Made by a program: the position numbers and the translations under genes
Notes under the pieces: generated by a model
Databases searched by the model: none
What the model saw: the letters and a program-made list of their open reading frames with translations, nothing else
What the model was told of the DNA's origin: nothing
Source: Mucilaginibacter rivuli
GTDB taxonomy: Bacteria; Bacteroidota; Bacteroidia; Sphingobacteriales; Sphingobacteriaceae
Length of the DNA: 64,000 nucleotides
Assembly: GCF_019391655.1 (NCBI RefSeq)
Contig: NZ_JAHXPQ010000006.1
Coordinates: forward strand, 186,001 to 250,000
Direction of reading: 5' to 3'
Shown here: positions 1 to 64,000 of the stretch, piece after piece
How positions within the stretch are numbered: the stretch's first letter is position 1
Layout of the letters: every line of letters begins with the position of its first letter

Positions 1-2
1 AC

Positions 3-266
3 TTTTATAGCCTGTACTCCGCAAAAAGGCGGAACTCACAGGATGTATTGCTGATGTGCCTTTTAGGTTTCTTTGGCTTTGCTGGTGTGCACCGTATGAT
101 GCTGGGCCAGGTTGGTATGGGTATCGTTTACTTTTTCACCGCAGGTTTCTGCTTTATTGGTACAGTGGTAGACCTGATAAACATTAAAGCATTGACAGAC
201 GAGTACAACCAAAAAATGGCTTTCGAAACCATTCAGATCATTAAGATGGGTTTTGGTAGCTACTAA
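3..266 (+). CDS. TM2-domain membrane protein, 5' end cut by window
   Basis: The reading frame is open from the left edge, so the true start lies outside the window. What remains (about 87 residues) carries two hydrophobic helices joined by a short turn, with the pattern G-F-F-G-F-A-G-x-H-R then a G-Q-x-G-x-G turn, typical of TM2 domains. TM2 proteins are small inner-membrane proteins without a settled role in bacteria. The tail after the second helix is polar. The stop overlaps the end of the convergent symporter gene by 4 bases. The family call is fairly safe; function is unknown. Confidence 0.75.
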   Translation, partial: FYSLYSAKRRNSQDVLLMCLLGFFGFAGVHRMMLGQVGMGIVYFFTAGFCFIGTVVDLINIKALTDEYNQKMAFETIQIIKMGFGSY

Positions 267-1483
267 GTGAGTTCACTTTGTTCGCGCAACCCGGCAAAAC
301 GATTGATCAGCATCGCGGCGGCTGTGTCGCCGGTGGCGTTTAGCAAGGTAGCAACCGGGTCTATCAACGTACCAATGATAATAGCAGGTGGCAATGCCTC
401 GGGTGGAAAACCGTAAGCGGATATAAAAAGTAATTCGCCTACGTAACCGCCATTGGGGATGCCACCTTCAACAATGCTTACAAGCACTGTCATCCCAAGG
501 GCGAGCAGTATAACTTCGGGGCTGTTAAAGCTTTTGCCAAACATGGCAAATACCACGGCCATTTTTAATATGGATGAGATGCTTGAACCATCTTTATGCA
601 ATGTCCCGCCAAGGGGAATGGTAATGTTTGCGATAACCGCGGATATACCCATTCCCTTTGAAGCTTCCAGGTTAGCGGGTATGGTAGCAATACTGCTGCA
701 GGTACCTACCGCGGTAGCCGATGGAATAATGTTATTTTGCCAGTAACGTTTTATACCGTTAAAGCCTCCCGCTAAAAATGCGTATAAACTGTAAAATACA
801 GCATAATAAAACAAGCTCACGCCATAGCCAACAGCCATTATATGCCCGTAAGTACCAAACAGCGATGGCCCGAATACGGCCACCTGGTAAGCAAAGTACG
901 CGCCTAAACCAAGCGGCCCCATTTTCATGATGATAACAAATACACTTTTAAAGACCTCGTTGCCCGATTTTAAAAATTGAGCGAAAGCGTGCCCGTTTTC
1001 GCCGGCCTGCAAAATTCCAAAACCTGTTAATATGGCGAAGATGATCATGGCGAGCATATTCTTACGCGAGAGTAGCTGGAAGAACTCGCCTGTAGTAAAC
1101 ATTTGAGTTATGGAGTCGCCTGAAAAACTTTCGTGTGCTGCAGAGGTAGTGCTTGTAACCGTAGTAGCCACCTGGTGCACCGGGAACAGCCATATCGCCG
1201 CAATGGTAAATAATGCGGCCATCAGCACCGTTCCTAAAAACACTACTGACATGATGCCCATAATACGGCTCAGTTTTTGGCCGGTTCCAACACTGGCTAT
1301 CGCCGATGAAATAGCGAAAAATACCAATGGGATAACAGCCACAAAAAGCAGGTTTAAAAAAATATCGCCAATGGGTTTTAACAGTTCGGCCTTTTTGCCG
1401 AGGAGCATACCTGCAATACAGCCAATAATAATACCGCCTATCAGCCATATCATCCCGGTATAGTTTTTTATCCAGTTGCTCAT
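263..1483 (-). CDS. Dicarboxylate/amino acid:cation symporter (DAACS/SLC1 family)
   Basis: A 406-residue polytopic inner-membrane protein, the usual size for GltP/DctA-type carriers that couple uptake of glutamate, aspartate or C4-dicarboxylates to protons or sodium. About eight hydrophobic stretches are visible. Two family signatures can be seen: a serine-rich loop around S-S-I-A-T-I-P-A and, near the C-terminus, N-A-T-G-D-T-A-A-A, matching the substrate-binding N-x-T-G-D motif. The start ATG at 1483 is the first in frame. It is divergent from the YecE gene, leaving 93 bases for both promoters. The exact substrate cannot be read from sequence. Confidence 0.88.
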   Translation of the reverse strand: MSNWIKNYTGMIWLIGGIIIGCIAGMLLGKKAELLKPIGDIFLNLLFVAVIPLVFFAISSAIASVGTGQKLSRIMGIMSVVFLGTVLMAALFTIAAIWLFPVHQVATTVTSTTSAAHESFSGDSITQMFTTGEFFQLLSRKNMLAMIIFAILTGFGILQAGENGHAFAQFLKSGNEVFKSVFVIIMKMGPLGLGAYFAYQVAVFGPSLFGTYGHIMAVGYGVSLFYYAVFYSLYAFLAGGFNGIKRYWQNNIIPSATAVGTCSSIATIPANLEASKGMGISAVIANITIPLGGTLHKDGSSISSILKMAVVFAMFGKSFNSPEVILLALGMTVLVSIVEGGIPNGGYVGELLFISAYGFPPEALPPAIIIGTLIDPVATLLNATGDTAAAMLINRFAGLREQSELT

Positions 1484-1576
1484 GTATACAATTATACGAG
1501 ATAATTGATAAACTGTGGCAGTGTACTATCCAACATTAAAATAAACCTTAACGGTAACGTAATGTTGTTGATGTAA

Positions 1577-2332
1577 ATGGAGAAGGAATGTAAATTTTAC
1601 GCGGGTACAAGCGGCCTGGCTTTACCGGTAGCTAACAAGGCGGCGTACCCGCCGGAGTTCAGAGATAAACCGAGGTTGTCATACTATGCCTCGTTGTTCA
1701 ATAGTATCGAGATCAATAGCTCGTTCTATAAAATACCAATGGCTGCTACGGTTAGTAAATGGGTTGATTTAGTGCCTGATGATTTCCGGTTTACCTACAA
1801 ACTGTGGCAGGGTGTTACACACGAAAAAGGCTTGATATTTGACGCGAAGGATGTATGGCGGTTTATGAAGGTAATAAACGAAGCAGGTGATAAAAAGGGT
1901 TGTTTACTGGTTCAATTCCCTCCGGGGGTAAGGGTTGATAGTATAGCGCAATTGGAGCGTCTTTTAAGCTGCATCCGCGAAAGCGATAATAGCGTGGAGT
2001 GGAAAATAGCTGTAGAGTTCAGACACAGGTCATGGTACTTGGATAGGACTTATCAATTGCTGCAGCAATTGAATATGAGTATGGTGATTCACGATCTTCC
2101 ACCATCTGCCGCACCAATGGAAACATTGGATATGGATTTTGTTTATGTACGTTTCCACGGACCGGATGGCGGTTACCGCGGCACATATACCGACGGCTTT
2201 TTATATGAGTATGCAGGGTATATCCGCGAATGGCTGGATGATGGGAAAACCGTTTATGCCTATTTTAATAATACCATTGGCGATGCGGTAAAAAATCTGG
2301 CAACACTAAATGCTTATGTTAAGTCAGTTTAA
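1577..2332 (+). CDS. DUF72 (YecE) family protein
   Basis: A 251-residue soluble protein with the DUF72/YecE TIM-barrel pattern. It opens with Y-A-G-T-S-G, has an early N-S-I-E-I-N-S-S-F-Y segment, and in the middle A-V-E-F-R-H-R-S-W followed by Y-V-R-F-H-G-P and a late A-Y-F-N-N-T motif. All are characteristic of the family. The biochemical role of YecE proteins is not established, so no reaction is assigned. The gene stands alone on the plus strand; the next plus gene begins 64 bases downstream. Confidence 0.9.
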   Translation: MEKECKFYAGTSGLALPVANKAAYPPEFRDKPRLSYYASLFNSIEINSSFYKIPMAATVSKWVDLVPDDFRFTYKLWQGVTHEKGLIFDAKDVWRFMKVINEAGDKKGCLLVQFPPGVRVDSIAQLERLLSCIRESDNSVEWKIAVEFRHRSWYLDRTYQLLQQLNMSMVIHDLPPSAAPMETLDMDFVYVRFHGPDGGYRGTYTDGFLYEYAGYIREWLDDGKTVYAYFNNTIGDAVKNLATLNAYVKSV

Positions 2333-2371
2333 TATTTCGCAAACCCTCCCGGGGATGTATTTGTTAAAATA

Positions 2372-3124
2372 TTAACACATTAACCTATTAAATATCATGG
2401 CAAAGTACGGAGAAAAAGCACAGGAAAAAGTGGAGGAAACCATGCACGAAATGAAAAAGGGAACGCTCAAAAGCGGCAGTGGCAAAAAGGCAACTTCCAA
2501 AAAGCAGGCTATAGCCATTGGCTTATCCGAAGCGCGGAAAGAGGGCGGCAAAGTGCCTGAGAAGAAATCGTAAAACAAAAAAACAGTCCCGAAACAGAAG
2601 TTAGTTTCGGGACTGTTTGATATTACTTTAGCAGGCACAAATTTAAACGCCCACGAATCCATGCAATAACGTTTACCGGTTGGGGCCGGGCCATCATCAA
2701 ACACGTGGCCTAAATGTAAGCCTGTGCTACGCTCTACAACTTCCTCGCGCACTTCGCCAAACGAATAATCTTTCACTATCATGATATCCTTTTGGTTAAT
2801 TGGCTGGTAAAAACTTGGCCAACCTGTTCCCGAGTCAAACTTAGTATCCGAACTAAACAATGGCTTGCCCGTAGCGGCGCTCACGTAGGTGCCTTTTTTG
2901 TGGTTATCCCAATACGGATTTTTAAAGGGTGGCTCGGTACCTTTTTCTACCATGATGTAATAAGCATCGGGCGAAAGCACAGTTTTCCAATAACTGTTAG
3001 GTTTGGCTGCCGGGAATGTCTTAACATCTTCTGAACTGCCTGGTTTAACTTTGCCCGGCGTTTGGCTGCAGGTATTCAGCGAAAGCAGTAATAATAATAT
3101 AACTGATAATTTTAGTGTTTTCAT
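2372..3124 (-). CDS. msrB: Peptide-methionine (R)-S-oxide reductase, exported, with anomalous C-terminus
   Basis: An MsrB domain reduces methionine-R-sulfoxide in proteins. The N-terminus is a lipoprotein-type signal (L-S-L-N-T-C-S), so the enzyme is probably periplasmic. The domain spans about residues 45-166: F-D-S-G-T-G-W-P-S-F, H-L-G-H-V-F-D-D-G-P, then R-Y-C-M-D-S with catalytic Cys154. No zinc CxxC pairs are visible. The frame then continues for 84 more residues through a terminator hairpin and antisense to the DUF6496 gene, which is not MsrB-like. In the next frame, AAG-TAA lies at 2623-2628; deleting one A from the AAA at 2627-2629 gives an end at V-P-A-K. The real gene end is probably 2623, with an indel or sequencing error here. 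Confidence 0.9.
   Translation of the reverse strand: MKTLKLSVILLLLLSLNTCSQTPGKVKPGSSEDVKTFPAAKPNSYWKTVLSPDAYYIMVEKGTEPPFKNPYWDNHKKGTYVSAATGKPLFSSDTKFDSGTGWPSFYQPINQKDIMIVKDYSFGEVREEVVERSTGLHLGHVFDDGPAPTGKRYCMDSWAFKFVPAKVISNSPETNFCFGTVFLFYDFFSGTLPPSFRASDKPMAIACFLEVAFLPLPLLSVPFFISCMVSSTFSCAFSPYFAMIFNRLMC
2397..2573 (+). CDS. Small basic DUF6496-like protein (58 aa)
   Basis: A 58-codon frame from ATG 2397 to TAA 2573. The product starts M-A-K-Y-G, has a charged helix (E-K-V-E-E-T-M-H-E-M-K-K-G) and then L-K-S-G-S-G-K-K and A-I-A-I-G-L-S-E-A-R, a pattern I associate with the DUF6496 family of small, very basic proteins. Function is unknown. A strong hairpin follows 7 bases after the stop. The MsrB frame on the other strand runs straight through this gene, but the codon pattern and the terminator favour this as the real gene here. 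Confidence 0.75.
   Translation: MAKYGEKAQEKVEETMHEMKKGTLKSGSGKKATSKKQAIAIGLSEARKEGGKVPEKKS
2581..2618. terminator. Bidirectional rho-independent terminator
   Basis: A perfect 15-bp stem (2581-2595 with 2604-2618) and an 8-base loop. On the minus strand the stem runs into a seven-T tract. It lies just beyond the plus-strand DUF6496 stop at 2573. On the minus strand it lies just beyond the position (2623) where MsrB would stop if one base were removed. Confidence 0.85.
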
Positions 3125-3170
3125 AATGAGCTTAGTCGCTTATATATTAATAACATTACAAGGCATCTTT

Positions 3171-5108
3171 TTATTTTTCGAACACCAAAACAAACCCTCC
3201 GTTTGGCTTAACTTTTACCTGAGTATGTTTATCCGCTTTTAGCATTGCTTGCGCGAAGGTAAGTGGTTCTACCCCATCAGTAATTAGTTTTCCTTCCGGA
3301 TATCCTTGTAGGAAGGACAGGTCCAGATCGAGCATTTTATCAACGGCTTCACCATTAATACCCGCAATATACCATTTATTACCCGAGCGGCGAGCCAGTA
3401 CGGCAAGTTTACCGGGATAACCATCAATAAAACGGATGTCATCCCAATAGTTGGGCAACTGTTTTAAAAAGCCTTGCACATACGATGGTACATGGCTCAT
3501 GCCTTCAGGTGTTTCGGCCAGGTGCTGTATACCCGATTGAAAAATAACAGGCAATGCCAATTCAAAAGCACTGGTGGTGCGGCGTATCATTTTAGGCACC
3601 TTGTATAAAGCCATTGGCGTATAATCCATCGGATCGAATACATTACGGGTAAACGGAATAGTAGTGCAATGTGTAGGTTGTTCATCCATGTTAGCCTGCT
3701 CAAAAGTGGCAAACTCCATCCCTTTAATAGCTTCCATAGTTACCAGGTTGGGGTATGTACGTTCCAACCCGCGAGGCAAGGTAGTGCCATGGAAGTTAAC
3801 CAACAAGCCATAATCTTTAGCATCATTTAAAATACCTAAATAGTATTGCATCATAGATTGCCCATCGCCACCAAAAAAATCAATTTTTACACCTTTAATG
3901 CCCATGCCTTTTAAAATCCCAAATTCTTTAACCCGGCTCTCATGGGTTAGCATTTTGTCTTTGGGGGTTTGGGGTGTTTCATTCCAGCTACCGGCCGAGT
4001 TATACCACAGTAATAAACCTACATTTTTAGTTTTAGCGTAGTCGGCAAGTTCCTTTATCTTATCATAACCTATTTGTGTATCCCAAAGGGCATCAATCAA
4101 ACAATACTGCCAGTGCATATCGGCAGCATAATCAATAAATTGCTTTTGTACAGGATATGTGGTTTTACTATCCTTAAGCAACACCCAACTCCATGAAGCT
4201 TTTCCCGGCTTTATCATATTAGCATCTATTTTTATAGCCTTTGCTGCTACATCTGTACCAAGGGTTGATTCGGTAATGGTTTTTAATGAGCCTATTGTGA
4301 TAATGCGCCAGGGAGTGTACCATGGTAATTTGGACTCCGGCCCTGATACGCCGCCGGTATAAACCTCGCGGGGATCGGCAAGTGCGGTTTGGTATTCGCC
4401 ATCCGGCGATTCTGCTTTGAGATGGGTACCGCAATAATTACCAGCTGTTGGGAAAGTTTCGGTTAGCAGTACCCAGTTATTACCTGTTTTAAAAAGTGCA
4501 GGATATATCCAGCCAGCTTTTATTGGCGATGATGTACCTGCAATGATCTCTTTTTGATAATACTCCTCGTAAGATGGGTTTGCTTTTGCCCAACCTGTTT
4601 TGGCCTCGGCCATAGGCTGCAGCCAGCATTTGGTATCTGTACTAAAATGGTATGATGTAAGTTCGGCCGTGATTTTTTTCACATCGGTTGATGTACCGGG
4701 AAAATAATAACGGAAGGCCACCCCATCATTTGATACCTGGAAAATGATATCCATCAGTTTACCATCCGGGTTTTTGAAATGGAAAATACGCTTGCTAGCT
4801 TTGTAAGTGTTGTTATGACGTTTTATGGTTGATAGCTGATAAAAGTCGGTTATTAATGATACCGGAGACGCTGAAAGCAAGATCAAATCTTTTGAGAAAT
4901 CGCCGTCTTCCCGCACGATGCCAAGTTTTGAAGATTGGAGTGCTTTTTGCCCATCGCGGGTAATAGCGTAGCATATGCTTTGCGGAGTAACCTCCAGAAC
5001 AACAGTTAAATGCGCATTCGGGCTATGGATATCATATTTATTATCTGAACACATGGCATTGAAAACCATTGTTGTTAAACATAACAGTAGGGTTGATAAA
5101 GTTCTCAT
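3171..5108 (-). CDS. Glycoside hydrolase family 97 (alpha-glycosidase)
   Basis: A 645-residue protein with a signal peptide (about residues 1-20), an N-terminal beta-sandwich, a central (beta/alpha)8 barrel and a C-terminal beta domain, the GH97 layout of SusB-like enzymes that release alpha-linked glucose or galactose in the periplasm. The segment V-K-I-D-F-F-G-G-D-G places Asp410 where retaining members (the alpha-galactosidase subgroup) have their nucleophile. Glu459 in M-E-A-I-K-G is a candidate acid/base. This suggests the retaining rather than the inverting SusB type; substrate is inferred only. No SusC/SusD pair is nearby, so it is not in a classical polysaccharide utilization locus. 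Confidence 0.88.
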   Translation of the reverse strand: MRTLSTLLLCLTTMVFNAMCSDNKYDIHSPNAHLTVVLEVTPQSICYAITRDGQKALQSSKLGIVREDGDFSKDLILLSASPVSLITDFYQLSTIKRHNNTYKASKRIFHFKNPDGKLMDIIFQVSNDGVAFRYYFPGTSTDVKKITAELTSYHFSTDTKCWLQPMAEAKTGWAKANPSYEEYYQKEIIAGTSSPIKAGWIYPALFKTGNNWVLLTETFPTAGNYCGTHLKAESPDGEYQTALADPREVYTGGVSGPESKLPWYTPWRIITIGSLKTITESTLGTDVAAKAIKIDANMIKPGKASWSWVLLKDSKTTYPVQKQFIDYAADMHWQYCLIDALWDTQIGYDKIKELADYAKTKNVGLLLWYNSAGSWNETPQTPKDKMLTHESRVKEFGILKGMGIKGVKIDFFGGDGQSMMQYYLGILNDAKDYGLLVNFHGTTLPRGLERTYPNLVTMEAIKGMEFATFEQANMDEQPTHCTTIPFTRNVFDPMDYTPMALYKVPKMIRRTTSAFELALPVIFQSGIQHLAETPEGMSHVPSYVQGFLKQLPNYWDDIRFIDGYPGKLAVLARRSGNKWYIAGINGEAVDKMLDLDLSFLQGYPEGKLITDGVEPLTFAQAMLKADKHTQVKVKPNGGFVLVFEK

Positions 5109-5157
5109 TATAAATTCAGGCTTTGGTAATGTAATAATAGTATATATCTGGGGAATA

Positions 5158-5610
5158 TTATAGCACTTGTTTTATATCATACTGTTTCCCGTTCAAAACA
5201 AACCTGTCACCGGCTTTACTGCCGGTAAGTTTTACACCTATCGGCGATGCGGACGATACAACAAAATAGGTTTCATTATTAATTACAACCGAACCCGCAC
5301 TAACAGCAAGGTAAAATAAACCATTGCCGGTAATAACAATACTGCCCAGCCCGGCAACAGCCGAAGTACCTGATGCCGGGATGCGGTTAAGTGTGGCCAT
5401 TTGCTTATTAGCCTCGTTCAGCAAACCTGTATTGCGGTCGGTTTCCTGCTGGGCCATGGCCCGGCCTGTTTCATATTTATCGCCCGCGCTGCTTTTGGTT
5501 TCGCCGTTCGCCGCTTCCTGCGCATCCTGAATGGTATAGCTTATCGAATCTATCCGGCTTTGCAGGTAAGTAAAACAATGTTGGTATAAAGCCGCTTTCA
5601 GATCGTTCAT
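5158..5610 (-). CDS. GreA/GreB C-terminal-like protein
   Basis: About 150 residues. The N-terminal half is a predicted helical hairpin containing S-S-A-G-D-K-Y-E-T-G-R-A-M. The C-terminal half is beta-rich and ends in S-P-I-G-V-K-L-T-G-S-K-A-G-D, which resembles the FKBP-like C-terminal domain of transcript-cleavage factors (S-P-I-G-x-A-L-x-G-x-x-x-G-D). The ATG at 5610 is preferred over an upstream TTG. Proteins of this type in Bacteroidota are often mislabelled as 3-oxoacyl-ACP synthase; nothing here supports that. RNA-polymerase binding is a guess from the fold. It lies 49 bases upstream of GH97 on the same strand, perhaps separately transcribed. Confidence 0.6.
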   Translation of the reverse strand: MNDLKAALYQHCFTYLQSRIDSISYTIQDAQEAANGETKSSAGDKYETGRAMAQQETDRNTGLLNEANKQMATLNRIPASGTSAVAGLGSIVITGNGLFYLAVSAGSVVINNETYFVVSSASPIGVKLTGSKAGDRFVLNGKQYDIKQVL

Positions 5611-6150
5611 GTACAATATTTTTATTGGTTATATGGATATTGAGGTGCACCATAGTACATCCAAATTAAACCGCTGCAAACTATCACATTAAAAAATGAA
5701 AAATGCACAAATGTTGCTCAAAGCGAAAATATAGGAGAAATATAATTTTTTAAGTGGTATGCTATTAACATTTAAAAAAGAGCAGGGTATGTTTAATGAT
5801 ATATTAATAAAACCCCAATTATTGTTTGTTTTCAAGCATTTAACGGCAATTAGCTATACAAAAAGCATGACACTACAGGATGGCACATCAAAGTTTTTAT
5901 TATAAGTTCGTAGCTACAATTATTAACCTTCTATAAATAGCAGGAACAAAAAAGCACAAAAAGTGTACGCTTAACATTTAATTATCATTTCTTATTAAGA
6001 AATGGTTAATTAACTGGGAAGATTACGCATTTTACAATTGCAACATAACCAGGCGCAGATTAAACTATTAATAAAAATAAAAAAGCGGCTTTACACCGCG
6101 TATTGAGATTACTATTACTACCACCAATTAAACTAAATGAGACCCAAAAG
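5611..6150. other. Long AT-rich intergenic region before the giant surface gene
   Basis: About 540 bases without a convincing gene on either strand. It must hold the promoter of the minus-strand gene ending the previous block and that of the giant protein gene. Visible structure: a perfect 19-base dyad at 5986-6004 and a short GCGG/CCGC hairpin around 6083-6098. No clear TTTG/TAnnTTTG pair was found at a good distance from the ATG at 6151, so a long leader is possible. Confidence 0.6.
5986..6004. promoter_or_regulatory. Perfect 19-bp dyad (9-1-9) upstream of the giant gene
   Basis: The sequence CATTTCTTA-T-TAAGAAATG is a perfect inverted repeat of two 9-base arms around a single T. It lies 147 bases before the ATG of the giant surface protein. 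Its symmetry fits a dimeric regulator site or a small hairpin. No protein is assigned to it. Confidence 0.4.
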
Positions 6151-9100
6151 ATGAAAAAACTCTACTTCTTCATTTTCATGATTGTTATGGCCTTATCGCA
6201 AACCAATGCGGTGAATGCCAAAGCCTACAAATTAGTTACCGGGAAGGTATACGGCGCACCCGTTGCGCAAACCATTACCTTCCCTGCGTTTACTGCCGCG
6301 CAAACCGCAGGCTTTGCCGATATTACTTTAACGGCAACAGCAAGTTCGGCCTTGCCCATAACTTATACCAGTAGTAATACAGCGGTAGCTACCATAGTTG
6401 CCGGTAAAATACACTATATAGGTATAGGCAGTGCCGTTATTACCGCCACACAACCAGGCGATAATGTAAACTGGCTGCCCGCTACCAGCGTTAGCCTGCC
6501 GCTTACCGTAAACCCAACCATCACTTTTGCCAACTTAGGCAATGTTGCTTTTACACCAACAGATATTACACTTGCTGCTACAAGTAACGCAGCTGTTGGA
6601 ACATGGCCTATTACCTACACCACCAGCGATGCAACAATAGCAACCATTGTTGCTGGTAAACTGCATTGCGTTGGTTTAGGTACAGTTACTATTACTGCGG
6701 CTCAACAAGGATCGGTTTATCCGGGTGTTGCTTACACTACAACTACAAAAACGGCAACAGTAACGCTTACCTTGGGTGCTGCACCGGTTATTACCTGGAC
6801 AGGATCAGCCGGTACAGCATTGCAATCTGCCGACCTGGTTTTGGGTGGTACCAGTACCAATACCAATACGGCTCAGTTCCCTATTATATATACAATAACG
6901 CCAGCCAACCCTAATGTGGCTACTATTGTAAACAACCGCCTGCACATGACGGGTACAGGTACAGTTACTATTATAGCAACGCAACCAGGCAGTGGTAAAT
7001 TTACTGATGCCGCGCCGGCCAGCGCTAATTTTGTTATAACCGCACCTGCCGCACCAACATTTAGTACTGCTTTAGGTGGTAAAGTCTTTGGCACTACGTT
7101 AGATTTTGACCCCGCTGCCACACAAGGCGGATGGGCATCAACCATTACCTATACCAGCAGCAACCCTGCATTGGCTACTATTGTTAATAATAAAATACAC
7201 CTGGTATCTGGCCCTATTACAGCGGGTACGGTTACCATAGGCGCTTCATACACCTATCCTGTAGGTACCGGCGGAACTGCATCAACAGCGGTAACCAATA
7301 ATACCACACTTGCCGCAACTGTAGCTACAGCACCAACAAGCCCGGTACTCACTTTTACTGCATTAGGTTCAAAAGCATACACTACTATTGATATCCCATT
7401 AGTAGCAACTACTACCAGTACATCGGCAACGCCAATTACATTTGCTATAACAGGTGGTAATACAGCACTTGCTACCATAGTTAACGGCAACCTGCGCCTT
7501 TTACCAATCGCGGCAGTGCCTGTGGCGCCAAACAACACAGTAATAGTTACCGCAAGCCAGGGCGGCAGTGCCTACATAGCAGGAGCTATCCCGGCACCGG
7601 TATCACAAACATTAACGCTTACTGCACCTACCATTGCTATAACAAATCCAGGTACTAAACTGACCAATGCGTCTGATTTTGCTGTTGCAACTACAGCAAC
7701 AATTCCAACTGTGCCCGTAACTGTTACCATTGATGCTGCTACCCCTGCGGGTTTAGCCACAATAATAAATGGTAATGTGCACTTACTTGGAGGTACAGGC
7801 AACGTAACATTACGTGCATCACAGTCTGCCGCGGCAATTGCCGCGGGATACCCTCCGGCAGCAGATGTAACCGCTGTGTTTGCGGTAAATGCACCTACTA
7901 ACCCTGTAATTACTTTTGCAGCCTTGGCGCCAAGGCCATATGCAAATGGTACTACAACGCTTACAGCAACTTCTACTGTTGCCTCCCCTGCTGTTACTTT
8001 TACAAGCAGTAACCCGGCTGTTGCTACTATAACATCGGCAGGTGTTTTAACCCTCACCGGTGCAGTTGCCCCTCCTAACAACTTTACCATTATTACCGCA
8101 TCGCAAGGTGGTGGTACGGGCGGAGCACCTGGCCTGGCGGCTGATGTACAAAACGTATTGACAGTTACCCCTGCTACAATCACCTTCCCTACAATCGGAA
8201 CAAAAGCATATGTTGCTTCGGATTTTGCTCCTGGTGCTACAAGTACCAATACAGCAGCATTTATTTACTATACCAGCAGTAACCCTGCTGTTGCTACAGT
8301 GGTTAACAATGTAACCGGTACATTAACCGGTGGTACGGGTTATACCAATGGCACGTATAATAACATCGCATTAGTTGGTGGCTCAGGTACCGGTGCTGTA
8401 GCTTCTACTTTGGTAGTGGCGGGCGGCATTGTAACATCTGTAACTATTAACACAACTACAGTTTATAATAACGGCGATATTTTAACATTGGCTGTACCCG
8501 GCTCAATAGGTGGTGGTAACAACTTCTCGTTTTTAGTTACCGGCTTTAACAGTGTTGTACGTTATAATAAAAACGTACCGGCTGCACCAAATAACACCAC
8601 AACAATTACAGCCTCGCAAGGTGGTGGTGTAAATGGCACGCTTACTTTAGCGCCTGATGTATCGCAGGTATTAACTGTTACAGGCCCTGTTATTACTTTC
8701 CCGCCGTTAGGCACAAAGCAATTTACCAGCACAGATATTAACCCCGGTGCCACAACAACTTACGTAAGTACTAACAGCATCACTTCTACTACTTTAGTAG
8801 CAGGCTCCGGGTATACACCGGGTACTTATTTTTCGGTGCCATTAACCGGTGGAACAGGTACAGGTGCCACAGCAAATATTACCGTTGTTGGAACAATTGT
8901 TACTTCAGTAGTATTGGTTAATCCTGGTATAGGTTACACAGTTAACAATGTTTTAACAGCCTCTAATACTTTAATAGGCGGAACCGGAAACGGATTCTCT
9001 GTTATTGTTAGCGGTATTAGCGCGGGCTTGCCAATAACTTACACCAGCAGCAACACTGCTGTTGCTACAATTGTTAATGGTTTTATACATTTTGTAGGTA

Positions 9101-12100
9101 CGGCTCCCGGTAATAATACAACTGTTATCACAGCTTCGGTGGTACCACCGGCGGGTGTTAACTTAACGGGTTATGCTTTACCGGCCCCTGTACCACAAAC
9201 GTTAACAGTTATCTCACCTACCATTACTTTCAACGCGCTTGGATCAAGAACATTCTCAACTACAGATGTTAACCCGGGTGCTACAAGTTCATTAACCAAT
9301 ACTGTTATTAACTATACCAGCAGCAACACTGCTGTTGCTACCATAAATAATGCAGGCGCTTCGGCAGGTACATTTACCCGGGGCTCTGATTATACCCCGG
9401 GAACTTATACTAACGTACCGCTTACCGGTGGTACCGGCACAGGCGCTACGGGTACCATTATAGTTGGCCCTATTAGCTCACGCACCCAAACAACGGCTGG
9501 GGTAACATCAGTAACGTTTGTATATGGCGTTCAGTCTGTTAACTTAAACAGCGCGGGCTCAGGTTATAGCGTGGGTGATGTTTTAACCTGTCCTAATACC
9601 AGCATAGGTGGAACAGGTACAGGTTTTGGTGTAACCGTTTCAGGTATTGGCTCATATCTTCATTACGTAGGCGTGGGTACAACAAACATTACCGCGTCGC
9701 AAGGTGGCGGCGCTACAGGTACTGTTAGCTTACCTGCTGATGTAACACAATCATTAACTGTAGTTGCACCAACGCTAACTTTCCCTGCGTTGGGTTCACA
9801 AAAATTACCTGTCGCAGATTTTGCCGCAGGTGCAACAAGTACACTTAATACACCTATAAGCTACACAAGCAGTACTGCTGCAGTAGCAACTGTTTTAACA
9901 AACAGCATATTACAACTTTCAAATATTTCATTTAATGGTTCGGGCTATCAAAACGGGGTTTATCCTTTAGTTCCGTTAACAGGGGGCAGCGGAACCGGTG
10001 CATTAGCAACATTAACTGTAATTGGTAATGCTGTTACAGGTGCTGTTATTACAAGCGGCGGTACAGGCTATGTAGTTGGTGATAACCTAAGTGTTTCAAA
10101 TAGCTTCCTTGGAAATACAGGCTTAGGCTTCGCAATTTCGCCAAGTGTTGTTGGAGGTGCTGTAACCGTTACAGGCTCAGGCACTACAACTATAAAAGCT
10201 ACCCAGGGCGGTGGTGCTACGGGCTTAAGCAGTGGCATCATTAGCTTTATTTTAGCTAACGGCACAGGCTACACCAATGGTTTATATACATCCGTTGCGC
10301 TATCAGGCGGCTCGGGAACAGGAGCTACTGCTAACATATTAGTATCAGGTGGTAAGATCAACACTGTGTCATTAACAAATGCCGGTACAGGTTACAAAGC
10401 AACAGATGTGCTTACCTGCGCTGCTACAAGCATTGGTGGTACAGGTGCGGGCTTTAACATAACAGTTACGGCTATTGGCCCAATTGCTGCCGATGTTTCA
10501 CAAACTTTAACCATATTGCCAAATACCATTAGTTTCCCTGCCTTAGGAACAAAAATATTAACCAATGTTGATTTTACACCTAATGCTATAAGTACTTATG
10601 GTAACGCTGCTATAACTTATACCAGCAGCAACCCTGCAGTAGCAACAATAGTGAATGGAAATATACACTACATTGCGGCAGGCACTACAAATATTACCGC
10701 ATCGCAAGGTGGCGGCGCTACAGGTACTAATGGAAGTGTGGCTGGGTTTAATACCGCAGCGGGCACTAATTATACAAATGGCACCTACACAGGAGTACCT
10801 TTAACAGCCGGAACAGGAACCGGGGCAGTAGCAACTATTATAGTAAGTGGTGGTAAAATCGCATCGGTAGCTATCACATCCGGTGGAAATGGTTACACAG
10901 TTAATGATATTTTAACTACTGCTGCCGCTAATATAGGCAATACAGGCACTGGGTTTTCTATAACGGTTACATCTACCAGCTCATTACCTGCCGATGCGGT
11001 AAGTGCATTAACCGTTGCATCTCCGGTAATTACCTTTACGGGATTATTCGGAACTAAAACAACCTTAAGCAGTGATTTTGCCCCTGGTGCTACCAGCACT
11101 ATTGCAAGCCCTGCCATAGCTTACACCAGCAGCAATACAGCTGTAGCCACAATTATCCCTGGTAGTATTTTTTCTACGGGTACAATTACGCCTGGTGTAA
11201 ACTATATTTCGGGTACTTACAATAATGTGAGCTTAACCGGCGGTACAGGTACCGGCGCAAAAGCAAACATCGTTATTATTGGCGGTGGCGTATCATCATT
11301 AACATTGGTTACCGGTGGTACAGGCTATGTAAGCGGCGATGTCATATCGGCAACACCTGCAAGTTTAGGCGGTGTTGGTACAGGCTTTAGCTTTACCGCT
11401 ACCGCTGGCCCGGTAATACACCCGGTTGGTGCGGGCACAACAACTATTGAAGCTACACAGCAAGGTAGCGCAGTTGGTACTGTGGCAGCAGCTACTGCTA
11501 CTCTCCCTGCTGACGTTACAGCATCATTAACACTAACTACCCCTGCAATTAACTTCCCTGCATTAGGAACTAAAGCATACTCAAATGTAGATATACTTCC
11601 TGGCGCAAGCAGCCCTGTTACTACTACTCCAATAGTTTATACCAGCAGCAATACAGCTGTTGCCACAATTGTAAGTACACTTACTTTAAACTCAACCTTT
11701 AATATCGGCTCGGGTTATACCAATGGCACCTATAATAATGTTACCTTATTAGGCGGCAGTGGGCTTAACGGAGCTGCAACTATAGTTGTTGCTAACGGCT
11801 CAGTCGCATCAGTAAGAGTTACCAGTAACGGAACAGGCGGAGCCTACAATGCAGGCGATGTTTTAACCGTGGCAAGCAGTGCGCTAGGCGGTACAGGTAC
11901 CGGCTTCTCGATAGGTGTTAACGGATTTGACAACTTTATTCATTTTGTTGCTGCAGGTACAACTACCATTAAAGCATCGCAAGGTGGCGGGGCAACGGGT
12001 ACAAACAGCCTTCCGGCAGATGTATCGCAGGTATTAACGGTAACCGCCCCGACTATTACATTCCCTGCCTTAGGTTCGGTTGCATACAGCAATATTGATA

Positions 12101-15100
12101 TTGCACCAGGTGCTACCAGCAGTGTAACTTTGCCTATTACTTATACCAGCGCAACACCAACAGTTGCCGTAATAACATCAGCAGGGCAAATACGCATGCT
12201 TAAAGCAGGTACAAGCATTATTACCGCATCGCAAGGTGGCGGTACTACGGGTACAGCTACAATACCTGCCGATGTATCTCAAGTATTAACTGTAACCGGC
12301 GGACCTGCCATCACTTTTGCAGCATTAGGTTCAAAACCATTATCATCTGCTGATTTTGCACCAGGCGCAACAAGCACTGTTACCACAACACCAATTACTT
12401 ACACCAGTAGTAATACAGCTGTTGCTACAATTGTTGGCGGTAACATACATTATGTAGGTTTAGGTACATCAACAATTACCGCATCACAAGGTGGTGGTGT
12501 TTCAGGTACAGCTACATTACCTCCGGATCAAACCCAGGTATTAACGGTTACCGCACCGGTAATAACCTTTACTACTACTCAATTACCTGCAACCAAGGCA
12601 ATACAAAGTGTAGATTTAGCACCGGGGGCTACAAGTACTGTTACCACTGTGCCAATTACTTATACCAGCAGCGATCCAACCATTGCCACAATTGTTAATG
12701 GCAATATCCATTTTGTTGGTGGTATTGGCAGCACTGTTATCAGGGCTACACAACAGGGTACCGCGGCTACATCTGCATTAGCTCCGGCAACGGCAACACT
12801 ACCTGCCGATGTACAGTTAACCTTAACTGTAACCGCACCGGTAATTACATTTACAACAACACAATTACCTGCAACTTTACCATTTGCAACACTCGATCGT
12901 TTACCTGGTGCAACAAGTACACTATCAAACGTTGCTATTACTTATACCAGCAGCGACCCTAACGTTGCTACTATAGTGAACGGTAATATTCACTTTGTTG
13001 GCTTAGGCTCAACAACCATTACCGCATCACAACAAACAACAGCACTTGCAGCAGGCTACTTAGCCCCTGCGGATGTATCATTACAATTGGCGGTTACCGC
13101 ACCAACGCTTACCATGACAGCTTTGGGATCGAAAGCATTTACCTCTACCGATCTGCCATTGCTGAACACTGTTACCGGTACGGTTAATCAAAGCGCACCA
13201 ATAACCTTTACCAGTAGCGACCCTACCGTTGCCACTATTGTGAACAACCAATTGCGTTATGTAGGTATTGGCAACTGTGTTATCACCGCAACACAAGCGG
13301 CGGTACCGGGTGCCGGTGCTCCGGCTGTTGCCACTTCTACATTAACTGTTACACCTGCAGTGTTAACGGTTGCACCTGCAATTGGTACAACACTTATAAA
13401 CGCGGTTGATGTTCAATTGGCTTATACCAGTACCATCTCAACATCAACATTCCCTGTAACCTATACCAGCAGCGACCCAACAGTAGCAACTGTTGTGGGT
13501 GGTTTATTGCATGTTGTGGGTGCAGGCACAGCTGTTATAACCGGTAATCAGGTAACAAATACAAATTATCAGCCATTACCTACGCTAAGTACATTAACCG
13601 TAACACAGGTACCGGTAGCCAATACACCAACTATCAGCTTCACAGCTTTAGGTACCCGTCAATACAGTAACAATGGTGATATTACACCTGTTGCATCATC
13701 AACGCTGGGTACGGCATTAACCTTTACCAGCAGTAACCCTGCGGTTGCCACTATAGTAAATGGCCTTATCCACTTAACTCCGCCAAGTATAGTTAATGGT
13801 GTGGTAACTTATCCAAACCCTAACACTGCGGTAATTACCGCAAGCCAGGGTGGCGGCATCAATGGCGTTCCGGGCTTATTACCTGCAGACGTATCAACTG
13901 TATTAACAGTTGTACCTGCCGGTATCAGCTTCCCTCCACTTGGTGTTCAAAGGTTCAACACTACCGACCTTAACCCAGGTGCAACAAGTTCATATATTAT
14001 TATCAATTCTAATAACATAGTGCAACCAATAACTTATACCAGCAGTGATCCGACGGTAGCCACCATCGTTAACGGAAATATCCATTTCGTTGGCTTGGGT
14101 ACAACTACCATTACCGCTTCTATGGGTAACGTTATTGTTCCGGATGTTAGTCAAACCATAACAGTTGTTGCCCCGGCAATTACGTTTGCGGCCACAGCTT
14201 CAAAAGCTTATTCAACTACAGATGTGGCACCAGGTGCTACAAGTACGTTAGCTACTGCCCCTATTACCTACACCAGCAGTAACCCGAGCGTGGCTACTAT
14301 TGTTAATGGCAACATTCACTTTACAGGTGTTGGACAAACTACTATAACCGCATCACAAGCTGCAGTAGGTAACTCAACCGCTCCGCTAAATGCAGCGCAG
14401 GTATTAACCGTTACTGCCCCAACACTAACATTTGCTGCAACCCGTACAATAGCCTTTACGTTAACAGATCAGGACCCGGCAGCTACAAGTACCCTGCTTA
14501 CAACACCTATTACTTATACCAGCAGTAACCCGGCTTTGGTAAGCATAGTGAACAACAAGTTACACTTTAATATTCCTACATCTAACTTAACCAACAATAC
14601 TGCTATTATTACAGCAACACAGGTTGGCGAGTCGAATGTTCCGGTTCAAACGGCTTTACAAACGTTAACTGTTACTCAAGCTTTAATATTCCCTAATGTG
14701 ATGATAAAAGCTTATGGCGATCCTGACTTTGCACCGGCTTTCTCAACATTCGGATCAGGCTATCCGGTTACTTACAGTAGTGCAACAACCACAGTTGCTA
14801 CAACCGTAACATCCAATGGTATACCTAACTCATTGGTACACATAGTTGGGCCTGGTACCAGTGTTATTACTGCATCGCAAGCAGGCGATGGTAATACTGC
14901 TGCTGCAACTAACGCAACTGCAACGCTAACTGTAACACAAGCGCCTATGACCATTACACCTAAAAATGTAACCATAGCATATGGTACTACCGGCGTACCG
15001 GTATTGCCTGTAAACTACTTCGGCTTCAAGAGCGCATCGGGCAATGCACCGTTAGATGACAGTACCAAGTTTACAACCCAACCTACCGTATATATTGTAG

Positions 15101-16074
15101 GCCGGGCCTTTAATGGCAACTACTCAACCTTACCTGTGGGTACCTATACTTTATTTGCTGCAGGTGCGGCATCAACTCTGTACACATTTACTTATGGTAC
15201 AGCTACATTAACAGTAGTTGCACCGGTACAAACATTAACCTGGGTAGGTAATGACCAATTACCGGTAGCACAACAAGCACCGATAAACAAGGCTGTTGGC
15301 GATGCTGACTTTGATCCGTTAGCGCGTAGCACAGGCGATCCGATAGTATACACCAGTTTAAACCCATCGGTGGCTACAGTTACTGCAAACGGTTTGATTC
15401 ATATTGTTGGTGCAGGTACAGCAACAATTAGAGCTACCTTAAACACGTCATCGGGTAACTATGTTAACTCTTTAACATTGCCTAACAACTTGCCTATTGT
15501 ATTAACTAAAACGTTAATTGTTGCAAAAGGCAAACAAACCATAACTGTTGCCACTATACCTTTCCTTATCAGAGGCAGCACTAACGCCTATACACCAACG
15601 GCTTCGTCATCATCAGGCCTGGCTGTTAAGGCAAGCGTGGTTGACGCGTCATTCCTAAGTGTGGTTAACAATACCTTATTACCATTGCATGTTGGTACCA
15701 CCAAGGTATCATTCACCCAGGCCGGCGATGCAAATTACGCTGCCGCGGATACTGTAAATGTGTATGTAAAAGTTATTGACCCTGCCGGTGCAGATCTGCT
15801 TGTTCACCAGGCGGTATCTCCTGATGGTGATAACATTAACGATTTCTTATACATTGAAGGTATAACCGACTACCCTGTGAACCATGTTAAAATTATCGAC
15901 CGTAATGGTGGTAATGTTTTTGAAACTGATAACTATGATAACAAAACCAATGTATTTACCGGAAAAGCCAAAAACGGAAACAAACTTCCGGGAGGTACAT
16001 ATTTCTTCATCGTTGATTACAATGTCGGAAATCAGAGGAATCATGTAACCGGTTATTTTGTGTTAAAATATTAA
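6151..16074 (+). CDS. Giant secreted Ig-like repeat protein with type IX sorting domain (3307 aa)
   Basis: The ATG at 6151 opens a clear signal peptide (M-K-K-L-Y-F-F...V-N-A), better than a TTG 48 bases upstream. After it come about 27 repeats of roughly 80-100 residues of the bacterial Ig-like BIG_2 type, with core Y-T-S-S-N-P-A-V-A-T-I-V, then G-N-I-H-F-V-G and T-I-T-A-S-Q-G-G-G. In the middle third, eight extra modules are nested in the repeats. Around residues 2930-3030 there is an MBG-like domain (A-P-M-T-I-T-P-K-N-V). The last 90 residues (V-S-P-D-G-D-N-I-N-D-F onward) are a gliding-type CHU_C, or type B T9SS, sorting domain. The protein is therefore probably secreted by T9SS and held at the cell surface as an adhesin-like fibre. 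Cysteine is nearly absent. The next gene encodes the expected PorP/SprF partner. Confidence 0.9.
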   Translation: MKKLYFFIFMIVMALSQTNAVNAKAYKLVTGKVYGAPVAQTITFPAFTAAQTAGFADITLTATASSALPITYTSSNTAVATIVAGKIHYIGIGSAVITATQPGDNVNWLPATSVSLPLTVNPTITFANLGNVAFTPTDITLAATSNAAVGTWPITYTTSDATIATIVAGKLHCVGLGTVTITAAQQGSVYPGVAYTTTTKTATVTLTLGAAPVITWTGSAGTALQSADLVLGGTSTNTNTAQFPIIYTITPANPNVATIVNNRLHMTGTGTVTIIATQPGSGKFTDAAPASANFVITAPAAPTFSTALGGKVFGTTLDFDPAATQGGWASTITYTSSNPALATIVNNKIHLVSGPITAGTVTIGASYTYPVGTGGTASTAVTNNTTLAATVATAPTSPVLTFTALGSKAYTTIDIPLVATTTSTSATPITFAITGGNTALATIVNGNLRLLPIAAVPVAPNNTVIVTASQGGSAYIAGAIPAPVSQTLTLTAPTIAITNPGTKLTNASDFAVATTATIPTVPVTVTIDAATPAGLATIINGNVHLLGGTGNVTLRASQSAAAIAAGYPPAADVTAVFAVNAPTNPVITFAALAPRPYANGTTTLTATSTVASPAVTFTSSNPAVATITSAGVLTLTGAVAPPNNFTIITASQGGGTGGAPGLAADVQNVLTVTPATITFPTIGTKAYVASDFAPGATSTNTAAFIYYTSSNPAVATVVNNVTGTLTGGTGYTNGTYNNIALVGGSGTGAVASTLVVAGGIVTSVTINTTTVYNNGDILTLAVPGSIGGGNNFSFLVTGFNSVVRYNKNVPAAPNNTTTITASQGGGVNGTLTLAPDVSQVLTVTGPVITFPPLGTKQFTSTDINPGATTTYVSTNSITSTTLVAGSGYTPGTYFSVPLTGGTGTGATANITVVGTIVTSVVLVNPGIGYTVNNVLTASNTLIGGTGNGFSVIVSGISAGLPITYTSSNTAVATIVNGFIHFVGTAPGNNTTVITASVVPPAGVNLTGYALPAPVPQTLTVISPTITFNALGSRTFSTTDVNPGATSSLTNTVINYTSSNTAVATINNAGASAGTFTRGSDYTPGTYTNVPLTGGTGTGATGTIIVGPISSRTQTTAGVTSVTFVYGVQSVNLNSAGSGYSVGDVLTCPNTSIGGTGTGFGVTVSGIGSYLHYVGVGTTNITASQGGGATGTVSLPADVTQSLTVVAPTLTFPALGSQKLPVADFAAGATSTLNTPISYTSSTAAVATVLTNSILQLSNISFNGSGYQNGVYPLVPLTGGSGTGALATLTVIGNAVTGAVITSGGTGYVVGDNLSVSNSFLGNTGLGFAISPSVVGGAVTVTGSGTTTIKATQGGGATGLSSGIISFILANGTGYTNGLYTSVALSGGSGTGATANILVSGGKINTVSLTNAGTGYKATDVLTCAATSIGGTGAGFNITVTAIGPIAADVSQTLTILPNTISFPALGTKILTNVDFTPNAISTYGNAAITYTSSNPAVATIVNGNIHYIAAGTTNITASQGGGATGTNGSVAGFNTAAGTNYTNGTYTGVPLTAGTGTGAVATIIVSGGKIASVAITSGGNGYTVNDILTTAAANIGNTGTGFSITVTSTSSLPADAVSALTVASPVITFTGLFGTKTTLSSDFAPGATSTIASPAIAYTSSNTAVATIIPGSIFSTGTITPGVNYISGTYNNVSLTGGTGTGAKANIVIIGGGVSSLTLVTGGTGYVSGDVISATPASLGGVGTGFSFTATAGPVIHPVGAGTTTIEATQQGSAVGTVAAATATLPADVTASLTLTTPAINFPALGTKAYSNVDILPGASSPVTTTPIVYTSSNTAVATIVSTLTLNSTFNIGSGYTNGTYNNVTLLGGSGLNGAATIVVANGSVASVRVTSNGTGGAYNAGDVLTVASSALGGTGTGFSIGVNGFDNFIHFVAAGTTTIKASQGGGATGTNSLPADVSQVLTVTAPTITFPALGSVAYSNIDIAPGATSSVTLPITYTSATPTVAVITSAGQIRMLKAGTSIITASQGGGTTGTATIPADVSQVLTVTGGPAITFAALGSKPLSSADFAPGATSTVTTTPITYTSSNTAVATIVGGNIHYVGLGTSTITASQGGGVSGTATLPPDQTQVLTVTAPVITFTTTQLPATKAIQSVDLAPGATSTVTTVPITYTSSDPTIATIVNGNIHFVGGIGSTVIRATQQGTAATSALAPATATLPADVQLTLTVTAPVITFTTTQLPATLPFATLDRLPGATSTLSNVAITYTSSDPNVATIVNGNIHFVGLGSTTITASQQTTALAAGYLAPADVSLQLAVTAPTLTMTALGSKAFTSTDLPLLNTVTGTVNQSAPITFTSSDPTVATIVNNQLRYVGIGNCVITATQAAVPGAGAPAVATSTLTVTPAVLTVAPAIGTTLINAVDVQLAYTSTISTSTFPVTYTSSDPTVATVVGGLLHVVGAGTAVITGNQVTNTNYQPLPTLSTLTVTQVPVANTPTISFTALGTRQYSNNGDITPVASSTLGTALTFTSSNPAVATIVNGLIHLTPPSIVNGVVTYPNPNTAVITASQGGGINGVPGLLPADVSTVLTVVPAGISFPPLGVQRFNTTDLNPGATSSYIIINSNNIVQPITYTSSDPTVATIVNGNIHFVGLGTTTITASMGNVIVPDVSQTITVVAPAITFAATASKAYSTTDVAPGATSTLATAPITYTSSNPSVATIVNGNIHFTGVGQTTITASQAAVGNSTAPLNAAQVLTVTAPTLTFAATRTIAFTLTDQDPAATSTLLTTPITYTSSNPALVSIVNNKLHFNIPTSNLTNNTAIITATQVGESNVPVQTALQTLTVTQALIFPNVMIKAYGDPDFAPAFSTFGSGYPVTYSSATTTVATTVTSNGIPNSLVHIVGPGTSVITASQAGDGNTAAATNATATLTVTQAPMTITPKNVTIAYGTTGVPVLPVNYFGFKSASGNAPLDDSTKFTTQPTVYIVGRAFNGNYSTLPVGTYTLFAAGAASTLYTFTYGTATLTVVAPVQTLTWVGNDQLPVAQQAPINKAVGDADFDPLARSTGDPIVYTSLNPSVATVTANGLIHIVGAGTATIRATLNTSSGNYVNSLTLPNNLPIVLTKTLIVAKGKQTITVATIPFLIRGSTNAYTPTASSSSGLAVKASVVDASFLSVVNNTLLPLHVGTTKVSFTQAGDANYAAADTVNVYVKVIDPAGADLLVHQAVSPDGDNINDFLYIEGITDYPVNHVKIIDRNGGNVFETDNYDNKTNVFTGKAKNGNKLPGGTYFFIVDYNVGNQRNHVTGYFVLKY
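8320..11928 (+). repeat. Eight nested Gly/Thr-rich modules inside the Ig-like repeats
   Basis: A second repeat of about 70-95 residues occurs eight times, at approximately 8320-8550, 8776-9027, 9367-9654, 9922-10155, 10240-10485, 10747-10977, 11170-11408 and 11683-11928. The shared pattern is G-x-G-Y-T-x-G-T-Y, then L-T-G-G-x-G-T-G-A, V-x-S-V, G-x-G-Y-x-x-G-D-x-L-T and G-G-T-G-x-G-F. Six copies interrupt the Ig-like unit near its I-V-N-G-N-I-H turn or just before its Y-T-S-S-N strand. Two (starting 10240 and 10747) sit after the A-S-Q-G-G-G segment. The Ig-like sequence resumes in register after each copy. Confidence 0.8.
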
Positions 16075-16087
16075 TCAATTTTTAATG

Positions 16088-16117
16088 AACCCATGTGGTA
16101 CAAAAACCACATGGGTT
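16088..16117 (+). terminator. Hairpin between the giant gene and porP/sprF
   Basis: A perfect 12-bp stem (16088-16099 with 16106-16117) with a 6-base loop, beginning 14 bases after the giant gene's stop. There is no T tract after it, only AT-rich sequence, so it may be a partial terminator or an RNA-stabilising structure that lets the downstream sprF-like gene be expressed at a different level. Confidence 0.6.
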
Positions 16118-16157
16118 ATAAATAACCGAAGCAATTAAAATTCAAATAAGCATTAAG

Positions 16158-17054
16158 ATGAAAAAACATTTATACATAGCATTACTGGTTGGCTTAACCA
16201 CTCAACTATGGAGCAACAAGGCATTGGCCCAACAGCCCTTTACCTTTACACAATACATGAATAATTTAACCCCGGTTAACAATGCCTATTCAACTACAGA
16301 TAATGCCGGCAGCGTAAACCTGATAGGCCGCAGGCAATGGGTAGGTATTGATGGCGCACCATCATCATTTCTGTTAAACGGAAGTGTGCCACTTGCAGGT
16401 GTTGGCGGCAACGTAGGCCTGGTACTTTTACAGGATAAAATAGGACCTGAAAACTTAACGGAGATCAATGCTTTTTTTGCTAAGAAGGTACAGTTATCGG
16501 GCGGTAATTTTTTATCAGCATCAATTAACGCCGGTTTTAGAAACCATAAGATCACTTATTCAAGCCTTGACCCATCTGACCCTAAATTTCAAAACAGCGA
16601 TGTGAACGAAACCATAACCAACCTTGGCTTTGGCGTAATGTTATATGGCAGCAACTATTATGTTGGTTTATCACTACCCCGCTTATCATTAAACAGCGGT
16701 ACCAATACCTCGCCAAATGCCTACTATTTAACCGGCGCTTATGTTAAAGACCTGGGTACCGATTTTAAAATTAAACCATCAGTACTATTAGCCTACCAGG
16801 GTAATGCTTTGCCACTTGAATACAACTTCTCGGCAACGCTATATGTAAAAGAAGATGTTGGTGTAGGTTTTAATTACCGTAATGATAACGCTGTGGCAGG
16901 TATACTTACAGTTAATGTTGCTAAGAACATCCAGTTTGGTTATAGCTACCAGTTTAGTGTTGGTAAATACCCTGTTGGAGGTGTTAATAATACCACACAA
17001 GAACTTACTTTAAGCTATCGCTTTGGCAAAAACCTGGCTGCAAGATTTTTGTAA
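16158..17054 (+). CDS. Type IX secretion membrane protein, PorP/SprF family
   Basis: A 298-residue protein with a signal peptide ending in A-L-A-Q. It shows the PorP/SprF start P-F-T-F-T-Q-Y-M-N-N-L-T-P-V-N-A-Y and a late Y-S-Y-Q-F-S-V-G segment before Y-R-F-G at the C-terminus, typical of these outer-membrane barrels. In Flavobacterium, SprF is needed for secretion of the SprB adhesin encoded next to it. Here the gene lies 83 bases after a giant protein with a type B sorting domain, the same arrangement. Partnership is therefore inferred from context. It is probably co-transcribed with the giant gene, subject to the hairpin between them. Confidence 0.9.
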   Translation: MKKHLYIALLVGLTTQLWSNKALAQQPFTFTQYMNNLTPVNNAYSTTDNAGSVNLIGRRQWVGIDGAPSSFLLNGSVPLAGVGGNVGLVLLQDKIGPENLTEINAFFAKKVQLSGGNFLSASINAGFRNHKITYSSLDPSDPKFQNSDVNETITNLGFGVMLYGSNYYVGLSLPRLSLNSGTNTSPNAYYLTGAYVKDLGTDFKIKPSVLLAYQGNALPLEYNFSATLYVKEDVGVGFNYRNDNAVAGILTVNVAKNIQFGYSYQFSVGKYPVGGVNNTTQELTLSYRFGKNLAARFL

Positions 17055-17072
17055 AATACAATATCCATAAAC

Positions 17073-17106
17073 AAAAAGTCCTCCGGAGTTCCCGGGGGAT
17101 TTTTTT
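17073..17106 (+). terminator. Rho-independent terminator after porP/sprF
   Basis: A GC-rich stem with one mismatch (CTCCGG paired with CCGGGG around an AGTT turn), flanked by A and T runs and followed by a T-rich tract ending near 17111. It lies 19 bases after the stop at 17054. Confidence 0.75.
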
Positions 17107-17226
17107 GTTTTTAGCTACTCCAAAACGAACTGGTTTCAAAGTAATAATATTATTACAGGAATAAATATTGAAATACAGGTTTAATTCAAATTCCCTTACA
17201 ATTTTTGCAGCAGTTAATTATAAAAA

Positions 17227-19713
17227 ATGAAATATACATTTCTGCTTGTTGCAGTACTCCTTTTTAGTTTATTAGTTAAAGCTCAAACAAACAATATCCC
17301 TGCAAAGGGTAAAATAAGCGGCAAGATAACCGATGCAACAAATAAAGCCCCGATTGAATACGCTACCATTGCTGTTTATAAACAAGGTAGCAAAACACCC
17401 ATCAATGGTTCAACATCTGATACTAAAGGCAATTTCAGCGTTACCAACCTCCCCTATGGCGAGTACCAGGTAGCGGTTGATTTTATTGGCTACCAGCATT
17501 ATGTTATTGATCATATTATTCTGAGTGCAGCAAAGGCAACGGTTGTGCTAAACAACATCGCAGTACTATCTATGCAAAAACAATTGGGTACAGTTAATAT
17601 AACCGCCCAGGCAAGTACCATTGAGAATAAAATTGATAAACTTGTTTATAATGTGGGTAACGACCTTACCGCACAGGGCGGCTTTGCTACCGATATCTTG
17701 AAAAAGGTACCAATGGTAACTGTTGATATTGATGGAAATGTAGAGTTATTGGGTAACCCAAGTGTAAAGTTCCTCATTAATGGAAAACCATCAAGCATAT
17801 TTGGGGCCAGCCTTGCGGATGCACTGCAATCCATCCCATCGAGCCAGATAAAAAGTATTGAGGTAATTACAAGCCCAGGTGCAAAAAGCCCGGCAAGCGG
17901 CACAGGTGGCATCATCAATATTATATTAAAAGATAATAAGGTACAAGGTTATAATGGATCAGTTAATTTATCGGCCGGAACACGTTTGGAGAATACTTCG
18001 GTAAACCTTAATGCCCGGAAGGTTAACTTTGGTATAGGTGCTTATTTTAGCGGCAATCAAACACTACGGTCGAAAACGTTAAGTAACCGTGAGCGCACCA
18101 ATATATATAAGGACACTACGCAAAACCAATTCCAAAACGGTTACGGGAATACTGAAAGACAGGGTGGACAGGCGGGTTTAGAACTGGATTGGGCGATAAG
18201 TAAAGTTGATAACCTGACAGCATCTTTGAGCTATCATAATTTTTCGAACTATAATGAGGGTATAACCAGCCAGGAAGACCGTCAATTAAAGGGTGTTACT
18301 CCCTACTCGGATATACAACTGTTAAGAAACTCGAACAGCCGCTTTGGTGAGAACGCTTTTGACGCCAGTGTTGAGTACAAAAAAAGCTTTAAAAAAGAAT
18401 GGCATGAATTAACCATAGCATATAATTTTAGTTATAACCGCAACAATGGCAACTACTATCAAAAAGTAAATTATATTAACCAGGCCACGGCAGCATCGGG
18501 TTCAACAGGGGATAACCCCGGCCGGGAGAACGAGAGCGAAATATCTGTCGATTACGCCTACCCTGTTACCGAAGATATAATGTTTGAAACCGGAGCTAAA
18601 CTAAACATCTATCAAACAAACTCCATATCAAACGTAAATACTTTCAACCCGGCAATTAAAGACTTTGTATTCGACCCGCTGCAATCAACCAACTTTACTT
18701 ATGGCCGTAACGTATACGCGTATTATGTATCAACTACATTTCCATTGTTCAACTTTCTGGATGTTAAGCTTGGCTTGAGGGATGAGTATACCACCACAAC
18801 GGTTGATTTTCCCGGGACGAATATTCCGGATTATAATTTTTTGTCGCCATCGGTAGCTGTTTCGCACAAAATCAATAAAACGCAGAGCATAAAATTTGGC
18901 TATAGCAAACGTATTGAGCGGCCCGACTTTGGCGATATAAACCCTTTTATTAATTATAACGACCCATACAATATTCAATATGGCAACCCCAACCTGCATC
19001 CCGAAATAGGCAACAATTTTGAGATCGGCTATAACCGGTCATTTGAACAGGGGAGCAATATTAACATTACAACCTTTTACAGGCATAATGGCTTTGATGT
19101 AAAGCAATACAGCTTCCGTGTCGATTCATTACTTGAAACCGGTGGAAAGTACTATAAGAACGTTTATATACAAACACGTGCCAACGTAGGATCTGAGGTT
19201 ACCATTGGCATTAACCTGTCATCATCAATCCAGGTGACCGATAAATTTACCATACGGCCCAATATCATCACATCGCAAAGACGCGTGATGGTTAATTTAC
19301 CTAATGTGCCTGCCTTTGTAATGGGTTATGAAACTCGTTTAAATTTAAATGCCGGTTACCAATTTAAAAACAACCTTGCTGCCGAAGCATTTGTTAATTA
19401 CAGTACCCCAAGGGTGGGTTTACAGGGAACAAACTCATCATTTATTGCCTATAACTTTGCTGTGAGAAAACAATTTTGGAATAAGAAAGCAAGTTTGGGC
19501 CTCACCGCTACAGTCCCCTTTAACGAATATGTTGATCAAACATCGACCATATTACAAACGCAGCCAAACTATAGCTACCAACATAGTGTAAGACAGGTGC
19601 CTTTCCGTTCGTTTGGTATAACGTTCAGCTACAGGTTTGGGAAGCTTGAATTTAAGAAAGATAAAAACAAGGACGGTAACCCGAATCTCCCACAGCCGGA
19701 TCAGGGGTATTAA
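17227..19713 (+). CDS. TonB-receptor-like outer-membrane beta-barrel protein
   Basis: An 828-residue protein with a signal peptide (residues 1-19, ending K-A-Q). A carboxypeptidase-regulatory-like domain follows (about 28-115, G-K-I-S-G-K-I-T-D ... Y-A-T-I-A-V), then a plug-like domain (about 120-235, with F-L-I-N-G-K-P-S and S-G-T-G-G-I-I-N-I). A long beta-barrel ends in F-G-I-T-F-S-Y-R-F-G. This is the outer-membrane beta-barrel family related to TonB-dependent receptors. A polar, charged tail follows the barrel. No SusD-like partner follows, so the ligand is unknown. It starts 172 bases after the PorP/SprF gene, beyond a terminator, so it is probably its own unit. Confidence 0.85.
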   Translation: MKYTFLLVAVLLFSLLVKAQTNNIPAKGKISGKITDATNKAPIEYATIAVYKQGSKTPINGSTSDTKGNFSVTNLPYGEYQVAVDFIGYQHYVIDHIILSAAKATVVLNNIAVLSMQKQLGTVNITAQASTIENKIDKLVYNVGNDLTAQGGFATDILKKVPMVTVDIDGNVELLGNPSVKFLINGKPSSIFGASLADALQSIPSSQIKSIEVITSPGAKSPASGTGGIINIILKDNKVQGYNGSVNLSAGTRLENTSVNLNARKVNFGIGAYFSGNQTLRSKTLSNRERTNIYKDTTQNQFQNGYGNTERQGGQAGLELDWAISKVDNLTASLSYHNFSNYNEGITSQEDRQLKGVTPYSDIQLLRNSNSRFGENAFDASVEYKKSFKKEWHELTIAYNFSYNRNNGNYYQKVNYINQATAASGSTGDNPGRENESEISVDYAYPVTEDIMFETGAKLNIYQTNSISNVNTFNPAIKDFVFDPLQSTNFTYGRNVYAYYVSTTFPLFNFLDVKLGLRDEYTTTTVDFPGTNIPDYNFLSPSVAVSHKINKTQSIKFGYSKRIERPDFGDINPFINYNDPYNIQYGNPNLHPEIGNNFEIGYNRSFEQGSNINITTFYRHNGFDVKQYSFRVDSLLETGGKYYKNVYIQTRANVGSEVTIGINLSSSIQVTDKFTIRPNIITSQRRVMVNLPNVPAFVMGYETRLNLNAGYQFKNNLAAEAFVNYSTPRVGLQGTNSSFIAYNFAVRKQFWNKKASLGLTATVPFNEYVDQTSTILQTQPNYSYQHSVRQVPFRSFGITFSYRFGKLEFKKDKNKDGNPNLPQPDQGY

Positions 19714-19785
19714 TGTTGAGTCGGAATACTTGAGTCAGTTTAAAGCCTGACCAGTCAGGACTATTTCCTTCAGACTAAAGGCTTA

Positions 19786-20805
19786 TCAATACCAGGTTAG
19801 TTCACCTCTTAGATCCTGCTCTAACAGGCGGGCTATTTTAATAGGATCTTGCTCCTGCCCTAACAGGTACATGGTTTTGGTGATGGCGGCTTCGTAGGTC
19901 ATATCATAACCATTAGCAACGCCCATATCCTTGAGTTGCTTACTCGTCTCATAACGGCCAAGCTCAACAGTGCCTACCTTACATTGAGAAATATCGAGTA
20001 TTACCTTACCGTTATCGATCGCCTTTTTCAGCATATCAATAAACCAGGCATCGGTAGTGGTATTGCCTGCACCAAAAGTTTCCATTACTACAGCCCTGAT
20101 GTCCGATTCGAGAATCGCACTAACTACAATTGGGCTTATGCCGGGGTAAAGCTTTAACACGGCAATATCATTAGCCAGATTTTTATGCACCTTAAACGGC
20201 GCATCTACAGGCTTCCTGATGTAGTTTTCACTAAACTTAAGATGCACACCCGACTCGACCAAAACAGGGTAATTAGGCGAGCGGAAGGCCTCAAACTTGG
20301 CTGAATTATATTTAAAAGCGCGGTTACCGCGGAATAGCTTATAATCAAAGTAAATACCAACCTCAGGTACCAGGGCACGGCCATCTTTCATTGACGAGGT
20401 GATTTCAATGGCCGTCATCAGGTTTTCCTTCGCATCGGTGCGGATGGCGCTTATAGGTAATTGCGAGCCAGTGAAGATAACAGGCTTGGCCAAATTCTCC
20501 AACATAAAGCTCAAGGCTGATGCAGTGAATGCCATCGTATCTGAACCGTGCAATACCACAAAACCGTCTACCCTATCATAATAGCTTTCAATAATACCTG
20601 CCAGATCAGCCCATACCTCGGGGTTCATGTTTGATGAATCGATGATCTGATCGAAAGACCGAACCTCGATCTGGCAGTTAAGGCGCTCCAACTCGGGCAC
20701 GTTATCCATGATCTGCTCAAAGTTGATAGGCTTGAGCGCTTTAGTTTTCGGATCGGTCATCATACCTATGGTTCCGCCGGTATAAATGATCAGTATCTTA
20801 GTCAT
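19786..20805 (-). CDS. ansA: Type I L-asparaginase
   Basis: A 339-residue cytoplasmic enzyme hydrolysing L-asparagine to aspartate and ammonia. The N-terminal Y-T-G-G-T-I-G-M carries the catalytic threonine (Thr9), and V-V-L-H-G-S-D-T-M-A-F-T-A-S-A carries the second conserved Thr-Asp pair. Length and absence of a signal peptide fit the cytoplasmic type I (AnsA) group. It lies 43 bases downstream of tatD on the same strand and could be co-transcribed with it. Confidence 0.93.
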   Translation of the reverse strand: MTKILIIYTGGTIGMMTDPKTKALKPINFEQIMDNVPELERLNCQIEVRSFDQIIDSSNMNPEVWADLAGIIESYYDRVDGFVVLHGSDTMAFTASALSFMLENLAKPVIFTGSQLPISAIRTDAKENLMTAIEITSSMKDGRALVPEVGIYFDYKLFRGNRAFKYNSAKFEAFRSPNYPVLVESGVHLKFSENYIRKPVDAPFKVHKNLANDIAVLKLYPGISPIVVSAILESDIRAVVMETFGAGNTTTDAWFIDMLKKAIDNGKVILDISQCKVGTVELGRYETSKQLKDMGVANGYDMTYEAAITKTMYLLGQEQDPIKIARLLEQDLRGELTWY

Positions 20806-20848
20806 GGATATATTTAAGTTTTCGGATAAAAATAATCAAACAATACAT

Positions 20849-21616
20849 TTAAGCACCAAAAATCCGTTTCGAATTTTCGGTTGTAACCGCTGCAACAGTA
20901 TCAATGTCTACCTGGTGCACATCAGCAATTTTTTGAGCAATATAAATAAGGTACGAGCTCTCATTAGGCTTACCGCGGTGTGGCACGGGTGTAAGATAAG
21001 GAGAATCTGTTTCTAAAACGATGTGTTTAAGATCAATTTGCTCAACAATTTTATCTAAGCCCGAATTTTTATAGGTAACAACGCCGCCAATACCCAAATA
21101 AAAGCCCAGGGCTATTACTTTTTGAGCCTGTTCTAATGTTCCGGTAAAACAATGGAAAATTCCGCGCAGCTTTTCATCTTTTTCTTCAGTTAAAATAGCA
21201 TAAACCTCATCAAAGGCATCGCGGCAGTGAATAACAATGGGCAGATCAAGCTGCTTTGCCCAGGCTATTTGTTTTTTAAAGGCCTGCTGCTGCTCGGCCA
21301 GCAGGGTTTTATCCCAATACATATCAATACCTATCTCGCCAATGGCATATACTTTATGGCCGCTATAAGCCTGCATGATCTGGCTAAGTTCAGTTTCCCA
21401 ACCGGCCTTAACATCACAGGGGTGCAGGCCAAGCATAGTAAAGCAATTTTGAGGATATGCACTTACCAGGGATGAGATCAATTGCAAAGATGCCACATCC
21501 ACATTGGGTAAAAACAAACGATCAACACCTTTATCCAAACAACGCTGCATTAATGCGGCTTGTTTGTTTATATCTGTTTCGTAGTATAGATGTGTATGCG
21601 TATCGGTAAATACCAT
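20849..21616 (-). CDS. TatD-family metal-dependent hydrolase (DNase)
   Basis: A 255-residue TIM-barrel amidohydrolase-like protein. Metal ligands are visible as F-T-D-T-H-T-H at the N-terminus, I-G-E-I-G-I-D in the first third, I-H-C-R-D-A and F-H-C-F-T-G in the middle, and L-E-T-D-S-P-Y-L-T-P near the end, the complete TatD signature. TatD proteins act as Mg-dependent 3'-5' nucleases. A terminator for the preceding FKBP gene sits only 20 bases upstream of its start, so its transcript may arise partly by read-through. Confidence 0.92.
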   Translation of the reverse strand: MVFTDTHTHLYYETDINKQAALMQRCLDKGVDRLFLPNVDVASLQLISSLVSAYPQNCFTMLGLHPCDVKAGWETELSQIMQAYSGHKVYAIGEIGIDMYWDKTLLAEQQQAFKKQIAWAKQLDLPIVIHCRDAFDEVYAILTEEKDEKLRGIFHCFTGTLEQAQKVIALGFYLGIGGVVTYKNSGLDKIVEQIDLKHIVLETDSPYLTPVPHRGKPNESSYLIYIAQKIADVHQVDIDTVAAVTTENSKRIFGA

Positions 21617-21635
21617 GGCGCAAAACTAATAAAAA

Positions 21636-21661
21636 ATGCCTCCTGTTTGTACAGAAGGCAT
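21636..21661 (-). terminator. Terminator after the second FKBP gene
   Basis: An 11-bp stem with one mismatch (21636-21646 with 21651-21661) and a 4-base loop. On the minus strand it is followed by a run of T. It lies between the FKBP gene (ends 21669) and tatD (starts 21616). Confidence 0.75.
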
Positions 21662-21668
21662 CGTTTTG

Positions 21669-22670
21669 TTATTTTTTCTTTGGCGCCGCGGTTGTTTTTA
21701 CCGTGGTTGTTTTTGCCGTTGCTTTTTTAGCGGTGGTTTTTTTAGCTGTTGTTTTTGGGACGACGTGTGGTACGGCTTTTACCTTTACCAGTTCGAGCTC
21801 AAAAACCAGTGGCGTAAATGCGGGAATATCTTCGCCCGCGCCACGCTCGCCATAAGCCAAAGCTGATGGTATTACCAGGCTTGCTTTTGAGCCTTCGTTT
21901 AACAATAACAAGGCCTCATCCCAACCTTTTATTACCTGGCCCTCGCCTACTGCAACCTTAATAGGTTCGTAAGTACGGCCGGGTTGTTGTAAACCTGCTG
22001 ACTTGGCAACCGCTTCAATGCTCGAGTCGAATACCTTACCGTTAAGGGTGTGGCCAACGTAATTAACATAAGCTGTATCGCCTTTTAACGGTTTGCGTTT
22101 TATTGAGGGTTTGGTGATAAAATATTTTAAACCCGATGTTGTAGTTTTATAAGCCTGTTTGCTTTCGGTAACATACTTTGTAAGGGCCAGCGCTTCTGCC
22201 GATTTCATGGCTTCCATGGCTGTGTTTCGTTCGGCAATAGCTTCATCAATAGTTTGTACACGCTCAACTTTCAGCAAAAAAACTATGCTGCTGCCTTTTG
22301 GCAAAAACGGTGGGCGCTGTTCTTCGTGGCCAACAAAAACAGAATCGGAAGGAACTTTTACAATTGCGCTGTCTTTTGATGCCAGCAGCGGGAATATCTC
22401 CATCAGATCGGCAATGTTTTGCGATGCCTGTACCTGTAATTTAACCGGGCGGCCTGATTGGTATGAACTGTACAGTACGGAATCCTTTTCAGTTTTTTGA
22501 ATAACATTAAAGGTAATAACATTGCTCAGTTTGATCTTATCACCCGGGTTAGCGGTAAATATATGATATGACGCGCCTTTTGGCGTATGCTCAAACGTTA
22601 CCTGCGCATTGGCTTTGTTTAAAAGCACCAGGCTTAACACAAGCACTAAGAATGATCTGTAATTAATCAT
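21669..22670 (-). CDS. FKBP-type peptidyl-prolyl isomerase, exported, with basic tail
   Basis: A 333-residue protein with a signal peptide ending K-A-N-A-Q. The FKBP domain is about residues 185-295: G-D-T-A-Y-V-N-Y-V-G, G-K-V-F-D-S-S, V-I-K-G-W-D-E-A-L and S-A-L-A-Y-G-E-R-G, with F-T-P-L-V-F-E-L-E-L at the end. The N-terminal half resembles the sister gene upstream. The last 30 residues are a Lys/Thr/Ala-rich low-complexity tail (K-K-T-T-A-K-K-A-T-A-K) lacking in the sister. It should act as a periplasmic folding catalyst; the tail could bind surface polysaccharide or nucleic acid, which is speculation. It is third in the DHH-FKBP-FKBP run. Confidence 0.9.
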   Translation of the reverse strand: MINYRSFLVLVLSLVLLNKANAQVTFEHTPKGASYHIFTANPGDKIKLSNVITFNVIQKTEKDSVLYSSYQSGRPVKLQVQASQNIADLMEIFPLLASKDSAIVKVPSDSVFVGHEEQRPPFLPKGSSIVFLLKVERVQTIDEAIAERNTAMEAMKSAEALALTKYVTESKQAYKTTTSGLKYFITKPSIKRKPLKGDTAYVNYVGHTLNGKVFDSSIEAVAKSAGLQQPGRTYEPIKVAVGEGQVIKGWDEALLLLNEGSKASLVIPSALAYGERGAGEDIPAFTPLVFELELVKVKAVPHVVPKTTAKKTTAKKATAKTTTVKTTAAPKKK

Positions 22671-22684
22671 GATTTATCAAATAA

Positions 22685-22712
22685 AACGCCTCCCCTGTAA
22701 AAGGGAGGCGTT
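22685..22712 (-). terminator. Rho-independent terminator between the two FKBP genes
   Basis: A perfect 10-bp stem (22685-22694 with 22703-22712) and an 8-base loop, followed on the minus strand by a short T-rich tract. It lies 20 bases after the stop of the upstream FKBP lipoprotein gene, so the downstream FKBP gene may be expressed at a lower level or from its own promoter. Confidence 0.85.
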
Positions 22713-22731
22713 ATAATAAAGCGTTTACTAT

Positions 22732-23748
22732 TTATTTTTTAGCTTTTTGCGCCTGTTGCATCTGTGCTTTTAACTGCTGCATTTGCTCAGGTGTTAAGCT
22801 TTGCTGTGCCGCTGCAGGTTTAGGTGCGTTAGGATCAGCGTGTTTAACATCGATCATTTCAATTTCGAATACCAACGGGGTAAATGGTGATATAGCACCT
22901 TGCATACCTTGCTCGCCATAACCTAATATAGATGGAATAACAAATGTTGCTTTTGAGCCTTTAGGCATTAATTGCAAACCTTCATCCCAACCCGGTATTA
23001 CGCTGTGTACACCTACAGTAATGTGTGCCGGAGCATAAGGGCGGCCCGGTTGAAATTTATTCGCTTTTTTAGCTTCAGCTTCAATGCTGGTATCAAATAC
23101 TTTACCGTTTAAGAAAGTACCGGTATAGTTTACAATAGCAGTATCGCCAACGGCAGGCTTAGGGCCGTTGCCTGGTGTTGTAATTACATAGTTTAAACCT
23201 GATGGGGTTGTAGTAACAGCCAATTTTTTATCGGCAATGTACTTTTTAATATTTGCAGGCTCTTCGTTCTTAGCTTTATCGCTCAGGTCTTTAAAGTATG
23301 CAGATACTCTTTTTTGGAAAACTGAATCAGCTTCGTTTTTCTGTTTCGAGAAAACTTTAACAATACGCAGGCTGTAAATATAATATTTACCTTTAAAGCC
23401 CGGAGGTTTTGGCTGACCTGATTTTTTAGCAACGGTATCAACGTTTATTTTGAATACGGCGCTATCACCCTCGCTTAATTGCTGAAGAGCCCACATCAAA
23501 TCGCCTTTGAATTGGAATTTTGGCACCGCGAAAGAAGCAGGGTGACCGGCATCATAAGTGCTTGATAACACAGAATCGCCTTCGTTTTTGATCACACCAT
23601 TTAAGCTGATGATGTCGCCTTCTTTAATAAGCGGTCCGGTTTTATCTTCAACAATGCTGTACAACGTTCCGCCGTCGCCTTGTTTAAAATTTTTGCAGCC
23701 TGCAATAGTAATGGCTGCTACTGCTAAAAGCATTAACTTTTTTTTCAT
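22732..23748 (-). CDS. FKBP-type peptidyl-prolyl isomerase, lipoprotein
   Basis: A 338-residue protein with a lipobox (T-I-A-G-C, Cys18), so it is membrane-anchored in the periplasm. The FKBP domain covers about residues 195-300: G-D-T-A-I-V-N-Y-T-G, G-K-V-F-D-T-S, V-I-P-G-W-D-E-G-L and S-I-L-G-Y-G-E-Q-G. A degenerate FKBP-like half precedes it. It is paralogous along its whole length to the next gene, which points to a tandem duplication. The C-terminus is Gln/Lys-rich. The ATG is 2 bases after the stop of the DHH phosphoesterase gene, so the two are translationally close. Confidence 0.92.
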   Translation of the reverse strand: MKKKLMLLAVAAITIAGCKNFKQGDGGTLYSIVEDKTGPLIKEGDIISLNGVIKNEGDSVLSSTYDAGHPASFAVPKFQFKGDLMWALQQLSEGDSAVFKINVDTVAKKSGQPKPPGFKGKYYIYSLRIVKVFSKQKNEADSVFQKRVSAYFKDLSDKAKNEEPANIKKYIADKKLAVTTTPSGLNYVITTPGNGPKPAVGDTAIVNYTGTFLNGKVFDTSIEAEAKKANKFQPGRPYAPAHITVGVHSVIPGWDEGLQLMPKGSKATFVIPSILGYGEQGMQGAISPFTPLVFEIEMIDVKHADPNAPKPAAAQQSLTPEQMQQLKAQMQQAQKAKK

Positions 23749-23750
23749 TT

Positions 23751-24761
23751 TTACTGTATTAATAGTTTTTTGTATTCTGGTAATATGGTTTTAAATTGAT
23801 TTACTACGTTTTCTAATGTATCACTAACTGCCCCACCTGCCGCGTTACGGTGCCCACCGCCATTAAAATACTTTTTACATATTTCGTTAGCCGGAAACTC
23901 CCCGCGCGACCGTAATGAAAGCTTCACTTTATCAGGCCTTTCAACTATAAAGGCCGCTAATTTAATTCCTGTAATTGACAATGCGAAATTAACTACACCT
24001 TCCGTATCCCCGGTGATGATATCAAAGCGTTCGAGCTCTTCGGCAGTAACTGTAATGAGCGCCGTATGGTATTCGTACAGCATCTCCAGCTTGTTGCTGA
24101 GGCAGTACCCTAAAAAGCGTAAACGTGTTTCGGATGAGCTATCAAAAACCAGTTGGTGTATTTTCGAGTTTTCGGCACCGGCATCTATCAGATCGGCAAC
24201 TATGCGGTGTACGGTTGATGTTGTTAACGGCAGGCGGAACGAGCCTGAATCCGTCATGATTCCTGTGTACAAACAGGTGGCTACATCTTTACTCAAAAAC
24301 TGCTTTTCCTGCATTTCGTTCACAATAAATTCGTAAACTAACTGAGCGGCAGCACAGGCGTTAATATTCCATACCCTGTAATCATCAAAATCTTCAGGCT
24401 CCAGGTGATGATCTATCATTACTTTTACTGCTCCGGTTTGCCTAACTACCTCGCCCATTTCGTTAATGCGGCTCAGGTTATTAAAATCGGTACAAAAAAT
24501 AATTTCGGCAGCATTTATCAGTTGGTTGGAGGCTTCGGTTTGCTCTGTATAAATAATAACCTCTTCGTTGCCCGGCATCCAATTAAAAGTTTGTGGGTAA
24601 TCAGTTGGCGTTATCACCTTTGCGTGATGCCCTTTTTGTATGAGGTAATTGTACAACCCTAACGCCGAACCCATAGCATCGCCATCGGGTTTGTGGTGAG
24701 TGGTAATTACAATTTTTTTAGGGCTGGCTAATAACGCTGAAAGCGAGGCTATATCTAACAT
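23751..24761 (-). CDS. DHH-family phosphoesterase (NrnA-like oligoribonuclease/pAp phosphatase)
   Basis: A 336-residue DHH/DHHA1 protein. Motifs in order: T-H-H-K-P-D-G-D-A-M-G-S (residues about 21-32), C-T-D-F-N, M-I-D-H-H-L-E-P (the DHH triad), and the DHHA1 signature G-G-G-H-R-N-A-A-G-G near the C-terminus. NrnA-type enzymes degrade very short RNA and dephosphorylate pAp. The ATG at 24761 is preferred to an upstream TTG because it starts directly at the conserved helix. It is the first gene of a run with two FKBP genes and is divergent from ndk. Confidence 0.9.
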   Translation of the reverse strand: MLDIASLSALLASPKKIVITTHHKPDGDAMGSALGLYNYLIQKGHHAKVITPTDYPQTFNWMPGNEEVIIYTEQTEASNQLINAAEIIFCTDFNNLSRINEMGEVVRQTGAVKVMIDHHLEPEDFDDYRVWNINACAAAQLVYEFIVNEMQEKQFLSKDVATCLYTGIMTDSGSFRLPLTTSTVHRIVADLIDAGAENSKIHQLVFDSSSETRLRFLGYCLSNKLEMLYEYHTALITVTAEELERFDIITGDTEGVVNFALSITGIKLAAFIVERPDKVKLSLRSRGEFPANEICKKYFNGGGHRNAAGGAVSDTLENVVNQFKTILPEYKKLLIQ

Positions 24762-24857
24762 TAACTTTTGAAAAACGAAACGCAAAGCTAAATAAATTAA
24801 TGAAATACAAAACCATGTATTTACGTGGTTTTACTTTAATATCCGGCATTAAAAGCA

Positions 24858-24865
24858 TAATTTTG
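24858..24865 (+). promoter_or_regulatory. Bacteroidota -7 element upstream of ndk
   Basis: TAATTTTG matches the TAnnTTTG consensus and lies 22 bases before the ndk ATG. The -33 region has only a weak TTA at the expected distance. Confidence 0.5.
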
Positions 24866-24886
24866 CGCCAGTTTTAAAAAATAACA

Positions 24887-25306
24887 ATGGAAACAAATAA
24901 AACATTTACAATGATTAAGCCTGATGCTGTTGCCGCAGGCCACATTGGAGCTATTTTAGATAAAATAACAAAAAGCGGTTTTAAAATTACCGCTTTAAAA
25001 TACACCTGGTTAAGCAGCGAAAAAGCAGGCCAGTTTTACGCTGTACACAGCGAGCGCCCTTTTTACAAGGCTTTAGTTGAGTTTATGTCATCAGGCCCTA
25101 TTGTTGCGGCTATTTTAGAAAAAGATAATGCGGTTGAAGATTTCAGGAAACTGATTGGCGCTACTGACCCTGCAAAAGCTGAACCGGGTACAATAAGAAA
25201 CCTTTTTGCGAAATCAATTGACGCGAACGCGGTTCACGGATCAGATTCTGACGAGAATGCGCAGATAGAAGGCAACTTCTACTTCTCGGCTTTCGAAAAA
25301 TTTTAA
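24887..25306 (+). CDS. ndk: Nucleoside diphosphate kinase
   Basis: A 139-residue enzyme, the normal length, that transfers phosphate from ATP to nucleoside diphosphates. It starts with the family's [10 protein letters not shown]. The phosphorylated histidine is His117 in N-A-V-H-G-S-D-S, followed by the conserved E-N-A-Q-I-E. It is a single gene with its own promoter element and is followed by an unusual nested hairpin. Confidence 0.96.
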
Positions 25307-25315
25307 CTTAACTTG

Positions 25316-25373
25316 TTGATTTTTAACTAAGAAGTTTGTAAATTTGTATTTACAGGTTTTTTAGTTAAAAATC
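25316..25373 (+). promoter_or_regulatory. Nested inverted repeat overlapping a promoter
   Basis: Outer arms of 13 perfect bases (25318-25330 and 25361-25373) enclose a second perfect 7-bp hairpin (25337-25343 with 2548-25354 region, loop TTGT at 25344-25347). A T-rich tract follows, so it can serve as the ndk terminator. A TTG (25316-25318) and TAAATTTG (25339-25346), 20 bases apart, form a good Bacteroidota promoter for the small membrane gene at 25394, inside the same structure. Confidence 0.55.
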
Positions 25374-25393
25374 TTTTTAATTTAAACAGGGAC

Positions 25394-25576
25394 ATGAAAG
25401 CAGCGAAGTATTTTTTATATGTGGTAGGGATAGTTTTGCTTTCATTATATTGCTACAGTTTCTATCATTTTCACCCCGAAATACAATTTATATTTTTAGT
25501 TCCGGGTGTGTTTTTGATCATTTTCTCGTCTATCCTAACAGATATTCAGGCTTATCGTACAACTAGAGGAAGATAA
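25394..25576 (+). CDS. Small two-helix membrane protein (60 aa)
   Basis: A 60-residue frame whose product is mostly hydrophobic: one helix at about residues 5-22 and another at about 30-48, with a short polar C-terminal end. There is no recognisable domain. A promoter of the right type lies just upstream, and its ATG follows an AGGGAC stretch that could serve as a ribosome site. Its 3' end overlaps the convergent DUF721 gene by 14 bases. It is probably a real small membrane protein of unknown function. Confidence 0.6.
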   Translation: MKAAKYFLYVVGIVLLSLYCYSFYHFHPEIQFIFLVPGVFLIIFSSILTDIQAYRTTRGR

Positions 25577-25853
25577 TTTCTTCTATCAATTCTATTCCCG
25601 ATCTCTCGTTAATTTTTTGAATAATTTGTGAATGCATTAATTGTATCTCATTCTTTATTACCGACGATTCTATTTTAAGGAACAGCTTTTTATTATAGAT
25701 ATAGATCTCTTTAGTTCGGTTAGCTACCGATTTGCCCATCAGTTCGCTCCAATGCGCAACAACCGATGTTTCATCAAACTTACGCTTTATCTTATACACA
25801 TTGAGCATCTGCTCAATGGCCTCTTTCATCGATTTATCGTTAGTTCTGCTCAT
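25563..25853 (-). CDS. DUF721 domain-containing protein
   Basis: A 96-residue protein with the DUF721 pattern: a helical N-terminus (M-K-E-A-I-E-Q-M-L), then W-S-E-L-M-G-K-S-V-A-N-R-T, and L-F-L-K-I-E-S-S-V-I-K-N-E-I towards the end. DUF721 proteins are commonly found beside recF in Bacteroidota and resemble nucleic-acid-binding KH-like folds; function is unproven. Its start overlaps the 3' end of recF by 14 bases, which implies translational coupling. Confidence 0.88.
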   Translation of the reverse strand: MSRTNDKSMKEAIEQMLNVYKIKRKFDETSVVAHWSELMGKSVANRTKEIYIYNKKLFLKIESSVIKNEIQLMHSQIIQKINERSGIELIEEIIFL

Positions 25854-26949
25854 TTGTTACCTCTCCTTTATCAACCTTAAACATCTTTATCTGTACGCCC
25901 AGGGTATTAAATATCTGGTTTATACGGGCAGCGCTGGTATCGGTTATAAAAACCTGCCCAAAATCATTGTTAGATACCATCTGCATCAGCTTCACCGTAC
26001 GGTGCTCATCCAGTTTATCAAAAATATCATCAAGCAATAGTAAAGGCTTATACCCTTTTTGCTGTTGTAAAAAACTATATTGTGCCAGCTTTAAGGCAAT
26101 CAAAAAAGACTTTTGCTGCCCCTGCGATCCAAATTTTTTCATGGGCATGCCATGTATGGTAAACTGCAGGTCATCTTTATGTATGCCGGCGGTGGTACGC
26201 TCCAGCACCCTGTCGCGCTCAACCGATCTTTTAAGTAATGCTGCAAAATCATCTGCAAGTAATTGCGACTCGTAAACCAGGGCTACCTGCTCCGCATCAT
26301 CACTAATAAATTGGTAATGCCGGTTAAAAATATCAGTAAAGGTTTCCATAAACGCTTTACGCTTTTGGAATATCCGGTTTCCCGATGATATCAGTTGCTC
26401 ATCATACACCTCTAACAAAGCAGGGTCGTACTTACCGGTATCGGCTATCAGCTTTAATAAGGCATTACGGTTTATCAATGTTTTATTATAGGTGATCAAC
26501 TCATCCAGGTATTGATTATCTGTTTGCGATATTACGTTATCAATAAACTTACGCCGCTCTTCGCTTCCTTCAATAATAATGCTGATATCGTAAGGTGATA
26601 TCATAACCGATGGAAAAAGCCCGATATGATCTGCAAGGCGCTGGTATTCTTTTTTATTACGCTTAAACTGTTTTTTTTGATTGCGTTTCAGGCCACATGC
26701 TATTACTTCTTTGTGCTCGTCTTTTTCAAAAACTCCGTTTATCATAAAAAAATCGGCACCCTGCTTTATCTGCTGGCTATCAATAGGGTTAAAATAGCTT
26801 TTGCAGAGCGACAGGTAATGCATGGCATCCAGCAAATTGGTCTTGCCCGCGCCATTACTGCCCACAAAAACATTTACGCCGGGCTGAAAGCTTAATTCGG
26901 CCTCGTTGTAATTTTTAAAATTGAGTAAAGACAGTTGTTTTAAATGCAT
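25840..26949 (-). CDS. recF: DNA replication and repair protein RecF
   Basis: A 369-residue SMC-like ATPase that loads RecA with RecO/RecR at single-strand gaps. The Walker A motif G-S-N-G-A-G-K-T is at residues 30-37, the signature F-G-S-Q-G-Q-Q-K-S near residue 273, and Walker B P-L-L-L-L-D-D-I-F-D-K-L-D just after. The length is standard. recO is also present in this window (57026-57751), far from recF. The gene is divergent from the TPR gene, with a TAACTTTG element at 26963-26970 in the minus direction. Confidence 0.95.
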   Translation of the reverse strand: MHLKQLSLLNFKNYNEAELSFQPGVNVFVGSNGAGKTNLLDAMHYLSLCKSYFNPIDSQQIKQGADFFMINGVFEKDEHKEVIACGLKRNQKKQFKRNKKEYQRLADHIGLFPSVMISPYDISIIIEGSEERRKFIDNVISQTDNQYLDELITYNKTLINRNALLKLIADTGKYDPALLEVYDEQLISSGNRIFQKRKAFMETFTDIFNRHYQFISDDAEQVALVYESQLLADDFAALLKRSVERDRVLERTTAGIHKDDLQFTIHGMPMKKFGSQGQQKSFLIALKLAQYSFLQQQKGYKPLLLLDDIFDKLDEHRTVKLMQMVSNNDFGQVFITDTSAARINQIFNTLGVQIKMFKVDKGEVTNEQN

Positions 26950-27029
26950 GATAAGTATGCATCAAAGTTAATATTAAAGGCCATTTTAAGGGTTAAAAAA
27001 CGAGTCAAATATTTAACATAAAAAAGATA

Positions 27030-27059
27030 TTGCTAAAAAAATCTAAAGTTGTATTTTTG
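27030..27059 (+). promoter_or_regulatory. Bacteroidota promoter of the TPR gene
   Basis: TTG at 27030-27032 and TATTTTTG at 27052-27059, separated by 19 bases, match the -33/-7 consensus of the Bacteroidota primary sigma factor. The ATG follows 22 bases after the -7 element. Confidence 0.7.
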
Positions 27060-27081
27060 CACTCTTAATTTTAGACAAGAA

Positions 27082-27759
27082 ATGTCAAATACGAACGTAA
27101 GTACACCAATTGATACCAATAACAAAGATTTTGGCCAAACCGGCAAATTTGTTTTAGACAACCAAAAAAGCCTCATTTTTATAGCAGCAGCAATTATATT
27201 GCTTGTTTTAGGATATTTTAGTTATCAAAAGTTTTACCTGGCACCACGCGAAACCGAAGCTGCCAACCAAATGTTTGTAGCGCAGGATGCATGGGCTAAA
27301 AAAGATTGGGACAAGGCCATTAAAGGCGATGCCGGTTACCCGGGATTTGAAAAGATCATTAGTGAGTATGGCAATACCAAAGCTGCCAACCTTGCTTATT
27401 TTTATTTAGGTACTGCTTACCTTAACAAAGGCGAGTACACAAAAGCCATTGCCAACCTAACCAGCTTTAGAGGCGATGATAACGTTATCGCATCGGAAGC
27501 ATTGGGCCAAACAGGTGATGCTTATGTTGAGCTTAAAGATTACAGCAAAGCTGAAACCTATTTTCAAAAAGCTGCAGACAAGGCTAAGAATACCTTCCAC
27601 ACTCCTTTTTACCTTAAAAAGTTAGGTTTGGTTTACGAAGCTGAAAATGATCTGAAATCGGCTATTGATACTTACAAAAAGATTAAAAGCGAGTATCCGC
27701 AAAGTGCAGAGGCCCAGGTTATAGATAGTTACATAGCCCGCGACGAGGCGAAACAATAA
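27082..27759 (+). CDS. Membrane-anchored tetratricopeptide repeat protein
   Basis: A 225-residue protein starting at ATG 27082 (an upstream TTG is inside the promoter). One transmembrane helix is at about residues 33-52, followed by three to four TPR units, for example A-N-L-A-Y-F-Y-L-G-T-A-Y-L-N-K-G-E-Y and E-A-L-G-Q-T-G-D-A-Y. The layout resembles YfgM-type ancillary TPR proteins. Partner and role are not known. It precedes ribH with a long inverted repeat between the two. Confidence 0.85.
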   Translation: MSNTNVSTPIDTNNKDFGQTGKFVLDNQKSLIFIAAAIILLVLGYFSYQKFYLAPRETEAANQMFVAQDAWAKKDWDKAIKGDAGYPGFEKIISEYGNTKAANLAYFYLGTAYLNKGEYTKAIANLTSFRGDDNVIASEALGQTGDAYVELKDYSKAETYFQKAADKAKNTFHTPFYLKKLGLVYEAENDLKSAIDTYKKIKSEYPQSAEAQVIDSYIARDEAKQ

Positions 27760-27776
27760 GACAATGATTGAATGAC

Positions 27777-27839
27777 TGATTTATTGAATGATTGATTATT
27801 TTAATTCTTTATTCAATAAATCGATCATTCAATAAATCA
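27777..27839. repeat. Word-iterated inverted repeat between TPR gene and ribH
   Basis: Perfect 16-base arms (27777-27792 and 27824-27839) separated by 31 bases. The DNA is built from repeats of a GAATGATTGA/TTTATTGAAT word. It fills the gap before the ribH ATG at 27849, so it could fold in the ribH leader. Confidence 0.7.
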
Positions 27840-27848
27840 AAAATAGCA

Positions 27849-28343
27849 ATGTCTACCCAGTTAAAAAACCTGTCCGATTTTTCTCATACCGAGGTACCAT
27901 CGGCTGTTAATTATAAATTTGGGATAGTAGTGGCCGAGTGGAACGCGGTTATTACCAATGCCCTGTATGGCGGCGCTTACCAAAGCCTGATAGACCACGG
28001 CACATTGCCCGAGCATATTTTCACCTACGCCGTACCGGGCAGCTTTGAATTAACCTCGGGTGCCGACCTATTGCTTAAAAATTTAAAGCTTGATGCTATT
28101 ATTTGCCTGGGTTGTGTTATCCAGGGCGAGACCCGCCATTTCGATTTTATTTGTAACGCGGTAGCTAACGGTATAAGTAATGTTGCTATAAAATACAGCA
28201 AACCTGTTATATTTGGTGTATTAACTACCGATAACCAACAGCAGGCCGAAGACCGTGCAGGCGGCAAACATGGTAATAAAGGAGTTGAAGCCGCAGTTAC
28301 CGCCATTAAGATGGCAAATTTAGCTGCAACCCTAGATAATTAA
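27849..28343 (+). CDS. ribH: 6,7-dimethyl-8-ribityllumazine synthase
   Basis: A 164-residue enzyme of riboflavin synthesis that joins the ribityl-aminopyrimidine to dihydroxybutanone phosphate. The ATG at 27849 is chosen because upstream in-frame sequence is the repeat. Family motifs include G-I-V-V-A-E-W-N near the start, Y-A-V-P-G-S-F-E-L, C-L-G-C-V-I-Q-G-E-T-R-H-F-D (with the catalytic histidine) and K-P-V-I-F-G-V-L-T-T-D-N. No other riboflavin genes or FMN riboswitch are nearby. Confidence 0.95.
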   Translation: MSTQLKNLSDFSHTEVPSAVNYKFGIVVAEWNAVITNALYGGAYQSLIDHGTLPEHIFTYAVPGSFELTSGADLLLKNLKLDAIICLGCVIQGETRHFDFICNAVANGISNVAIKYSKPVIFGVLTTDNQQQAEDRAGGKHGNKGVEAAVTAIKMANLAATLDN

Positions 28344-28380
28344 TTTCGTTTAAAAGCGTTATATTGCAAAATATTGTAGC

Positions 28381-28485
28381 ATGAAAAAGTTAATCTACAT
28401 CACCATCCTGGCAATCGCATTAGGTAGCACGGTTTCATCGTGCAGGTCGCAATTGTGCGCCGCGTACGGTTCAAACCACAAATAA
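28381..28485 (+). CDS. Tiny lipoprotein (34 aa)
   Basis: ATG 28381 to TAA 28485. The product has a textbook lipoprotein signal: M-K-K-L-I-Y-I, a hydrophobic stretch, then T-V-S-S-C with Cys21. The mature part would be only 14 residues (C-R-S-Q-L-C-A-A-Y-G-S-N-H-K) with a second cysteine. It sits between ribH and ytxJ on the same strand. A comparable 43-residue lipoprotein occurs at 51123-51254. It is likely real because the signal is complete, but the function is unknown. Confidence 0.55.
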   Translation: MKKLIYITILAIALGSTVSSCRSQLCAAYGSNHK

Positions 28486-28538
28486 ACACCTCCTTGTCAA
28501 ATTTTTACCATTATGCTTCTGTGGCGTAATTATTGCCT

Positions 28539-28546
28539 TATTTTTG
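28539..28546 (+). promoter_or_regulatory. Bacteroidota -7 element upstream of ytxJ
   Basis: TATTTTTG fits TAnnTTTG and is 34 bases before the ytxJ ATG. The -33 region is weak. Confidence 0.45.
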
Positions 28547-28579
28547 CGGGTAAAATTAGGCATACATATTATTTTTGGC

Positions 28580-28909
28580 ATGATTAACTGGACTCTATTA
28601 GAAACGGCTGAACAGATTGATGGGATTAAAAAACAGCCCGGTTATAGTATTATTTTTAAACATAGTACCCGCTGTTCTATCAGCATGATGGCTAAAAGAA
28701 GGTTTGAAATGGATGGCGATGAACTGCCACCTGATATTTCGATGTACTTTTTAGACCTGATAAAATACCGTGAGTTATCTAACAAAATAGCATCTGATTT
28801 CCAGGTACACCACGAATCACCACAAATGCTTTTGATCAAAGACGGCGAATGCATCTTAGATCAATCGCACGGACAAATATCTGTTGAAGAAGCGGTAACT
28901 GTTCTTTAA
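28580..28909 (+). CDS. ytxJ: Bacillithiol-system redox protein YtxJ-like
   Basis: A 109-residue thioredoxin-fold protein. The start at ATG 28580 gives the family N-terminus (M-I-N-W-T-L-L). The motif F-K-H-S-T-R-C-S-I-S replaces the CxxC of thioredoxin with a single Cys, as in monothiol bacilliredoxin-like YtxJ proteins. S-P-Q-M-L-L-I-K-D-G-E is the cis-Pro region. YtxJ is thought to act with bacillithiol, which Bacteroidota make; this gene is indirect evidence for that thiol here. Confidence 0.85.
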   Translation: MINWTLLETAEQIDGIKKQPGYSIIFKHSTRCSISMMAKRRFEMDGDELPPDISMYFLDLIKYRELSNKIASDFQVHHESPQMLLIKDGECILDQSHGQISVEEAVTVL

Positions 28910-28985
28910 TGTGCAAATTGTAGATGTGCAAATGATAGAAATACTTTTCATTTGCATATTTACTCATTCGCACATCTGCACATTC
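28908..28985. repeat. Word-iterated inverted repeat between ytxJ and osmC
   Basis: Built from copies of ATGTGCAAAT-like words. The ends AATGTGCA and TGCACATT are inverted, as are GCAAATGA and TCATTTGC inside. It fills the space between two convergent genes and could act as a bidirectional terminator. Confidence 0.65.
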
Positions 28986-28991
28986 AAAAGC

Positions 28992-29393
28992 TTACCATCC
29001 AAAATCAACAGTCTTAACTAAGCTTTCGCTCAGACTGTAGTAAACCGGGCAGGTATAGGCAATTTCTTCAAGTTGTTTCTTTTGTTCTTCGGTATAGTTT
29101 TTGGCAAACTTAAACTCGACAACAATTTCAGATACGCGGCGTGGGTTGGCTGCCATTACTTTGGTAACAAAACATTTAGCGCCATCAAGGTCAATATTAT
29201 CTTTAGCCGTTCTGATAGCCATTGTAGTAAGCATACAGGTACCTAATGAGGTAGCCAAAAGGTCGGTTGGCGAAAAAGCTTCGCCCTTGCCCTGGTTATC
29301 TGTAGGCGCATCAGTTATAATTTGAGTGCCCGACTGAAGGTGTGTATTATTTGTACGCAATTCGCCAATATAAATAGTTTCAACAGTTGCCAT
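28992..29393 (-). CDS. OsmC-family peroxidase-like protein
   Basis: A 133-residue OsmC/Ohr-fold protein. The first conserved cysteine is in L-A-T-S-L-G-T-C-M-L-T-T and the second in A-Y-T-C-P-V-Y-Y-S-L-S, the positions of the peroxidatic pair. Family members reduce organic hydroperoxides with lipoyl or dithiol donors. It ends 6 bases beyond a word-iterated repeat and is convergent with ytxJ, another thiol-redox protein. Confidence 0.9.
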   Translation of the reverse strand: MATVETIYIGELRTNNTHLQSGTQIITDAPTDNQGKGEAFSPTDLLATSLGTCMLTTMAIRTAKDNIDLDGAKCFVTKVMAANPRRVSEIVVEFKFAKNYTEEQKKQLEEIAYTCPVYYSLSESLVKTVDFGW

Positions 29394-29401
29394 GTTTTTT
29401 T

Positions 29402-29572
29402 GAGTTATTGAGTTGTTTGTTGTTGAGTTATAAAGTTACATTGTCATTGAATTATGATTTGACTAAACTGTTTCAGGTAGCGAAACCATCCAACAATTTA
29501 ATAATAAATAACACAATAGCAACTACTTAATTTGACGCAAATCTAACAACTCAATAACCAATAACTAATAAC
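29402..29572. repeat. Word-iterated inverted repeat between osmC and lipA
   Basis: Perfect 14-base arms GTTATTGAGTTGTT (29404-29417) and its inverse (29545-29558) about 130 bases apart, each surrounded by further copies of GAGTTATTGAGTTG-like words. The centre is unremarkable AT-rich DNA. The region separates two divergent genes and must also contain their promoters. Confidence 0.6.
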
Positions 29573-29611
29573 GGGCGTGTTTTTTAAATCTTATTTATCT
29601 ATTTTTGTTGT

Positions 29612-30490
29612 ATGATCGAATTACCGGTTGTTTCTGCAAACCAAACACAACGCAAGCCAGATTGGCTTCGCGTAAAACTCCCTGTAGGGAAAGAGTATGC
29701 GCATGTTCGCGGATTAGTGGACGACCATAAGCTGCACACCATCTGCGAAAGCGGGAATTGTCCTAATATGGGCGAATGCTGGGGAGCAGGTACCGCTACC
29801 TTTATGATATTGGGTAATATTTGTACCCGCTCATGCTCGTTTTGCGCTGTTGCTACAGGCAGACCCCTTGCAGTTGATATGGACGAGCCTAACCGCGTTG
29901 CTAATTCGGTTAAGCTGATGCAGGTTAAACATTGTGTAATTACCTCGGTTGACCGTGACGACCTGAAAGATGGAGGATCGACCATTTGGGCGGAAACCAT
30001 AAATGCTATTCGCCGTGAAAGCCCTACTACCACTTTAGAGACCCTGATACCAGATTTTAGAGGCATCTGGGAAAACCTTGACCGCGTAACAGCCGTAAGA
30101 CCAGAGGTGGTATCACACAACCTGGAAACAGTGAGACGCTTAACTAAAGAGGTGCGCATACAGGCAAAATACGACAGGAGTTTAGAATGCCTAAGCCGCA
30201 TATCAGCAACCGGACTCAGAACAAAATCGGGTATTATGTTGGGTTTGGGTGAGCATGAAGAAGATGTTTTGCAGGCTATGGAAGACTTATTAGCCGCAGG
30301 TGTACATATTTTAACCTTAGGCCAATATTTACAACCAACAAAAAACCATCATCCTGTTGTTGACTGGATAACACCAGATCAGTTTGCAAAATACAAACAG
30401 ATAGGTTTAGATATGGGTTTCAGATATGTAGAAAGCGGACCATTGGTAAGATCATCTTACCATGCCGAAAAACATTTATTTGATTTGTAA
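29612..30490 (+). CDS. lipA: Lipoyl synthase
   Basis: A 292-residue radical-SAM enzyme inserting two sulfurs into protein-bound octanoate. Both iron-sulfur clusters are visible: the auxiliary cluster cysteines Cys45, Cys50 and Cys56 ([12 protein letters not shown]) and the radical-SAM Cys71, Cys75 and Cys78 (C-T-R-S-C-S-F-C). The C-terminal R-S-S-Y-H-A-E is the family's conserved serine motif. LipB (33216-33962) supplies octanoyl groups and GcvH (51637-52017) is a target. The sigma-factor gene follows 25 bases later. Confidence 0.97.
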
Positions 30491-30515
30491 GTAAATCTTT
30501 ATACATTCAACCCCG

Positions 30516-31067
30516 TTGACCAAAAAACGTAAAATATCCTTAACTGAAGAAGAGCTGGTACAAGCGCTGGGCAATCGCGAGAAGATAGCGATTGAGGCTT
30601 TGTATGATATGTACTCGTCTTCCCTTATGGGTGTAATATCCAGAATTGTAATTGATACGGCTACAGCCGAGGATGTTTTGCAGGAAACATTTATCAAAAT
30701 TTGGAACTCTTTTCAAAGTTATAGCAGTGAAAAAGGCCGTTTATTTACCTGGATGGTAAATATTGCCCGCAATATGGCTATTGATAAAATAAGATCGAAA
30801 GATTTTAAGAATCAAAACAAAAACCAAGAACTTGAAAATAACGTAACTTTTATAGACGAGCAAGTAAACACCGTTTATAAACCTGAGCTAATGGGTATTA
30901 AAGAGTTAGTTGAAAAACTAAAACCCGAGCAAAAAGTAATTCTGGACCTTGTTTATTTTAAAGGCTACACTCACGTTGAGGCGGCCGAAGAATTAGGAAT
31001 GCCTTTGGGCACTGTTAAAACCCGTTTACGAATGGCCATAATGCAGTTACGTAAATATTTTAATTGA
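30516..31067 (+). CDS. ECF-type RNA polymerase sigma factor
   Basis: A 183-residue sigma-70 family factor. Region 2 is seen as A-E-D-V-L-Q-E-T-F-I-K-I-W with W-M-V-N-I-A-R-N-M-A-I-D; region 4 as L-K-P-E-Q-K-V-I-L-D-L-V-Y-F-K-G-Y and G-T-V-K-T-R-L-R-M-A. The start appears to be TTG (30516), since no ATG precedes region 2 in frame. The next gene begins 1 base after its stop and encodes the matching anti-sigma factor, so the pair forms a regulatory switch. The stimulus is unknown; the SigK/RskA type is the nearest analogy. Confidence 0.93.
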   Translation: MTKKRKISLTEEELVQALGNREKIAIEALYDMYSSSLMGVISRIVIDTATAEDVLQETFIKIWNSFQSYSSEKGRLFTWMVNIARNMAIDKIRSKDFKNQNKNQELENNVTFIDEQVNTVYKPELMGIKELVEKLKPEQKVILDLVYFKGYTHVEAAEELGMPLGTVKTRLRMAIMQLRKYFN

Positions 31068-31068
31068 A

Positions 31069-31908
31069 GTGGAAAATTTTAAAGCATATATAGAAACAGG
31101 GATACTGGAGCTTTACGTTCTTGGCGATATAAGCCAGGCCGAAAAGTTACAGGTGGAGGAGATGGCTGAAAAATATCCGGAGATCAAAGCTGAACTGGCA
31201 GAGATAGAAAGATCATTAGAAGCATACGCTTTACAAAACGCGGTACAACCACCCGATCATCTGCGCGAACGGGTACTGAATAGTTTGGTAACCAACTTTG
31301 CAAACGATAATAATTTCCCAACAAAGGGAAGAACACATGATGATAACGAAGACGTAAGAGATAACGTTATCACCTTTACGGGCAGGTCTAACAATTTTTA
31401 CAAGTATGCCTTTGCGGCAAGCATGCTGGCACTGATAGCCAGTTTATTTGGTATATACTCGCTAAATAACCAATTGCAGCAATCGCAGGAGACCATCGCA
31501 TCATTGCGGATTAAAAATACAAGCTTTGCCAACCAGGTTAATTATATTGAGAACGAAGTAACGGTATTGCGCGACCCTGAAGCAAAGGTGTTGAAATTAC
31601 AAGGTTTGCCTAAAGCTCCCGGAGCACAGTTAACAATAGCATGGATGCCTAAGAAAAAGAAGGTAATGATAAACCTTGAAGACATGAAGCTTGCCGCTAA
31701 CGATAAAGATCACCAATACCAGCTATGGGCCATTGTTGATGGCAAACCGGTTAACCTGGGTGTATTTGATGCAGCTAAAGCTGATACTGCCGGCATGAAG
31801 GAAATGAAACCGGTAAGTAACGCAGTGATGTTTGCAGTAACTTTAGAAAAACACGGCGGCGTACCAAGCCCAACGATGTCTGAAATGGTTGTTGCCGCTA
31901 AGATTTAA
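31069..31908 (+). CDS. RskA-like anti-sigma factor
   Basis: A 279-residue membrane protein starting with GTG (31069). The N-terminal cytoplasmic part (about 1-100) would hold the sigma factor. A transmembrane helix lies at about residues 105-125 (A-F-A-A-S-M-L-A-L-I-A-S-L-F), then a coiled-coil stretch, then an RskA-C-like domain with Y-Q-L-W-A-I-V-D-G-K-P-V-N-L-G and V-M-F-A-V-T-L-E. Position directly after the sigma gene supports the role. A strong terminator follows. Confidence 0.9.
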   Translation: MENFKAYIETGILELYVLGDISQAEKLQVEEMAEKYPEIKAELAEIERSLEAYALQNAVQPPDHLRERVLNSLVTNFANDNNFPTKGRTHDDNEDVRDNVITFTGRSNNFYKYAFAASMLALIASLFGIYSLNNQLQQSQETIASLRIKNTSFANQVNYIENEVTVLRDPEAKVLKLQGLPKAPGAQLTIAWMPKKKKVMINLEDMKLAANDKDHQYQLWAIVDGKPVNLGVFDAAKADTAGMKEMKPVSNAVMFAVTLEKHGGVPSPTMSEMVVAAKI

Positions 31909-31932
31909 CCAAATATAAATTCAATAATATTG

Positions 31933-31961
31933 AGGCAGGTTTAACAAACCTGCCTTTTTTT
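31933..31961 (+). terminator. Rho-independent terminator after the anti-sigma gene
   Basis: A perfect 10-bp stem (31933-31942 with 31946-31955), a 3-base loop and a seven-T tract. It lies between convergent genes. Confidence 0.9.
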
Positions 31962-31966
31962 ATGCT

Positions 31967-32503
31967 TTAAAACTTGTTCTTCCACATCATGCTCTCAACA
32001 GGGCGGGTGGTTTTGTTGTTGTATTTAGCGTTGCCTTTGGTGTTGTACATGGTTTCTATCTCACCTTCAACTACAAAGTAAATGAGTTGGCCAATTGGCA
32101 TCCCGGCATAAATACGTACCGGTTGCTGGGCCGATATTTCCAGCGTCCAGGTATTGCAAAAGCCAACATCGCCTTTACCCGCTGTGGCATGGATATCAAT
32201 ACCCAAGCGCCCCGTGCTCGATTTACCTTCTAAAAAAGGCACATGGCTATGTGTTTCGGTATACTCAATGGTTACGCCTAAGTATAGCAGGTTGGGTTGC
32301 AAAACGTATCCGTCTTTAGGTATCTCAAAATGCTCTATCTCATTGTGCAACTTTGCATCCAATACGCGGCTTTTGTAGCAAGCCAAATATTTACCTAAAT
32401 GCACATCGTATGAGTTGGTACCCAGGCATTCGCGGCGAAAGGGTTCAATGATGATCTGGCCCTTATCTATCTCTTCTAAAATACGTTTGTCGGATAAAAT
32501 CAT
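31967..32503 (-). CDS. dcd: dCTP deaminase
   Basis: A 178-residue trimeric enzyme converting dCTP to dUTP. Conserved pieces are M-I-L-S-D-K-R-I, G-T-N-S-Y-D-V-H-L-G, the substrate-binding F-L-E-G-K-S-S-T-G-R-L-G and the catalytic-region A-G-x-G-D-V-G-F-C-N-T-W-T-L-E. It is a single gene, divergent from the phosphopantetheinyl transferase operon. Confidence 0.95.
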   Translation of the reverse strand: MILSDKRILEEIDKGQIIIEPFRRECLGTNSYDVHLGKYLACYKSRVLDAKLHNEIEHFEIPKDGYVLQPNLLYLGVTIEYTETHSHVPFLEGKSSTGRLGIDIHATAGKGDVGFCNTWTLEISAQQPVRIYAGMPIGQLIYFVVEGEIETMYNTKGNAKYNNKTTRPVESMMWKNKF

Positions 32504-32574
32504 ATACTTATATCAAGTAGCCTAAATTAGAATTATTTGATATAATTTTGCACCTTAATTTTGAATTAAAGTTT

Positions 32575-33216
32575 ATGGCCATTGCCTTTAGTATGCGTGT
32601 TGATGATGACACCGAATTTGCCCTCTGGAAGTTAGAAGAGGAAGCAGACGACCTGTATAATCAACTACAGCTTAACGATACGGAAAAGGCCTACGTGGAA
32701 TCGTTAAAACATAATAAAAGGCATTTACATTGGCTGGGGACAAGGGTTTTGTTACGCACCATGCTGAATACTGACCAATATATAGATTGCCAGGTTGATG
32801 AACACGGCAAACCATACCTTGTTAATATGCCCTACCATATTTCGCTGAGCCATTCGTTTGATTATGCAGCGGTAATGCTAAGCAAAAGCAAACCCGTAGG
32901 CATTGATATCGAACTGATAAGCCCTAAGGTGGTACGCATTGCCCAAAGGTTTTTGAGTAAACAAGAGCTGGCCTTTGTTAACCCGGAGCGCAAAGTGGAA
33001 CATTTGTATGCCTGCTGGTGCGCTAAAGAGGCTGTTTACAAATGCAACGGCGTTAAAGAGGTTTCCTTCCGGGATCATATTTTGTTGGAACCCTTTACGG
33101 GGAACGATGCCGGCACCATAAAAACCAGCATTACAAAAGGCAGCTTTAACCAAAGCTATGATGTGCATTATATGCACTTTAACGATTATATGTTAGGATA
33201 CGTGAAAGCGAAATAA
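32575..33216 (+). CDS. 4'-phosphopantetheinyl transferase superfamily protein
   Basis: A 213-residue Sfp/AcpT-type enzyme that attaches phosphopantetheine to carrier proteins. The metal-binding motif P-V-G-I-D-I-E-L-I and the W-C-A-K-E-A-V-Y-K motif are both present, preceded by I-S-L-S-H-S. ATG 32575 is chosen over an earlier TTG. A TAATTTTG element lies just upstream. Its TAA shares a base with the lipB ATG (TAATG), so the two are translationally coupled. The carrier-protein target is not in the window. Confidence 0.9.
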   Translation: MAIAFSMRVDDDTEFALWKLEEEADDLYNQLQLNDTEKAYVESLKHNKRHLHWLGTRVLLRTMLNTDQYIDCQVDEHGKPYLVNMPYHISLSHSFDYAAVMLSKSKPVGIDIELISPKVVRIAQRFLSKQELAFVNPERKVEHLYACWCAKEAVYKCNGVKEVSFRDHILLEPFTGNDAGTIKTSITKGSFNQSYDVHYMHFNDYMLGYVKAK

Positions 33217-33962
33217 TGAAAAACAAACAAGTACAATACCTGGATTGGGGCCTTATCGATTACAAGGAGGCATGGGACGCGCAGGAAGCTTTATTAGCCG
33301 CAACGGTAAAAATAAAGACAGATATACGAAACCATAACCTGGAGCACCCTGATGCACCGATTGAAATACTTACACCCAATTACCTGGTATTTTGCGAGCA
33401 CCCGCATGTGTATACCCTTGGTAAAAGTGGCAAGGCTGCACATTTGCTGTTAGATGAACAAGGCCTTAAAGATAAACACGCCACCTACTACCCTATTAAC
33501 CGTGGCGGCGATATTACCTATCATGGGCCGGGGCAAATCGTATCCTACCCTATCCTCGACCTTGACAACTTCTTTACCGATATCCATTTGTACCTGCGCA
33601 CGCTGGAAGAAGCAATCATCCTCACCATGGCCGATTATGGCTTAAAGGGCGAACGTTATGAAGGTTACACAGGTGTTTGGCTGGATGCCGCTGACCCTGC
33701 CAGGGCTCGAAAAATTTGCGCTATGGGCGTTCGTTGCAGCCGTTGGGTAACTATGCATGGACTGGCCTTTAATGTAAATACCGATCTGGATTACTTTAAA
33801 AACATTGTTCCTTGCGGGATAGACGACAAAGCAGTATCATCAATGCAACTGGAATTAGGGCATGCACTTAATATTAATGAGGTCCAAAAAAACTTAAAGC
33901 ATCATATATCCGTATTATTTGAAATGGATATCTATGAAAACGCTCCTCTTAGCACTATTTAG
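33216..33962 (+). CDS. lipB: Octanoyltransferase LipB
   Basis: A 248-residue enzyme moving octanoyl from ACP to lipoyl domains. It shows N-R-G-G-D-I-T-Y-H-G-P-G-Q, the V-R-C-S-R-W-V-T-M-H-G-L-A-F-N-V segment and the catalytic cysteine in I-V-P-C-G-I. It forms an operon with the phosphopantetheinyl transferase upstream and the SGNH hydrolase gene downstream, which starts 29 bases before this stop. LipA is encoded 2.7 kb upstream. Confidence 0.95.
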   Translation: MKNKQVQYLDWGLIDYKEAWDAQEALLAATVKIKTDIRNHNLEHPDAPIEILTPNYLVFCEHPHVYTLGKSGKAAHLLLDEQGLKDKHATYYPINRGGDITYHGPGQIVSYPILDLDNFFTDIHLYLRTLEEAIILTMADYGLKGERYEGYTGVWLDAADPARARKICAMGVRCSRWVTMHGLAFNVNTDLDYFKNIVPCGIDDKAVSSMQLELGHALNINEVQKNLKHHISVLFEMDIYENAPLSTI

Positions 33963-34644
33963 CCTTTTAAGTTTAGCCGGTTGCTCTCGTAATGCGCCAA
34001 CTTTTGAGCCCGCATCCCCTGTTGATACCGTGGTTGTTAAAGGCAAGTATCAATACCTTGCTTTGGGCGATTCCTATACCATCGGGCAATCAGTTAATCT
34101 GAGCGAATCGTTCCCGTACCAACTAAAAGCCCAACTCGGCCAAAAGGGCTATAGCGTAGCTGATCTTAAAATAATAGCGGTAACCGGGTGGACAACTGCC
34201 AACCTCATTAATGCCATACAGCAAGCCAATCTTACTCAAAAATACGATATTGTTACCTTGCTCATTGGTGTAAATAACCAGTACCAGGGCATGAGCCAGG
34301 CTGACTACCGCACCCAATTTGTCCAGCTTTTAAATACAGCTATAGGTTTTGCCAATGGTAACAAGATGCGGGTATTTGTACTCTCCATTCCCGATTACAG
34401 CGTTACCCCATTTGCTACAGGTTATAACAAAACACAAATAGCAACAGAGATAGACCAGTATAATGCCATTAATAAAGATGAGAGCACTAAAGCCGGTGTA
34501 AATTACCTTAATATTACTGATATATCACGCTTGGCCGCTACAGACCAATCGCTGATAGCTTATGATGGCTTACATCCTTCGGCTAAAATGTACGGCTTAT
34601 GGGTAAGCACACTTCAATTCATGGTAACACCACAACTAAAATAA
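33934..34644 (+). CDS. SGNH/GDSL hydrolase lipoprotein
   Basis: A 236-residue secreted esterase-like protein. A lipobox (S-L-A-G-C) is at about residue 17. Block I is Y-L-A-L-G-D-S-Y-T-I-G, block III is I-G-V-N-N-Q, and block V is D-G-L-H-P-S, giving the Ser/Asp/His set of SGNH hydrolases. ATG 33934 lies inside the end of lipB (29-base overlap), so it is translated as part of that operon. The substrate is unknown; acetyl-xylan esterase or acyl-esterase activity are possible. Confidence 0.88.
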   Translation: MKTLLLALFSLLSLAGCSRNAPTFEPASPVDTVVVKGKYQYLALGDSYTIGQSVNLSESFPYQLKAQLGQKGYSVADLKIIAVTGWTTANLINAIQQANLTQKYDIVTLLIGVNNQYQGMSQADYRTQFVQLLNTAIGFANGNKMRVFVLSIPDYSVTPFATGYNKTQIATEIDQYNAINKDESTKAGVNYLNITDISRLAATDQSLIAYDGLHPSAKMYGLWVSTLQFMVTPQLK

Positions 34645-34647
34645 CTA

Positions 34648-36078
34648 CTAACACTCTGGTAGGCTCAGCGGGATATTGATGGCCAATCCACCATCCGATG
34701 TTTCTTTGTATTTGGAGTTCATGTCCAACGCGGTTTGCCACATGGTATTTACAACAGCATCTAAACTCACCTTAGCATTATCAGGGTTGGTTTGCAGGGC
34801 CAGTTGCGATGCCGTAATGGCTTTAATGGCGCCCATGGTATTACGCTCAATACAAGGCACCTGTACCAGGCCGCCTATCGGGTCGCAGGTTAAACCTAGG
34901 TGGTGTTCCATGGCAATCTCTGCTGCCATTAATACCTGTCGCTGTGAGCCTCCTAAAGCCTCTGTAAGCGCCGCTGCAGCCATGGCTGATGATACACCTA
35001 TCTCGGCCTGGCAACCGCCCATAGCAGCCGATAATGTGGCTCCCTTTTTAAAGATGCTGCCTATCTCTGATGCGGTGAGCATAAATTTAATAGTACTATC
35101 ATCGTTGTGCCCATCACAAAAAACAATAAAGTATTGCAGTACCGCAGGCACTACCCCTGCCGCACCGTTTGTTGGTGCGGTAACAACCCTGCCAAACGAT
35201 GCATTCTGTTCGTTAACTGCCAAAGCAAAACAGCTTACCCAATCCAATGTATATTTAAAGCCGCTGCCCCCATTACTGATGGCCTTTATCCAACTTTCAT
35301 AACTATGATACACCGCATTACCCAGCAATTTTTTATTGAGCGTTGCCGCCCGGCGGGCAACATTTAAGCCACCCGGTAAATTACCTTTGGTATGGCAGCC
35401 TGTATAAATACACTCATTTATTACACGAAATATATTGAGCACGCCGTCGCGGGTTTCCTGCTCGGAGCGCCAGGCCAACTCGTTCTCCATTACCACATCG
35501 CATATTTTGAGGCCTGTTTTACGGCACCAGTGGAGCAGGTCGCCGGCTTTATCTATCGGGAAGGGCAGGTCCACTTCTTTTTTTGATGAACCCGGTTGTT
35601 CATCTTCTTTTACCACAAAACCGCCACCTGTTGAGTAATAAGTTTCGGATACCGCTCTCCCGGTATTTAAAAATGCCTGAAAAGTTACCGCGTTGGGGTG
35701 GAATGGCAAACTCTCATTATATAGGAAAATAAGATCTTCATCTTTAACAAACCGGGTTGGCAATAATCCACCCAACACAAGTTGCTGATCGGTTTTTATC
35801 CCGTCTATCTTCGGACCTATCTGGCTGATATCGAATGTAACCGGGTCATCGCCGCTAAGACCAAGTAGAATAGCGATATCGGTACCGTGCCCTATTCCTG
35901 TTTTGGCCAGGGAGCCATACAGTAATATCTTAACTTGCTGAACATCTTTAAGGGAATCATTATCCTGCAAAACCTGCACAAATTGCTGTGCTGCCCGCCA
36001 TGGCCCAAGCGTGTGCGAACTTGAGGGGCCAATACCTATCTTGAAAATATCGAATACGGATATTTGCTCTTTTTGCAT
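34648..36078 (-). CDS. sdaA: L-serine ammonia-lyase (iron-sulfur type)
   Basis: A 476-residue single-chain L-serine dehydratase converting serine to pyruvate and ammonia. The N-terminal beta domain has [17 protein letters not shown]. The C-terminal alpha domain has [12 protein letters not shown], the [13 protein letters not shown] cluster region and [16 protein letters not shown]. Spaced cysteines fit a [4Fe-4S] cluster. It is convergent with the SGNH gene, 3 bases apart. Confidence 0.95.
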
Positions 36079-36212
36079 TTAATAAGATCAGTTTATGTTT
36101 GCAATAAAAACAGGTAAAAGCAGGTGTTTTCAAATTAATTTAACTACCGCCTTATGCTATGCACCTGTGCTTTGCTACATAAACAAATATACGAAATGAG
36201 AACCTGATATCA

Positions 36213-37001
36213 CTAAACCACACCAGGTAATTTAACCCCTGCAGCTTTTAGATCGCGCAGAATATGTTCTTGCAGCTTGTAATTGGTAGCCGAATACACA
36301 TTGGTATTACTCCATACTTTAACAATAAATTTCACGCCATCTATCTCCATCGCGCTTACGCCAATAATAGGTTCGTATTTGGGCAAAATGGTATCTACCT
36401 TTTTAATAGCGTCCCTTATAATGGCGGTTACTTCATCAACATTTACGGCATAGCCCAACTTAATTTCAAAATCAACCCGGCGTTTACCCTCGCGGGTAAC
36501 GTTGATGATCACCTCGTTAAACAATTTACCATTGGGGATGATCACCGTTTTATTATCGCCGGTAAGTACCACGGTATAAAATATTTGTATGGATGTTACA
36601 ACGCCGTCAACACCTTGCGCTACAATATTATCATCCAATGCAAATGGTTTTAATAGTAAGATCAATACTCCGCCGGCAAAGTTTTGAAATGTCCCCGAAA
36701 GGGCCAAACCTACGGCCACCCCTGCCGTGCCTAAAACAGTAGCGAAGATGGTCATCGGTATCCCTACAATATCGAGCACCATATAAAACAGCAGGATATT
36801 TAAACCGGTAATTGTTAAGCTAAGAAAGAAAGGTTGTAAAGAAGAGTGGATCTCCCGTTTGGACATCCTGGCCTGTACCAGCTTTTTTAAAAGCCTGATT
36901 ATCCAAAGCCCAATGAGCAATACAAATATGCCGGTTATTAACCGCGTTCCATATTGCAGGCCCCATAGTGATATATTGCTGTAAAAATCTTTCAAATTCA
37001 T
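36213..37001 (-). CDS. Small-conductance mechanosensitive channel (MscS family)
   Basis: A 262-residue MscS-type channel, close to the length of the E. coli MscS. Three transmembrane helices fill about residues 15-110. The pore helix shows the G/A-rich pattern G-T-A-G-V-A-V-G-L-A-L-S-G-T-F-Q-N-F-A-G-G. A beta domain follows with I-P-N-G-K-L and a C-terminal alpha/beta domain. It protects the cell from hypo-osmotic shock. It is a single-gene unit. Confidence 0.93.
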   Translation of the reverse strand: MNLKDFYSNISLWGLQYGTRLITGIFVLLIGLWIIRLLKKLVQARMSKREIHSSLQPFFLSLTITGLNILLFYMVLDIVGIPMTIFATVLGTAGVAVGLALSGTFQNFAGGVLILLLKPFALDDNIVAQGVDGVVTSIQIFYTVVLTGDNKTVIIPNGKLFNEVIINVTREGKRRVDFEIKLGYAVNVDEVTAIIRDAIKKVDTILPKYEPIIGVSAMEIDGVKFIVKVWSNTNVYSATNYKLQEHILRDLKAAGVKLPGVV

Positions 37002-37275
37002 ACAGGCAAATGTATCCCTATCTAAACAGAGTTACAAATAATTGTGGGCCTTCTACCACCACCCAAACCATCAGGCTGCTGGTAATATCTTTTGTTTTTT
37101 CACTTATCGCTTTCATGTCTTCAGTATATCAAAGCTTGTGCCTTTTTGTTACTTGATAGACGTATAATCGCCAAATACGTTTAATATGCCCATGTATTAT
37201 TTATGTTATTAACGATATGGTAATTATGTATCCGATAAATTACAATAATGCAAACCCCAATTGCGGGCAAAAAAG
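37002..37275. other. Intergenic region with a doubtful 32-codon frame
   Basis: Nearly 340 bases separate mscS from groEL. No domain-bearing gene is seen. On the minus strand, 37018-37116 is a 32-codon frame starting M-K-A-I-S-E-K-T-K-D and containing M-V-W-V-V-V-E-G-P. It ends 17 bases before the mscS start and could be an upstream reading frame, but there is no independent support. Confidence 0.3.
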
Positions 37276-37307
37276 AAAACCCTGTCTGTTATAACAGACA
37301 GGGTTTT
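37276..37307. terminator. Perfect 32-base palindrome terminating groEL
   Basis: A perfect inverted repeat of two 16-base arms, with the central bases forming the loop. On the minus strand it ends in TTTT followed by CTTTTTT. It is 33 bases after the groEL stop. Confidence 0.85.
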
Positions 37308-37339
37308 ACAAAATGTATGATTTCGGTTACCGGGATGAA

Positions 37340-38974
37340 TTACATCATTCCGCCCATGCCGCCGCCCATTGGAGCGTGGCTATGTGCCGGTTCTTCCGAT
37401 GGCTCGTCGGCTAATACAACTTCGGTAGTCAATAACATTGCTGCAATTGATGCCGCATTTTGTAAAGCAACACGGCCTACTTTAGTTGGATCGATAACAC
37501 CTGCACCAATTAAATTTTCGTATTTATCGGTACGTGCGTTGTAACCAAAGTCGGCAGTGCCTTCTTTCACTTTTTGTACAACGATAGAACCTTCGATACC
37601 CGCGTTCTCGCAAATTTGACGTAGCGGCTCTTCGATAGCGCGACGGATGATCTGGATACCTGTGTTTTCATCTTCGTTATCGCCTTTTAAGTCTTTTAAC
37701 GACTCAACTGCACGGATGAAAGCAACACCACCACCTGCTACAATACCTTCTTCAACTGCCGCGCGGGTTGCATGTAAAGCATCGTCAACACGATCTTTTT
37801 TCTCTTTCATTTCAACTTCTGATGCAGCACCTACGTAAAGTACAGCAACACCGCCTGATAGTTTGGCTAAACGCTCTTGTAATTTTTCTTTATCGTAATC
37901 TGATGTAGTTGATTCGATCTGTGATTTGATCTGACCAACACGGTTTTTGATCGATTCAGATTCGCCTGAACCATTAATAACAGTTGTGTTGTCTTTATCG
38001 ATAACGATCTTCTCAGCAGTACCTAAGTAAGTCAAATCAGCATTTTCTAATTTGTAACCTCTTTCTTCAGATATTACAGTACCACCGGTAAGGATAGCGA
38101 TATCTTCTAACATCGCTTTACGACGATCGCCAAAGCCTGGTGCTTTAACTGCAGCAACTTTCAGTGAGCCGCGTATTTTGTTTACAACCAAGGTAGCCAA
38201 TGCTTCGCCATCTAAGTCTTCGGCGATAATTAACAAAGGTTTGCCTGTTTGTACTTGTTTTTCAAGTATCGGCAACAATTCCTTCATCGAAGAAATTTTC
38301 TTGTCGTAGATCAGGATGTAAGGATTTTCTAACTCCACTTCCATCTTATCAGCATTGGTAACAAAGTATGGTGATAAGTAACCACGATCAAACTGCATAC
38401 CTTCTACAGTCTTCACTTCAGTTTCAGTACCTTTTGCTTCTTCAACGGTAATTACACCGTCTTTACCAACCTTAGCCATAGCCTCGGCAATTAACGAACC
38501 GATAACCTCATCGTTATTAGCAGAGATAGATGCTACTTGTTTAATTTTGTTATTGTCTTCGCCAACCGCCTGCGATTGTGCCTGCAGATTTTTAACAACA
38601 GCTTCAACAGCTTTGTCAATACCGCGTTTCAGATCCATTGGGTTTGCACCAGCAGCTACGTTTTTAATGCCTGCAGTTACAATAGCTTGTGCTAATACAG
38701 TAGCGGTAGTAGTACCATCACCGGCAATATCAGCAGTTTTTGATGCTACTTCTTTCACCATTTGAGCGCCCATGTTTTCCAAAGCGTCTTTTAACTCTAT
38801 CTCTTTAGCAACTGTAACACCATCCTTAGTTATGGCAGGTGAACCGAATTTTTTATCGATGATCACGTTACGGCCTTTGGGGCCTAAAGTTACCTTAACT
38901 GCGTTTGCTAAAATATCAACGCCACGTTTCAGGGCGTCGCGTGCTTCAACATTGTATTTAACTTGTTTTGACAT
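37340..38974 (-). CDS. groL: Chaperonin GroEL
   Basis: A 544-residue 60-kDa chaperonin of standard length, forming double heptameric rings that fold proteins with GroES. It shows the start V-K-Y-N-V-E-A-R, the ATP-site [10 protein letters not shown], the [12 protein letters not shown] segment and the flexible G-G-M-G-G-M-M tail. groES is upstream on the same strand, separated by 153 bases containing a word-iterated repeat and a hairpin. No CIRCE element was found upstream of the pair. Confidence 0.98.
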
Positions 38975-38983
38975 GTTTTTTGT

Positions 38984-39124
38984 GTTTGAATGTTTTAAAG
39001 TTGAAATGTTGTAAGGTTAAAATATTACAACACCTCTTATTTGTTTTAATGCCTTTAGTTGAATGTGGGAGGTTATTAAATATTGAAAAACATTTTCAAT
39101 ATTAAAACCTTCCAACTTTACAAC
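38984..39124. repeat. Word-iterated inverted repeat between groES and groEL
   Basis: Words such as AAAGTTGAAATGTTGTAAGGTT on one side have imperfect inverse copies (AACCTTCCAACTTTACAAC) on the other. A perfect 11-bp hairpin with a 3-base loop lies at 39079-39103. The element fills nearly the whole groES-groEL spacer and could modulate their ratio. Confidence 0.65.
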
Positions 39125-39127
39125 AAA

Positions 39128-39403
39128 TTACAGAACCGCGTAAACGTCAGATTCGCGCATAATTAAATACTCTTTGCCTTCGTAAGTAATTTCGGTACCG
39201 GCATATTTACCGTATAATACCTCATCACCAACTTTTACGGTTAAAGGCTCATCTTTTTTACCTTCGCCAACAGCAACTATAGTTCCGCGTTGTGGTTTCT
39301 CTTTGGCAGTATCCGGGATAAAAATACCAGATGCGGTTTTTTCTTCGGCAGCAGCAGCTTGAACAACTACCCTGTCTCCAATAGGTTTAATGTTTAACGA
39401 CAT
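39128..39403 (-). CDS. groS: Co-chaperonin GroES
   Basis: A 91-residue GroES of normal length: P-I-G-D-R-V-V-V-Q, the mobile-loop region [13 protein letters not shown], and the late Y-G-K-Y-A-G-T-E-I motif. It caps the GroEL ring. It is first in the groES-groEL operon. Upstream (39404-39588) there is AT-rich DNA with no CIRCE and no clear TAnnTTTG at the right place. Confidence 0.97.
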
Positions 39404-39588
39404 AGTTATACTAATTTATTTGTACTGATTTGTTTATAATTTATCTGTGCTGTGCATTCAACACTTATAGTGCCAAGCATTCATTTTTAATGCAGGATGA
39501 CGGTTGTTTGTCAAAATTGCATTAAGTTATAATGAGGCTTAACATTATGTTCATACTGCCGTGTCATCATGTCAGTATAAAAAACAAA

Positions 39589-39613
39589 AAAGGGCTTAAC
39601 ATGTAAGCCCTTT
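39589..39613 (-). terminator. Rho-independent terminator after secG
   Basis: A perfect 10-bp stem (39589-39598 with 39604-39613) with a 5-base loop, followed on the minus strand by a T-rich tract. It ends the miaB-to-secG run. Confidence 0.88.
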
Positions 39614-39634
39614 AAATATCTTATTGGTATGAAA

Positions 39635-39988
39635 TCACTTTGTATTGCCCGTCGCAGCAGGTGGCGGTGTTGATTTTAAACCATTAAATGGTGTAGCAGC
39701 AGGAGCAGTTGGTTTCGAAGCTTCTTTAATGATCTTATCCTGATCGGGGTTGGTTGAAGCAGCTACACCGCTTTTACCAATAACATTGATAGTTAATGAT
39801 AATACCATTAAGGCGATAGCTAGTATCCATGTACCTTTTTCCAGGATATCACCTGTTTTTTGTACACCCAATAATTGCGATGAGCTTGAAAAATTAGATG
39901 ATAAGCCACCGCCTTTAGGGTTTTGTATTAAAACGATAAGGCCCAACAGCACACAAACAATAATGGCGATAATGATTAAAAAATACAT
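39635..39988 (-). CDS. secG: Preprotein translocase subunit SecG
   Basis: A 117-residue membrane protein with two helices (about 2-22 and 53-75) around the conserved loop L-I-V-L-I-Q-N-P-K-G-G-G-L-S, the SecG hallmark. It stimulates SecYEG export. The C-terminal Ala/Pro/Thr-rich extension is typical for Bacteroidota. It follows the acidic TPR gene by 11 bases and is the last gene of the run. Confidence 0.93.
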   Translation of the reverse strand: MYFLIIIAIIVCVLLGLIVLIQNPKGGGLSSNFSSSSQLLGVQKTGDILEKGTWILAIALMVLSLTINVIGKSGVAASTNPDQDKIIKEASKPTAPAATPFNGLKSTPPPAATGNTK

Positions 39989-39999
39989 TTTTTACTTTT

Positions 40000-41676
40000 T
40001 TAGTTGATCTTTTTTTCCAGTAATTCAATCTGGGCCACAAAGTAACTGCTTTTTTCCGGAAATTTCAACAATAATTTTTTGTAGGTAGTTATGGCCTTAT
40101 GATATAGCATTTGGTCAATATAAATACGCGCCAGTGTTTCAGAAACCATGTCGTCCTGATCTTCGGCACTCTTTTTAGCCTTATTTTCGTTATCCAGCTT
40201 ATCGTTACTTGGTGGTTTTATTTGCGGCTCTTCTTTTATAAAGCGCTCAATGATCTGGTCTTCGTGCTTACCGTTATCAAACTCGGCACGTGCCTTATCA
40301 AGGTTTTCGATGGTGGTAAGATGAAAAATATTTTCGTAATACTGCTGCTGGAGCTCCATGGTATCACCCGGCTGCATTTGTCGCCCGGTTTGTTTATACG
40401 CTGCATAAGGCTGATACGTTCCTGCATATTCGCGGCGGGTTTTATCTAACCACCACATAAAGCTATACGGCAGCTTATCATCGTTATATTTTGATACGCG
40501 GCCATCGTCATCTGCAATATCGGCCTGGTTTTGCACAGCTACGGGTGCCGGAACAGTTTGCTCTTCCTGTGCAACGGTTTCGTGCATGCCATCTTCCGCT
40601 GCCGGAAATTTGTCATTAAAGGCAAAATAATCAGCCCCCGCAATATTGCTTAATATCAGTTTTTCTTCTTCCGCGGCATCGTTGCTTAAAGCCTGGCGAG
40701 GCTCTTCGTAATATGGAGTATGTTGCCGGGCTTCGGGCTCATCAATTTCTTCATCTTCATCAATTACAGCTTCGTGCAGCACCAACCCTGTATCTTCTTC
40801 ATCATCCTCAATAGTGTCATCAGCATCACGCTGGATGATGCCATCTTCAACAATGAGCTTAAAAGGTGATGAACTGATCGCTATATCTTCTATCCCGGTT
40901 ATCTCATCAAATATTTCATCGTCAATTTCCGATTCAGCTTCTTCGCCCCTGCCGGCCGCAGCAATTAATTCACGTTCATTAAAGCCTGTGGCGGTTTCTT
41001 CTTCAACAGCCGAATTGTAATCATTCTCATCGTCGTTCCCTTCTTCATCAGCTTCAGGCAGATAAGCTCCCTCGTGATGCGACTTTGGTATTTGTGTTTC
41101 CATGGCCGCGAGGTATTTATCTTCATCAAACTCCTCGTCATCCTCTTCTTCAACACTATAACCTTCTTCTTCCAAAATTGCACCTTCGTCTAACTCATCA
41201 AAGGTTTTCGTTTCTGCTTCCTGTACATCATTTTCATAATGATAAGGGTTATTATCATCTTCTTCCTCTAATACAGCAATTTCCGACTCTTGCGGTAAAG
41301 CGGTTATTTCTTTCTGTTGTACCGGCTCCTGTTTCTTTACAGAGCCTTTCAAAAATACCTGGCTTTCATCAACTACCTGTAACTTATCGGGGTAATTGAT
41401 CACTTTATAAAGTACAGGCCTGTCTGGCGTGTACACCGACGCGCTTTTCAATTTACTATCAAAGCCCGGGCGGTAGGTATCTTTATAGGCACGGGCAAGC
41501 ATAGCACGCAATATACTAACCTGTGGATATACCTTTACAAGCTCTTCCAGCTTATCAACAGGTACTGTGCCTGCCTTATCGGGCGCAGCCAGTAAGCTGA
41601 AAAAGATATCCTTATAATCGTTATCTAATAAATTATCCACGTGGTTGAAAGTAAGGATTTGATTACCAATTTGCAA
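40000..41676 (-). CDS. Acidic TPR-containing protein of unknown role (558 aa)
   Basis: No clear family name. The N-terminal 90 residues are ordered and resemble a TPR-like pair (L-V-K-V-Y-P-Q-V-S-I-L-R-A-M-L-A-R-A-Y). A long middle (about 120-360) is extremely acidic and low in complexity, with many Glu/Asp runs. The C-terminus ends in a TPR unit (A-R-I-Y-I-D-Q-M-L-Y-H-K-A-I-T-T-Y-K-K-L-L). There is no signal peptide. It overlaps lptE by 14 bases and precedes secG, a setting linked to the envelope, but no function is assigned. Confidence 0.7.
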   Translation of the reverse strand: MQIGNQILTFNHVDNLLDNDYKDIFFSLLAAPDKAGTVPVDKLEELVKVYPQVSILRAMLARAYKDTYRPGFDSKLKSASVYTPDRPVLYKVINYPDKLQVVDESQVFLKGSVKKQEPVQQKEITALPQESEIAVLEEEDDNNPYHYENDVQEAETKTFDELDEGAILEEEGYSVEEEDDEEFDEDKYLAAMETQIPKSHHEGAYLPEADEEGNDDENDYNSAVEEETATGFNERELIAAAGRGEEAESEIDDEIFDEITGIEDIAISSSPFKLIVEDGIIQRDADDTIEDDEEDTGLVLHEAVIDEDEEIDEPEARQHTPYYEEPRQALSNDAAEEEKLILSNIAGADYFAFNDKFPAAEDGMHETVAQEEQTVPAPVAVQNQADIADDDGRVSKYNDDKLPYSFMWWLDKTRREYAGTYQPYAAYKQTGRQMQPGDTMELQQQYYENIFHLTTIENLDKARAEFDNGKHEDQIIERFIKEEPQIKPPSNDKLDNENKAKKSAEDQDDMVSETLARIYIDQMLYHKAITTYKKLLLKFPEKSSYFVAQIELLEKKIN

Positions 41677-42184
41677 AAGCCTTATTAAATATATCTTCGG
41701 TAAGCTGCTTATTAATGTCTTGTATTAAACTTTGCTCTTGCGATGATATATCGCCTGTAAAGTCTTTAAACCTCGAGAAAGACGCATTGCTAAAGTCGTT
41801 CTTCTTATCGGCATTAGGATATGTTGCCGTGTATGTAACGCTAACTGTAATAGTTAAGCGGGTTTGCCCTGCAACAGGTGCCTTACCATCTGCCGATGCC
41901 TGTATGGCTACCGGGGCTATGGTGTACCCGGTAATGGTGCCTTCCATAATGGCATGAGCCTCTCCCCTTACAATACTTAACTTGGTTTGTGTGCGTATCC
42001 TGTCTTTTAGCGCTTCTGTAAACGATTGGCTTAAGGTACTTACAACCAATTGCGCATCGTTCTCAAAAAACTTTACATTAATGGTTTTCATCTCAGGGGG
42101 GATGGATGCACCGCTCAGCCTTATCTGGCATGCCTGCATGGCAAACATTAACGGAAAAACAAGTAACAATAATCTCTTATTCAT
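41663..42184 (-). CDS. lptE: LptE-family lipopolysaccharide assembly lipoprotein
   Basis: A 173-residue lipoprotein (F-A-M-Q-A-C, Cys19) in the pattern of Bacteroidota LptE: an early I-N-V-K-F-F-E-N-D-A segment, then F-T-E-A-L-K-D-R-I-R-T-Q-T-K-L and a mid E-G-T-I-T-G-Y. LptE plugs the LptD barrel to insert LPS in the outer membrane. lptD is not in the window. It sits 8 bases after the sigma-54 activator gene, and the next gene overlaps its 3' end by 14 bases. Confidence 0.85.
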   Translation of the reverse strand: MNKRLLLLVFPLMFAMQACQIRLSGASIPPEMKTINVKFFENDAQLVVSTLSQSFTEALKDRIRTQTKLSIVRGEAHAIMEGTITGYTIAPVAIQASADGKAPVAGQTRLTITVSVTYTATYPNADKKNDFSNASFSRFKDFTGDISSQEQSLIQDINKQLTEDIFNKAFANW

Positions 42185-42192
42185 TTATCCTT

Positions 42193-43425
42193 TTATAAAT
42201 TAAGCTCTTTAATTTTACGATATAAGGTCCGTTCTGATATGCCTAACTCATGCGCGGCCAACTTACGCTTACCTTTATGCTTTTTTAGCGCCTTGCGTAT
42301 CAGGTCCGATTCCTTTTCTATCAACGACAATGATTCTTCAACCTCTTCGGCCGCGTGGGTTATGTTAAAGTTACCATCGTTACTATGAACGGGTTGCTGT
42401 ATGGTAAATTGTTGATCGCTGTTGTTTGGCAGTTCAATATCGCGGTACAGCTGGTTTATTACCTGCTGGTTGCCGCTGTGCGGTACACCACCGTGCTCAA
42501 TAATATCGGCTACCAGTTTTTTTAATTCTACCATATCGCGCTTCATATCAAACAATACCTTGTACAGAATATCTCTTTCCGACAGGTCTTCTTTACCGTT
42601 GTTCTCAATTTTCATGGGAAGATTCCGGTTGTTACCGCCACCTTGTTCAAGCGGGATATAAGTAGCAAGCGATTGCGCCGTAATGGTACGGTCGCGCTCC
42701 AACACAGCTAATTGCTCGGCTATATTTTTAAGCTGCCGCACGTTACCCGGCCAGGTATAGTTTATTAAAACCTGCTGCGCGGCCTCGTCCAGTTGTATAG
42801 GCGGACTGCGGTATTTGGCTGTAAAATCTGAAGTGAATTTTCTAAAGATGAGGTAAATATCTTCTTTCCTGTCGCGCAAAGGTGGGATACGTAAGGGAAC
42901 AGTATTTAACCTGTAATAAAGGTCTTCGCGGAATTTACCATTGCGCACGGCATCATAAACATCAACATTGGTTGCCGCAATAACGCGCACATTGGTTTTT
43001 TCCACTTTTGATGAACCAACCTTAATGTATTGTCCCGACTCCAAAACCCTTAACAAACGAGCCTGCGTACCTAAAGGCATTTCGGCTATCTCATCCAAAA
43101 ATATCGTGCCGCCGTTAACGGTTTCAAAGTAACCTTTACGCTCGCCTACGGCGCCGGTATAAGCTCCCTTTTCGTGACCGAACAGTTCTGAATCAATTGT
43201 ACCTTCCGGGATGGCACCGCAGTTTACCGCTATGAACGGCCCGTGCTTGCGCGGGCTCATTTGGTGAATGATGTGCGAAAAAACCTCTTTACCACTGCCA
43301 CTCTCCCCGGTTATCAGCACCGAAATATCTGTCGGCGCAACCTGGTTGGCAATATTTATGGCCCTGTTCAATAATGGCGAATTGCCGATAATGCCAAAGC
43401 GTTGTTTTATTTCTTGTATCTCCAT
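42193..43425 (-). CDS. Sigma-54-interacting transcriptional activator without receiver domain
   Basis: A 410-residue bacterial enhancer-binding protein made of the AAA+ domain and a Fis-type helix-turn-helix only. Walker A (G-E-S-G-S-G-K-E) is at residues 40-47 and the sigma-54 contact loop G-A-Y-T-G-A at 87-92; W-P-G-N-V-R-Q-L-K-N follows near residue 235. The C-terminal K-R-K-L-A-A-H-E-L-G-I-S-E-R-T-L-Y-R is the DNA-binding helix-turn-helix. With no sensor domain it must be controlled by a partner or by abundance. No convincing sigma-54 promoter was seen in this window. Its leader is entirely a repeat element. Confidence 0.92.
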   Translation of the reverse strand: MEIQEIKQRFGIIGNSPLLNRAINIANQVAPTDISVLITGESGSGKEVFSHIIHQMSPRKHGPFIAVNCGAIPEGTIDSELFGHEKGAYTGAVGERKGYFETVNGGTIFLDEIAEMPLGTQARLLRVLESGQYIKVGSSKVEKTNVRVIAATNVDVYDAVRNGKFREDLYYRLNTVPLRIPPLRDRKEDIYLIFRKFTSDFTAKYRSPPIQLDEAAQQVLINYTWPGNVRQLKNIAEQLAVLERDRTITAQSLATYIPLEQGGGNNRNLPMKIENNGKEDLSERDILYKVLFDMKRDMVELKKLVADIIEHGGVPHSGNQQVINQLYRDIELPNNSDQQFTIQQPVHSNDGNFNITHAAEEVEESLSLIEKESDLIRKALKKHKGKRKLAAHELGISERTLYRKIKELNL

Positions 43426-43515
43426 AGCCCCCTAACCCCCTAAAGGGGGAATAATAGCTTATAATTTTATTATTACTTACCCGCCATAGCTCCCCCTTCA
43501 GGGGGTTGGGGGGGC
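43426..43515. repeat. C/G-rich inverted repeat filling the miaB-regulator gap
   Basis: Arms of about 25 bases with words CCCCCTAA and AGGGGGAA on the left (43426-43450) and inverse words on the right (about 43490-43515). Each arm itself contains a CCCCCT/AGGGGG hairpin. It begins at the base before the regulator's ATG and reaches past the miaB stop at 43498. Confidence 0.8.
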
Positions 43516-44934
43516 ATCAACTAATTTCCCAATAATAGTAGCTGTTGTACAGCTTTCAGCCATTACATACGCATATTGTCCCGGCTTATATTTATCGCTT
43601 TTCGGGAACACCACCATTGCGTTCTGGTCGTTCCTACCGCAGAAATCGTTTTCCGATTTTTTGGATGTTCCCTCAATCAACACCTTTTGCACCTTGCCCA
43701 ATTGCGTTTGCAGGCGAACAAGTGAGTATTGCTGTTGTTTGGCCACTATCTCTTGTAAACGCGCTTTCTTTACCTCTTCGGGAATATCATCCGCATAGCG
43801 TTTTGCTGCCAGCGTTCCCGGGCGCTCCGAGTACATGAACATGTAGGCATAATCATATTGTACATAATCCATCATGCTTACGGTATCCTGGTGTTCCTCG
43901 TCGGTTTCGGTGCAGAAGCCTGTTATCACATCGGTAGATATTGCGCAACCGGGAATTATACGGCGGATGGCATCTATCCTGTCTATATACCACTCACGGG
44001 TATAGGTACGGTTCATCATATCCAATATCCGGCTGTTGCCCGATTGTACCGGCAAATGGATGTAGTTACAAATGTTTTCGTATTTGGCAATGGTGTGCAG
44101 CACCTCGTCAGTAATATCTTTTGGATGCGATGTGGAGAAACGCACACGCAGATCGGGGCTAACCAAAGCGGTCAATTCTAACAGGCGGGCAAAATTAACA
44201 TGTTCCGTCGTTTCCTCGTTTGTCCACTTGTAAGAATCAACATTCTGGCCTAGTAAGGTCACTTCGCGGTAGCCCTGATCAAACAAGTCCTGGCATTCTT
44301 TTATGATCGAGTGCGCATCACGGCTACGCTCGCGGCCGCGTGTAAACGGCACTACGCAAAATGAGCACATGTTATCGCAGCCACGCATAATTGAAACAAA
44401 GGCGTTAATGCCGTTGGTGTTTAACCTTACGGGATTAATATCCGCATAAGTTTCCTCGCGCGAAAGCAAAACGTTAACCGCTTTTTGTCCGCTGTCAACC
44501 TGCTCTATCAAATTCGGCAAATCACGGTAAGCATCCGGGCCAACCACAACATCAACCAGTTTTTCTTCTTCTAAAAATTTAGATTTCAGGCGTTCGGCCA
44601 TACAGCCCAATACACCAACCACCATACCTGGGTTTTTAGCTTTGGCATTTTTAAAATGCTGCAGTCGGTTACGCACACGCAATTCGGCATTCTCGCGAAT
44701 TGAGCAGGTATTGATGAAAACCACATCGGCTTCATTAAAATTGTTCGTCGTTTCAAAGCCTTTATCCGATAGTATTGAAGCCACTATCTCGCTATCCGAA
44801 AAGTTCATAGCGCAGCCATAGCTTTCAATATAAAGCTTACGGCCATTACTAACTACGGGGCTTTTTTCCAACATTAACGCTTCACCCTGCTTGCTCTCGT
44901 CGTGCGTTTTCTCCGGTATATCTAATCCTATCAT
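43498..44934 (-). CDS. miaB: tRNA-2-methylthio-N6-dimethylallyladenosine synthase
   Basis: A 478-residue radical-SAM methylthiotransferase acting on position 37 of tRNAs. The N-terminal cluster cysteines include Cys41 (E-S-Y-G-C-A-M-N) and Cys77 (N-T-C-S-I-R), and the third is in V-L-G-C-M-A-E-R. The radical-SAM motif is [13 protein letters not shown]-like C-terminus follows. ATG 44934 is preferred over a TTG further up, which overlaps the promoter. The last residues (A-P-P-T-P) and the stop are encoded by the G/C repeat, an odd 3' end. Confidence 0.95.
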
Positions 44935-44950
44935 GGTAAAATTCAAAATG

Positions 44951-44958
44951 CAAAAATA
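44951..44958 (-). promoter_or_regulatory. Bacteroidota -7 element upstream of miaB
   Basis: TATTTTTG on the minus strand, 16 bases before the miaB ATG. No good -33 element at the usual distance. It would drive the miaB-to-secG run. Confidence 0.45.
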
Positions 44959-45138
44959 CATAAATTATTATATTGCATGCCATAATGTCAGCGTATAAAA
45001 ACCATCTCTTTGTAACTTATTGCAATGTAATTCCGTTTCGTTATTAAACCGCTTATTTATTGCAGGTTACACCAAACTATAAAACTATCTTTTTTGATAT
45101 GTATGTAAAATAGATATATTGCAGCTACAGTTTAAATA

Positions 45139-46971
45139 ATGGTTATCAGGTTCATAAAACAGCGATGGAAAAAAATTGCATTAACAGTTGCTGCTGTTAT
45201 GGTGGTTTTTGTGGCTGTGCTGGTATTGCTTATTAACTTTTACTGGTCGCCAATTTTGGGCGAGAAGTTGAAAAGTACTGTTTTAAAAAGTACCGATAGC
45301 CTGTACAGTGTTAATTTTTCAAAATCGAGCCTGAGCTTTTTAAACGGCGAGCTTACTATTGATAATATTGAACTTGTACCCAATATGGCGGTTTATAACC
45401 GCAAGAAACAAATACACCTTGCCCCCAACAGCTTATACAACCTTAAAATACAACGCCTTGTTATTCATCACCTGCACCCATTAAATCTGTATTTTAATAA
45501 GCGGATAGATGTTGACCAGATCATTATCAGCAGCCCCGATCTGCATGTTAGTTTTGAACGCAACCGCGACCAGGATACCTTAATTAAAGACAAGAAAACA
45601 CCTTATCAGTTGATATCAAAAGTTTTAAAATCGGTACGGATCAACAGCATTTTGCTGAATAACGTAAAGTTTAGCTATGTAGATAATTATGTAAAAAAAG
45701 ATGCCATTGAGCTCCAAGACCTAAACATAAAAGCTACCGACCTGCTTATCGACTCTACAACACAAAATAGCCAGTCGCGCTTTTTGTTTTGCACCGATGT
45801 TAGCGCCGAGCTAACCAATTTTTCGCGTACCAGCGAAAGCAAGCGATATATGTATAACATCGCCTCGTTAAAATTCTCAACACAAACATCGCAACTCATC
45901 GCTACGGGCATCAACTTTAAACCCACTATGCCCGTCGCTGATTTTTTTAAAGGTAATAACGAAGACTGTTATGCCGTGGGCCTTGATTCGGTAAGGTTAA
46001 ACAAGTTCGATTTTAAGGCATACAGTAAATACCATACTATACATGCATCATCAGCTACGTTTACCAATGGCAAATTTGAAATGTATGCCAATCCTACACC
46101 AAACGATACCGTTAATGATCAAAGCGTGAATTTCCCTCAACTTTTACTGCACCGTTTAAAACTTGACGTTAAAGTAGATACTCTTGTATCTGATAATAGT
46201 AAAGTATTATATACCGAGTATGGCATTAAATCAGGCCAGCCGGGTACGGTTATTTTTAACCGCATACACGGCAAAATATATAATGTAACCAATAACAAAG
46301 CAGCGCTAAATACCGATAGCGTAGCAATAGCTAATATAGAGGGCCTGTTTATGGGACGGAGTAAACTAAAGGCCAATTTCGCTTTTAATTTAACCAATCA
46401 AAATGCCCCATTTGGTTTTAAAGGCCATCTTGATTCTATAGCGCTAAAATATGTTAACCCTATCAGTATGCCATTGGGTATGGTTAAGTTGGCATCGGGC
46501 GAGGTTAAGAGCCTGGATTTTGATATCACGGCAAACCGCGTATTTGCCATAGGTAAGCTAACCGCTATCTATCATGATCTGAAGATCAAACTGCTGAAAA
46601 AGAATGAAGAGAATCGTTTGAAAAAAATGGGCATCATATCATTACTGGCAAATGCCATGATCATAAAGCGAGATAACCCTTATTATGGCGAAGCGCCGCG
46701 TGTAGTGCAAATAACATGCAAACGCCGCACAGGTGCATCAATATTCAGCTTTATGTGGCGTTCAATATTTATGGGATTGAAAGAATCGGTAGGTTACGAT
46801 GTAAAAACAGAGCAAACCATTAAACAGAAAATAAGCCAGTTTAAACAAAATCGGCTAACCCATGATGCCCGCAAGGCAGAGCGCATACGCCATCGCGAAG
46901 AACGCCGTAAAAAACGCGAAGAACGCAAAAAACAAAAAGCGCAAAATGTATTAACCGAGATACCTGAATAA
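45139..46971 (+). CDS. AsmA-like membrane-anchored protein (610 aa)
   Basis: An N-terminal transmembrane helix (about residues 13-33) is followed by a long beta-rich region starting with Y-S-V-N-F-S-K-S-S-L-S-F-L-N-G-E-L-T-I-D, typical of AsmA/DUF748-type proteins. A strongly basic, charged C-terminus (R-R-K-K-R-E-E-R-K-K) ends it. Such proteins are now linked to lipid transport between membranes; here that is inference from fold only. It is a single gene between divergent miaB and a convergent DUF4198 gene 5 bases away. Confidence 0.6.
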   Translation: MVIRFIKQRWKKIALTVAAVMVVFVAVLVLLINFYWSPILGEKLKSTVLKSTDSLYSVNFSKSSLSFLNGELTIDNIELVPNMAVYNRKKQIHLAPNSLYNLKIQRLVIHHLHPLNLYFNKRIDVDQIIISSPDLHVSFERNRDQDTLIKDKKTPYQLISKVLKSVRINSILLNNVKFSYVDNYVKKDAIELQDLNIKATDLLIDSTTQNSQSRFLFCTDVSAELTNFSRTSESKRYMYNIASLKFSTQTSQLIATGINFKPTMPVADFFKGNNEDCYAVGLDSVRLNKFDFKAYSKYHTIHASSATFTNGKFEMYANPTPNDTVNDQSVNFPQLLLHRLKLDVKVDTLVSDNSKVLYTEYGIKSGQPGTVIFNRIHGKIYNVTNNKAALNTDSVAIANIEGLFMGRSKLKANFAFNLTNQNAPFGFKGHLDSIALKYVNPISMPLGMVKLASGEVKSLDFDITANRVFAIGKLTAIYHDLKIKLLKKNEENRLKKMGIISLLANAMIIKRDNPYYGEAPRVVQITCKRRTGASIFSFMWRSIFMGLKESVGYDVKTEQTIKQKISQFKQNRLTHDARKAERIRHREERRKKREERKKQKAQNVLTEIPE

Positions 46972-46976
46972 GTATT

Positions 46977-47831
46977 TTAATGTAGGTTGCCTAAGCCAAA
47001 CTCTTTATAGGTATTTGGCATAATGCTGTTATTGCTAAAGGCAAAAGAGTAATCGGCACCCCATTTCTCATAATCGTATGTTTTTGATGTTGATGCTTCA
47101 ATATTTACGGTGCGCAACAGGTAAATGCCTTCGCGGTTAACGCTGAAAGAAACAAGGCCATTGGCATCGCTAACTAATTTCTGAGGGTATACCCTGCCCG
47201 ATGCTGTTTTAATAAGCAGATCAACGTGGGCGTTCACTAAAGGTTTTTTCCTGAATTTCACCATAGCGGTCAGGTCGTCACCATAGCTTAATTTATATGG
47301 GTTTGATTTGAGGATGATTTCCAGGTTATGATCCAGATCGGTACTGTAAATGCTGCCACCGGGTTTATCAACCATTACCAGGCTTTTTAAATAGCAGGTA
47401 TATTTTGTACGGATACGGTTTTGTCCAATATTATTTACCTTTTCTGATAGTTTTACCAGGCCTTCGCTTTCCAGCTCGGCAGTAAAGTCACCTCTATCTA
47501 CATCATCTGCAGGGTAGTTACGTACCATTTCTACCATGGCTAAGCCACTGTTATCCATTTTGTAACTCAAAGCAGGCAACGCGTTTGCCTTCGCTGTAGC
47601 TTTAAGATCTATCTTTTTGCCGCCGTCATACAAAGCAAATTTTTCTGTAGTAGCTTGTTCGTATTTTACTTCTTTAGGACTCTCAAATAACTCCGACGAA
47701 AACAAATGTACATTAAGGCTATCGCCTTTATGCATAAAAAAGTTTTCGGGTACCAGTATATAGTCGTTTGACCATGATATCAAACCAACAGCAAACAAAA
47801 GACAAAAGATAAAAAAGTAACGTAGTTTCAT
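46977..47831 (-). CDS. DUF4198-like secreted protein
   Basis: A 284-residue protein with a signal peptide (about residues 1-21). The pattern Y-I-L-V-P-E-N-F-F-M-H-K-G-D-S-L near the start, a mid-protein beta region, and a late L-V-S-D-A-N-G-L-V-S-F-S-V-N-R-E-G-I-Y-L-L-R fit DUF4198, a family of exported proteins sometimes linked to metal uptake. No metal-transport genes adjoin it, apart from FeoAB about 0.9 kb further on. Role uncertain. Confidence 0.6.
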   Translation of the reverse strand: MKLRYFFIFCLLFAVGLISWSNDYILVPENFFMHKGDSLNVHLFSSELFESPKEVKYEQATTEKFALYDGGKKIDLKATAKANALPALSYKMDNSGLAMVEMVRNYPADDVDRGDFTAELESEGLVKLSEKVNNIGQNRIRTKYTCYLKSLVMVDKPGGSIYSTDLDHNLEIILKSNPYKLSYGDDLTAMVKFRKKPLVNAHVDLLIKTASGRVYPQKLVSDANGLVSFSVNREGIYLLRTVNIEASTSKTYDYEKWGADYSFAFSNNSIMPNTYKEFGLGNLH

Positions 47832-47965
47832 ATATCGCGAAAGTATAGCTTGCCAAAAGTAGGCATTTTTTAAATTATGCAGGTTTTAGTTTTCAGTAAC
47901 TTGAACGGATAAAACAGGTTGTGAGTATTAACTATAATCATTAAAAATCGAAATGGGTTTCGACA

Positions 47966-48595
47966 TTACCTCTCCACCAGCTCCACCTCTGCCACGGGGC
48001 TAAACAAATAAACTCTTTTACTGCTGATCTCTACACAGCGGTAACGCTTGCGCAGGCGCTCTTCTTTTTGGAAAACACGGCCATCTTTTAATTTGAAGAG
48101 TGCCTTGGCGGGAAGTTTCTCTACCGTTAAATGATCAGGTTTTGGCGCATCATATTGCCTTAGCGATCGGTACAAATTCAGATCGGAGCAGCTTGATGCG
48201 GCGGGATTGTCCAGGTAACCTGTAATGGCCTTCTTCACATCCGGCGGAAATACTTCCATTTCGAAAAAAGGTTGCATCATCCGTTTAAAATTGGCCTTCC
48301 ATTCGGCGCCATGCGGCTTTACTTTATGCTTATGCTCATTCCAGGTATGCAGATGCGCAAACTCATGCACGGTGGTTACTAAAAAAGCGTATGGATTTAA
48401 ATCGTAGTTTACAGATATGCGGTGCCCATCGCTACCATAAGGATGGCGGTAATCGCCAAACTTTGAGTTGCGGTTACGCGATACTTTAAACTCACATACA
48501 AAATAATCTATCCATCGACTGATAAGCGGAGCGGCTTTTGGCGGAAGATAGGTTTCCAGAATTTTTACTTTATCCAATTTTACCTCTTGATTCAA
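47966..48595 (-). CDS. SprT-like zinc metalloprotease
   Basis: A 209-residue protein with the zinc motif H-E-F-A-H at residues 77-81 and a further K-P-H-G-A-E-W-K segment carrying the likely third ligand, as in SprT/SPRTN proteases. The region between is rich in basic residues. Eukaryotic relatives degrade DNA-protein crosslinks; bacterial roles are unproven. It is a single gene. Confidence 0.82.
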   Translation of the reverse strand: MNQEVKLDKVKILETYLPPKAAPLISRWIDYFVCEFKVSRNRNSKFGDYRHPYGSDGHRISVNYDLNPYAFLVTTVHEFAHLHTWNEHKHKVKPHGAEWKANFKRMMQPFFEMEVFPPDVKKAITGYLDNPAASSCSDLNLYRSLRQYDAPKPDHLTVEKLPAKALFKLKDGRVFQKEERLRKRYRCVEISSKRVYLFSPVAEVELVER

Positions 48596-48643
48596 ATATC
48601 AGGTTTTATTCAATGGGAACAAAAAGAAGTTTGTCGGTTTTTT

Positions 48644-48697
48644 GCCACAAAGTCGCGAAGACACAAATATGAATTTGTGCCTTAGTGTCTCTGTGGC
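48644..48697. repeat. Word-iterated inverted repeat between sprT-like gene and feoB
   Basis: Two arms of about 25 bases (48644-48668 and 48673-48697), inverse to each other with several mismatches, made of CACAAAG/GACACAAA-type words. It sits just beyond the end of feoB on the minus strand and may serve as its terminator. Confidence 0.7.
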
Positions 48698-48713
48698 TAA
48701 CAATAAAAGATCC

Positions 48714-50825
48714 CTATTTCAGCAAATGATAGGTAACAAAACTGGCCACATAGGCCAGCACCGTCATATACGCAAACTGCGCTGCGGGCCAGCGCCAGTT
48801 TTTGGTTTCGCGATAAACAACGGCCACGGTGCTTGCGCATTGCATCGCGAAGGCGTAAAACATCATTAAACTCATGGCAACAGCCAGCGTAAACACCGGC
48901 TGCCCTGTTTGCTCATTTTTTGCCGAACCCATTTTTTGCTTTACCGACTGTATATTATCCGCATCGCCGTTAACGCTGTAAATGGTGGCCATGGTGCCCA
49001 CAAAAACCTCGCGGGCGGCAAAGGATGTAATAAGTGCGATACCTATTTTCCAATCAAAGCCCAATGGCCTGATAACCGGTTCAATAGCATGCCCCAATAC
49101 ACCAGCGTAAGAGTTTTCCAGTTTATCAGACGCGATCATTCGTTGTAAGCTATCCGGGGCAGCTTTTTGATATTGGGCCTGTTTATATTTTTGATCTATT
49201 TGGTCGAAACCTTTACCCGGGCCATAAGATGCCATTACCCACAAGATAACGGATACAGCAATGATAACCTTGCCCGCCTGCAAAACGAAGGCCTTAGAGC
49301 GATCATACATACTGTGCAACACATTACCCCAGCGCGGCATGCGGTATACAGGCAGCTCCATAATAAAGTAGCCCCGCTCGCGCGATTTGAGGATGTATTT
49401 CATTACCCAGGCTACCACCACCGCCGATACCAAACTAAACAGGTACATAGCAGTTAAGGCCAGCCCCTGCATGTTAAATATCCACCACACGCTTTTATTG
49501 GGTACCACCAGCGATATCAGCAAAGTATAAACCGGCAACCTTGCCGAGCAGGTAATTAATGGCGTTACCATAATGGTGATCATCCTGTCTTTCCAGTTCT
49601 CAATGGTGCGGGTGCTCATAATGGATGGTACGGCACAGGCAAAGCCTCCTATCAGCGGCACTACCGATTTACCATTCAGGCCTACTTTACGCATGATCTT
49701 ATCCATCATGAACGTAACGCGCGACATGTAGCCCGTATCTTCCAAAATAGATATAAACGCGAATAGGATGGCTATTTGCGGAATAAACACCATTACGCCA
49801 CTTAAGCCGGCCACTACGCCATCTACCAATAAATTGGTTAGAGGGCCCGCAGGCAGGTAATGGTGCAGGGTACTTTGCGCCCAAACAAAACCATCAGATA
49901 TGAGGCTCATAGGATACTCCGACCAGGCAAATATCGACTGGAAGATGAACATCAGTATGGCGAAAAAGATAACAAAGCCAAAAACTTTGTGGGTTAATAT
50001 TTTATCAATACGGTTACTGGTGGTTTCATCCTCGGCGGTTACGCTTTTAGTAACGGTATCGTAAAGCAGATCATTTATAAAATTATACCGGGCAATGGTT
50101 TCGGCGCCTTGTGCTTTTTGCGAATGGAAGGCAAACTCTTTTTCCAGCGTTTCTATCGCTTCGTTTTGGCCGGGTGTTAAAAATGCAAGCGTTTCGTGCT
50201 GGTGGGCTAGTTGCAAGGCATAATATGGGTTATCTATACCTATCTCCTTTTGTACGGCTGCTATTAATTGTGGCGCAATAGAGCCGACATCAATGCTATC
50301 CGGCTGAAAAGCTATTTTATTTGAAAAAGCTATTGCTTCCTTTAGTTTATCAATACCCTCAACTTTACGCGCCGAAACGGGTATTACAGGCACGCCCAGT
50401 TTTTTAGCAAAGCCATCAACATCAATGGTTAGGTCGGCCTTTTTTGCCATGTCCATCATGTTCAATGCTACAATGACCGGTATTTTCAGATCGGCTACCT
50501 GGGTATATAGTAAAAGGTTTCTTTTAAGATTAGTAGCATCTAATATGATAACAACCAGGTCGGGATTATGGTCATTACTCCTATCGGCCAATACCGAAAA
50601 TACGATAGATTCATCGTGGCTTTTAGGATAAAGGCTGTAGGTGCCGGGCAGGTCTATAACTTCGGCGGAGCGGCCATCGGGCAGGCTGCTATAGCCTATT
50701 TTTTTATCAACCGTAACTCCCGGAAAGTTTCCTATTTTTTGGTTAAGACCCGTTAAAACATTAAATAGTGTTGATTTACCGGTATTAGGGTTACCTACAA
50801 GCGCAATTCTGATATCAGCTTTCAA
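48714..50825 (-). CDS. feoB: Ferrous iron transport protein B
   Basis: A 703-residue inner-membrane Fe(II) transporter with an N-terminal GTPase. G1 is G-N-P-N-T-G-K-S (11-18), then D-L-P-G-T-Y-S-L (G3) and N-M-M-D (G4). The membrane half has two Gate-like regions with G-G-F-A-C-A-V-P-S-I and A-R-E-V-F-V-G-T-M. It is full length. feoA is 11 bases upstream. The two form a FeoAB system; no FeoC is present. Confidence 0.96.
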   Translation of the reverse strand: MKADIRIALVGNPNTGKSTLFNVLTGLNQKIGNFPGVTVDKKIGYSSLPDGRSAEVIDLPGTYSLYPKSHDESIVFSVLADRSNDHNPDLVVIILDATNLKRNLLLYTQVADLKIPVIVALNMMDMAKKADLTIDVDGFAKKLGVPVIPVSARKVEGIDKLKEAIAFSNKIAFQPDSIDVGSIAPQLIAAVQKEIGIDNPYYALQLAHQHETLAFLTPGQNEAIETLEKEFAFHSQKAQGAETIARYNFINDLLYDTVTKSVTAEDETTSNRIDKILTHKVFGFVIFFAILMFIFQSIFAWSEYPMSLISDGFVWAQSTLHHYLPAGPLTNLLVDGVVAGLSGVMVFIPQIAILFAFISILEDTGYMSRVTFMMDKIMRKVGLNGKSVVPLIGGFACAVPSIMSTRTIENWKDRMITIMVTPLITCSARLPVYTLLISLVVPNKSVWWIFNMQGLALTAMYLFSLVSAVVVAWVMKYILKSRERGYFIMELPVYRMPRWGNVLHSMYDRSKAFVLQAGKVIIAVSVILWVMASYGPGKGFDQIDQKYKQAQYQKAAPDSLQRMIASDKLENSYAGVLGHAIEPVIRPLGFDWKIGIALITSFAAREVFVGTMATIYSVNGDADNIQSVKQKMGSAKNEQTGQPVFTLAVAMSLMMFYAFAMQCASTVAVVYRETKNWRWPAAQFAYMTVLAYVASFVTYHLLK

Positions 50826-50836
50826 GGTATGGGGTA

Positions 50837-51052
50837 CTACATCAATATAATAGTTGAAGCTTCGCGTTTACGTAAACTTAACTGGTAACCGGCTACATTA
50901 ATGGCTATCGGGTCGCCAAGAGGGGCTATGCGTTCAACCCTTATCTCTTCTCCGGGTAAACAACCCATTTCCATCAGTTTTACCGACATTTCCAGATCAG
51001 TAAATTCTTTTACGGTACCGCGCTCGCCTACTTTAAGTTGTGATAACTTCAT
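50837..51052 (-). CDS. feoA: Ferrous iron transport protein A
   Basis: A 71-residue SH3-like protein with L-K-V-G-E-R-G-T-V and L-M-E-M-G-C-L-P-G-E-E-I-R-V, then P-I-A-I-N-V-A-G-Y-Q-L-S-L-R. Size and pattern are normal for FeoA, which binds the FeoB cytoplasmic side. It is first in the feoAB operon. Confidence 0.94.
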   Translation of the reverse strand: MKLSQLKVGERGTVKEFTDLEMSVKLMEMGCLPGEEIRVERIAPLGDPIAINVAGYQLSLRKREASTIILM

Positions 51053-51122
51053 GTTTTGTTATAAAGACGATACAAATATACCCTTATTTAAATTAAATCC
51101 AAATAACGAAGACGCACTAAAA

Positions 51123-51254
51123 TTAATGTTTTTGAACAGCTGCCGCTTTATAAAAAACCTTTGGGCAACCACAGCCCTTATGGAAAAGCCCGCATGAACT
51201 CAATGTCGCGCCAAGCAGCACGAAGGTTAAAAATAACAGTTTATTTTTTTTCAT
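51123..51254 (-). CDS. Small lipoprotein (43 aa)
   Basis: ATG 51254 to stop at 51123. The signal is M-K-K-N-K-L-L-F-L-T-F-V-L-L-G-A-T-L-S-S-C, with Cys21 as the lipidation site. The mature part (about 23 residues) has three more cysteines (G-C-G-C-P and a following K-V-F-Y-K). It overlaps the end of the VanZ gene by 14 bases, implying coupled translation. Function unknown. Confidence 0.65.
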   Translation of the reverse strand: MKKNKLLFLTFVLLGATLSSCGLFHKGCGCPKVFYKAAAVQKH

Positions 51255-51636
51255 AATTAAATGCCCAAAGGGTAACCTGTACGCTAAACATACCCATGCC
51301 AACGCCAACAGTATCGGCAAACAGGTCGGCCCAATCGCCGCTGCGCCATGTAAACATATATTTTTGTAATATTTCAATGAAACCGCCAAAAGCTTCAGCT
51401 AAAATAAAACTTACAAACGCCTGTTTTATGCTTAAATTGTGCTTGCCGTTATTACGTAACATACCGCTGCATAGCATTACGGTCAGCACAAAAAATAAAC
51501 CGCAGTGTACAAGTTTATCAAACCCGGCAAAAAACATGGGCGATTCTGAAACACCTCCCATTTTAATGGAGCAAAGCACAAAAATAAATAAGGCCCACCA
51601 TAAAGTGAGCCCTTGATATTTAAATGCGCCTTGCAT
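51241..51636 (-). CDS. VanZ-family membrane protein
   Basis: A 131-residue protein with about four transmembrane helices and the VanZ pattern F-D-K-L-V-H-C-G-L-F-F-V-L, A-E-A-F-G-G-F-I-E-I-L-Q, then F-T-W-R-S-G-D-W-A-D-L-F-A-D-T-V-G. VanZ-like proteins are common, with no glycopeptide-resistance genes needed; none are here. It directly follows gcvH, its ATG abutting the gcvH stop. Confidence 0.88.
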   Translation of the reverse strand: MQGAFKYQGLTLWWALFIFVLCSIKMGGVSESPMFFAGFDKLVHCGLFFVLTVMLCSGMLRNNGKHNLSIKQAFVSFILAEAFGGFIEILQKYMFTWRSGDWADLFADTVGVGMGMFSVQVTLWAFNYEKK

Positions 51637-52017
51637 TTAGGCGCCTATCAGTTTTTTATATTCATCTGCCGAAAGTAATGCCGCAACAGAAGCAACATCT
51701 TCCACGATAGCTTTTACTATCCAACCTTCGCCATACGGGTCAGTATTTACCAATTCGGGGTTAGCTGTTAATGCAGGGTTCAATTCAATAATCTCGCCGG
51801 TAACGGGCATAAACAGATCAGAAACAGTTTTTACGGCTTCTATCGTGCCAAAAACATCTTCAGCTCCAATTATCTCTTTCACCGTATTTACTTCAACATA
51901 CACAATGTCACCCAATTCGCCCTGGGCAAAGTCTGTGATGCCTATAGTTGCCACCTCACCATCAAGCTTAACCCACTCATGGTCTTTTGTATACTTTAAA
52001 TCGGCTGGAAAGTTCAT
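51637..52017 (-). CDS. gcvH: Glycine cleavage system H protein
   Basis: A 126-residue lipoyl carrier that shuttles the aminomethyl group of glycine. Lys63 in E-A-V-K-T-V-S is the lipoylation site. The late G-E-G-W-I-V-K is the family signature. ATG 52017 gives the normal N-terminus M-N-F-P-A-D-L-K-Y; an upstream frame into the promoter is discounted. gcvT and gcvP are not here. It is followed without a gap by VanZ and the small lipoprotein. Confidence 0.97.
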
Positions 52018-52039
52018 ATCTGTTTTGTTTTTTGTGCTC

Positions 52040-52069
52040 CAAAAATAGCAAAACTTTAGGCTATAGCAA
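52040..52069 (-). promoter_or_regulatory. Bacteroidota promoter of gcvH
   Basis: On the minus strand TTG (52067-52069) and TATTTTTG (52040-52047) are 19 bases apart, a near-consensus -33/-7 pair, 22 bases before the ATG at 52017. Confidence 0.72.
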
Positions 52070-52126
52070 TACGCCCAAACTAAAAACGCAGACATAAACT
52101 TTATGGTTTATTTGTTATAATTGCGA

Positions 52127-53143
52127 ATGGCAAAACCAATAGTAACCGGCATTATGTCGTACGGCATGTCGGGCAGAATATTCCATGCGCCCTTTGTTTC
52201 CGGTCACCCGGGATTTGAGCTTAAAGCAATAACCGAACGTAGCAAAAAAACAGCTGCAGAGCGCTATCCGGATATCATCAGCTATAACAGCAACGATGAA
52301 TTGCTGGCTGATGATGAGATAGAACTGGCTATTGTAAACACGCCCAACAACACGCATTATGAGCTTGCCAAACAAGCCCTGAATGCCGGCAAGCATGTTT
52401 TAATAGAGAAACCGGCAGCGGCAAACATAGCCGAAGTACAGGAGCTTTTTGACTTAGGCCGCAAACAAAACAAGCAAGTATTTATTTACCAGAACCGCCG
52501 CTGGGATAGTGATTTCTTATCCATTAAACAAGTGATAGAAAGCGGCAAGCTTGGCCAGTTAAGCGAGGTTACCTTCAGGTTTGACAGGTTTAAACCTTTA
52601 ATAAGCCCCAAGGTATTTAAAGAAACCGCGGCTACCCCGGCAAGTGGATTGGTGTTTGACCTTGGCCCGCATTTGCTTGACCAGATCATCAGCCTTTTTG
52701 GCAAGCCTCAAAGCTTTACCAAAACTACAGGTAAATACCGCCCGGGATCTGAAGTGGATGATTATTTTTTCTTTCATCTTAAATATCCAAACCAGCTAAA
52801 TGTATTTGCTGCTTCAAACCTGATGGCCGTACAGCCCTTACCATCATTTGTGCTGCAAGGCACTACCGGAACTTATATAAAAGACCGTGTTGACCCGCAG
52901 GAAATACAATTAGATAAAAACATGCTACCCACAGATGCACAATACGGCATAGAATCCGAAGGTGTTGAAGGAAAACTATTTACCATGAATGCAGACGGCA
53001 CCAAAAATATAGAGAGTATTCCGTCGTTAAAGGGTGATTATATGGGATTGTTTGAAGCTGTTTATCAAAGCATCCGCAACGGTAAGCTATACCCCATAAC
53101 GGAAGAACACATATTAATACAAATGGACTTATTACAGGGTTGA
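52127..53143 (+). CDS. Gfo/Idh/MocA-family oxidoreductase
   Basis: A 338-residue NAD(P)-dependent dehydrogenase. An N-terminal Rossmann region begins I-V-T-G-I-M-S-Y-G-M-S-G-R; the family motif is H-V-L-I-E-K-P-A-A (conserved E-K-P). The C-terminal alpha/beta domain has F-D-L-G-P-H-L-L-D-Q, with the conserved His. The substrate, probably a sugar or inositol-like compound, cannot be told. ATG 52127 is preferred over a TTG two codons earlier. Confidence 0.92.
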   Translation: MAKPIVTGIMSYGMSGRIFHAPFVSGHPGFELKAITERSKKTAAERYPDIISYNSNDELLADDEIELAIVNTPNNTHYELAKQALNAGKHVLIEKPAAANIAEVQELFDLGRKQNKQVFIYQNRRWDSDFLSIKQVIESGKLGQLSEVTFRFDRFKPLISPKVFKETAATPASGLVFDLGPHLLDQIISLFGKPQSFTKTTGKYRPGSEVDDYFFFHLKYPNQLNVFAASNLMAVQPLPSFVLQGTTGTYIKDRVDPQEIQLDKNMLPTDAQYGIESEGVEGKLFTMNADGTKNIESIPSLKGDYMGLFEAVYQSIRNGKLYPITEEHILIQMDLLQG

Positions 53144-53173
53144 TCTGTATATTTACCGCATAATTTGAACAGC

Positions 53174-53677
53174 ATGAAAAGAATAGCATTACTTTTTTCC
53201 TTCATATTAACTTTTGCATCGTTAAATGCGCAAAATGGCGGCAAACCTATTCCGCCTTATCGTATACTAAATCCAGATAGTGTATATGTTACCCCTGCTC
53301 AATTGAAAAAAAGCGGGCCGGTAATGATTATATATTTTTCGCCGGACTGTACACACTGCCAACATTTTACAGATGAAATTACCGACCAGTTAAAGGCTGA
53401 GAAAAAGCAACATAAAAATTTACTACACAAAACTCAGATCGTGATGATTACCTGGTCGAGCCTGCAGGCCATACAGGTTTTTTATAAGGATTATGAGTTG
53501 GATAAATACCCTAATATTACCGTTGGCACCGAAGGCTATACCTATTTAGTACAAAAGTATTACCAGGTTAAAACCACACCATATATAGCTGTTTATACCA
53601 AAGCAGGTAAATTAGTGCAGGCATTTGAAAAAGTACCTAAACTAAGTGATGTGGTAGCCGCAATAAAGAAAGCGTGA
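53174..53677 (+). CDS. Exported thioredoxin-fold protein
   Basis: A 167-residue protein with a signal peptide ending L-N-A-Q. The active-site motif C-T-H-C lies in F-S-P-D-C-T-H-C-Q-H-F and a cis-Pro in V-K-T-T-P-Y-I-A. It is probably a periplasmic thiol-disulfide protein of TlpA type; the redox partner is unknown. It lies 30 bases after the oxidoreductase gene on the same strand. Confidence 0.88.
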   Translation: MKRIALLFSFILTFASLNAQNGGKPIPPYRILNPDSVYVTPAQLKKSGPVMIIYFSPDCTHCQHFTDEITDQLKAEKKQHKNLLHKTQIVMITWSSLQAIQVFYKDYELDKYPNITVGTEGYTYLVQKYYQVKTTPYIAVYTKAGKLVQAFEKVPKLSDVVAAIKKA

Positions 53678-53683
53678 TCATTA

Positions 53684-53830
53684 TTATTTAATGGAATAGC
53701 TCAGTAATGTTGAATGAGTAGTTACTGACCCGCCTAATGCGTTGTCTACTGAGGAATCATTTGCTATGATACCGATGCCTTTTGCAATATAGTAATCATA
53801 AACGTCGGACGTAGCAAAACCTAAGCCCAT
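53684..53830 (-). pseudogene. C-terminal remnant of a larger gene (48 codons)
   Basis: A minus-strand frame of 48 codons ending in two stops. It reads M-G-L-G-F-A-T-S-D-V-Y-D-Y-Y-I-A-K-G-I-G and ends S-T-L-L-S-Y-S-I-K, which looks like the C-terminal end of a secreted or lipoprotein family of the Y-Y-x-A-K-G-I-G type. The frame continues upstream only five codons to a TGA, with no signal or start region. It is probably the leftover of a gene lost by deletion. The alternative is a chance open frame. Confidence 0.4.
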
Positions 53831-53891
53831 GTAACTAAATGCGTATCAAAAGAATCATTTTACGCAGGCCCGGCATAAAATGTTGTAAAAC

Positions 53892-54257
53892 TCACCCATT
53901 GCCGGTGCGTGAAAAATAAATACTCACCGGAAGTTTACCCCAAACCCAGCGTGTTACTTCGCAAAGCCATATTTTCAGGTCAATAACTTCACCATTGTAC
54001 ACTTTCAAAATATAATCTCCGCCACCACCCTTATCTGGTTCTCTTTCGGCTAAAAGCTCTATTACATGCGCACCTTCAAATTGCGATTCCGACATGTATA
54101 ATATACACTCGCTTCCGTCCTCCGACAGGATATCGAGCAGTGTATCGGCACCCGAAACCATTTCCAACTCTTCAGGACCTCCATTCCACTCCGGCAGGGA
54201 TAAAAACCACTTTTCGCTGGCATTTTTTTTAAAATGTAGTTTTTTAATATTTATCAT
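53892..54257 (-). CDS. Hypothetical protein, DUF6717-like
   Basis: A 121-residue soluble protein. It has W-F-L-S-L-P-E-W-N-G-G-P-E-E-L-E-M-V-S-G-A-D-T and later I-W-L-C-E-V-T-R-W-V-W-G-K-L-P, features I associate tentatively with DUF6717-type proteins. Function unknown. It is downstream of the gene remnant on the same strand and divergent from the glycosyltransferase. Confidence 0.5.
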   Translation of the reverse strand: MINIKKLHFKKNASEKWFLSLPEWNGGPEELEMVSGADTLLDILSEDGSECILYMSESQFEGAHVIELLAEREPDKGGGGDYILKVYNGEVIDLKIWLCEVTRWVWGKLPVSIYFSRTGNG

Positions 54258-54383
54258 TCCGCATATTAATTCGTGTAACCGGTTTATACAATTCTTAAAT
54301 TATCTATCCGCTATTACCTATTGTATTTACTTTAAAAACGTAATTCGGCACAAAAATCTAACATTTTTGTGTATAATTGGCGT

Positions 54384-55451
54384 ATGCCCGCAGTTGTACA
54401 TTTAACAAACGCACCATCACCTTATCGGGAAAAGATCCATGATTTAGTATTTGAATCTTTAAACTCAGATTACCTCGTAATTTATTGTGTAAAACTTGAA
54501 CCCAACCGCGAATGGAAATTTCAATACGGCAGTTATGAAAAGGTCTTTTTAGCTGATAAGAGCGAGGGATATATTCACAACAATTTTTCGATATATAAAG
54601 TTTTAAATAAGCTAAAACCCCAAATAATTATTACAACCGGCTTTAACCCAACAATGCTATACAGCTTTATTTGGGCAAAATTGCACAGCGCAAAATTTAT
54701 ACCCTTTACTGATGGGACATTACGATCGGAGAAGAGCCTTTCTTTTATCCATAGGCTGGTGCGCAAAATAGTTTATTCAAATTCGAAAGCATTTATTGGG
54801 GCCAGCAAGGGAAGTGTGCAACTATACGAAAGTTATAAAATAACCAAAGAGAAAATTTTTAAGAGCTGCCTGGCTATTGATAATTCGCTTTTTGGAAAAG
54901 TTAAATCAACTGAAAAGGAATATACGCTAATGTTTTCGGGGCGATTAATAGAAGGAAAGATGCCCCTTTTTTTTGTTGAAGTTGCCCGAAAGGTTAAAGA
55001 GAGAATAGGGCATTGTAAAGTGCTGATATTAGGCAGTGGCAATATGGCAGCAGAAATGGAAACGTTGCTTAAACAGTATAATATTGCCTATGATATGCCC
55101 GGCTTTATTGACCAAAAACAATTGCCCGATTATTACCCGCGCGCAAAACTTTTTTTATTTCCGAGCAGGAACGATGCATGGGGTATTGTAGCTAACGAAG
55201 CAATGGCATCGGGCGTTCCGGTAATTACATGCCAAAATGCAGGGGTACAAAACGACCTTGTAATTGATAGTGTAAATGGGTATGTGCTGCCATGTGATGA
55301 AGATATCTGGGCCGACAAAATTATTAGTTTATTAGCTAACGATAAGCTGTATGCACAATTTTCGGGTAATGCTTATGCCCACGTTCAACAGTATAACTTT
55401 GAATCGGGCGCGGCCGGCATTGTTGATGCTGTAAAGTTTGCACAAAACTAA
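54384..55451 (+). CDS. Family 4 glycosyltransferase
   Basis: A 355-residue GT-B enzyme (ATG 54384). The N-terminal domain begins V-V-H-L-T-N-A-P-S-P-Y-R-E-K-I. The C-terminal half has the GT4 donor-site pattern: F-S-G-R-L-I-E-G-K, I-L-G-S-G-N-M-A-A-E, then F-P-S-R-N-D-A-W-G-I-V-A-N-E-A-M-A-S-G-V-P-V, with conserved E-x7-E. It acts on the cytoplasmic face, probably in envelope glycan or glycolipid synthesis. The next gene is a deacetylase 11 bases on, so the two may modify the same sugar. Confidence 0.9.
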   Translation: MPAVVHLTNAPSPYREKIHDLVFESLNSDYLVIYCVKLEPNREWKFQYGSYEKVFLADKSEGYIHNNFSIYKVLNKLKPQIIITTGFNPTMLYSFIWAKLHSAKFIPFTDGTLRSEKSLSFIHRLVRKIVYSNSKAFIGASKGSVQLYESYKITKEKIFKSCLAIDNSLFGKVKSTEKEYTLMFSGRLIEGKMPLFFVEVARKVKERIGHCKVLILGSGNMAAEMETLLKQYNIAYDMPGFIDQKQLPDYYPRAKLFLFPSRNDAWGIVANEAMASGVPVITCQNAGVQNDLVIDSVNGYVLPCDEDIWADKIISLLANDKLYAQFSGNAYAHVQQYNFESGAAGIVDAVKFAQN

Positions 55452-55461
55452 ACGGTTAAAC

Positions 55462-56217
55462 ATGCAAATACCTGAAAATTTGATTGTTAATGCAGATGAC
55501 TTTGGTCTTAAAACATCGGTTAACAAGGCAATTTTATATTGCTATGAGCATGGATATATTAACAGTACTTCGTTAATGGCAACAGCAGGCACTGAAATTA
55601 ATTTCGCATTTGATGAAGCAGTTGAAATGATCCATGCTAATACTTCGATACAAAATGTTGGCGTACACATTAACCTTGATGATGGCAAACCGCTCACCAA
55701 TTTTAAAAATAAAAGATATTTAACCGCAAACGGGCATTGGGATAAATCAACAACCTCAAAAAAAGTCAAGTTTTTAGATACACAAACCAAAAATGATTTC
55801 AGGGCCGAAATTGAAGCCCAGGTATTAAAAGTAGTAAACTCGAAAGTAAAGATCACCCATATCGATTCACACCATCACCTGCATACTTTACCTGGTTTTT
55901 ACGAAATATTTTTAGATGCAGCACAACGCCATAAAGTAAAACTGAGATTAGCACAAACATATAATGAGGGTAGTTACATCAAATTCCTTTTCAGGCGATA
56001 CATTAATCGGAAGATAACAAACTCGGGCTGTAACTATTCTGACCAATTTGAAACGATAGATTACTTTTTAAGTAATAAAATACCAAGGAAAGACAAAGGC
56101 GCAACAGAGCTGATGCTTCACCCTGATTTTGACATTTCCGGCCAGTTAACAGATCATTACTCAGCAACCGATATGTCGGGATGGGTTAATTATTTGAAAG
56201 GCTTAAATAACGCTTAA
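55462..56217 (+). CDS. ChbG/HpnK (YdjC) family carbohydrate deacetylase
   Basis: A 251-residue protein with the YdjC metal-binding start L-I-V-N-A-D-D-F-G-L, H-I-N-L-D-D-G and H-I-D-S-H-H-H-L-H. A late L-M-L-H-P-D-F-D matches the family's last histidine. These proteins remove N-acetyl groups from sugars (chitooligosaccharides) or hopanoid glycosides. Operon position after a GT4 enzyme suggests that sugar transfer is followed by deacetylation. It ends in a strong hairpin. Confidence 0.9.
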   Translation: MQIPENLIVNADDFGLKTSVNKAILYCYEHGYINSTSLMATAGTEINFAFDEAVEMIHANTSIQNVGVHINLDDGKPLTNFKNKRYLTANGHWDKSTTSKKVKFLDTQTKNDFRAEIEAQVLKVVNSKVKITHIDSHHHLHTLPGFYEIFLDAAQRHKVKLRLAQTYNEGSYIKFLFRRYINRKITNSGCNYSDQFETIDYFLSNKIPRKDKGATELMLHPDFDISGQLTDHYSATDMSGWVNYLKGLNNA

Positions 56218-56221
56218 ACAA

Positions 56222-56253
56222 AAAATCCCTCAGAAACTAATCTGAAGGATTTT
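56222..56253. terminator. Bidirectional terminator between ChbG-like gene and tRNA-Val
   Basis: A 13-bp stem with one mismatch (56222-56234 with 56241-56253) and a 6-base loop, A-rich on the left and T-rich on the right, so it works in both directions. It lies between convergent transcripts. Confidence 0.85.
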
Positions 56254-56260
56254 ATTAATG

Positions 56261-56335
56261 TGGGAATTACTGGGTTCGAACCAGTGACCCTCTGCTTGTA
56301 AGGCAGATGCTCTGAACCAGCTGAGCTAAACTCCC
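56261..56335 (-). tRNA. tRNA-Val (anticodon TAC)
   Basis: On the minus strand a full cloverleaf of 75 bases: acceptor GGGAGTT with AATTCCC (one G-T wobble), D arm GCTC...GAGC, anticodon arm TCTGC-CTTACAA-GCAGA giving anticodon TAC, 5-base variable loop GGGTC, T arm ACTGG-TTCGAAC-CCAGT, discriminator A. CCA is not encoded. It is an isolated tRNA gene. Confidence 0.95.
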
Positions 56336-56648
56336 TTTGTTTGTTTTGGGATTGCAAATATAGGGTTGTTCTGCGTTTTCACAAAATGTTTTTTCAATTT
56401 ATTTTATTATGCTGATTACCAGCAATATTAATTACCCCGCAAAAGCATGCAACGTAAAATAGCATGTACTAACACGCAATATAGTTACATTAGTTATTGT
56501 ATACATATATTAAAAACCCACTAAGATTGGTGCTTTATGTAATTTACATAAAAAGCAAAAAAATAAAAACAACTACTCAGCCTGATTGTTATTTGGGTTA
56601 CTTTCATGTTTTACTATATACTTAGCCCATAACCTGTCATAACAAACG
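56336..56648. other. AT-rich intergenic region with a 9-1-9 dyad
   Basis: About 310 bases without a gene, carrying the tRNA promoter and that of the response regulator. A perfect 19-base dyad, TTTATGTAA-T-TTACATAAA (56534-56552), is 97 bases before the response-regulator ATG. It has the same geometry as the dyad at 5986-6004 but another sequence. Confidence 0.5.
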
Positions 56649-57029
56649 ATGGAACACAATAACTCAAAACGTATTATTATTTTTGATGACGATGAAGACA
56701 TCTTATCAATTTGCACATATATTTTAGAAGAACAAGGTTGGGAAGTACACACTTTTAATGATTGTAACAACATTATCAGTAAGGTTGCAGATATTAACCC
56801 CCGTGTAATTTTGATGGATAACTGGATACCTGATGTTGGCGGCATTATGGCCACCCAAACCTTAAAAGCATCTTCGGATTATAAAGATGTTCCTGTAATT
56901 TATTTCTCGGCTAATAATGATATACAGCTACTGGCCCAAAATGCCGGTGCCGATTGTTTTTTAGCCAAGCCCTTTGATATTGATGAACTGGAAAGGGTGA
57001 TCAGCAAAGTGCTGGTAGTACCTAACTAA
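56649..57029 (+). CDS. Single-domain response regulator (CheY-like)
   Basis: A 126-residue receiver domain. The acidic pocket is Asp14/Asp15, the phosphorylated Asp57 is in I-L-M-D-N-W-I-P-D, and Lys107 is in F-L-A-K-P-F. There is no output domain. No histidine kinase is nearby, so the partner is unknown. It may relay phosphate or act by protein contact. Its 3' end overlaps recO (convergent) by 4 bases. Confidence 0.93.
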   Translation: MEHNNSKRIIIFDDDEDILSICTYILEEQGWEVHTFNDCNNIISKVADINPRVILMDNWIPDVGGIMATQTLKASSDYKDVPVIYFSANNDIQLLAQNAGADCFLAKPFDIDELERVISKVLVVPN

Positions 57030-57751
57030 CCCAATACTTCTTCCAATATCTCGTGCGAATGTACATCGCCAAAGTTTTCGATGTGCAGGGCATAATACTC
57101 CAATAGTTTATTGATAAGGTACCGGCGTTCATCATTACCGATCCTTAAAGCCGTCATATCCTCGAACGAGTATTGCAGCAGCATATTAAAGCTTTGCGTA
57201 TGGGGTGGCGACAGGTACAACGTATGCTCCGGCTTATATCGTTTAAACACTCCTTCCTTCAGGTCAAAAAAGTCGGCGTTGATGTTCTGGTTCACTTCCG
57301 GGTAAAAACCCATGTAGCGCGTCAGTTTCAGTAAAAACAACAGGTGAAAATTTGCCAGTCCTTCCTGCTGGTGTTCCAACAGTTCAATGGCATGGAAGAT
57401 GAAGCCGAACAGGTTTTCATCTGTAGCCTGGTGTTTTACTGCTTTATACAGCACCTCGTTCAAAAACATCACGATCGAGGTTTTGATCACATCATAAGGT
57501 ATACTTTGTAACAACGGTTCGTTCTTCAGTTCGGATACGCGCTGGATCCCCCCTCCCGGCTTATTATATACCACCATGTCCAGCAAAAACAATGGCTGTA
57601 ACATGTTTCGGTTGATCTTAGCTCTCGGTTTCTTTACCCCGTTAATGATATACGATTGCAGTCCGAACTTTTCGGTATATACCTGAACGATCACACTGCT
57701 CTCGCCGTAATTGGTGGTTTTAAAAACAATACCCCGGGTTTTGTGCAGCAT
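57026..57751 (-). CDS. recO: DNA repair protein RecO
   Basis: A 241-residue RecO of normal size. It opens with the OB-fold pattern T-R-G-I-V-F-K-T-T-N-Y-G-E-S-S-V-I-V and then G-L-Q-S-Y-I-I-N-G-V-K-K-P. No CxxC zinc pairs are visible in the C-terminal half, as often in Bacteroidota. It anneals single strands and works with RecF/RecR. It directly follows dgkA (1-base gap). Confidence 0.93.
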   Translation of the reverse strand: MLHKTRGIVFKTTNYGESSVIVQVYTEKFGLQSYIINGVKKPRAKINRNMLQPLFLLDMVVYNKPGGGIQRVSELKNEPLLQSIPYDVIKTSIVMFLNEVLYKAVKHQATDENLFGFIFHAIELLEHQQEGLANFHLLFLLKLTRYMGFYPEVNQNINADFFDLKEGVFKRYKPEHTLYLSPPHTQSFNMLLQYSFEDMTALRIGNDERRYLINKLLEYYALHIENFGDVHSHEILEEVLG

Positions 57752-57752
57752 A

Positions 57753-58109
57753 CTAAAACAAAGCTATAATTTTAGGTAACAGGATGATGGCACCAACCAC
57801 AATAGCAAAAAATGCAGTTATGGTAACCGCGGCGGCTGCCGTATCTTTAGTATGCCCCGCCTTCACATTATATTCCGGCGATACCCGGTCTGTTAATACC
57901 TCGATGGCGGTGTTAAGCAGTTCTGCGGTAAGCACCATGGTAATGGCAAGGCTTATCCATAGCCACTCACTTTGCTGCAGGTGCAGGTAAAATCCCATGG
58001 CAATGGTAACTACCGCGGCAACCAAATGGATACGGAAGTTACGCTGGGTTTTGGTGGCATACCAAAGTCCTTTAAATGCGTAGCCAAAACTCTTTATCAG
58101 TCGTAACAT
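57753..58109 (-). CDS. dgkA: Diacylglycerol kinase family protein
   Basis: A 118-residue membrane enzyme of the DagK/UndPK type, with N-F-R-I-H-L-V-A-A, then three helices. The catalytic-region motif is A-E-L-L-N-T-A-I-E-V-L-T-D-R-V. It phosphorylates diacylglycerol or undecaprenol. It forms an operon with recO. Confidence 0.93.
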   Translation of the reverse strand: MLRLIKSFGYAFKGLWYATKTQRNFRIHLVAAVVTIAMGFYLHLQQSEWLWISLAITMVLTAELLNTAIEVLTDRVSPEYNVKAGHTKDTAAAAVTITAFFAIVVGAIILLPKIIALF

Positions 58110-58218
58110 AGTATATACCTAACCCCTGCCTTGTTATTTTGTGTCACAATATCGTTCAAAAATTTAGGGTTTACGCAAATTTCGTAGTTTTACCGCCTCG
58201 CAACAAAATCTGTATTCA

Positions 58219-60570
58219 ATGTTCTGGAAAAAGCTTGCCGACATCATTCTTAAAAGCCGACTGCTCATCCTCGCCATTGTATTGTTGTTTTGCGGCTTCA
58301 TGGGTTTTAAGGCAAGCAAAGTACACCTGGCCTATAATGCCGGTAAAATACTTCCCGTAACCGATAGCGCCTACATCCGCTTTATGCAATTCCGCAAAAC
58401 CTTTGGCGAAGACGGTACAGCCATGGTCATCGGCATTAAAACGCCCAACCTTTTTCAAAAGGACCTGTTTAACGCCTGGTACCAGTTGGGCAAACGGCTG
58501 CAAAAAATACCCGGGGTTACAGCTGTAGTTTCGCAGGGCAATATTTACAAGCTGCAAAAAGACACCACACAGCGCAAATTTGTACTTAACCCTTTAGTTA
58601 CCGGGCCGCTTATTAATCAGGCTGCAGCCGACAGTGTTAAACAACAGCTTTACGCGCTACCCTTTTACAATGGATTAATATTGAGTCGCGATAAACAGGC
58701 TACCCTGATGGCAGTAACCCTTAAAGCAAGCTACATCAACAGCAAGCTCCGCGCTAAAATGATCAGCAGCATACAAGCCGAAGCCGATCAATTTGCCAGG
58801 GACAATCATGTGCAGGTGCACATCTCGGGGCAACCTTATATCCGCACTGTCATCAGCGATCTCGTCTCGCACGAGTTTATCCTCTTTCTTGCGCTGTCAT
58901 TAGGCATTACCGCCATCATCCTGCTCCTGTTCTTCCGTACGGCTTACGCGGTTATTTTCCCGCTTATTGTGGTTGTACTTGGCGTGATATGCAGCCTGGG
59001 TATCCTGGTGCTCAATCATTACGATATCACCCTGCTTACGGGCATCATCCCACCGCTCATTGTAGTTATCGGTATCCCTAACAGCATCTTCCTGCTTAAC
59101 AAATACTACCGCGAGTTTGGCCTTACCGGCGATAAGATGGCATCGCTGCATACCGTGATCGAAAAGGTAGGCATCACCACTTTCATCGCCAACGTAACCA
59201 CCGCCATCGGCTTTGGCGTGCTTTGCTTTACCGATAGCCAGATCCTCACCGAGTTTGGCCTCGTAGCCAGCATCAGCATCTTGGTAACTTTTGCGCTTAC
59301 GCTTATCCTCATACCTATCATCTTTAGCTATTTGCCTGAACCCGGGAAAACTCAAAGCGGCATCAAAAACCGCCCGGCCATGCAACTACTGTTAGCAAAG
59401 GTTGATCATTGGGTACATAACTATCGAAAAGCTATTTACACCGGCACGGTAGTACTTGTCCTTATCAGTGTTTATGGCATCACCCGCATTAACGTGAACA
59501 GCTTTGTAGTTGACGACCTGCCAAAAACCAGTACTACCTTAACTGATCTCCGATTCTTCGAATCCAACTTTAAAGGAGTTTTACCTTTAGAGGTGACCAT
59601 TGACAGCAAACGCAAGAACGGGATGATGAACCTGCCTACCATACACAAGGTAGAACGCCTGGAAAACCTCATCTCATCTTACCCGGAGTTCAGCCGTTCC
59701 ATATCGCTTACGCAGGTACTTAAATACTCTACCCAGGCTTTTTACGGTGGCGATACCAACTATTACCGTTTGCCGGATGATATGGAGAAAACCTTCATCC
59801 TGGGTTATGCCGCGAACTCTGGCAAGGGCAACAACATGCTGCGCGCTTACCTTGATAGTACCAAACAAACCACCCGTGTTAGTTTCCAGATGGCAGATAT
59901 TGGTTCCAAAAAACTCAACGCCCTCTTTGCCGAACTGCAACCCCGTATCGATTCAATATTTAACCCTAAAAAGTTTCACGTAGAACTAACGGGCACCAGC
60001 GTCATCTTTGTTAAAGGTGCCAACTATATGGTAAAAAACCTATACCAGAGCCTGGCATTGGCTATTTTCCTCATCGCTATCGTGATGTGGATCTTGTTCA
60101 GGGGGGTAAAAATGGTGTTTATTTCCATCCTGCCAAACCTTATCCCGCTCATCATTACCGCCGGGCTGATGGGTTACCTGGGCATCGCGCTCAAACCATC
60201 CACCATCCTTATTTTCAGTATCGCGATGGGCATTTCATCCGATCAAACCATCTATTTCCTCACCCGCTACCGCCAGGAGTTGCAGCACAAGCGTAAAAGC
60301 ATATCTCAAATTGTAAGCGATACCATCCGCGAAACCGGCATCAGCATGATCTATATCGCCACCATCCTGTTCTTCGGCTTCGGCATCTTCGCGGCATCAA
60401 CGTTTGGCGGCACGGTTGCCTTGGGTATTTTACTATCGGTAACGCTGCTTGTCGCGATGATCTGCAACCTTACCCTGCTCCCCGCTTTCCTGCTCAGCAT
60501 GGAGCACAGCATCAACCGCCGCAAGCTAAAAGCAGGCCTTGCGTTGGATGGTGAGGCACAGGATATTTGA
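58219..60570 (+). CDS. RND/MMPL-family exporter
   Basis: A 783-residue inner-membrane protein in the MMPL/RND layout: a first helix (about 15-33), a large periplasmic loop, about five helices at residues 215-375, then a repeat of the same pattern. Repeated helices with I-P-N-S-I-F-L-L-N-K-Y-Y-R-E and S-D-Q-T-I-Y-F-L-T-R-Y-R-Q-E are the sterol-sensing-like repeat pair. Substrate is probably a lipid or hydrophobic molecule, unproven. It marks the last core-like gene before the accessory segment. Confidence 0.9.
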   Translation: MFWKKLADIILKSRLLILAIVLLFCGFMGFKASKVHLAYNAGKILPVTDSAYIRFMQFRKTFGEDGTAMVIGIKTPNLFQKDLFNAWYQLGKRLQKIPGVTAVVSQGNIYKLQKDTTQRKFVLNPLVTGPLINQAAADSVKQQLYALPFYNGLILSRDKQATLMAVTLKASYINSKLRAKMISSIQAEADQFARDNHVQVHISGQPYIRTVISDLVSHEFILFLALSLGITAIILLLFFRTAYAVIFPLIVVVLGVICSLGILVLNHYDITLLTGIIPPLIVVIGIPNSIFLLNKYYREFGLTGDKMASLHTVIEKVGITTFIANVTTAIGFGVLCFTDSQILTEFGLVASISILVTFALTLILIPIIFSYLPEPGKTQSGIKNRPAMQLLLAKVDHWVHNYRKAIYTGTVVLVLISVYGITRINVNSFVVDDLPKTSTTLTDLRFFESNFKGVLPLEVTIDSKRKNGMMNLPTIHKVERLENLISSYPEFSRSISLTQVLKYSTQAFYGGDTNYYRLPDDMEKTFILGYAANSGKGNNMLRAYLDSTKQTTRVSFQMADIGSKKLNALFAELQPRIDSIFNPKKFHVELTGTSVIFVKGANYMVKNLYQSLALAIFLIAIVMWILFRGVKMVFISILPNLIPLIITAGLMGYLGIALKPSTILIFSIAMGISSDQTIYFLTRYRQELQHKRKSISQIVSDTIRETGISMIYIATILFFGFGIFAASTFGGTVALGILLSVTLLVAMICNLTLLPAFLLSMEHSINRRKLKAGLALDGEAQDI

Positions 60571-60642
60571 TTTCAGATTTCGGATGTTCAATTTCGGATT
60601 TTTCCTTCCTCTTGGTTCCTGATTCTATATTCTTGATTCTCT
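60568..60642. repeat. Word-iterated DNA after the exporter gene
   Basis: Directly overlapping and following the exporter stop are two word series: GATTTCAGATTTCGGATG-type (60568-60601) and GATTCTATATTCTTGATTC-type (60612-60642). On the minus strand they translate to repeated K-S-E-I peptides, which is the sign of iterated DNA rather than a protein. Confidence 0.55.
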
Positions 60643-60863
60643 TTCCAAGGGGTGATAAAGTAAGAATATTTTTTTCACCAGCCGTAGCTCTTTGTGCTCC
60701 GTAGCTGTTTGGCGAAGGAGCATCAGCGAAGGATGGCAACATCTCCTCCCTTTCAATATACCCCGAAGCCGGAACCGTAGATTCAGGCAAGCCCGCTTCT
60801 TCCGCCGCCACCAGCGCCTCGATCTCCGCCTCAATAATAGCATTCACCTCCCGCGAACTCTTC
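60643..60863 (-). other. Doubtful short frame beside the terminase gene
   Basis: On the minus strand a frame opens at GTG 60847 (N-A-I-I-E-A-E-I-E-A-L-V-A-A-E-E-A-G-L-P) 17 bases after the terminase stop, with a GGGAG ribosome-site-like stretch before it. The first 30 codons look protein-like; the rest decays into iterated words and runs antisense into the exporter gene. It may be the start of a lost phage gene. Confidence 0.3.
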
Positions 60864-61397
60864 TCAACTTCCGGACTTTCCCGCCCCCTCCAAAATCAGT
60901 TTCGACTGTTGACTTTGAACTTTCGACTTTGAACTCTGCGAAGCAGCGTAAAACCCCGTATGCCTGGCAATCTTATCCAAAGCCGCCATTTTATTATGCA
61001 GCTTTATCTTACTCAGCTCCCCTGCCCGTTCGCCATAATCGCCAACAGCATCTATCAGCTGGTATTGCTGTATCGCTGCTTTCTGGTCCGGCGTCAGCTG
61101 GTTCATGGGTTTCAGCACCGCGTTCTCATCATAATAATCGCCCATATTGGCAAAGGCCACCTTGGCCAGCTCGCGTAAGATCATGTCGTGCGTAATTTCG
61201 AGGCGCTCTGCCGTCTTCGCCATAGCTGCCTGTAAATAGGTCTGAATTTTGGGCAAATGCAGCAACTCGCACTTGCGCGCCGTGTTGTTGCTGTACCCGG
61301 CATTTAACGCCGCCTGGTAAGCATTAAAGCTCACCAAATACTCGTCGCAAAATCGCTGTTGCGTTGCCTTTTTCCCGATACTGCAAGAAGCTGCCAA
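60864..61397 (-). CDS. Phage terminase small subunit
   Basis: A 177-residue protein whose first part, Q-Q-R-F-C-D-E-Y-L-V-S-F-N-A-Y-Q-A-A-L-N-A-G-Y-S, is the DNA-binding helix-turn-helix of small terminases that recognise phage DNA for packaging. The start is uncertain: no ATG in frame, only a TTG at 61397 inside the 5' end of a divergent gene. The last 20 residues come from an iterated DNA word (60900-60938). No large terminase, portal or capsid genes follow, so this is a phage remnant or domesticated piece. Confidence 0.8.
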   Translation of the reverse strand: MAASCSIGKKATQQRFCDEYLVSFNAYQAALNAGYSNNTARKCELLHLPKIQTYLQAAMAKTAERLEITHDMILRELAKVAFANMGDYYDENAVLKPMNQLTPDQKAAIQQYQLIDAVGDYGERAGELSKIKLHNKMAALDKIARHTGFYAASQSSKSKVQSQQSKLILEGAGKSGS

Positions 61398-61807
61398 GAG
61401 TAGTCAAACCTACGTACAAAGAGCATCCTGAAACCATTGGCGAACATATCCAAAAGAAGCGGATTGAAGGAAACCTGACACAGCTATATGTCGGGCAATT
61501 GATTGGCGTGTCAAAACGGGCTATCACGATGTGGGAACGTGGTCGATCACAACCCTATATTGCCCATTACCCCAAAATCATTAAGTTCCTCGGGTATTAT
61601 CCATTCATGGAAGAAACCGAAACATTGGGCGGAACATTACTTATGTCCAGGCGCATGCATGGCTTGAGTGCAGAAGAGTTGGGAAAGTGGTTTGGCGTTA
61701 GCCGCTCAACGATTCTCGGTTACGAGAGAAACAAAATTGTTCCTTCCGAGCAGATCCTCATCCTGTATTACGAGTTCGATATTGAACAAACCAAGCCCCT
61801 CACTTGA
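61364..61807 (+). CDS. Helix-turn-helix (XRE-type) regulator
   Basis: A 147-codon frame with TTG as the only possible start before the first helix-turn-helix. It shows two helix-turn-helix copies: L-T-Q-L-Y-V-G-Q-L-I-G-V-S-K-R-A-I and, after F-L-G-Y-Y-P-F, L-S-A-E-E-L-G-K-W-F-G-V-S-R-S-T-I. This two-copy form is known in small bacterial regulators. Its 5' end overlaps that of the terminase gene head to head by 34 bases. Its stop lies in a strong hairpin. Confidence 0.75.
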   Translation: MPFSRYCKKLPRVVKPTYKEHPETIGEHIQKKRIEGNLTQLYVGQLIGVSKRAITMWERGRSQPYIAHYPKIIKFLGYYPFMEETETLGGTLLMSRRMHGLSAEELGKWFGVSRSTILGYERNKIVPSEQILILYYEFDIEQTKPLT

Positions 61808-61814
61808 GGGGCTT
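61793..61814. terminator. Terminator at the XRE gene end
   Basis: A perfect 10-bp stem (61793-61802 with 61805-61814) and 2-base loop, AAGCCCCTCA with its inverse, followed by a T-rich run. The XRE stop codon is within the right arm. It also lies just past the convergent gene's end at 61831. Confidence 0.85.
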
Positions 61815-61830
61815 TATTATTAAAAAAAAA

Positions 61831-62220
61831 TTATTTTATAAATAATGCCCATAACGCAATAATCGTTCCCATAATTGTTGCAATAGCAGCCCATTGGGAA
61901 AGAGTTATGTCTTTGATCAATGAAATCCTTTTTCTATCTATGCTATAGCCTCCATTCTTAATAAAGACACTACCATCTACAGTTAACGTATATGTGCTTA
62001 ACATTGGTAATCCCAATATGGACATGCCATCGTTAACATGCTCTCTTAAGTACCCATCTATCACCAGTTTATACAATATTTCTCTCATTAATGATAATTC
62101 GATTATAACTCCAAACTTAATAAGGCCATTGAGTATTTCTATCCCATTTAATGGTGAATTATCTGTGTCACTAAAAAATGAAAGTACTTTATTTAGTTGT
62201 TGATTTTCGGTTAGTTTCAT
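61831..62220 (-). CDS. Hypothetical protein with C-terminal membrane helix (129 aa)
   Basis: ATG 62220 is chosen over an upstream TTG. About 100 residues of soluble, helical, possibly winged-helix sequence (L-N-G-I-E-I-L-N-G-L-I-K-F-G-V-I) precede one transmembrane helix at the C-terminus (W-A-A-I-A-T-I-M-G-T-I-I-A-L-W). No family recognised. It stands alone between two similar hairpins (61793-61814 and 62334-62357), which makes it look like a mobile or acquired cassette, though this is inference. Confidence 0.6.
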   Translation of the reverse strand: MKLTENQQLNKVLSFFSDTDNSPLNGIEILNGLIKFGVIIELSLMREILYKLVIDGYLREHVNDGMSILGLPMLSTYTLTVDGSVFIKNGGYSIDRKRISLIKDITLSQWAAIATIMGTIIALWALFIK

Positions 62221-62333
62221 TGCAATAATTAGGTTAATAAAGTTAGCGAATATTCGCAACATGATAACCAGAAAACAAACTTATCGTGTCAAATTATAAA
62301 AACCTTATTAAGGTCTCGGATTTCTATAAAAGC

Positions 62334-62357
62334 AAAGCCCCTCAAATTTGAGAGGCT
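62334..62357 (-). terminator. Terminator after the lipocalin-like lipoprotein gene
   Basis: A 12-bp stem with one mismatch (62334-62345 with 62346-62357), closely similar to the hairpin at 61793-61814 (both begin AAGCCCCTCA). On the minus strand it is followed by a T-rich tract. Confidence 0.75.
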
Positions 62358-62408
62358 TCTTTAGTAAATATAATTACGGGGAAAAGTAATACGCTAAGCT
62401 ACCATTAT

Positions 62409-62876
62409 TTAATGACTAAAGGTTTCCCGCATGCCGTAGTACTGCGTAGTGACGTGGCTGCTGGGATCGGCGTATGGTATCGAACCAGTTAACGCCAACT
62501 GCATCGTCGTGTCATTGAGTACGGAAAAATCATACGTTATGGAAAAATTGAGTGCTAACTGCGTGTTGTCTCCCACCACAATCCACGTCCCCGTGCTATT
62601 TACGGTGTTGTTGGCATTGTACACGGTGTACGTACCGTTATAGTCGCCAGTCCTAATAAATGCGTACACATATGCAAGCTGTGTCGCTGTTAACGTCTTC
62701 GCTGTCCATGTCCCGTTTTGGTTCTGATATTCAAGGGCCGTTTGCTTCCAGGTCGATTGCGTAAGGTATCGCAGTGTTCGTGTCTTTATCGGTTCATTGT
62801 CAAACGCAGTACCCTTTTTGCATCCCTGCAACACTACAAAGGCAAAACAGATAATTGTTATGGCTATCCTCTTCAT
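62409..62876 (-). CDS. Lipocalin-like lipoprotein
   Basis: A 155-residue lipoprotein (V-L-Q-G-C, with Cys about 19). The mature part resembles the lipocalin-like pattern common in Bacteroidota: T-Q-S-T-W-K-Q-T-A-L near the start, a repeated beta-strand region (G-D-Y-N-G-T-Y-T-V-Y) and N-S-T-G-T-W-I-V-V-G-D-N-T-Q-L. ATG 62876 is used. It ends a three-gene run: each gene starts within a few bases of the previous stop. Ligand unknown. Confidence 0.75.
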   Translation of the reverse strand: MKRIAITIICFAFVVLQGCKKGTAFDNEPIKTRTLRYLTQSTWKQTALEYQNQNGTWTAKTLTATQLAYVYAFIRTGDYNGTYTVYNANNTVNSTGTWIVVGDNTQLALNFSITYDFSVLNDTTMQLALTGSIPYADPSSHVTTQYYGMRETFSH

Positions 62877-62877
62877 A

Positions 62878-63270
62878 TCATTTGACAATTATCTCGTTTG
62901 CCACGAGCGCAGGTTCAATATTTATACCGAAGTTGATGCCTGCATTCGTGAACGATTTGAACATCAGGTATACCGTCACATCGCCCTTGCTAAACATGCG
63001 GGCCTTCTGGCGTTTGATTTTCGTTATAATGACTTGCTTCGTGGCATATTCGGAAGGCAATGGCTTGTTTGTTTCCGGCAGTCCCAAAATATCAAAACTG
63101 AGGATGTACTTGAACCACCCATCGCTGCGGGTGCCCAAGCCGAGGGTGAGTTTCTGACCGACTTTGAACGCTGTGCCGTTGTTTGACACGTACACGGTGT
63201 CAACGGACTTTTGCGCCAATGCAACAGTGCAGGACAGGATAAAACATGAGAGTATAACTAATTTCTTCAT
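62878..63270 (-). CDS. Hypothetical secreted protein (130 aa)
   Basis: A clear signal peptide (M-K-K-L-V-I-L-S-C-F-I ... A-L-A-Q) and about 110 mature residues, beta-rich, with no recognised family. A T-L-G-L-G-T-R-S-D-G-W-F-K-Y segment is the most distinctive. It sits between the PEGA gene (4-base gap) and the lipocalin-like gene (1-base gap), so the three are made together. Confidence 0.7.
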   Translation of the reverse strand: MKKLVILSCFILSCTVALAQKSVDTVYVSNNGTAFKVGQKLTLGLGTRSDGWFKYILSFDILGLPETNKPLPSEYATKQVIITKIKRQKARMFSKGDVTVYLMFKSFTNAGINFGINIEPALVANEIIVK

Positions 63271-63274
63271 GGCA

Positions 63275-63652
63275 TTATTTCTTCAATGGGGTGAGTGGAA
63301 TTGAGTAGCTGGTGGGAGCGTATTGCATGATTGCGCCGGTGAAGTAGTCTACACCCCAGCCGACCAGTCCAAACAAGTTAAGGATGGCGATCTGGTCGAA
63401 CACGACTGGTGGCGTGAACACCTTGTCTTCATACCCGGCCTTTTTCAATACGATAGGTTCGCCCTTGATGCTTTTTTTGATGACGACATCTGTCGGAGTT
63501 TTGCCGTGCGGCACGCCATTGATTTCAATGTCCGCTCCGGGCGGCTCTGAGGTCACATGAATGGTTTGGGTGGTGCCTTTGATGATGGAAGCACAACTGG
63601 TGCAGGTAAACGCAATAGTTAAAATCAGAAAGTACGATAAGAGTTTGTTCAT
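63275..63652 (-). CDS. PEGA-domain lipoprotein
   Basis: A 125-residue lipoprotein (F-T-C-T-S-C, with Cys about 20). The mature part begins with S-I-I-K-G-T-T-Q-T-I-H-V-T-S-E-P-P-G-A-D-I, the PEGA pattern of a short beta domain, and ends with hydrophobic segments. PEGA proteins are often cell-surface or phage-defence associated, but no function is assigned here. First of a three-gene run. Confidence 0.78.
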   Translation of the reverse strand: MNKLLSYFLILTIAFTCTSCASIIKGTTQTIHVTSEPPGADIEINGVPHGKTPTDVVIKKSIKGEPIVLKKAGYEDKVFTPPVVFDQIAILNLFGLVGWGVDYFTGAIMQYAPTSYSIPLTPLKK

Positions 63653-63764
63653 AAAAAGTTGGTTTTGGTGAGTTATAAAATTGCCCAACGAAATTTTCAA
63701 ATCCTACCTCATTTAGTGATACTTTATCCTGATTTTTGCTAATTTTATCGAAAATACAATTGAT

Positions 63765-64000
63765 ATGTTCGGTGAAAAAATCAGAGTTATCAGAGAGTTG
63801 CGGGGGCTGTCGCAAGAGAACGTTGCACTTAAACTTGGCATTGCACAAAATTCATACTCGAAAATTGAACGCAATGAGACAAAACTCACTACTGAAATGA
63901 TGACCAAGATTGCAGCAGTACTTGATGTCTCTCCAATGGACATTATTACTAATCAGCCTGCCATTATTAATTTTCAGCCAAACCAGGGCACGCAACATTC
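63765..64000 (+). CDS. XRE-family regulator, 3' end cut by window
   Basis: ATG 63765 opens a frame continuing past the window edge. The first 65 residues hold a typical helix-turn-helix: I-R-V-I-R-E-L-R-G-L-S-Q-E-N-V-A, then I-A-Q-N-S-Y-S-K-I-E-R-N-E. It is divergent from the PEGA-led gene run, with a 112-base gap, and may control it. Confidence 0.8.
   Translation, partial: MFGEKIRVIRELRGLSQENVALKLGIAQNSYSKIERNETKLTTEMMTKIAAVLDVSPMDIITNQPAIINFQPNQGTQH

Follow-up and report, generated by a model that had tools for sequence, protein, structure and literature searches.

A phage-related module nested eight times among the Ig-like repeats of a Mucilaginibacter type-B T9SS protein

Results

A long Ig-repeat protein and its putative anchor

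The window analysed here, a 64,000-nucleotide stretch of the Mucilaginibacter rivuli genome, encodes a very long type-B T9SS surface protein (Table 1). The bulk of its 3307 residues is a chain of BIG2-like Ig units of ∼85 residues each. Bacterial Ig-like models match these repeats with 25.3 bits (Big_2, cut-off 22.8) and 35.0 bits (HL_N-beta, cut-off 27); a Big-like model gave 24.4 bits, below its cut-off of 27. The C terminus carries a type-B sorting domain (Pfam PF13585, 70.9 bits, cut-off 27), and the NCBIfam model TIGR04131 narrowly missed its cut-off of 35 with 34.8 bits.

The gene directly 3′ of the fibre gene encodes a PorP/SprF-like protein, and this neighbour is conserved in the orthologues. 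Type-B T9SS proteins such as SprB bind a PorP-like partner, probably for anchorage (PMC9143113). In architecture the protein resembles the SprB-like type-B T9SS adhesins (PMC9143113), in being very long, repetitive and secreted, in its C-terminal CHU_C domain and in the adjoining PorP/SprF-like gene. The Mucilaginibacter repeats differ in being interrupted by phage-type modules. Genus-wide homologues of the fibre in other Mucilaginibacter have reading frames of up to 5143 aa.

Table 1. Features of the fibre locus, in window coordinates (protein residues in brackets).
Feature	Position	Strand	Remarks
Host ORF	6103-16074	+	3323 codons counted from first TTG
T9SS type-B surface protein with Ig/BIG2-like repeats	6151-16074	+	likely start ATG 6151 (MKKLYFF...), 3307 aa
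Module-bearing Ig units U2-U8, seven consecutive	8173-12048	+	from segmentation and alignment
Module 1, unit U2 site A	8314-8553 (aa 738-817)	+	in both orthologues
Module 2, unit U3 site B	8785-9021 (aa 895-973)	+	in both orthologues
Module 3, unit U4 site A	9364-9654 (aa 1088-1184)	+	internal insertion of ∼17 residues; in both orthologues
Module 4, unit U5 site A	9919-10158 (aa 1273-1352)	+	in both orthologues; folded nested in U5
Module 5, unit U5 site C	10243-10479 (aa 1381-1459)	+	only in this genome among the three module-bearing orthologues; folded alone and nested
Module 6, unit U6 site C	10744-10983 (aa 1548-1627)	+	only in this genome among the three module-bearing orthologues; sister of module 5 (98/91)
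Module 7, unit U7 site A	11176-11409 (aa 1692-1769)	+	in G029, missing in G049
Module 8, unit U8 site A	11686-11934 (aa 1862-1944)	+	in both orthologues, divergent in G049
CHU_C type-B T9SS sorting domain	15802-16062 (aa 3234-3320)	+	PF13585 match, E=1e-19
PorP/SprF-like outer-membrane protein	16158-17054	+	probable surface anchor of the fibre; PF11751, E=4e-51

Eight modules interrupt the Ig units in register

Between positions 8314 and 11934 the Ig chain is interrupted by eight related modules of about 75–97 aa, which share 30–61% amino-acid identity. They were checked with a profile made solely from phage sequences, so that the test was not circular. This profile matched exactly the eight modules (48–91 bits) and nothing else in the fibre protein above 10 bits; the best score over 200 shuffles of the protein was 8.3. 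The eight nested modules proposed in a preliminary description, made from the sequence alone, were thus all recovered. That description had placed them in six successive repeats, one hit twice. They occupy seven successive units, of which U5 does carry two and the other six carry one each. The length of ∼75 residues given there lies at the lower end of the range, module 3 being longer (97 aa) by its internal insertion, and the modules stand at 22–58% of the protein length, which is not exactly the middle third to which they had been assigned. Tandem Repeats Finder reported nothing, the copies being too divergent.

Once freed of their modules, the Ig units each aligned over their whole length, as one domain, with a profile of module-free units (77–109 bits), whereas uncut module-bearing units scored lower and their match was split at the insert. 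The Ig sequence therefore resumes in register after each module, as first described. The three motifs named beforehand as insertion points were also confirmed: the I-V-N-G-N-I-H turn (site A) is used five times in the window protein, the position before I-T-Y-T-S-S-N (site B) once and the position after A-S-Q-G-G-G (site C) twice.

Site occupancy varies among orthologues

Syntenic orthologues with seven modules each are present in an uncultured Mucilaginibacter (G029, NZ_CAITNG010000144.1; 3181 aa) and in Mucilaginibacter sp. PPCGB 2223 (G049, NZ_MDJS01000002.1; 3117 aa), while a 2055-aa version in a further genome, G007, also syntenic downstream, has none. Synteny supports the orthology of these genes. 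Unit-by-unit alignment of the three module bearers defined ten sites, all at only three relative places (A, B and C). Five sites are occupied in all three proteins (U2A, U3B, U4A, U5A and U8A) and five are variable: U7A is filled in the window and G029, U2C in G029 and G049, U5C and U6C in the window only, and U1A in G049 only. At empty sites the Ig sequence runs on in frame, without a scar. The preliminary description had held that nesting would not be real if the modules were a regular sub-part of every Ig unit in homologues; their number and place vary, and the syntenic G007 protein lacks them altogether.

The host sequence of the three bearers has diverged to 52–67% identity, with five sites still occupied in all of them, and core residues of the module are invariant. 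This suggests selection to keep the fold. An extra Ig unit near the N terminus (window 6514-6783, aa 138-227) is missing from both module-bearing orthologues, which indicates that the Ig units themselves are gained or lost.

The module is predicted to fold on its own

The module is predicted to be a self-folding beta domain of ∼75 aa. Modelled alone with AlphaFold2, module 5 is confidently predicted to form a fold of its own, with six strands and one short helix (pLDDT 86.5). For unit U5 with both its modules the mean pLDDT was 89.3, the relative placement of the domains being unsure (pTM 0.68). In this model strands continue from the Ig unit into the module at site A, and a low-confidence linker joins the module at site C (pLDDT 59 at residues 151-160). 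A distinct fold, whose absence had been named beforehand as evidence against nesting, was thus obtained both alone and in place.

In BFVD a fold search found 11 models at E≤1e-3, their TM scores to the query being 0.68–0.86; all those with a name are phage proteins, and virion, baseplate and fibre models are among them. The PDB, searched by sequence and by fold (E≤1e-3), gave no significant match to the module; weak lectin and galectin rows, with E values above 0.1, were set aside. Pfam Ig models did not match the modules either, so we did not class the module with the Ig-like domains of phages.

A module abundant in phage virion proteins

The module is rare in Bacteroidota chromosomes and abundant in virion proteins of uncultured phages. 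Among the pattern matches listed, 362 of 600 on viral contigs were relatives of the module, against 5 of 587 on bacterial and archaeal genome contigs, figures that are indicative only. Whole genomes with any module match numbered 17 of 400 in the family and 6 of 395 in the phylum. For the collection scan a consensus module sequence served as query, a profile made from 28 diverse modules being too variable. This consensus had no tblastn match among cultured phages and plasmids, a search in which the low-complexity filter may mask so Gly/Thr-rich a query; one natural module as query gave a single weak cyanophage match.

A PHROG profile search with the modules matched families 438, 5342, 6005 and 4406 (baseplate wedge, tail fibre and virion structural proteins). 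Each of these profiles has a stretch that matches the module; the families differ from it in being whole proteins. In PHROGs, Pfam and NCBIfam we saw no family made up of just the module; no entry of the latter two matched it, and the open-access literature searched held no description of it. Across 80 phage loci the module lies inside 12 unrelated groups of host proteins, which include a tail sheath, an SU10-type head–tail adaptor, the phrog_3287 virion protein, a GDSL-lipase protein and fibres. A likeness to phage structural proteins, suggested in the preliminary description, is therefore upheld by the PHROG matches, the BFVD folds, hundreds of phage contigs and the nesting in virion proteins wherever these were examined.

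Filled and empty sites also occur in phages. The single site in the adaptor is filled in 28 of 80 relatives and empty in 52 (a few sequences stop at a contig border). Relatives of the phrog_3287 protein (L159, L308, L315 and L346) hold about eleven copies, mostly in tandem. In L104 and L088, from different phages, the module occupies different places of one and the same virion protein, the other place being empty in each.

Gain, turnover and spread within the fibre

When a tree was built from the C-terminal region, the three module bearers came out as a single clade (99/97). G007 lies beside this clade, and another 17 homologues fall outside; no module was found in these 17 among the genomes that the module search covered. 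The modules in the fibre thus represent a gain within a module-free group, and the occupancy pattern is best read as this gain followed by turnover.

The module tree, built on 80 alignment columns, does not resolve the donor. Modules at the same site mostly group across species (U2A, U3B, U4A, U5A, U7A and U8A of the window and G029), which indicates that most insertions are older than the split of these two species. Modules 5 and 6, found in this genome only, are sisters at the same relative place in adjacent units. Together with the restriction to three relative places, this is consistent with recombination between Ig repeats having copied the modules, and we infer such intragenic copying as the means of spread. 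Comparison of the modules at the DNA level revealed no recent copy. On the other hand, the G049 module at U2C groups with modules of other Mucilaginibacter proteins (L043 and L044; 93/90), so that several acquisitions are possible, and the one at U1A groups with phage modules (93/73). A single origin of all modules in the Ig proteins is compatible with the data (p-AU 0.245), being neither shown nor rejected. The proteins of L043 (5868-10373) and L044 (5622-9887), from two other Mucilaginibacter, are long and secreted-looking and hold one module each; that of L043 has a weak T9SS sorting-domain match.

The GC content of the modules equals that of the gene (45.6% versus 44.6%), so the transfer is old or left no compositional trace, and a recent import was rejected. 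Transposition was likewise set aside. In the adaptor, filled and empty forms with 82–89% DNA identity have replaced junctions and no target duplication; the bacterial sites are too diverged to tell. As neither terminal repeats nor target-site duplications were seen, homologous recombination is the better reading of the spread. The term mobile protein module used at the outset fits in the evolutionary sense, but not as a transposing element with a DNA signature.

Prophages of the same genus carry the module

In four Mucilaginibacter genomes a protein of 223–229 aa consists of a phrog_38330 domain split by one module at one site, and at the two loci examined its gene lies beside that of a prophage major head protein. 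A fifth genome has a module-free phrog_38330 gene (131 aa) next to a 362-aa gene in the head-protein position, which indicates that prophages of this genus gain and lose the module. This capsid-region protein shares with the fibre the nested arrangement, and differs in being a short prophage protein with a single copy. The prophage copies make phage-to-host transfer plausible, although they do not prove its direction.

Discussion

The explanation that we consider probable is that a virion module was gained from a phage, spread by recombination among Ig repeats and now forms lobes along the sides of an adhesive fibre. The module would be mainly a phage virion domain, typically lodged within host proteins that are unrelated to one another. 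An ancestor of the three Mucilaginibacter lineages would have gained it, with a phage or prophage as the most plausible source, in one Ig repeat of an SprB-like type-B T9SS fibre. Recombination between neighbouring repeats may then have copied, moved and lost it at a few permissive loops, leading to 7–8 copies per protein. The Ig units would form a fibre on the cell, held by the adjacent PorP/SprF-like protein, with the modules protruding sideways as extra adhesive or spacing lobes. A fibre with side lobes, as envisaged in the preliminary description, fits the structural model.

A less likely alternative is that phages donated the module several times independently, each time into a loop whose structure permits insertion, instead of once with copying afterwards. 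In its favour are the lack of support for a single-origin clade, the two G049 groupings and the same nested-insertion behaviour in many phage host proteins. However, all ten cases fall at three relative sites, the sister modules 5 and 6 sit in neighbouring units, and the module is otherwise so rare in Bacteroidota genomes that many hits in one gene are not to be expected. That the module was born in bacterial surface proteins and was taken from there by phages is very improbable: short relatives lie nested within SusD-like proteins, and T9SS-sorted proteins contain full ones, but the fibre modules of Mucilaginibacter are a gain within a module-free group, and genomes seldom hold the module compared with hundreds of phage contigs and at least 12 unrelated host-protein groups.

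We also doubt that the module is neutral filler in insertion-tolerant loops, binding no ligand and changing at most length or flexibility. The variation of its number and place between species and the low-confidence linker at site C would suit such a role; the five sites kept in three species despite the host divergence, and the invariant core residues, argue against it. The notion that the inserts are a divergent sub-part of the Ig units, which they resemble in being beta and Thr/Gly-rich, is refuted to the point of deserving almost no credence, as the units match the Ig profile from end to end and with higher scores once the inserts are cut out, orthologous units without inserts exist, and the module is predicted to fold by itself and is related to modules of unrelated phage proteins. 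For the phage-derived module of the preferred explanation, location and phage setting suggest that it most likely adds binding surface, as lateral lobes on an anchored fibre, a role also assumed for the accessory domains of phages.

Domain shuffling is well known in phages and bacterial adhesins, mostly as end-to-end addition. The Ig-like domains of phage virion proteins are reportedly promiscuous (Fraser et al. in 2006, cited in PMC10684548). Promiscuous beta modules common to phages and bacteria include Ig-like, PKD and BACON domains (PMC10385173, PMC13370021). The present module resembles the phage Ig-like domains (Hoc, PMC10385173; modular adhesins, PMC13370021) as a small beta domain with patchy presence in unrelated virion proteins; those domains are thought to be surface-exposed and adhesive, and comparable types are shared with Bacteroidota (PMC10385173, PMC13370021). 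It differs in having no significant Ig-fold match in Pfam or the PDB, and in being inserted within the host protein, here inside Ig domains themselves, where Ig-like domains are appended. Promiscuous modules of this kind being already known, what is new is the nesting habit and the multiplication inside Ig repeats.

An uncatalogued module thus sits inside a dozen unrelated groups of phage proteins and, in eight copies, within the repeats of a bacterial fibre, which brings to attention a common phage module with no Pfam or NCBIfam entry or solved structure. Filled and empty sites among relatives allow direct tests of how nested domains arise and spread, and a concrete path leading from phage particles to the surfaces of bacteria comes into view. 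More tentatively, and with less than even confidence, we suggest an undescribed domain family with no solved fold that occurs mainly as an in-frame guest of other proteins, circulates between phage particles and bacterial surface proteins and serves the same sticking function in both. If this is true, the bacterium would be arming its adhesin with parts of phage particles, for which a prophage of the same genus may be the source.

A functional hint, suggestive only, comes from a distant variant in SusD-like glycan-binding proteins. In these proteins several Sphingobacteriaceae carry, nested after the motif N-L-V-R-x-R, a short relative of the module that comprises two repeats (G-x-G-Y-T-x-A-P-T-V-T-I-S-G-G-G-G-S-G-A) (L049:5771-7996, on contig C8 of this genome; L050:5022-6923; also L177). 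Further single modules occur in two phage-like-looking proteins of Sphingobacteriaceae (L173, 765 aa; L175, 257 aa).
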